DNA from: a virus
Reading direction: 5' to 3' (one strand)
DNA length: 22,840 nt
IMG/VR virus record: IMGVR_UViG_3300012002_000077
Coordinates: 1 to 22,840 of that record
Below the pieces are notes generated by a model that did not search any database, was not told the origin of the DNA, and was given only the letters and a program-made list of their open reading frames with translations. Positions 1-22,840 of this stretch are shown here, piece by piece (positions within the stretch are counted from its first letter, which is position 1; each line of letters begins with the position of its first letter). A program made the translations under genes and the position numbers.

Positions 1-2
1 TC

Positions 3-65
3 CACGAGGGACGGATGCGGGTGGGGGGTCGGGCGCCGGACCGGCTCGTGTGGGATATAAGATAG
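3..65 (+). CDS. possible C-terminal end of a plus-strand gene cut by the window edge
   Basis: The reading frame starting at base 3 is open to a TAG at 63-65 and would end in the residues RAPDRLVWDIR. The GC-rich composition fits coding sequence. Frame 2 is also open, to about 143, so the choice is uncertain. No function can be proposed from some 20 codons. If real, it is a plus-strand gene in the same direction as the nuclease gene at 213. Confidence 0.2.
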   Translation, partial: HEGRMRVGGRAPDRLVWDIR

Positions 66-97
66 CCCGATTTCCCCTTTGCAGTCAAGGGTTTTTA

Positions 98-156
98 GAG
101 CTGGCATTTTTCTGGGTCAACGTGGGGTCAACGTTTTCGACGTAGGCTGCCAGCTC
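98..156. repeat. long-range inverted repeat with tandem repeat in the loop
   Basis: The 9-bp arm GAGCTGGCA at 98-106 is repeated as its exact reverse complement TGCCAGCTC at 148-156. The 41-nt interval holds a tandem 11-bp repeat with core GGGTCAACGT (114-123 and 125-134) and a short inner hairpin ACGT-TTTCG-ACGT. No gene is visible here. It could be an operator region, a structured RNA leader or a replication or recombination site; the sequence does not decide between these. Confidence 0.5.
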
Positions 157-184
157 CCCGAATAGAAAGGGGTTTTCGGAGGCT

Positions 185-217
185 CCCATACCAGCGCTGT
201 AAATCCTATGGTATGGG
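185..217. promoter_or_regulatory. inverted repeat over the nuclease start codon
   Basis: The perfect 9-bp arms CCCATACCA (185-193) and TGGTATGGG (209-217) are separated by 15 nt. The likely ATG of the nuclease (213-215) lies in the right arm, so in mRNA the start codon would be paired. It could equally be a protein-binding site. No good ribosome-binding site stands just upstream; a GGAGG at 178-182 is about 30 nt away. Confidence 0.5.
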
Positions 218-501
218 TAAAGAATCACGAGAAAAAGGCAAGCGAGGGGAAAGGCGGATCGTCAGGCTGCTACGGGCAGTTTTTCCAGAGGCTAGACGTT
301 GACGGTACGCCTTATTGGGTCGAGGTAAAGGAAGGGAAGGCCCCACGGTTACTGGCGGCCCTAGAACAAGCCATAGAGGATAGCTCCGAAGCGTGGGACC
401 CTCGGCCCCCGGTGGCCATCTGCCATCGGTCAGGGGGCCGCACAGTGGCCGTAATGCGGGTAGAGGATTGGGTAGAGCTGGCTAGGAAAAACTCAGGGTG
501 A
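213..501 (+). pseudogene. PD-(D/E)XK (Holliday-junction resolvase-like) nuclease, frame-disrupted
   Basis: Two frames together make one recognisable phage nuclease. The frame starting with ATG at 213 encodes a basic N-terminus, MGKESREKGKRGERR, running on to RLLRAVFPEARR, and stops at TGA 300-302. The continuation, DGTPYWVEVKEGKAP (with the E-x-K motif) then an alanine- and glutamine-bearing helix and MRVEDWVELARK, lies one frame over and ends at 499-501. Family members usually carry about a dozen more residues (Gly/Gln/Arg-rich, before an Asp) between ARR and the GTPYWVE segment. That suggests a small out-of-frame deletion between short GACGT-like repeats. An uninterrupted frame from ATG 208 exists, but its first part is only a shadow of the true N-terminus. 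Alternatives are a sequencing error or +1 frameshifting at CGT-TGA-C. Confidence 0.6.
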
Positions 502-520
502 TTTTCGGCCAGCCCAGACT

Positions 521-554
521 AAAAAAGCCTCCCTCGCACAATTGCAGGGAGGCT
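521..554 (-). terminator. intrinsic terminator ending the minus-strand late operon
   Basis: A perfect 9-bp stem, AGCCTCCCT (526-534) paired with AGGGAGGCT (546-554), has an 11-nt loop. On the minus strand it is followed at once by a run of six T (526-521). On the plus strand the T-run starts about 8 nt after the stem, so it may also stop the plus-strand nuclease transcript, less strongly. Confidence 0.8.
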
Positions 555-580
555 CACGGTCATTTTTCCCGGGTTAGAAA

Positions 581-607
581 AAACGACGTAGGGTGTTTTT
601 CTCACCC
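581..607 (-). terminator. second terminator-like hairpin at the operon end
   Basis: GGGTG (591-595) and CACCC (603-607) form a short hairpin with a T/A-rich loop that overlaps the stop codon of the last gene. On the minus strand a T-run follows after about 7 nt. It is weaker than the hairpin at 521-554 and may act with it as a tandem terminator. Confidence 0.35.
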
Positions 608-799
608 CTGATTTTCAGAGTCAAGTAATCCGGTCGGCAGTGTCTCGTTCTCTGTTTCCAGCTCTTTAATCCGGTCGGCAGTGTCTCTAGCGCGCTGGTC
701 AGCCCAGGCTCGCCACGGGGGCAACCCCAGGATTTCCAGCCTACGGACTAGGATCGCTACCGTTGGGCATTTATGGCGCTTATGGTAGGGACAATTCAT
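602..799 (-). CDS. small protein of unknown function, last gene of the operon (65 aa)
   Basis: The ATG overlaps the stop of the preceding gene as ATGA, so it is probably translated by coupling. The N-terminus has Cys and His residues (NCPYHKRHKCP), a possible metal-binding knuckle. The middle is Trp- and Arg-rich, and the C-terminus is a short charged helix (RIKELETENE). There is no signal peptide or membrane segment. The last part is affected by a 21-bp direct repeat (626-646 and 667-687) at a 41-bp period. The two copies are read in different frames, so the C-terminus may have been altered by a recent duplication. Its place after a holin-like gene and a membrane-anchored coiled-coil gene suggests a lysis or accessory role, but no family is recognised. 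Confidence 0.55.
   Translation of the reverse strand: MNCPYHKRHKCPTVAILVRRLEILGLPPWRAWADQRARDTADRIKELETENETLPTGLLDSENQG
626..687. repeat. 21-bp direct repeat inside the terminal gene
   Basis: The bases at 626-646 recur exactly at 667-687, both starting TAATCCGGTCGGCAG. The period of 41 bp is not a multiple of three, so the copies encode different peptides (TLPTGLL-type versus DTADRI). Confidence 0.85.
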
Positions 800-1080
800 G
801 GTTTGTCCGCTACCACCCTGACACTACTGTCCTCTGCCCAGCGCTCCCAGTCCCGGTACGCTGGGCACCGTTCTTGCTGCGTCTGACAGTGGCGTATCAT
901 GGCGAGTGCTACCCTATCATCCGCATGCTGTCCTGCTGTTGTTCTGCGTTTGTCCTGCTCATCTAGGCGCGTTTCGATCACCGCAATCCGGGAGGCCGTA
1001 CGCAGGTGGGATCCGACGACTAGCACCGTTATCGGCAGAAGAATAGCTACTACTTGAATCCATTGGTCAGCCGTCATCAT
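796..1080 (-). CDS. membrane-anchored coiled-coil protein, possible spanin/XhlA-like lysis accessory (94 aa)
   Basis: The N-terminus carries one hydrophobic segment (about residues 6-23, VVAILLPITVLVVG). A charged, probably coiled-coil stretch follows (about 29-46, IAVIETRLDEQDKRR), then a polar tail with two Cys. Small proteins with one N-terminal membrane helix and a coiled coil are common next to phage holins (inner-membrane spanins, XhlA-like proteins), though no signature proves either. A strong AAGGAG ribosome-binding site lies just before the ATG-ATG start, inside the end of the upstream holin-like gene (14-bp overlap). The stop overlaps the next start as ATGA. Inference: part of a lysis module. 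Confidence 0.6.
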   Translation of the reverse strand: MMTADQWIQVVAILLPITVLVVGSHLRTASRIAVIETRLDEQDKRRTTAGQHADDRVALAMIRHCQTQQERCPAYRDWERWAEDSSVRVVADKP

Positions 1081-1309
1081 GGGTCTCCTTGGGAGGTTTT
1101 ACGTTCAAATTCGGCATCGACAAAAACCCGAATTTGAACGAGCTAGCCAGCATGACCAGGATGCCCAGGGCCACTGTTACCCATTTCGGGGTTGGGTCGA
1201 TTGCCTGGGCTACACCGATCAATACCGCGTTGACCAGCACAACCGCAGCCGCTACCCACTTATCCGCCTTGTCTGGTATCAGGTTTTTGTTTTCGTCTTT
1301 GTAACTCAT
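1067..1309 (-). CDS. putative holin, two membrane helices (80 aa)
   Basis: This 80-residue protein has two hydrophobic helices (about 17-37 and 42-63) joined by a short DPTP turn, with charged ends: a KDENK N-terminus and a Lys/Asp-rich C-terminus. Size and topology fit a class II-type holin, the membrane pore former that times host lysis. Position after the tail genes and before another small membrane protein fits a lysis cassette. The start has a good GAGG ribosome-binding site (TCAGAGGAATTAAATG). No endolysin is recognisable among its neighbours in this window, so assignment rests on topology and context only. Confidence 0.6.
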   Translation of the reverse strand: MSYKDENKNLIPDKADKWVAAAVVLVNAVLIGVAQAIDPTPKWVTVALGILVMLASSFKFGFLSMPNLNVKPPKETHDDG

Positions 1310-1336
1310 TTAATTCCTCTGATTTCGTTTTAATTT

Positions 1337-1358
1337 GCCGCTAGAACGCTGCTAGGGC
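1337..1358 (-). repeat. degenerate member of the intergenic hairpin family (copy D)
   Basis: A stem with one mismatch, GCCgCTAG (1337-1344) against CTAGgGGC-type bases (1351-1358), contains the words GCTAGAACGCT and GCTAG that resemble copies A and B. It overlaps the TAG stop of the upstream 193-aa gene and precedes the holin ribosome-binding site. Confidence 0.4.
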
Positions 1359-1933
1359 CTGTTTTGGCGATAATCGACACAAGCTCCCCGGGAACCAACT
1401 ACCCCCGGCCCGATGCCGTCGATGCGGGTAACGGTGATCTCTGCGGGCCGGTCGATAGACCAGCGACAAGGCCAAGCGTGATAGGTGCGGCCGTTGACAG
1501 TGGCCTCCCCGCAGCACGTGGACCGCTCGGCTATCCAGTCCCTTGCCACCGGACCTAATGTGGCCAGGTCTTGATAGGTCTTGACCTGCGGACATGCGGG
1601 GTCTGAGGCCATCCTATCCCTTAGCACGGTAGGCCCTATCACGGAATACACCGGTATCCCGAGGTACACCCCGAGCCGATCGGCTGTCAGGTAGCCCAGG
1701 TAGCGCCCCTTGGTCAAAACGGCTGTAATGCGTCCCTGGCCGGTTCTGACAGATTCAATTTCAATGTCGCTAACGGCATCAACTGGTAGAGCCTCACACC
1801 GCGCGATCCACCGGCTGTGCTCTACCACTATCATCCGGGAGCCTGCGCGCTGGGTTGGCGCAAATGCGTAGGAGTAACCGAAAACAACGAATAGCGCTGC
1901 TAGAGCCGCAGCTAGAGTGATGTAGCGCGTCAT
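1352..1933 (-). CDS. exported or membrane-anchored protein of unknown function (193 aa)
   Basis: The N-terminus is a signal sequence or anchor (about residues 5-26, TLAAALAALFVVFGYSYAFA), possibly cleaved after YAFA. The rest is a soluble domain with several Cys (ERCEAL-type site, PACPQ, STCCGE, WPCRW, GACVDY) that could form disulfides outside the cytoplasm. No lysozyme, amidase or peptidase motif is evident, so it should not be called the endolysin on present evidence. The start codon overlaps the stop of the lectin-like gene as ATGA, so the two exported proteins are probably made together. Possible roles are cell-envelope processing, host-surface modification or a late accessory function; none is proved. 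Confidence 0.55.
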   Translation of the reverse strand: MTRYITLAAALAALFVVFGYSYAFAPTQRAGSRMIVVEHSRWIARCEALPVDAVSDIEIESVRTGQGRITAVLTKGRYLGYLTADRLGVYLGIPVYSVIGPTVLRDRMASDPACPQVKTYQDLATLGPVARDWIAERSTCCGEATVNGRTYHAWPCRWSIDRPAEITVTRIDGIGPGVVGSRGACVDYRQNRP

Positions 1934-3867
1934 GGGCGATCCTCGATTTTGAGGCTGTGATGAATTGCGGTGTGGGGGTTAGCCGTCCGCGACAGGTGAT
2001 AGCTGGGCACTGCGCCCGTCTGCCATGACCCGCTTGGGGTAGTGCCGCAGGTGACCGCGCTGCCGTTTACGTCTAGCCCAGCATGACCAGCGAGTGAGTC
2101 CCACCATGACGACCACTTACCCGCGCCGGCTGCCCCTAACCCGGTTGTGCAAATGCTTTGCAATACATTTGATTCATCCCGCATGATCACTTCATCGAGC
2201 CCCTGCCAGTAGTGTTCGGGCCACTCGCCGAAGTGGACGCTGTCCAGGAGGCCGATCGGCAGATCCCCTACCCAGGTCATGCGGCCCATTTTCAGGCTTA
2301 AAAACTGCTCTCCGGTGTTATCGAATTGCCAATCGATCCCCCCGGTAGAAACAGCGGAGGCTCCTGTCGGGATGACTGATAGGCCGTCAACCTCTGTTAA
2401 GGTGGGGGCCCAGACGGAAGCGGTGACCGTGCCGGATTCTGCGAAAAACCGCATCCCAGCATTGCCATCTTCGTCCGAATACCATGCAGAGTCCTCTTCG
2501 ACTATACCACCAATATTCTCTGGTCCGATCATTGTCCACGAACCACCAACAGCAGAGCAATCTACATTCCACCAACCGACCGAGCCCCAGTGACGTATCG
2601 CAAGGTCCCCGGATGAACATTTAACCCACACGCGCGGATATAGCAACGCGTTTGTAGAGTATGCGGCATGTATAGGGAGCAATAGTTCATCTGTAGCTAA
2701 TGCGCCAAGCGTTGCCAGCGTAGCCGTTGCACTGCCATCCGGCGCGACTTGACCGGTGGTTACCGATAGTGTTCCGCTGTCATTACAAACCCAATTTGTA
2801 CAGTCAATCGCGGTGGAATACCGAACTCTATTCGTCCGGCCAGGTTCCACTACCCACCCATACCCCGAGTAGCCGCTTGCGTCGAGGCTCTCGCTGTAGA
2901 CGTACGCCGGAGTACCTCCCGGGAAGCACGTAGCCCGGTGCGGAGCCGTCTGGAAGCAGCGCGATCCACCCGTCTGCGTCCAGGAAATATCGGCGTAGGC
3001 TTTATGATCGGTACGGACGGGGGCGCCATAGGAGCCGCAAAGCTCGCGGTGATCGGCAAGAGTAAGTACGGAATGGTTAATTGCGAGACGTGATATGACT
3101 TGGCCGTGCGACACAGAAGTTCCAACAGACAAATTATTTGTATAATCTGCCCAGTCGCCTGTAACACTGGATAAATCACTGTTTGTCGGTGATATTTCTG
3201 CGCCATTGCAATACAGCTTCGCCGCATCCGCACTGCGGCTGTCAGCGACCACGGTACAGCAATTAGGATGGGTGAATCCCTGACTGGGCCACGTTGCATC
3301 AGCAGTTGCCGTGCCATCGTCAATCTTGAAATTGATATACCCGGAGTCATCCCGAATCTGGTAGCCGACATCACCACCTAATTTGTAGATTGTGCGATCA
3401 CCATCCGCCATTTTCGAGACGTACGTCACAGATAAAACCTGCGTCGAGTCATGTGCGACCGACGACACAGAATAGTAATCAGCGTCGGCGTCAAAACTCA
3501 CCCCCTCCGTCGATGTCCAGTCTACCCAACCGGTGGAGTCCTCCACGGGTATGCCGGTCACAATCCCAGTCCGGGGGGAACCCGAGGCCGTCAGGTCCCA
3601 GTCCCCACAGTCATCGGTGACATTACCGCTCGCACCGAACTGCCAACAGTGATCCCCCGATGCCGTCCAGGTACTCCACGGAGGCAAACGACCGAAGTCT
3701 TTGTCAGCGATAAGCTTAAACAGCGTTAGGCGTACGGTAGGGGTGATTTTATCCTCGGGCCCCCCAACCTGAGCGATTAACATGGCAGCCACCCCGGCCA
3801 GGATTAGACTAGCTCCCCCGATCATTGCCTTGCGGCTCCTACGGCTGATACTTCTGCGTCTACCCAT
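1930..3867 (-). CDS. lectin-like (concanavalin A/LamG-type) adhesin with N-terminal membrane anchor (645 aa)
   Basis: The N-terminus is strongly basic (MGRRRSISRRSRK) followed by a hydrophobic helix (about 14-33), a signal anchor or signal peptide. Residues from about 110 to 285 look like a LamG/concanavalin A-type jelly roll (VSFDADADYYSVSS, later LYCNGAEI and LSVGTS). Around 337-350 the words GWVVEPGRTNRVRYS match the linker typical of phage tail-appendage proteins (usually EPARTNLLxxS), followed by a second beta-sandwich region. There are 14 Cys, unusual for a cytoplasmically assembled fibre. The ribosome-binding site is a seven-G run 8 nt before the ATG. It sits after the fibre-region genes, so a receptor-binding or carbohydrate-binding role is likely. 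The anchor also allows a host-envelope protein. Confidence 0.6.
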   Translation of the reverse strand: MGRRRSISRRSRKAMIGGASLILAGVAAMLIAQVGGPEDKITPTVRLTLFKLIADKDFGRLPPWSTWTASGDHCWQFGASGNVTDDCGDWDLTASGSPRTGIVTGIPVEDSTGWVDWTSTEGVSFDADADYYSVSSVAHDSTQVLSVTYVSKMADGDRTIYKLGGDVGYQIRDDSGYINFKIDDGTATADATWPSQGFTHPNCCTVVADSRSADAAKLYCNGAEISPTNSDLSSVTGDWADYTNNLSVGTSVSHGQVISRLAINHSVLTLADHRELCGSYGAPVRTDHKAYADISWTQTGGSRCFQTAPHRATCFPGGTPAYVYSESLDASGYSGYGWVVEPGRTNRVRYSTAIDCTNWVCNDSGTLSVTTGQVAPDGSATATLATLGALATDELLLPIHAAYSTNALLYPRVWVKCSSGDLAIRHWGSVGWWNVDCSAVGGSWTMIGPENIGGIVEEDSAWYSDEDGNAGMRFFAESGTVTASVWAPTLTEVDGLSVIPTGASAVSTGGIDWQFDNTGEQFLSLKMGRMTWVGDLPIGLLDSVHFGEWPEHYWQGLDEVIMRDESNVLQSICTTGLGAAGAGKWSSWWDSLAGHAGLDVNGSAVTCGTTPSGSWQTGAVPSYHLSRTANPHTAIHHSLKIEDRP

Positions 3868-3868
3868 C

Positions 3869-4306
3869 TTACATTCCCCCCCTAATTACGACGTTTAGCT
3901 CGGTATCATCGGGTAGCGTGGGCACGTGGACATAGGCCAGTTGGGCTCCATCGTCCAGGTCCAGCTTGTACACGTTACCGGCCCCGGGTCCCACAGCGGT
4001 AACCACATTGTCGGCGTAAATAGTACACGTGTCCTGTAGATACCACTCGGAGACATCCGGGTCCCACAAACAGATGTACGCTTCCACGCTTTGATCTGCC
4101 GATCCATCACCAGTTAATCGGCCTTTGACCGTCAAATACCGAGGCGGAGCATAGGATCCATCGGCCACGGCGAAATGCGCGTCACTAGCATCAGTAGGTA
4201 AACTGTTAGTCGCACTAATAGCGTATTCCCCCCGCGTTCCATTTACCGTTCCGTCGGTCGTGGACAGTGGAGCGAGCCGATACATGGTTTCGATGCGTCT
4301 AGTCAT
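3869..4306 (-). CDS. unknown tail-region protein (145 aa)
   Basis: This is a beta-rich, Ser/Thr/Asp-rich protein without membrane segments or recognisable catalytic motifs. It has the look of a small structural or decoration protein. It lies between the beta-propeller gene and the lectin-like gene, with 1 bp separating its TAA from the next ATG, so it belongs to the fibre/receptor-binding block. Its leader contains hairpin copy A and the G-run ribosome-binding site also found before the sheath gene, which suggests it is made in quantity or under the same control as major tail proteins. No family is recognised. Confidence 0.55.
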   Translation of the reverse strand: MTRRIETMYRLAPLSTTDGTVNGTRGEYAISATNSLPTDASDAHFAVADGSYAPPRYLTVKGRLTGDGSADQSVEAYICLWDPDVSEWYLQDTCTIYADNVVTAVGPGAGNVYKLDLDDGAQLAYVHVPTLPDDTELNVVIRGGM

Positions 4307-4313
4307 TTTTTGT

Positions 4314-4351
4314 CCCCCTGAAAAACCGCTAGAAACGCTCTAGCAGCCGTT
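4314..4351 (-). promoter_or_regulatory. hairpin + T-run + G-run RBS element, copy A
   Basis: On the minus strand: a stem GCTAGA-GCGTT-TCTAGC, extendable by wobble pairs, then GGTTTTTC, then AGGGGG and an ATG 7 nt later. The 38 bases are identical to copy B at 14438-14475. The stem plus T-run resembles a weak terminator or attenuator placed directly before a ribosome-binding site. Confidence 0.7.
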
Positions 4352-4361
4352 TCTGTGTCAA

Positions 4362-5648
4362 TTAAAATCCGTGGTCCGTGATCGGCACGGCTAAATAATG
4401 GTTCGGTCTACGCGTGGGATCTGTCGGATCCGCTCGCATGAAAACCATGTTAGGTCCGCCAATATGGTACCTAACGAGATCATCCGATGCGTTAGTGCCA
4501 TAGAGGCCGATACCGTCAGCACAATACGGCACTGTACCATTCCATGCCGTTATGATATCGCCATTGCGTTTGTCAATGACCGCTAGATTTTCGTTGTCGT
4601 CGCCAAGGTAAACATATTTATCGTCACAAGTAATAGTCTCAGCGTTATTGCCACTCGAAAATGGCCTTGCGTCCCATAGCCATTGCCCGGTATATCCGTT
4701 ATAGGCTGTGATCTGCGCCCAATGTGTGCCGGATATTTCATGATCGTTGTGGCCTACGTAGAGCCTCCGACCGTCCGTCGCGCAGACGTTAAGAGACTTG
4801 GTGCCCCCGATCCAAGTGTGATCTACTGACCATAGGGGTGACTGCGTGCCCAGATCAATACTCCGGATATCGTAGTTACCAGTACCATCGGCACCTACCA
4901 GGTACACGCAATCATCGGAGATTGCCAGGTCATTGATAATGCCACCATGATTGTACGATCCCGCTGCACTAGGACTGCTAGCCATGTCTTCGTGTACGGT
5001 GAGATAAAATGTCGACGTAGCCCAACCGCATACCATGTACGATCCATTGCCCTGGGCGTACCGCGCGGGTTCTGATTTATCTGCGATATAACTGCATGAG
5101 AAGATGTCGGCCGGGTCGCAGTAATACACTCCGTTAGAGGTAGCCGAGGTAACGTATAGCCAGGTACCGTCCGCTTGCAGGTGAGTGATATCGCCACTCA
5201 TCGCTTTGGTCTCGCCTTGATCGGCGCCGTCTACCGGGGAGGCTTTGTAGGCCGTGTTCCCCTGCGCTTGGTAAATCCACTGACCGTCCGAGCACACGTA
5301 CAAAATGGTAGAGGCTCCGGCTCCGCCCTCGGTAATCCAGTCCTGTGCCCACCGGGTCGGCATACCACTGGACGGGCTGTAGACGGTAAATCGATCGCGG
5401 TAAGACGTGTTTTCGATCGCGCTATGTAGGTCGCTAAATTCGCGAATATGGGTAGATCCCAGCCAATGGATGTAATCACCCTGCAATTGCCAAACCCAGT
5501 TCAGCTCGCCATGGGGGACCGTAGCCCGGTATGCCCACCCATCGGCTCGCTTGGTCGCGTTCGGCTCGGTTACCGTGTTCCCCTCATCATCGGTGCGCCA
5601 ACGGATTTTGTCCGCGTCCGTTGGCTTACTGTAGACTCTCTCTGCCAT
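4362..5648 (-). CDS. beta-propeller tail fibre/receptor-binding-type protein (428 aa)
   Basis: An N-terminal region of about 110 residues is followed by roughly seven repeats of about 40 residues, each with a pattern like xDGxxLYVxxxx...VYxID. Examples are CSDGQWIYQAQGNTAY, ISDDCVYLVGADGTGNY, CATDGRRLYVGHNDH and CDDKYVYLGDDNENLAVID with RNGDIITAW. This is the signature of a PQQ/WD-like seven-bladed beta-propeller. In phage tails such domains usually bind surface sugars or proteins, or cap a fibre. It directly follows the gpI-like baseplate gene, the usual place for a tail fibre. The ribosome-binding site is AAGGGGAG about 10 nt before the ATG. The N-terminal part would attach it to the baseplate (inference). 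Confidence 0.65.
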   Translation of the reverse strand: MAERVYSKPTDADKIRWRTDDEGNTVTEPNATKRADGWAYRATVPHGELNWVWQLQGDYIHWLGSTHIREFSDLHSAIENTSYRDRFTVYSPSSGMPTRWAQDWITEGGAGASTILYVCSDGQWIYQAQGNTAYKASPVDGADQGETKAMSGDITHLQADGTWLYVTSATSNGVYYCDPADIFSCSYIADKSEPARYAQGNGSYMVCGWATSTFYLTVHEDMASSPSAAGSYNHGGIINDLAISDDCVYLVGADGTGNYDIRSIDLGTQSPLWSVDHTWIGGTKSLNVCATDGRRLYVGHNDHEISGTHWAQITAYNGYTGQWLWDARPFSSGNNAETITCDDKYVYLGDDNENLAVIDKRNGDIITAWNGTVPYCADGIGLYGTNASDDLVRYHIGGPNMVFMRADPTDPTRRPNHYLAVPITDHGF

Positions 5649-5663
5649 TGTTATAATCTCCCC

Positions 5664-6224
5664 TTATAGGGTATCGACTCTGCGGGTTAATTCTCCGTCA
5701 TCTAACCCGAGGCCGTCAGTGTCCAGAGTAAAAGCGGATTCGCCCCCCTCGATCAATTCCCAGCTAACTCCCTTGGCTGTGATCCGTGGCATGATGCTAT
5801 TGATCACCTGTAACCAGGCGGTAGAAGAGTCCACAGACACACTCCATTCCAGCCCATAGTGAGCCGTGTAGGCCACGTAGTGCACAGCCGATCCTACCAT
5901 CTGCGCTACTACATGAGCCGCCTCATGAGCTAGCGCGTCCGACTGGTAGATTTGTACAGCGACTAGGATCATTTTTCTGTACAGGTCATCGGTCAGGTGA
6001 AGCCTTGGCCAGCCTACTATTTTACCAATAACGTCTAATACAACCCCTTCTGCGTCATTTAGCAGCCGCTTGACTAACACGTCGTAACTGACGTTTTCCA
6101 CGCGCTGGATTTCGTCTACTACTACACTGATATAACGACGTAGCCGCGACGCATCCCGAAACTGAGACAGTAAGTTACCCAGCGCGGCAGCGGAGTGATC
6201 TGTGATTTTCGTCGGTGTAGACAT
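5664..6224 (-). CDS. baseplate wedge/tail protein I-like (DUF2612-like, 186 aa)
   Basis: A helical N-terminal half with an acidic/hydrophobic pattern (LLNDAEGVVLDVIGKIVGWPR) precedes a segment YRKMILVAVQIYQSDALAHEAAHVVAQMVG-like in character and a C-terminal beta region. This pattern (one helical bundle with a GxxxGxPR-type turn) is typical of gpI/DUF2612 proteins that link the wedge to the fibres. It follows the gpJ gene with a TAATG stop/start overlap and precedes the fibre gene, the standard gpJ-gpI-fibre order. The length is normal for the family. Confidence 0.65.
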   Translation of the reverse strand: MSTPTKITDHSAAALGNLLSQFRDASRLRRYISVVVDEIQRVENVSYDVLVKRLLNDAEGVVLDVIGKIVGWPRLHLTDDLYRKMILVAVQIYQSDALAHEAAHVVAQMVGSAVHYVAYTAHYGLEWSVSVDSSTAWLQVINSIMPRITAKGVSWELIEGGESAFTLDTDGLGLDDGELTRRVDTL

Positions 6225-7411
6225 TAACTCGTTACCGTTACCCTGGCAGAATCATGGTCCGATATTTCTACCGGCGAAATCGTAACAGGGACTGTGCCTG
6301 ACGGGGCAGGTGACGTTCCCACCTCTACCACTAAGTGAGTAATACCAGGTACACTGTCATATATACTATCCATTGCCCCTAGCGGTAACACGTCATCTCC
6401 TACCGATAGACTAGATCCGTACGTCAGCGTAGCCGATTCTACTAAGTCATCGCCATTTGTTGGGTACTCGCTATTGGTGGTTACCGTGATATCCCAATAG
6501 ATGTCTACCGATGAGGCATATTCGTAGTAGATATATCGCTCGAAGCCTTGACCATCTGTGATAGTGGCGCTCTCAGATCCATAGGAGGCCGATCCCGTGG
6601 ATTCGTGCGACCAAATTGTTTCCACTACTCTATCGGTGTCTATCCCAGTGCTTGGCCAGATGACAGCCATGTAGCGCTTGCCGGGGATCTCTGCGCCTAA
6701 TTCGTCTTCGGTGGAGGTGGCTAAGCTACGATTGGAAATCACAACAGCCGCGGTAATATCGTCTAATCGTTCCAGGGCCGCTTGTAGGGCAACATCTGTG
6801 CCCGTGCCCCCGGCGGATAAAGACTCTTGTCGTCGTCGTCTAAGGGCTGCGTCTGTTTCCTCGGCCTCGCCCACGGTGGCATCCGCTGCGTTAGTCACGC
6901 TAGACCAGCCACTAACTGCGTCCACTATCTCAGTGACACTTCCCGCACTGGCCTCTTGCGGGCCTGCTTCGGTGGCGGTAGCGGTTGCGTCCACCGTTCC
7001 CCCTACACCTATTGTCGCGTCGTCGTCGAGTGCGAAGACAGTAGAGTCGGGCACCTTGGCGCGTTTACCAGCGTCAATGGTAGTGCCAGCGGTACCACCC
7101 AGCGTCAAAGTAACGGTGGAGTAGGTAGCATCCTGACGATAAACGCCAACTAACTTACATAGATTTTCCAGGTGAATGCCCTCGGCGTTGTCAAGGTCCC
7201 AGCTATCGTACAAAGACTGGAGTAACTCATATAGCACGCCAATGCGTTCGGCCGGAACGTCGATTAGTTGACCTAGTAGCTTGTCCGACTCTATCTCAGC
7301 CTGTGGACCGAACTCGCTGGATCCCTGGATCCCATCTCGCATATTCTGCCGCACATCTGCCGTACGCAGGATGTCTAAACCCGTGGAATCAAATGTTGGA
7401 TTACTGGCCAT
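6224..7411 (-). CDS. baseplate J-like protein (395 aa)
   Basis: This has the length and layout of the baseplate J/gp47 family, the arch that joins the wedges around the hub. The N-terminal helices contain a DSWDLDNAEGIHLENLCKL-type segment, followed by VYRQDATYSTVTLTLGG and the beta domain with IDAGKRAKVP and FALDDD, then a helical middle (ETDAALRRRRQESLS) and a C-terminal beta domain. It is acidic and Thr/Ser-rich. It has a six-G ribosome-binding site (CAGGGGGGACC) 4 nt before the ATG and follows the gp25-like gene. The stop overlaps the next start (TAATG). Confidence 0.85.
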   Translation of the reverse strand: MASNPTFDSTGLDILRTADVRQNMRDGIQGSSEFGPQAEIESDKLLGQLIDVPAERIGVLYELLQSLYDSWDLDNAEGIHLENLCKLVGVYRQDATYSTVTLTLGGTAGTTIDAGKRAKVPDSTVFALDDDATIGVGGTVDATATATEAGPQEASAGSVTEIVDAVSGWSSVTNAADATVGEAEETDAALRRRRQESLSAGGTGTDVALQAALERLDDITAAVVISNRSLATSTEDELGAEIPGKRYMAVIWPSTGIDTDRVVETIWSHESTGSASYGSESATITDGQGFERYIYYEYASSVDIYWDITVTTNSEYPTNGDDLVESATLTYGSSLSVGDDVLPLGAMDSIYDSVPGITHLVVEVGTSPAPSGTVPVTISPVEISDHDSARVTVTS

Positions 7412-7433
7412 GGTCCCCCCTGGTTAACCGCTA
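7412..7433 (-). repeat. degenerate hairpin-family member (copy E)
   Basis: Nineteen plus-strand bases beginning CCCCCTG and ending ACCGCTAG align with copies A and B with three differences. Here the element contains the TAG stop of the gp25-like gene and the G-run RBS of the J gene. The second half of the stem is not conserved, so only the RBS-proximal half is shared. Confidence 0.4.
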
Positions 7434-7784
7434 GGCCGATACTGCTACCGCGGTATCCCCGTATATCGTACGTACGTCAACATAGATTGTCAGTGACCTG
7501 GTAGCTCGGTTATGATCGAATCTCACTGACGTTATTTTCGTAACTCCGTCTACCCCCCCGCACACTCGTCTAATTTCAGCTTCTACCGCTGGCCACTTTG
7601 GCGCGCTAGTGCGGACAATACCTCGATAGGCCACTCCCGCGGATGTGTCAAACATCCACTCCCCCAAACCCGTGCGTAACGCGATTAACAGTGATTGTTT
7701 GATCTCGTCTATCTCTGTCACCGTGGATAGGCTACCAGCCTCATAGGCCATATCGTCACCGGTGGAGTTAAGTGCTATATCCAT
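7431..7784 (-). CDS. gp25-like baseplate wedge protein (117 aa)
   Basis: The N-terminal TGDDMAYEAGSL and the EIKQSLLIALRTGLGEWMFDTSAGVAY segment are characteristic of the gp25/gpW (lysozyme-like fold) wedge family, which also nucleates sheath polymerisation. The C-terminal strand-rich end (RSLTIYVDVRTIYGD) also fits. The length is typical. The start lies directly after the TAA of the spike gene, with an AAGG site 8-9 nt upstream, and the J gene follows, as in P2-, Mu- and Pam3-type baseplates. Confidence 0.85.
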   Translation of the reverse strand: MDIALNSTGDDMAYEAGSLSTVTEIDEIKQSLLIALRTGLGEWMFDTSAGVAYRGIVRTSAPKWPAVEAEIRRVCGGVDGVTKITSVRFDHNRATRSLTIYVDVRTIYGDTAVAVSA

Positions 7785-8438
7785 TTATTTTGCCTTTACT
7801 TTGGTGCAAGCAACAGATGGGTCGTAGGGGGTGGTAACCCCCGATCCCGGCACTAGACCAGTGGTGGGACCGTTAGGATGTGTGTGATTATGCCCGTTAA
7901 TTGCTGCGGCTAATGTAGCTAACTCGCTTTCTACCAATTTTGATAGTGCGACTAGGTCGGCAGCCTCCGAGTCCCCAAGTCGTATCTCCGCTGCCGCTAG
8001 CACTACCGCGGTAGTGCTGTACGCGGTAGCTGGCAGCGCGTTAGATAGGGGGCGGGTACCCGGCTCCGCAACCACGTCCGATAGGCTGTAGCGGCGAGTA
8101 GTGGCCTCCGTAGCGTTGTCAGCGCCGGATTGCTTCCAGTGCGATATATCCGCCCCCGATGGTCGCAGCCATACGATATCCCCCATGGTCATCGGGGCTA
8201 CCAAAGACCAGTTAGCTCCCGATGGCCACCTGACTTGTACTCCGCGTGCGATGGGTAGCCTCCGTAGCTCCCCGTTGATCGCTACCATGACTAAGGGTTT
8301 CGCGTCGCAAACCTGTTTCGCGCTATCGTAGGCCGTTACGGTAGCCGGTACCGGGCCCAGGTGATTACTGGTTTCTCCGTCGATAATGATCCTCAGCAGA
8401 TCCTCTAACGTGGGCTCGATTTGCGTTGCGTCACTCAT
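7785..8438 (-). CDS. baseplate central spike, gp138-like N-terminal domain (217 aa)
   Basis: The start is set at the ATG overlapping the upstream stop (ATGA), with GGGGG 8 nt before it; a longer frame with 14 extra codons exists but has no such site. The N-terminal OB-like region (VPATVTAYDSAKQVCDAKP ... WSLVAPMTMGDIVWLRPSG) is the Gp138 N-terminal domain found in membrane-piercing spikes. A short C-terminal part contains a His-rich motif, NGHNHTHPNG, often found where the spike tip or a metal-bound turn is formed. It acts at the tip of the tail tube during injection. The gene order hub, spike, gp25 is standard. Confidence 0.8.
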   Translation of the reverse strand: MSDATQIEPTLEDLLRIIIDGETSNHLGPVPATVTAYDSAKQVCDAKPLVMVAINGELRRLPIARGVQVRWPSGANWSLVAPMTMGDIVWLRPSGADISHWKQSGADNATEATTRRYSLSDVVAEPGTRPLSNALPATAYSTTAVVLAAAEIRLGDSEAADLVALSKLVESELATLAAAINGHNHTHPNGPTTGLVPGSGVTTPYDPSVACTKVKAK

Positions 8439-9244
8439 ACAGGGACCCCCGATATTTTCGACTCCCAAACCGTTCCCCACGAATTACCAGTGTGTACGAT
8501 CTTGCTCACGCGAAAATTGCCGGTTACGGTCCGGGATCGTAGCTGTATCAGGCTACCAGGGCCGATTTCGGGGACTAAAATATAACTAACCGAGATCCCC
8601 TTGTCCGTCCTTTCGGGGCTCCCTATCATGCCCGTAGCGGCCGATATTAGAGCCGCGTTACCGGGGAGCGAGCCTCCGAGCGCTAGCACGGTTAGCCGGT
8701 TTTCCTGGATACTCCATATTGCGCCGTCTGGAGCGTACAATTCCGTCAAAATGTCTCTGACGGGGGCACAGAACGCAGTCTCTGTTGCGTAGACCCTGTC
8801 AGGGATAGCTGGGTCGATAAACCCCCTGACCAAGTTACCGGCCGCTAGTACGTCCGTCAGGATGACACTACGCGCCGTCCCACCTGGATAGCTTGCACTG
8901 AAAAATGCATCACGGAAAATCCGCTGACCATCCGCTGCGCTAATCTCCGTAACTTGGTCTGGGGCTTGCACCCGGGTTTTTATTTGACCTGAAGCAATGT
9001 CGCCATAAAACAGAGAACTAGCCGTGGTTTTCCCCGCTAGGAGTTGCATTACCTGTCCGGGTTGCTCAAGGGCCTGCAGAGATCCCGGGGCTAAATTGTA
9101 TAATGACACTTTCGCTTTGTTTGGGGTTCTACCTCCGACTTTTTCAACCTCGAATTCAGCGTACACTGTAGAGTTATCCCATAGCCTACCAGGTCCGGCC
9201 GGTGGCCCTACTCTGACTTGCACTATGCGTTGCGCAGCTACCAT
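8435..9244 (-). CDS. baseplate hub protein (gp27/gp44-like, 269 aa)
   Basis: The N-terminus, VQVRVGPPAG then YAEFEVEKVGGRTPNKAKVSLYNLAP, is the typical start of baseplate hub proteins of the Mu gp44/P2 gpD superfamily in small contractile phages. The central part includes a GDIASGQ strand and an ILTDVLAAGNL helix. The C-terminal part forms beta strands with GSLIQLRSRTVTGNFRVSKIVHTG. The hub trimer connects tail tube to spike. The ATG is 1 bp after the TAA of the plug gene and its own stop overlaps the spike start. Confidence 0.75.
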   Translation of the reverse strand: MVAAQRIVQVRVGPPAGPGRLWDNSTVYAEFEVEKVGGRTPNKAKVSLYNLAPGSLQALEQPGQVMQLLAGKTTASSLFYGDIASGQIKTRVQAPDQVTEISAADGQRIFRDAFFSASYPGGTARSVILTDVLAAGNLVRGFIDPAIPDRVYATETAFCAPVRDILTELYAPDGAIWSIQENRLTVLALGGSLPGNAALISAATGMIGSPERTDKGISVSYILVPEIGPGSLIQLRSRTVTGNFRVSKIVHTGNSWGTVWESKISGVPV

Positions 9245-9245
9245 G

Positions 9246-9611
9246 TTAACTGACTGACACTGTATAGGTGGTGGACGTTTCCGGTATTTCGTCTGCGGGT
9301 ACGTAGACCAACAAACAGCGGTTACCTAGATCTGCGTAACTGCACTCTGCTTCGGAAGCGGAAGAGTCCAGTAAAAGTATCTGACCAGGGGGCAAACCGG
9401 CGTTGACATGGCCAGTTAATATTGGCCAATTGATTGACAATCTCTTACCCATTATTAGTGCGCTATCATCGCTACCGTACAAATCCAAATACCAGCTCTC
9501 TTGCCGCTCACGGTAGGTCAGGACGTACCGATATACGCTCCCCTCTAGGTCCACCTGGTAGTCATGGATCGGGTATTGTTCGTCTAAATCTGTAGGAGGC
9601 AAAATAAGCAT
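9246..9611 (-). CDS. baseplate plug protein, Pam3 gp18-like (DUF6983 type, 121 aa)
   Basis: The sequence QVDLEGSVYRYVLTYRERQ then SWYLDLYGSDDSALIMGKRL matches the compact beta fold of the Pam3 gp18 plug family, recognised by the pattern LxGxxYxxxxxYxxRxxxWYLDL. In that family it sits inside the baseplate and closes the channel below the tube. The start is the ATG overlapping the Dit-like gene's stop as TGATG; an in-frame TTG one codon earlier is less likely. The hub gene follows after 1 bp. Confidence 0.7.
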   Translation of the reverse strand: MLILPPTDLDEQYPIHDYQVDLEGSVYRYVLTYRERQESWYLDLYGSDDSALIMGKRLSINWPILTGHVNAGLPPGQILLLDSSASEAECSYADLGNRCLLVYVPADEIPETSTTYTVSVS

Positions 9612-10159
9612 CAACTAATCCATGGGATCTGAGTTTTCAAATCATTAAATGCTTTATCTGCTTTGTCTCCGGGTTGCCCGCTGTTTCCTTTGCCCCCCTT
9701 ACCTTTCGGCGCAGCCCTCTTTTTCACCGACTCCTTAAGTTGACTAGCTGGTATCTGTACTGATTTCTTTTTCGGTATGTTGATCGTACGGCACGTAACC
9801 GACAGCTCTTGGTGGTCTCCGTCGGTCGCTTTGTAACCCATCGTTACATTTTCGATCACTATCTCTTGCGTTATCCACCGAGACACCAGGGTGATAGGCT
9901 GTTTTGCCTTCGCTATGTCTTCTAACGCACTTTGCGCTTTAATTACTCGCTGCTCATCATAGCCGGTCCAGGGCCAAGCAGTTACCACACCGCTCACCTC
10001 GTAGGTCCGCGGCATGAGAACACCATAGTCAGAAATCGTAGCTCCCGACTCCACCGGCTTTTCTGTCCACTGTACGGACAGATTAGACTTCTCCGCTATG
10101 TCCACGTCAAATTCAAAGCCGATATCCATAGTCGCTATGTCAATTAAAAATGTACTCAC
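9611..10159 (-). CDS. Dit-like distal tail protein (182 aa)
   Basis: The N-terminal domain (residues about 20-130: SVQWTEKPVESGATISDYGVL, YEVSGVVTAWPW, and a helix before ITLVSRWITQEIVIENV) is the Dit-like N-terminal fold of baseplate proteins in small myophages. The C-terminal 45 residues are Lys/Gly-rich (KKRAAPKGKGGKGNSGQPG) and probably disordered, perhaps contacting the tape measure or DNA. The start is GTG, overlapping the tape measure stop as GTGA. It lies between tape measure and plug, as in Pam3-like tails. Confidence 0.7.
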   Translation of the reverse strand: MSTFLIDIATMDIGFEFDVDIAEKSNLSVQWTEKPVESGATISDYGVLMPRTYEVSGVVTAWPWTGYDEQRVIKAQSALEDIAKAKQPITLVSRWITQEIVIENVTMGYKATDGDHQELSVTCRTINIPKKKSVQIPASQLKESVKKRAAPKGKGGKGNSGQPGDKADKAFNDLKTQIPWIS

Positions 10160-12147
10160 GGGGTCACCGGTGCGCGATCGCCATACGTCCGGTTGATGGT
10201 TTCTTGCAGAGCCTCGGAGGCTGAGCGTTTAATTCGTTTTTCCAACTCTGCGGGCTCCATGTTCGGGGCTGAATTTACCGTGACCTTGATCCCGCCAACA
10301 TTGATCTTGTCCAGGCCGCGGCTGAGTCCCCCTAGCTTAGAATTTTGTCGTTTAATTGCTTTTTTCTCATCGTCAGTTAAATTGACCTGTCCGGTCAGCG
10401 CGCCTTCGATTGTCTTTTTCGCTCCCAGTTTTTTTGCTCGGCCTAGTACCTTGTCCGTCTGTTCGATGATCCATTTAATTGCGGCCTTGATATCTGCGAA
10501 CATGACGCGCAAGGGTTCCCAGGCGGCTTTTGCCACCTTCGCCGCGAACGCGAAGGCGTCACCAAGAGTGTCCGCGATCCATTTGATGGTTGTGTGAATT
10601 GCATCGAATATCCACTTGACCGCGCGATGAAATTTTTTGAACGCGTAAACGGCTACGCGCGCCCAGTAGCGCACGTCAATACCCATGGAGTTGAAAATGT
10701 CTTCAACTAAATCGCCGAATTCCCGGAAACCGTCGATAAACCAATTGATCGTGTCCGACGCAATATCGTATAACCACTGGAACAGTTTAATCGTTAGCTT
10801 CAGTGGGTAAATGAATGCCTTGAATATGATTACTTTGAATTTAATAAAATACTTGAGAATCGGCGCTAGCAGCCGGATTGCCAATGCAAGGCCCTGGATC
10901 AAATAGGGAATAATGGGTTTGAGCGCAGCCCATAACTCTACCAGCGTTTCCAGTAGAGCTTTGCCGAGTTCTATCACCGCTGGTTTGATCTCAGCCCATA
11001 GCTCGTTTAGGGCTGTGAACATTTCCGTGGCCATGGCCTTGACGGATTCGATCTGTGCGGGGTCTCCTATCCATTTTTTGAGTACACTATCTTGACCTAA
11101 TACGATTTTATGTAATTCATAAATGACCCAAGCGATCCCTGAAATAGCCGCTACCAGAATCCCCATTTTCACGCGTGCCCAGGCTCCGGCTATGCCCATC
11201 AAGCGCAGGGCTGCGGCTCCCCGACTAGCAGCGCTGGCCACACTTGCAATGTATTTACCTATTTTTTGGGCCACAAATGCGGCTAGAACGACGGATAGCG
11301 CCTTTGCAGCGCGTTTTGCGATTGCCAGCGCATGCTGGAGGTTGTCTCCGGTGGTAGCCCAGTCGCGGAACCTGGTAGCGGCCTCCGTGACGTAAGGGAT
11401 GATCGCACTGGCAATGGTATTGCGTATCCCGATTAGGACGGATTTAGCATCTAGCATCCGATCCTGGTATTCTTCGGCTGCTTTCGCTTGCGCTGGGGAG
11501 AACACTAGGCCCAGTCGCTTGGCCTCCGATACCATGCCTTTAATGCCCTTGGCTCCCTCGTTAAACAATGGCAATAAGGTGGCGCCAGTATCGCCAAAGA
11601 GCATCATGGCAAGAGCGGTCTTTCGGGACCCGTCTTGCATACTGGAAAAGGCGTCTGCTAGATCGTACAGTAGTTCATCTTGGTTTTTTAGCTCGCCGCT
11701 TGCGTCTTTGACAGACACGCCGATCGCGTCAAATGCACGTTGTTGCGTTTTTAGGCCCTGTGACGCTTCCAGTGCTCTTTTACCAACCTGGGTTAAGCCC
11801 TTGTTCAAATTACTCGTGTCACCTCCAGAACGCTCAATGGCGTAGGATAGGCCGAGGTAGGTTTCCAAGGCGACCCCGGTCGCCTGTGACAGCTTCGCCG
11901 CGGCATCGGCTCCGGATGTAAAATCTGAGGTGAAAAATTTAATTACGCGAGAACCAATGGCAATGGCTGCGACGGTCTTGGCAGCGGTTGCTAGCTTATT
12001 CATCTCGCGTCTGAATTTGCGAGCCTCACGCGCGGCAATGGAAAATTTCTTTTTGCTCTTGCCTACTTGTTTGTTGGTCGCTCGGAGTTCCCCCTTGTCA
12101 CTTTTGAAAGTGAGCTTGGTAAGTAACTCTCTGACCTTGATAGCCAT
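10156..12147 (-). CDS. tail tape measure protein (663 aa)
   Basis: This is the longest protein of the block. A basic N-terminus (KSKKKFSIAAREARKFRREMNKL) leads into the ATGVALETYLGLSYAIERSGGD and DALYDLADAFSSM / ALAMMLFGDTGATLLPLF-like features that mark phage tape measure proteins of the TP901/Mu type. Long hydrophobic helices follow (about 280-360 and 400-470), likely used for channel formation or membrane passage, and a basic amphipathic C-terminal third rich in Trp and Ile. Length fits a tail of roughly 100 nm, at about 0.15 nm per residue. It follows the frameshifting chaperone, with a TAATG overlap, and precedes the Dit-like gene. Confidence 0.9.
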   Translation of the reverse strand: MAIKVRELLTKLTFKSDKGELRATNKQVGKSKKKFSIAAREARKFRREMNKLATAAKTVAAIAIGSRVIKFFTSDFTSGADAAAKLSQATGVALETYLGLSYAIERSGGDTSNLNKGLTQVGKRALEASQGLKTQQRAFDAIGVSVKDASGELKNQDELLYDLADAFSSMQDGSRKTALAMMLFGDTGATLLPLFNEGAKGIKGMVSEAKRLGLVFSPAQAKAAEEYQDRMLDAKSVLIGIRNTIASAIIPYVTEAATRFRDWATTGDNLQHALAIAKRAAKALSVVLAAFVAQKIGKYIASVASAASRGAAALRLMGIAGAWARVKMGILVAAISGIAWVIYELHKIVLGQDSVLKKWIGDPAQIESVKAMATEMFTALNELWAEIKPAVIELGKALLETLVELWAALKPIIPYLIQGLALAIRLLAPILKYFIKFKVIIFKAFIYPLKLTIKLFQWLYDIASDTINWFIDGFREFGDLVEDIFNSMGIDVRYWARVAVYAFKKFHRAVKWIFDAIHTTIKWIADTLGDAFAFAAKVAKAAWEPLRVMFADIKAAIKWIIEQTDKVLGRAKKLGAKKTIEGALTGQVNLTDDEKKAIKRQNSKLGGLSRGLDKINVGGIKVTVNSAPNMEPAELEKRIKRSASEALQETINRTYGDRAPVTP

Positions 12148-12428
12148 TATATGCTCTCTAGCAGATGATTGACGCGGATTAGGTGGGCTGTCTCTAGCAC
12201 GTCAGCCAGAGACCACTGGGTCTGTACTGTAACCGGATCGTAGTGTCCCCCTGAAATTACTGTTTTGTAAGCCCAACCGTAACGAAGAGACGGTTCGATC
12301 GCCGTTATGACAGCGTCTAAGCGGGATTCTCGGTCGGCTCGCTCGGTGCGCTCGTCTGCTGATTCTCCCTCGTCTCTAGCCAGCTCTGCGCCTTGCGCCA
12401 AAGCTCGGCAAAGGTGTCGGTAGGATCG
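12147..12428 (-). CDS. tail assembly chaperone, -1 frameshift extension
   Basis: This frame is open from the slippery site to a TAA that overlaps the tape measure ATG. It has no plausible independent ATG (only a TTG at 12401). Entered by -1 slippage at 12434-12428, it adds 93 residues to the first 141 residues of the upstream protein, giving a product of about 234 aa. The extension is acidic and Arg-rich near the joint (ARDEGESADERTERADRES) and then carries a Trp/Tyr-containing helix-rich domain (IEPSLRYGWAYKTVISGG). In lambda (G/GT), P2 (E/E') and many others, such extensions recruit tail tube subunits to the tape measure. Confidence 0.75.
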   Translation of the reverse strand, partial: RSYRHLCRALAQGAELARDEGESADERTERADRESRLDAVITAIEPSLRYGWAYKTVISGGHYDPVTVQTQWSLADVLETAHLIRVNHLLESI

Positions 12429-12850
12429 AAAGGGCCAAAGTAATTCACCTGTAGCACGTAGTAGAGCAATTTATACAACTCTCCCCAATTACCGCCAGCG
12501 AATAATTCCGATAATACTTTGTCATTGGACAGGGCGAGTCTAACTTCTCTGTCGCCTTCGAGCTTGAGCCAAGTAGTGTGGGCGAGTATTTTGCTGACCA
12601 GTTTCGATCCGCCGTGTCGGGCAATTGCGCGGGGAGCACTGACCAGGGCCCTTTTGACGCTGTCCATGTCTACTTCAGCCTCCGGGTCCAGGCTGATATC
12701 ATCGCCAAAAATAGCTCCGGCTGCGTCACCCAGGGGCTCCGACAGTACCTCTACTAGCTCTACTTTGAGATCAAAGGCGCGGGCAAAGGACAAAGGTACA
12801 GTCTCGTACGCGTGTCCGTTAATTTCGGTGCGTTGGGGGGTCAAGGGCAT
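12317..12850 (-). CDS. tail assembly chaperone, zero-frame product (177 aa)
   Basis: This sits between tube and tape measure, the fixed place of the G-like chaperone. Residues include the conserved-looking HAYETVPLSFARAFDLKVELVEVLSEPLGDAAGAIF start and an all-helical middle (LVSKILAHTTWLKL, LSELFAGGNWGELYKLLYYVLQ). The final 36 residues after the slippery site are polar and low complexity (ENQQTSAPSEPTENPA), as expected when the zero-frame end is dispensable. The start has a GGAG ribosome-binding site. The two products coat the tape measure during tail assembly and are not in the virion. Confidence 0.8.
   Translation of the reverse strand: MPLTPQRTEINGHAYETVPLSFARAFDLKVELVEVLSEPLGDAAGAIFGDDISLDPEAEVDMDSVKRALVSAPRAIARHGGSKLVSKILAHTTWLKLEGDREVRLALSNDKVLSELFAGGNWGELYKLLYYVLQVNYFGPFDPTDTFAELWRKAQSWLETRENQQTSAPSEPTENPA
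12428..12434 (-). promoter_or_regulatory. programmed -1 ribosomal frameshift site (C CCT TTC)
   Basis: On the minus strand the heptamer CCCTTTC is in the zero frame as C-CCT-TTC, exactly the X-XXY-YYZ form. Slipping one base back moves both tRNAs to CCC and TTT and continues in the open extension frame. It lies 28 nt before the only possible TTG start in that frame. Confidence 0.7.
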
Positions 12851-12868
12851 GATTGAGTCTCCTAGAGA

Positions 12869-13303
12869 TTAGGCGAGGCGGTTACCGCCAATATGGATTT
12901 CAGCGCCGGATAGCGTGATCGGCCAAGAGACCGAGTCTTGCTCCGTCTTGCCTACCAGGTCCGGCGCTTTCGTGATCCAACTTGTTTCAGCGTAGGCTTG
13001 GCTCCGGCCGTTAGTGTCGGAATAATTGAAAAATCCGGTACCTAATCCAGTTGCTTTGTCGTTATTATAGATGTCGCTCAGAACGTCGTTGTGTGCGGAG
13101 CCGTAAGAAATAATGACGGTAGCAGAAGCAATGGCATTGGGCTTTTTGCTGCGCACTACCGCGCCGTTGTGACCCTGAGTAATGGCCCAGTCGTCTTCGG
13201 AGAAGCTGATCGAGATTGCGTCCCCGTCAGCGAATTCACTTAGTGGTCCGTAACCCGCGACCGTCAGGCTGCACTCGGCCAGGTTCCAGTGGTAAGTAGC
13301 CAT
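12869..13303 (-). CDS. tail tube protein (DUF3277 family, 144 aa)
   Basis: The pattern TYHWNLAECSLTVAGYGPLSEF then DGDAISISFSEDDWAITQGHNGAVVRSKKPN and the C-terminal GAEIHIGGN are the hallmarks of the DUF3277 tail tube family. The length (about 145) is typical. It follows the sheath gene, as expected, and precedes the chaperone pair. The leader has hairpin copy C and a five-G ribosome-binding site 9 nt before the ATG, consistent with high or separately tuned expression of this abundant protein. Confidence 0.85.
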   Translation of the reverse strand: MATYHWNLAECSLTVAGYGPLSEFADGDAISISFSEDDWAITQGHNGAVVRSKKPNAIASATVIISYGSAHNDVLSDIYNNDKATGLGTGFFNYSDTNGRSQAYAETSWITKAPDLVGKTEQDSVSWPITLSGAEIHIGGNRLA

Positions 13304-13311
13304 TTTGTTTA

Positions 13312-13347
13312 TCCCCCTGAGACAGCCGTTAGAGCGTGCCTAACGGC
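13312..13347 (-). promoter_or_regulatory. hairpin + G-run RBS element, copy C
   Basis: GCCGTTAG (13325-13332) and CTAACGGC (13340-13347) form a perfect 8-bp stem with a 7-nt loop. On the minus strand it ends about 7 nt before CAGGGGG. Position and layout match copies A and B, but the stem bases differ in both arms with pairing kept. The T-run is lost. Confidence 0.6.
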
Positions 13348-13357
13348 CGTTTAGCTG

Positions 13358-14431
13358 TTATTGATAGTTGAGCACACCGACGGTAACCGACACGTCCTTG
13401 ACTCCACCGGACAGGAGCCAAGTGGCGCTAATCGTCGCCTCACGCGCGAGAATAGATGCACTCGAGACAGTGCTGATATCCGGGATAGACAGAGTCAGAC
13501 TATCCGCCTGGGCATGACCAGCACCAACACTGCGCGAGTAAATTTTGCGGATTACTCCGCCGAGCATTGCGAGACCGGGATTAGTGTAAGGGATCTTTTT
13601 GTTGCGTTCGGACAAATCCAATTTGAGTTGAGCGATCCCCTCCTTTACCCGCGCTTTGACAAAATCCTTGTACACTTTTTCGTCGATCCAGGTACCATCA
13701 AAACAGGTCCCTGGCGCAGTAGCTCCGACGGAGAGTAGAGTCAGGTAGTGATTGCCGTTGTAGCCTTCAATATTCCCTTTCTCGGTGCTATCTACCTCAC
13801 CGTTATCCACACTGATACCCGTAAGGGTTTTGTCGTACCAAACGGTAGAGGTAGTCTCCAGATCGGCGGATAAGCCCTTTGCGAGCCAGGCCAGATCGGC
13901 GTAATCAGTGTCGGTGGAGTACCAGATCCCGGCGGACGTGTTAGAGGCTGTGTTAAGAGTCTCAAACACGTTACCCCCAGTAGCCGCAGCTACAGCCGCG
14001 GCGCTGGTTTGGGCCAGGGCCAATCGGTTATTGGCCGCAGCCCACTCACACACCGCTTGCACGTCGGCATCAGCGCGACTCATGCACGCGATGCCGTAAA
14101 ACTGCTCTACCCCAGCGCTGTCCATCGCAGTTTCGATAGAGGTAAGGCTGTCTTTCAGCTCGTCGCCAGCGCTCTCATATTCTACTTCACCGACGATAAT
14201 ATCCGTGGGATGCGTAGTCTGGGAGTAGTAGGTAGCGATAGCCGACTTGGTAGACGTCGACAAATCGTCGTCGTTCTGAGCCTCATTGTTACTCTGGTAC
14301 ACGCGGTAGGTATCATCGAAAGTGGCCTCTACCGCTGCCGTAGCCAGCAAAATACGACCAAAATTGGTCCGGCTCACCTGCCCAGCGTTACCCACCACAC
14401 TGACGGTGATATCAGCATTGTTTGTCGCCAT
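13358..14431 (-). CDS. tail sheath protein (DUF3383 family, 357 aa)
   Basis: The N-terminus (ITVSVVGNAGQVSRTNFGRILLAT) and YQSNNEAQNDDDLSTSTKSAIATYYSQ, plus HPTDIIVGEV, are typical of the DUF3383 sheath family of small contractile phages. The central part contains a NNRLALAQTSA beta-alpha core. The C-terminal domain (YSRSVGAGHAQADSLTLSIPDISTVS) carries the strand-swapping end that links neighbouring subunits. It precedes the tube gene. The leader has hairpin copy B and a six-G ribosome-binding site 5 nt before the ATG. Confidence 0.85.
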   Translation of the reverse strand: MATNNADITVSVVGNAGQVSRTNFGRILLATAAVEATFDDTYRVYQSNNEAQNDDDLSTSTKSAIATYYSQTTHPTDIIVGEVEYESAGDELKDSLTSIETAMDSAGVEQFYGIACMSRADADVQAVCEWAAANNRLALAQTSAAAVAAATGGNVFETLNTASNTSAGIWYSTDTDYADLAWLAKGLSADLETTSTVWYDKTLTGISVDNGEVDSTEKGNIEGYNGNHYLTLLSVGATAPGTCFDGTWIDEKVYKDFVKARVKEGIAQLKLDLSERNKKIPYTNPGLAMLGGVIRKIYSRSVGAGHAQADSLTLSIPDISTVSSASILAREATISATWLLSGGVKDVSVTVGVLNYQ

Positions 14432-14437
14432 TTTGTC

Positions 14438-14475
14438 CCCCCTGAAAAACCGCTAGAAACGCTCTAGCAGCCGTT
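14438..14475 (-). promoter_or_regulatory. hairpin + T-run + G-run RBS element, copy B
   Basis: This is identical over 38 bases to copy A at 4314-4351, with one extra G in the RBS run. On the minus strand it reads as stem GCTAGA-GCGTT-TCTAGC, then TTTTT, then CAGGGGGG and the sheath ATG. It fills most of the gap between the tail terminator gene and the sheath gene. Confidence 0.7.
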
Positions 14476-14484
14476 ACTCGTGTC

Positions 14485-15000
14485 TTAGGTTAACGTCAGA
14501 GTCGTATCAACAGTGTCGATAGCTCCCCCGTCGTAGGTCGTTAGTGTGGAGTAGTAGACCCAGTAGTCTACGCTAGCCGCGGGTTCCCACTGCGTAGATC
14601 TCATATCCGTGGTGTCCGTGATCTCCCCAGCTCTTATGATCGAAATACCGCGGTCCCTGGTTAGCTCCCTTATGGCTGGGAGCCTCAGCGATGTGTGGAG
14701 TAGTACCAGCGAATCTAGTGCATCATTGCCATAATACGTTAGGTTACACGTGCCCCTTCTTGTTTGTTCTATTTTGGCCTCAAACAGACTATCTGGGTCA
14801 GCACGGGCAACCTCAGTATCCGTGGTAGCCTCGTAAGGAGTAGCAGACATGGCGATATCAGTGGTCCACTCTATCGTCACGTAAGGCAATGATGGTCTGG
14901 GCGCGTCGGCCGTAGCAGGCTGGACGTAGATCACCGTAGCGGCTGGTAGTGCAGTCTCTAACCATGCCCTGACGTATGATCTAGCCGTTGACGCGTCCAC
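14485..15000 (-). CDS. tail terminator/neck protein, gp12-like (LIC_12616 type, 171 aa)
   Basis: The order of features (AWLETALPAATVIYVQP, LPYVTIEWTTDI, a long strand with TRRGTCNLTYYGNDALDSLVLL, then LRLPAIRELTRDRGISIIRAGEITDTTDMRSTQWEPAASVDYWVYY-like core) is that of the phage neck terminator family that caps the tube and sheath on the head side. It lies directly before the sheath gene. It starts with GTG, overlapping the upstream TAG by one base (TAGTG). Confidence 0.75.
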   Translation of the reverse strand: MDASTARSYVRAWLETALPAATVIYVQPATADAPRPSLPYVTIEWTTDIAMSATPYEATTDTEVARADPDSLFEAKIEQTRRGTCNLTYYGNDALDSLVLLHTSLRLPAIRELTRDRGISIIRAGEITDTTDMRSTQWEPAASVDYWVYYSTLTTYDGGAIDTVDTTLTLT

Positions 15001-15356
15001 TAGCTTTCACTTTCCTCGAGTAGCAGGTATTGTCTGTGGGATAGTCCAGTATTGTGGCACGAAAAATCCTCGGATTCAGCTACCAAATACGTTTTACCAT
15101 TATAAGTCACTCTATCCGCCGGGGTTCTGGGCGACGCGGACAGGTCAGTTGTTTTGAGAATTGGTGCTACTCCACTGACGTACATTACGTATTTGATGCT
15201 CGTTCTGGCGCCTTCGTCTAGCATTTGTAGGGTGCGTGCTGACGCCGACTGGACGCTAGCGCGCACCGTGTAAGAGTCACCAGCAACAATGGAGTAATCC
15301 CCTTCTGCCCACGACCCTGAATGCGGAGTAACTGTTATGGTCGTCATACCTAGCAT
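15000..15356 (-). CDS. neck protein, possible head closure/joining protein (118 aa)
   Basis: This small beta-rich protein has the pattern ADRVTYNGKTYLVAESED near its end, which resembles head-tail joining proteins of the SPP1 gp16/HK97 type, where a Y-G-x-x-Y turn is common. A position between the gp10-like and terminator genes supports a neck role. The start is ATG 15356, 2 bp after the previous stop; a second in-frame ATG three codons later is a possible alternative. The family assignment is tentative. Confidence 0.5.
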   Translation of the reverse strand: MLGMTTITVTPHSGSWAEGDYSIVAGDSYTVRASVQSASARTLQMLDEGARTSIKYVMYVSGVAPILKTTDLSASPRTPADRVTYNGKTYLVAESEDFSCHNTGLSHRQYLLLEESES

Positions 15357-15358
15357 AA

Positions 15359-15793
15359 TTAGTCACTAGTCTTAGGATTGTCGCCAGCTTTCCATTTACC
15401 ACTGGCGTAGGACGTGCCCCTAATTGTGTCCCTGAGCAAACCAGTGTCTACTAATCCCTCGGCTGTGATCGCCTCGCGGTACAGATCGCGTAAGGGGATC
15501 GCTAACGTATCCGCGAGTAGCTCGTATGGGTTTCTTTCCGGGTGTTTTAATATCTTTCGATGTATTTTCGCTAGCTTTTTGTCAATATCAGTTTCGTTTG
15601 CATCGTAAACACGACCCATGATTTTCGCGAATCCATGGATCATACCCACCTTGGCTACTTGCGTTTTCCCTTTGCTGGGATAACGAGGTTTAGCCGAAAG
15701 CAAACCAGAGCGGACGTTGGCGCCGTCCAGGTCTACTACCACGTCGGTAATATCCTTCCATCCGTGATCGATATCCTTTACGTCTTTACTCAT
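15359..15793 (-). CDS. HK97 gp10-like tail completion/neck protein (144 aa)
   Basis: The key sign is the segment REAITAEGLVDTGLLRDTIRG, the G-xVDTGxLRxSI motif found in HK97 gp10-like and related tail completion proteins. The N-terminal half is basic with helices. It overlaps the end of the upstream 71-aa gene by 8 bp and precedes the joining-like gene. Length is within the family range. Confidence 0.65.
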   Translation of the reverse strand: MSKDVKDIDHGWKDITDVVVDLDGANVRSGLLSAKPRYPSKGKTQVAKVGMIHGFAKIMGRVYDANETDIDKKLAKIHRKILKHPERNPYELLADTLAIPLRDLYREAITAEGLVDTGLLRDTIRGTSYASGKWKAGDNPKTSD

Positions 15794-16001
15794 CTTGGAA
15801 ATCGTCTACCGGCCCACTATCCTCAGGCCAATTCGGGGATTCAGTATTATCAGGATAGCCTGGGTAGGGGTGGTCGTGCGGTAACTCAGCGTAGCCGAGA
15901 TCCATCATTTGCGCGGCATCGCAACCAGGTAGATCGGTGATCAAGCCGGTCAGGAGGGTTTGCCCGCGATAGCGGCAATCTGCTGTGATTCTGATTCTCA
16001 T
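15786..16001 (-). CDS. small connector-region protein of unknown function (71 aa)
   Basis: It begins MRIRITADCRYRGQTLLTGLITDLPGCDAAQMMDLGYAE, the pattern of short phage proteins found between capsid and neck genes (an SH3-like fold: x-V-x-Y-x-G-x-x-Y-x-x-G-D-x-x-x-L). The tail is acidic and Pro-rich. The second half of the neighbouring 136-aa gene carries a related start-like segment. The leader is A-rich and shares a 12-base word with that gene's leader. The role is unknown. Confidence 0.5.
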   Translation of the reverse strand: MRIRITADCRYRGQTLLTGLITDLPGCDAAQMMDLGYAELPHDHPYPGYPDNTESPNWPEDSGPVDDFQDE

Positions 16002-16002
16002 C

Positions 16003-16014
16003 GTTTGTTTATTT
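16003..16014. repeat. A-rich leader word shared with the leader at 16855-16866
   Basis: The word GTTTGTTTATTT on the plus strand (AAATAAACAAAC on the minus strand) occurs just upstream of the 71-aa gene and again upstream of the 136-aa gene, at 16855-16866. Both leaders also carry a CAGGCTC word close by. No classical ribosome-binding site is visible in either leader. Confidence 0.6.
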
Positions 16015-16037
16015 CAATTTCAGTTTCAAGCTCAGGC

Positions 16038-16427
16038 TCAGCCAAGCGTAGAAACATCGGTAACGTACGTAACCCACCACGGATAGGCTGCAGCGCGAGC
16101 TAGCGCGATAGCCTGAGTGCGATCACCGTAGCTCTCCGATAGGGCCCCGGTGCGTACGCTTTTGATCCCGCTGGACACCGTCCACTGGTGACGCTCGCGC
16201 GCGGCTCTCACCCATTCCGCGATGCCCAACCACACTTTCGTCGGGTGAGTGATATCCTCGCCAGCATCATCTACAAAAGTGTTATTAGTGAAATCGTCGA
16301 AATCTTCGGCTGCAGCGGTTAACCAAACAGTTAGCTCGGTGTCTTCGTCATCACCACTAATGCCGAGATACGATTTAATATCTGTTTTGTACTCCGCCCA
16401 AGTGTATGTAGATACCGCTGTGGCCAC
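16038..16427 (-). CDS. gp6-like head-tail connector/adaptor (129 aa)
   Basis: The N-terminal segment (YTWAEYKTDIKSYLGISGDDEDTELTVWLTAAAEDFDDFTNN) is the helical pattern of HK97 gp6-like adaptors, followed by a helix-rich core with AEWVRAARERHQW. Such proteins form the ring beneath the portal. It starts with GTG overlapping the TAG of the upstream gene as TAGTG. It follows the capsid block, as usual. Confidence 0.65.
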   Translation of the reverse strand: MATAVSTYTWAEYKTDIKSYLGISGDDEDTELTVWLTAAAEDFDDFTNNTFVDDAGEDITHPTKVWLGIAEWVRAARERHQWTVSSGIKSVRTGALSESYGDRTQAIALARAAAYPWWVTYVTDVSTLG

Positions 16428-16837
16428 TATTGATTTACCTTCGTCTTTTTGCGCTTTTTACCGCGCTGACGACGATTGGTAGAATATCGGGTAGCGGGTA
16501 CCGAGGTGGAGGCCGTAGAGGTGGTACCCGTACCCGAGTCGTTAATGTCTCGCCCGTCGGTGACAGCCTCGCCAGAGTCCCCCCTAGACACCTCTGGGTC
16601 ATTAGCTGGCACCGACGGGGTTGACGGTTGCGTGTCCCCCGGGCGGTTACCCTTCCCGACTCGCACTAATTCAGCCACTACGTGTGGAGGCCGTTGGAGC
16701 CGTTCGCCCACCTTGTGTTTTTCCCCGGACAGCCACACATCGGATGTCAGAATAACAGTGTCAGTAGGCGCTTTCCGCTTTTTCGCTACCCCGATATACT
16801 CGGCGTATGCGGGGTGTAGCCAGTGAGGTACTTGCAT
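16427..16837 (-). CDS. unknown connector-region protein with disordered basic tail (136 aa)
   Basis: A globular N-terminal part (residues about 1-62, including VILTSDVWLSGEKHKVGERL, a small SH3-like pattern like its 71-aa neighbour) is followed by a long Ser/Thr/Asp/Gly-rich linker. It ends in a highly basic tail, RRQRGKKRKKTKVNQ, likely to touch nucleic acid or an acidic partner. It lies between capsid and the gp6-like gene, so it may be a head decoration or a connector protein. No family is recognised. Confidence 0.45.
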   Translation of the reverse strand: MQVPHWLHPAYAEYIGVAKKRKAPTDTVILTSDVWLSGEKHKVGERLQRPPHVVAELVRVGKGNRPGDTQPSTPSVPANDPEVSRGDSGEAVTDGRDINDSGTGTTSTASTSVPATRYSTNRRQRGKKRKKTKVNQ

Positions 16838-16889
16838 TATCAGGCTCTACGTTTGTTTGTTTATTTGTTTGTTTCAATCTCTACCCGAA

Positions 16890-18467
16890 TCAGGACGGCG
16901 CGGAGTCGAAATCGACAAAGCGCGCTAGATCCGGGTTAACCACTGCATGGGCTAGCATTTCTTCATACAAAGCAGTGATTTTGTTATCCACGAATTGCGT
17001 GGCGGTATAACCCCAGTCCATGCTCGCCGAGCCGTTGGAAACTAACTCGGAGGCTTCCGGCGAGAAAACCACGGCATCGCCAGCGTAGCAAGCATCGCTC
17101 AGCACCACTTGGATCCCGCCGATAGCGCGGTAACCCGGCCGATTTATGATCGCCACCGGACCAAGGGCGTCATGGAGATACGCGCCGCTAGAGCTGGTCT
17201 TGGCAGTTACAATGTCAATCCAGTCAGTGCGATGCATGCACGCGTAAAGCTGGTCATCCGCGGGAATCTCATAACTCGCTCGCACAACTGCGTCAGCCTT
17301 GGTATCGCCCACGGTACCATCGGACCAATCCACCTCAGTGCAATTGACCTTGAAGCCATCAAGCTGACCAGTTTCACTGGAGTCACCATAAATAAGGTGC
17401 CAATCCAGAGTGCGGGCAATACGGTTGCTCAGCTTCCCCTCGACCCAGCTCGCGAGGCCAGGGCTGGAGGCCAACCGCTGCCGAGTAATCACGACATAAG
17501 ACGCCAAGGTCTTGAGATTGGCAGTCTGTTCTGACACGGCCAGATACCCGGCGGGCTTGGTCGATTCCTCGGCCGTAGCGCCGAGAGTCTCAATGGTCAC
17601 CGCAGTCCCAGAATCAGCATCAAAATCAAGGTCGTCGGTGGCAAAAGTAAGAGTAGAAGTCCCCGTAGTTACCGCAGTAATCTTTTTGCGCGGAGTCGAA
17701 GAAGTCAGGTGGAATCTAATCCACATTCCAGCTTCGATTCCCTCCACGTCCGTTACGACACACTCATTGACTGCAGTAGGGTCTCCGTCTACGGCCGAGG
17801 CTAGCGTAGTGCGGATTGTGCCGTAGCCGGACTGTGCCGATTCCTTGAGGTATTTATACGTATCGCCGACGATAGCGGGCACTCGCTGCACCACCTGATA
17901 AAGACCGTTGGGCTGCAGTGCGGCCTCTACCACCCCCGGCCGGTAAAACGGCGTAGCCAGGTCGCCCAGCTCCGCGTCACCTAGTACCTCCGCAGCCTTC
18001 GCAGCCTTCGCCCCCTTCGGGAAAGGCGCAGTCAGGCTCTTGCACTTGATCTGACCAGTGGACGTACCACGCTTGTAGCCGGCGTCAGCCCAAGCCTGAT
18101 ACGCGTCATGCTCGATAGTCTCAGCTACCGGGCTGGTATTGTGATTATCATTGGCAGGACGCAGCGATCCGGCTTCCAGTCCATCAATCCGGGTCCCCAG
18201 GCTCTTTACCTCGGTAGGGAGGTTGCTCAACTCTTCCGGGAGTTCAACCGGCTTGTGGTTATCGTTCGCGGACTTGAGATTATTGATCTCACCCTCAACG
18301 GCATCCACGCGGGTTACAACTGCATCCACGGATGCCTTGACGCCCGATACCTGCTTGTCTGTATTTGCCTGGATATCCTCGGTAGCGCTCTTGACCTGAG
18401 TCGCCAGACTCTCAATCTCGCTCTTAATTTGCGGCGCCATATCCGTCGCCTTAGCCTTGTTGTGCAT
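16890..18467 (-). CDS. major capsid protein, HK97 fold, with N-terminal delta domain (525 aa)
   Basis: The first about 120 residues are a coiled-coil scaffold-like domain (IKSEIESLATQVKSATEDIQAN ... RVDAVEGEINNL), with the word ANDNH twice (about 67-71 and 105-109). This matches the HK97 delta domain that is removed by the prohead protease. The following region has the N-arm/E-loop/P-domain order typical of the family, including YKYLKESAQSGYG, YLAVSEQTANLKTLASYVVITRQRLASSPGL, and IGGIQVVLSDA near the end. It follows the protease gene with a TAATG overlap, and the RBS is CAGGGGGACAC. The most abundant head protein. Confidence 0.85.
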   Translation of the reverse strand: MHNKAKATDMAPQIKSEIESLATQVKSATEDIQANTDKQVSGVKASVDAVVTRVDAVEGEINNLKSANDNHKPVELPEELSNLPTEVKSLGTRIDGLEAGSLRPANDNHNTSPVAETIEHDAYQAWADAGYKRGTSTGQIKCKSLTAPFPKGAKAAKAAEVLGDAELGDLATPFYRPGVVEAALQPNGLYQVVQRVPAIVGDTYKYLKESAQSGYGTIRTTLASAVDGDPTAVNECVVTDVEGIEAGMWIRFHLTSSTPRKKITAVTTGTSTLTFATDDLDFDADSGTAVTIETLGATAEESTKPAGYLAVSEQTANLKTLASYVVITRQRLASSPGLASWVEGKLSNRIARTLDWHLIYGDSSETGQLDGFKVNCTEVDWSDGTVGDTKADAVVRASYEIPADDQLYACMHRTDWIDIVTAKTSSSGAYLHDALGPVAIINRPGYRAIGGIQVVLSDACYAGDAVVFSPEASELVSNGSASMDWGYTATQFVDNKITALYEEMLAHAVVNPDLARFVDFDSAPS

Positions 18468-19018
18468 TAGTGTCCCCCTGAAATATTGGCGACTGCAGAT
18501 TGCAGCGCCGCTAGGATGTCGTCCGTATCGGTCTCTGAGTCCGATACGGGCTCGGTTTCTTGTGGTTGGGTCAGTTCGTATAATTCGACTCGAGTTGCCG
18601 GATTAGCTGGGTAGACCACTGGGCTAAGCTCGTACAGCTCTAAGTCGGTTAGGTAGGTGATTCCGTTGCGCTCGTAGCTGCGTACCACGTCATAGGTAAA
18701 TGACATGCCGTTAATCGATCCTAGTTCGATATTTGTCATGACTTCCGCAGCTTCGGAAGTAGTCGCCAATTGAGCAGTAAAATAAAGTCCCCAATCATCT
18801 TGATAGATCCGCGTAGCCACCCCGATTGGCATTGCCCATGGACCGATTAGGTTGGCATGGCCGTAAAATAGGGGTAGCTGCGCGGATAATGCCAGAGTGC
18901 GAGTAAATGCACCTTGTTCGATAATGTCTCCGTCGGAGTCAGCGGGTGGGCCAAAAACGGCAGCGTAGCCGCGCAGGCCGTAGATTGTGGCGGGGTGTAC
19001 AGGATTGGAGTCAGTCAT
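18467..19018 (-). CDS. HK97-type prohead protease (183 aa)
   Basis: The sequence GYAAVFGPPADSDGDIIEQGAFTRTL is the usual start. The catalytic triad region is visible: His in FYGHA (about residue 54), Ser in INGMSFTY (about 106) and an acidic Glu in the LYELSPVVYPA motif (about 131). It processes the capsid delta domain. The start is set at ATG 19018. An in-frame TTG at 19024 lies 6 nt after an AGG and would add two residues. It lies between portal and capsid genes. Confidence 0.85.
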   Translation of the reverse strand: MTDSNPVHPATIYGLRGYAAVFGPPADSDGDIIEQGAFTRTLALSAQLPLFYGHANLIGPWAMPIGVATRIYQDDWGLYFTAQLATTSEAAEVMTNIELGSINGMSFTYDVVRSYERNGITYLTDLELYELSPVVYPANPATRVELYELTQPQETEPVSDSETDTDDILAALQSAVANISGGH

Positions 19019-19059
19019 GATCAAAAAAGACCTATATTATAGTTATATTGTTCTTTCTG

Positions 19060-20346
19060 CTAGTCGGCCTCGCCCGACCTAACCGCGAGTAGCTCTCGCA
19101 GTTCATCTAGCCTACCCGCTTGCACTAGTTGCGTATTGACAATAGCAAGCTCCGGTCTATCGGGCATTTCCAGTCTCATGCGATCGTTTATGTCATTGGT
19201 CGAGTAGCCGAGTTTCTGCAATTTCAGAGCAACGTCTAATCGTTGCTCGAAAAGAGCTAGTGCGATGTCAGAATCAGAAAAATCATACCACAGACGGACA
19301 TTGTCCCCGTAGACTCGGTGGATCAATTGGCTATTGATCGATGAATAGACAGAGTTGAGAATCGGGAATAGAAAAGACGTCCAGTGAATTCTAGTCGCGA
19401 CTTTGAAATTACTTAAAATCGCATTATCTAAAACCCCGGCGATAGGCGGAGGCATGCCTAGCACGGCTAGCATGTTATCTCTGTTCCATTTTAGTGTGTC
19501 AAAGTATTGTAAATCACCCGCGGTAGGGGGCGCTTTTAGGTCCACTGTTGCGTCGGATAGCGCGATAGGATCGCCCTGATTAGTCACAGAGGAGAACTTT
19601 TCTTTTATTTTGTTTTCTAAATCGGTTAATTGGCTATCCTGAAACCCAGTGCCGTACGGATCATTAACCGTGATTATCGTTCCCGCACCGATTCTGTTTT
19701 TCAGATCGTATTTTTGTCTTTCGGAGGCATAAGCACTGGTAGTGATATCATTAAGCGCGGCTTTAATGGGTGCTAATCCGCGCCAGAACGAGCCAGGGGA
19801 CGGAGCCATCACATTAACAATTTGATTTGTCTCGTATCTTTTGCCCCTGTATGTGTAATACTCGGGTTCTCCCGTCTGATCTTCTTTGGCTTTCATGCTA
19901 TGGGGCTGCAGTAGTGGATAGAGTGCTAAAATACGATCTCCGGTGGCCCTGGCAGCGGGCACGAGGTAAGCGTTACCGCACAAATAACGGTGCATCATCA
20001 CCAGCTCGAGCAGATGGGACCACGACCAAAACTGCGTTCTCTTTGATGGCCCCAGCGGATCGCGGATTAGGTCGTAAAGAGGATGATCCGGGATTTTCTT
20101 CCATTGTCCATGTTCTAATTGCTGCACTACGGCCGGTAGGGCTGCCATTGACGCGCTATTGTGCTTGATCGCTACATAGCTCCACACCGCAGCCGTGGCG
20201 AGTCGCTCTAGGTCAGTGTCCGAAAACGATATAGACGGCAACAAATAACCATCGGGTGCGAGCACTAGGGAAAACGCTGACATATCCGAGGTTGCAGCCT
20301 TGGTCTTGGTGGATTTCGATCCAAAAATTTTTGATAGTATACTCAT
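19060..20346 (-). CDS. phage portal protein, HK97 family (428 aa)
   Basis: Typical portal words are present: ATAAVWSYVAIKHNSASMAALP near the N-terminus, LYDLIRDPLGP, a helix with HRYLCGNAYLVPA, then SPGSFWRGLAPI and IGAGTIITV, and a C-terminal crown with ILNSVYSSINSQLIHRVYG. The length is normal for the HK97 family. The portal is the DNA channel at one vertex. The ATG is preceded by AGGTG. The gene sits between the terminase and protease genes. Confidence 0.9.
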   Translation of the reverse strand: MSILSKIFGSKSTKTKAATSDMSAFSLVLAPDGYLLPSISFSDTDLERLATAAVWSYVAIKHNSASMAALPAVVQQLEHGQWKKIPDHPLYDLIRDPLGPSKRTQFWSWSHLLELVMMHRYLCGNAYLVPAARATGDRILALYPLLQPHSMKAKEDQTGEPEYYTYRGKRYETNQIVNVMAPSPGSFWRGLAPIKAALNDITTSAYASERQKYDLKNRIGAGTIITVNDPYGTGFQDSQLTDLENKIKEKFSSVTNQGDPIALSDATVDLKAPPTAGDLQYFDTLKWNRDNMLAVLGMPPPIAGVLDNAILSNFKVATRIHWTSFLFPILNSVYSSINSQLIHRVYGDNVRLWYDFSDSDIALALFEQRLDVALKLQKLGYSTNDINDRMRLEMPDRPELAIVNTQLVQAGRLDELRELLAVRSGEAD

Positions 20347-20354
20347 TGTCGCAC

Positions 20355-21890
20355 CTACATTATAACCCTGGGTCCCCTGGATTTTTTACCCTCGAGGTAG
20401 TTAATGGCCTGCGTCATACAATCCACCTCCTCATCGTGCTGTCGGCCGGGAAATCCCGTTACGGCCTTTAGCCAATACGCGACCCACGGATATTCTTCAG
20501 GGTCCGGTATCCAGACTCTACCGGCCTCTACTACTGGCGTAATGGCCGTAGCGCGCTGGACCTTTGACTCGCCTTGCACCTTCACCGGGGTTATTCCCGG
20601 AATTTCATTTTCTAGTGCTTTTATCACTGACCGACCGTTGCTCTGAGCCTCGATTAGAATACGAGTGAGTTTCATTTCCACGTAACGTTCACGTAGATCT
20701 TTAATGGCGCGTATGGAGGCCGATAACCCCATTTTCTCCCGGCGCTGGCCTACCAAATAATATTGGTTGCCTTGTACTCCCCAAACCTGAATGCAGGCTG
20801 GATCGGTATTTCTGGTTGCCTTGGCTGATTTGAGGTCGTTAAAGTCGCAACTTGCAATTAAGTAATTAAAGTCGGGCCGATCTTTTCCAAGGTAGTAATT
20901 AAAATAATCGCGCTTGAATATAGAGCCGACTTCCGGTGCGGGATCCTGCTGATACTGAGCCGAGTAAGCCCAGGATCCGAGATCCTCCTTGATCACTTTT
21001 AATTGTTTTTCTGAGACCCGCTCGGGGTGGAGTAGCTCGCCTTTCGTTTTGCGTGGGTCAGCCCATCCGATAGGGGAGGAAAACGTTTTTTTAGGTTCGT
21101 ACTCCATGGGGATCGATAGGTAGACCCAATCCCCGTATTCTTTGCTACGCACGTGGCCCACGGGATCATTAGTATTCAGCCTCTGCTGGATGTATAACTC
21201 GATCGCTTCCGGCCCGGATTTACGCGTGGAAAAGGTCGTGTCGCGCCACTGATTGATAGTGTCAAGCTGGGCTTTATCACTATAGGCTTTACTCGCATCA
21301 ATAATGTCGTCACCGATTAACACTTGGGCGCGAAGACCGATAAATGATTTACCGGGAGTTTTGCTGTAGCGGATACCACCGGCTGTATTAGCCCAATCTC
21401 CTTTTGCATCCTGTGATTGATCAATTTTCCAGCGTGGAAGGAAGGTTTGGCGGTACCAATCAGAGGTGACTAGCGCACGGTGTCTGCTGGAGTCGCGGTT
21501 AACCACTCCATCGGTGGCGGAGGCGACCAAAAACGTGGTCTCTGGCTGATCTACCCATACCCACGATGGGAAATCCACGGAAGCCAATATTGATTTCGAA
21601 CTTCCGGGAGGGACACAGATTAAGAGGCGATAGAACTCGCGGTCCCACAGCGCTTGCAGGTGATCCGCGATAGCATCATGGTGCCAATTCCATTGCAGGG
21701 GTTCAGTTTTGGGGTGTAGGACGTGCCAAGAACGCCGTGCAAATTGCCCTAGATCGCGCTTGCACAGCTCGTATTCTAACGCTGACCGTACCTCGGCCTG
21801 AGGTAAGGAGGTTAAGACGTCGATAGCCTCGGAGCGGTCTATAGGCCGTTTGGGGCCGTCTGACGGGATGTCAGCCGTCAGACTGACCAT
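20355..21890 (-). CDS. terminase large subunit (511 aa)
   Basis: The ATPase part has the Walker A variant VPPGSSKSI (about residues 94-101), a PPGSxKS form known in this terminase group, and a Walker B LIGDDIID (about 191-198). The nuclease part shows SCDFNDL (about 348-354), an Glu in ILIEAQSNG (about 414) and HDEEVDC (about 485-491), together the expected metal-binding set of the RNase H-like domain. It packages DNA into the procapsid. The start is ATG 21890 with a GGAG site 8 nt upstream. A longer frame would begin with TTG inside the small terminase gene. Confidence 0.9.
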   Translation of the reverse strand: MVSLTADIPSDGPKRPIDRSEAIDVLTSLPQAEVRSALEYELCKRDLGQFARRSWHVLHPKTEPLQWNWHHDAIADHLQALWDREFYRLLICVPPGSSKSILASVDFPSWVWVDQPETTFLVASATDGVVNRDSSRHRALVTSDWYRQTFLPRWKIDQSQDAKGDWANTAGGIRYSKTPGKSFIGLRAQVLIGDDIIDASKAYSDKAQLDTINQWRDTTFSTRKSGPEAIELYIQQRLNTNDPVGHVRSKEYGDWVYLSIPMEYEPKKTFSSPIGWADPRKTKGELLHPERVSEKQLKVIKEDLGSWAYSAQYQQDPAPEVGSIFKRDYFNYYLGKDRPDFNYLIASCDFNDLKSAKATRNTDPACIQVWGVQGNQYYLVGQRREKMGLSASIRAIKDLRERYVEMKLTRILIEAQSNGRSVIKALENEIPGITPVKVQGESKVQRATAITPVVEAGRVWIPDPEEYPWVAYWLKAVTGFPGRQHDEEVDCMTQAINYLEGKKSRGPRVIM

Positions 21891-22494
21891 TGTTGTCTCC
21901 GTCCCCACCAAAGGTGGCTAGCAGTGCGCCGATCTGCTCAGTGGATAGGTCGGATACCGCCACCCTGGCGCGTAATTTCAATTCTTCGCCGTCTTTGCCG
22001 GTCAACTCAATCCGCTTAGGTGGGGTTAGCCCAGCCAGGCTAAGGATTTCTTTAGCACTAGCTAGCCGCGTTGCAGGTGGTACTACACTGCGCTCACCAG
22101 TTACATCACCATGGCGATCCAAGACAGGCTCGGTGTCTCCCCGGTCCATTTGACCATCGCGGAGGGCAACTAAGATCCCGGCTGTTTCAGCCGCAGAATC
22201 AACTAGCACTTGACGCGCTAGCTCCCGGGCTTGTGTGCGATCTTCCAGTCGCGCTGATAGCTCGGTGTAGTCATAGGCGCGGGCTCGCTCGACCCAGTCA
22301 TACCGCATTGAGAGTTTTGCATAGAGGGAGACTGAAAAAGCCTTTTTTCCCTCGCTCTCGTAACGCTCGATTAACCGTCGGACGGTTCGGGCTGGGCCCA
22401 GTGATAAATAATCCAAAAACCGCTGATAGTCTCTAGGCTTCTCCCCCTCTAGCTGGTCCCATGGGTTGATTTTGTCTTTAGTGCCGGAATCCAT
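21871..22494 (-). CDS. terminase small subunit (207 aa)
   Basis: An N-terminal helix-turn-helix region starts with NPWDQLEGEKPRDYQRFLDYLSLGPARTVRRL, typical of small terminases that recognise the packaging site. A helical oligomerisation region with WVERARAYDY follows, then an acidic Gly/Asp-rich tail (GGDGDNNGQSDG). It overlaps the large terminase start by 20 bp. A perfect inverted repeat covers its start codon (22486-22514) and the possible GGGG site is 18 nt away, so translation starts are probably limited. Confidence 0.8.
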   Translation of the reverse strand: MDSGTKDKINPWDQLEGEKPRDYQRFLDYLSLGPARTVRRLIERYESEGKKAFSVSLYAKLSMRYDWVERARAYDYTELSARLEDRTQARELARQVLVDSAAETAGILVALRDGQMDRGDTEPVLDRHGDVTGERSVVPPATRLASAKEILSLAGLTPPKRIELTGKDGEELKLRARVAVSDLSTEQIGALLATFGGDGDNNGQSDG

Positions 22495-22514
22495 ATTATA
22501 GTTGTATGGATTCC
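22486..22514. promoter_or_regulatory. perfect inverted repeat over the small terminase start codon
   Basis: GGAATCCATA (22486-22495) and TATGGATTCC (22505-22514) are exact reverse complements around a 9-nt spacer. The ATG (22492-22494) lies in one arm and the GGGG site just outside the other. It may be an RNA hairpin hiding the start or a binding site for the small terminase or a repressor. Confidence 0.65.
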
Positions 22515-22840
22515 CCTTTATATCGGCCTTTATGAAGTTTCATTCTGAATTGAAACCTAAGTATCATCGGTGTGTGGTGAATCGAAAATCGAAATCAGTG
22601 CGCTGCCCCCACTTTTCGGTCACAGGTTTTTCCCCACTGGCACTGGAAATCAGCCTACCCCCCCTATCCTATTTTGATAATGTCAGTGACAGCCGGTAGG
22701 GGGTATTATTTTTTAGTTGTGTCTGCGTACCGTATGATTAGCTTCGCACTTTTCACATTGCTAATGTAGTCATTACCAATATAACCATACTCTAAGGAGG
22801 CTCCGCAAAATAAACGATCCGTTTCGGTTGTATTTCAGAT
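22515..22840. promoter_or_regulatory. non-coding leader before the terminase genes, with palindromes
   Basis: About 325 bp have no convincing gene; short frames on both strands look random. The stretch holds GTTTCA (22537-22542) with TGAAAC (22551-22556), the tandem 7-mer ATCGAAA at 22581-22594, CCCCCTA (22660-22666) with TAGGGGG (22697-22703) around GTCAGTGAC (22682-22690), an odd palindrome. A T-rich run follows on the plus strand. A consensus -35/-10 pair could not be located. At the right edge, short minus frames end around 22792-22794 or 22774-22776, so a gene end beyond the edge is possible but not shown. Confidence 0.4.

Follow-up and report, generated by a model that had tools for sequence, protein, structure and literature searches.

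A small phage with a contractile tail carries, in its late operon, three copies of a repeated intercistronic leader, 53–55 nt long, in which a hairpin is followed directly by a strong G-rich Shine-Dalgarno sequence. The window analyzed here is a 22,840-base virus record that covers the late region of this phage, and the three leaders (A, B and C) are duplicated at defined gene junctions, lie on the transcribed minus strand and retain their base pairing where their sequences have diverged. The explanation that accounts best for these observations, to which we give about an even chance, is that A, B and C are duplicates of a single leader that would provide uncoupled, strong translation starts together with probable protection of RNA ends. 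The leaders and their component elements are as follows.

4307–4361, minus strand: copy A, a complete 55-nt intercistronic leader between the gene at 4362–5648 and the gene at 3869–4306 (RNA fold −15.1 kcal/mol, z −2.5)
4324–4348, minus strand: hairpin of A, GGCTGCTAGA-GCGTT-TCTAGCGGTT
4314–4319, minus strand: Shine-Dalgarno sequence of A, AGGGGG (predicted anti-SD duplex −9.4 kcal/mol)
14432–14484, minus strand: copy B, a 53-nt leader before the tail sheath gene (fold −12.7 kcal/mol, z −0.8)
14448–14472, minus strand: hairpin of B, identical in sequence to that of A
14437–14443, minus strand: Shine-Dalgarno sequence of B, AGGGGGG (predicted anti-SD duplex −10.3 kcal/mol)
13304–13357, minus strand: copy C, a diverged 54-nt leader before the tail tube gene, identified by alignment (fold −17.5 kcal/mol, z −2.8)
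13322–13350, minus strand: hairpin of C, 12 bp, with six arm changes relative to A and pairing kept
13313–13318, minus strand: Shine-Dalgarno sequence of C, AGGGGG

All recognised late genes are carried on the minus strand in the order terminase, portal, protease, capsid, tail terminator, sheath, tube, chaperone, tape measure, hub, baseplate and fibre-region genes. The operon is tightly packed such that most neighbouring genes overlap or sit no more than 20 nt apart, and its longest true spacers are the ones that A, B and C fill, compared with 52, 42, 36 and 35 nt elsewhere. An apparent 169-nt gap before the tape-measure gene is occupied by a second-frame ORF that extends the chaperone gene; the arrangement at 12147–12850 (minus strand), where the gene for a tail assembly chaperone is overlapped by an ORF in a second frame upstream of the tape measure gene, resembles that of G/GT-type programmed frameshifts. 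The gene at 16427–16837 is preceded by a spacer of AAAC/AAAT repeats (GAAACAAACAAATAAACAAACAAACG, 16838–16870, minus strand), 52 nt long and without a hairpin. Sheath and tube are abundant tail proteins, and from one long message phages must supply some virion proteins in hundreds of copies and others in small numbers. The genes behind the leaders are listed below.

13358–14431, minus strand: tail sheath gene, behind B (phrog_205, E 1e-41)
12869–13303, minus strand: tail tube-type gene, behind C (phrog_280 'virion structural protein', E 3e-22; weak Pfam KPP10_Orf10), called tube because of its place after the sheath gene
3869–4306, minus strand: gene behind A, 145 aa; a family search gave no match and structure prediction no usable fold (pLDDT 35)

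A preceding sequence-only reading of this DNA had reported that A (4314–4351) and B (14438–14475) are identical over 38 bp, which is exactly the case, and when one indel in the G-run is allowed the likeness spans the whole spacer. Alignment of A, B and C reveals the repeated unit to be this entire spacer, namely the upstream stop codon TAA, 6–10 nt, AACGG, a 10–12-bp stem, TCAGGGGG (the Shine-Dalgarno segment, invariant in all three), an A-rich spacer and the ATG. The core sequence of the leaders reads TCAGGGGGA(C/T), and each copy is fused to AGGGGG(G) and ends 14–18 nt before the ATG. A search pattern combining the G-run with both stem halves matched three times in the window and not once in 100 shuffles. 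It is the repetition, position and kept pairing of the leaders that are unusual, not the stability of their hairpins, for which A and B rank about 13th and C second among minus-strand hairpins.

Copy C had been described as altered in both arms with pairing maintained, and this is borne out: six arm positions differ between C and A, and all 12 pairs form in C, compared with 11 of 12 in A. The change affects both sides of one pair (C-G to U-A), and the other changes are one-sided, via G-U pairs or repair of a mismatch. An equal number of random substitutions would keep as many pairs with P ~0.0007, a value drawn from one independent comparison (A/B versus C). In each of the three leaders, the RNA of the transcribed strand is predicted to fold more stably than its complement (−15.1 versus −10.2 kcal/mol for A, −12.7 versus −8.1 for B and −17.5 versus −15.3 for C), which is what G-U pairs predict for RNA. 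Moreover, of 27 starts, those of A, B and C have some of the strongest predicted pairing to the anti-SD (−9.4 to −10.3 kcal/mol), together with the starts of the capsid gene, the baseplate J gene and two genes of the fibre region, and in the predicted folds the Shine-Dalgarno sequence is unpaired.

How would such a leader act? We propose that the ribosome finishing the upstream gene would depart and that the hairpin would form in the mRNA just past the upstream stop codon, separating the upstream gene from the next Shine-Dalgarno sequence, which directly follows the hairpin and is predicted to stay accessible. The tight gene-to-gene coupling of the operon would thus be broken, and the sheath gene, the tube gene and gene 3869 would start translation afresh and strongly, with higher copy number as the presumed benefit. 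The hairpin would probably also shield RNA ends from exonucleases, the upstream ends being those left by cleavage or drop-off and the downstream ends those left by processing. Protection or uncoupling is more likely than a function in keeping the Shine-Dalgarno sequence free, because shuffling the hairpin alters the predicted openness of the start region little or not at all, and the idea that the hairpin mainly keeps this site open accordingly finds little support. The leaders may also act as RNase stop points or translation enhancers, as the sequence-only reading had put forward. Counting against the proposed mechanism, sheath and tube are produced by distant relatives that lack leaders of this kind.

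These distant relatives (L007, KPP10, D6E and AsaM-56) have readable spacers of 2–14 nt before sheath or tube, with no room for a hairpin; for D6E only the tube junction is counted, its record annotating no gene for some distance upstream of the sheath. Because the spacers at the same junctions are this short, the leaders look like additions in the present phage lineage. Searches for close relatives (sheath, terminase, baseplate J and capsid proteins against viral contigs; terminase against species genomes; one alignment search) returned none, the nearest standing at ~30% identity. The sequence-only reading had pointed to the wider genome and relatives as the place to look for the motif; the search recovers three copies in the window and no other, by pattern or blastn, in viral contigs, species genomes, phages or plasmids, which does not imply absence in close relatives. 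Rfam covariance models gave no match at the elements at E up to 1.

Several pattern matches outside the window were rejected. There were 22 in 84,980 species genomes, and the 15 inspected are all unrelated to the leaders. They fall for the most part into two sites: an orthologous one in Exiguobacterium, where a T-run flanks the hairpin on the opposite strand in the manner of an intrinsic terminator, and one in Comamonadaceae/Burkholderiales. The match L005, from a viral contig of 36% GC, is not located at a start of this type. A looser pattern retrieved six unrelated GC-rich phage contigs (L034, L035 and L045–L048) with a hairpin before CAGGGGG at the major tail protein gene, which we regard as a pattern-biased look-alike and not a homologue. 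In these contigs (for example L034:5512–5571) GCCGCTTCTAGCGGC and then TATCAGGGGG stand directly before the gene, and hairpin and Shine-Dalgarno sequence are nearly invariant in all six, yet overlap coding sequence.

Within the window, the sequence-only reading had described a five-member family, each member fused to a G-run immediately before a start codon, with D and E as degenerate copies. These two and a further look-alike are as follows.

1337–1358, minus strand: copy D of that reading, CTAG-loop-CTAG with no G-run and not at a start; not above chance
7412–7433, minus strand: copy E of that reading, consisting of the right half plus a G-run ahead of the baseplate J gene, in a spacer that does not fold into the stem of the leaders; not above chance
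18468–18512, minus strand: look-alike leader of the major capsid gene, an unrelated hairpin (18488–18509) followed by the identical TTTCAGGGGGACA; z −1.5, weak

Fusion to a G-run and placement before a start hold for A, B and C; D has no G-run, and the next ATG is ~28 nt downstream of it, and E has the G-run but only the right half. Against A, D and E score 24 and 23, within the range of the best scores reached in random sequence of the same composition (mean 20, up to 26). The family is thereby reduced to three members, one capsid-gene look-alike and two doubtful fragments, and the proposal of a selected RNA structure joined to a ribosome-binding site before the sheath, tube and a fibre-region gene stands for A, B and C with D and E excluded. 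The capsid-gene hairpin, which that reading missed, is 9 bp, bulged and located in the end of the upstream gene; because it is only mildly unusual and lies within that gene, the resemblance may be convergence or chance. A candidate site with TTTCAGGGGGAC at 12245–12256 was rejected as it lies inside a coding frame.

Other structures were observed at head-gene starts. A perfect 10-bp inverted repeat at 22486–22514, GGAATCCATA-N9-TATGGATTCC, spans the ATG of the terminase small subunit and lies directly beside AAGGGG (fold −14.7 kcal/mol, z −4.0); it may hide the start, as a translational switch, or be an operator. The −10-like sequence CTATAATATRG occurs on the minus strand exactly at two head-gene starts (19032–19042 and 22491–22501) and with two mismatches before the portal gene (20355–20365), and its count in the window is not above chance.

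An alternative hypothesis, which we consider unlikely, is that the leaders adjust the proportions of the late mRNAs by acting as attenuators or weak intrinsic terminators. Two copies had been said to end in a T-run, and indeed A and B, but not C, read stem and then TTTTTC as an intrinsic terminator would. However, C has the most stable stem and reads GGCTGTCTC, without a U-tract, so termination is not a function common to all copies. A GC-rich stem with a U-tract in every copy would define an intrinsic-terminator family, and because C lacks the tract the leaders are not one. Part of the A tract is moreover paired within the stem, a promoter search after the leaders found none, and a terminator scan of the window flagged none of the three copies. 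The late operon ends in a far stronger, proper intrinsic terminator at 520–555 (minus strand; −21.8 kcal/mol, U6), which further weakens the idea.

Could the hairpin instead be a binding site for an RNA-binding protein or nuclease, encoded by phage or host, that controls these genes jointly? The same hairpin at separate genes, identical in A and B, is what this hypothesis predicts. It is nonetheless quite unlikely, as the loops of A (GCGTT) and C (CACGC) are unlike, the hairpin leaves the Shine-Dalgarno sequence uncovered and no candidate protein was recognised in the window. A stem of 10–12 bp is also short for RNase III. A further possibility is that a portable hairpin and Shine-Dalgarno unit spreads among the intergenic spacers of the lineage and marks out virion genes as a post-transcriptional set, which a single dedicated factor for RNA binding or processing would read; this is highly doubtful.

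A DNA-level site with an incidental hairpin, whether operator, promoter or a recombination-boundary repeat marking modules, might be suspected since A and B flank ~10 kb of tail genes and inverted repeats can be operators, as proposed for the ESAS elements (PMC3203893). This is very improbable: the DNA palindrome is poor (only 8 of 12 pairs in the A stem are Watson-Crick), all copies share one orientation at a near-fixed distance from the Shine-Dalgarno sequence, and no shared promoter hexamers were seen. A recent accidental spacer duplication, kept without special function, would explain the identity of A and B and the leaderless distant relatives, but is given a similarly slim chance as the diverged C retains every pair together with the invariant Shine-Dalgarno segment.

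The duplicated-leader explanation can be compared with known systems. One precedent is the E. coli gal operon, where exoribonuclease is reportedly blocked by an 8-bp hairpin close to an intercistronic junction (PMC11925234). The leaders are similar in that a short hairpin, predicted in the transcribed strand, lies near a junction of a polycistronic mRNA between genes of the same operon, all on the minus strand, and end protection is proposed; unlike them, the galE hairpin is inside the next gene and its function was measured, whereas here the hairpin abuts the Shine-Dalgarno sequence in a repeated unit and its function is a putative one. The leader of the phage T4 gene 32 mRNA is processed by RNase E at a site 71 nt ahead of the start (PMC3014915), and this mRNA likewise presents a structured leader upstream of a Shine-Dalgarno sequence in a phage polycistronic message; the present leaders, in contrast, have no known cleavage site or autoregulation.

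The closest resemblance in layout is to the SAS and ESAS elements of cluster K mycobacteriophages (Pope et al. 2011), in which 11–19 copies with the core GGGATAGGAGCCC accompany non-structural genes, and the ESAS are imperfect 17-bp inverted repeats for which the authors found little support for RNA pairing (PMC3203893). Both systems place a short repeat at the ribosome-binding position of several genes, within a few nucleotides of the starts and in one orientation, in spacers that exceed 50 bp and in one phage group only, with an inverted repeat just upstream (in about half of SAS). The present leaders differ in having three copies, structural or fibre-region genes behind them and 10–12-bp arms with RNA pairing kept, and their core, compared by eye with the published sequence, does not come within two mismatches of the 13-bp SAS core; judged by sequence, they are not members of the SAS/ESAS family. 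If the duplicated-leader explanation is correct, a repeated, structure-kept leader marking high-copy tail genes would be a compact way to set protein ratios, and might be usable as a strong leader part. The leaders also represent a case of phage start-associated repeats in which, unlike the mycobacteriophage ESAS, RNA pairing has been kept.
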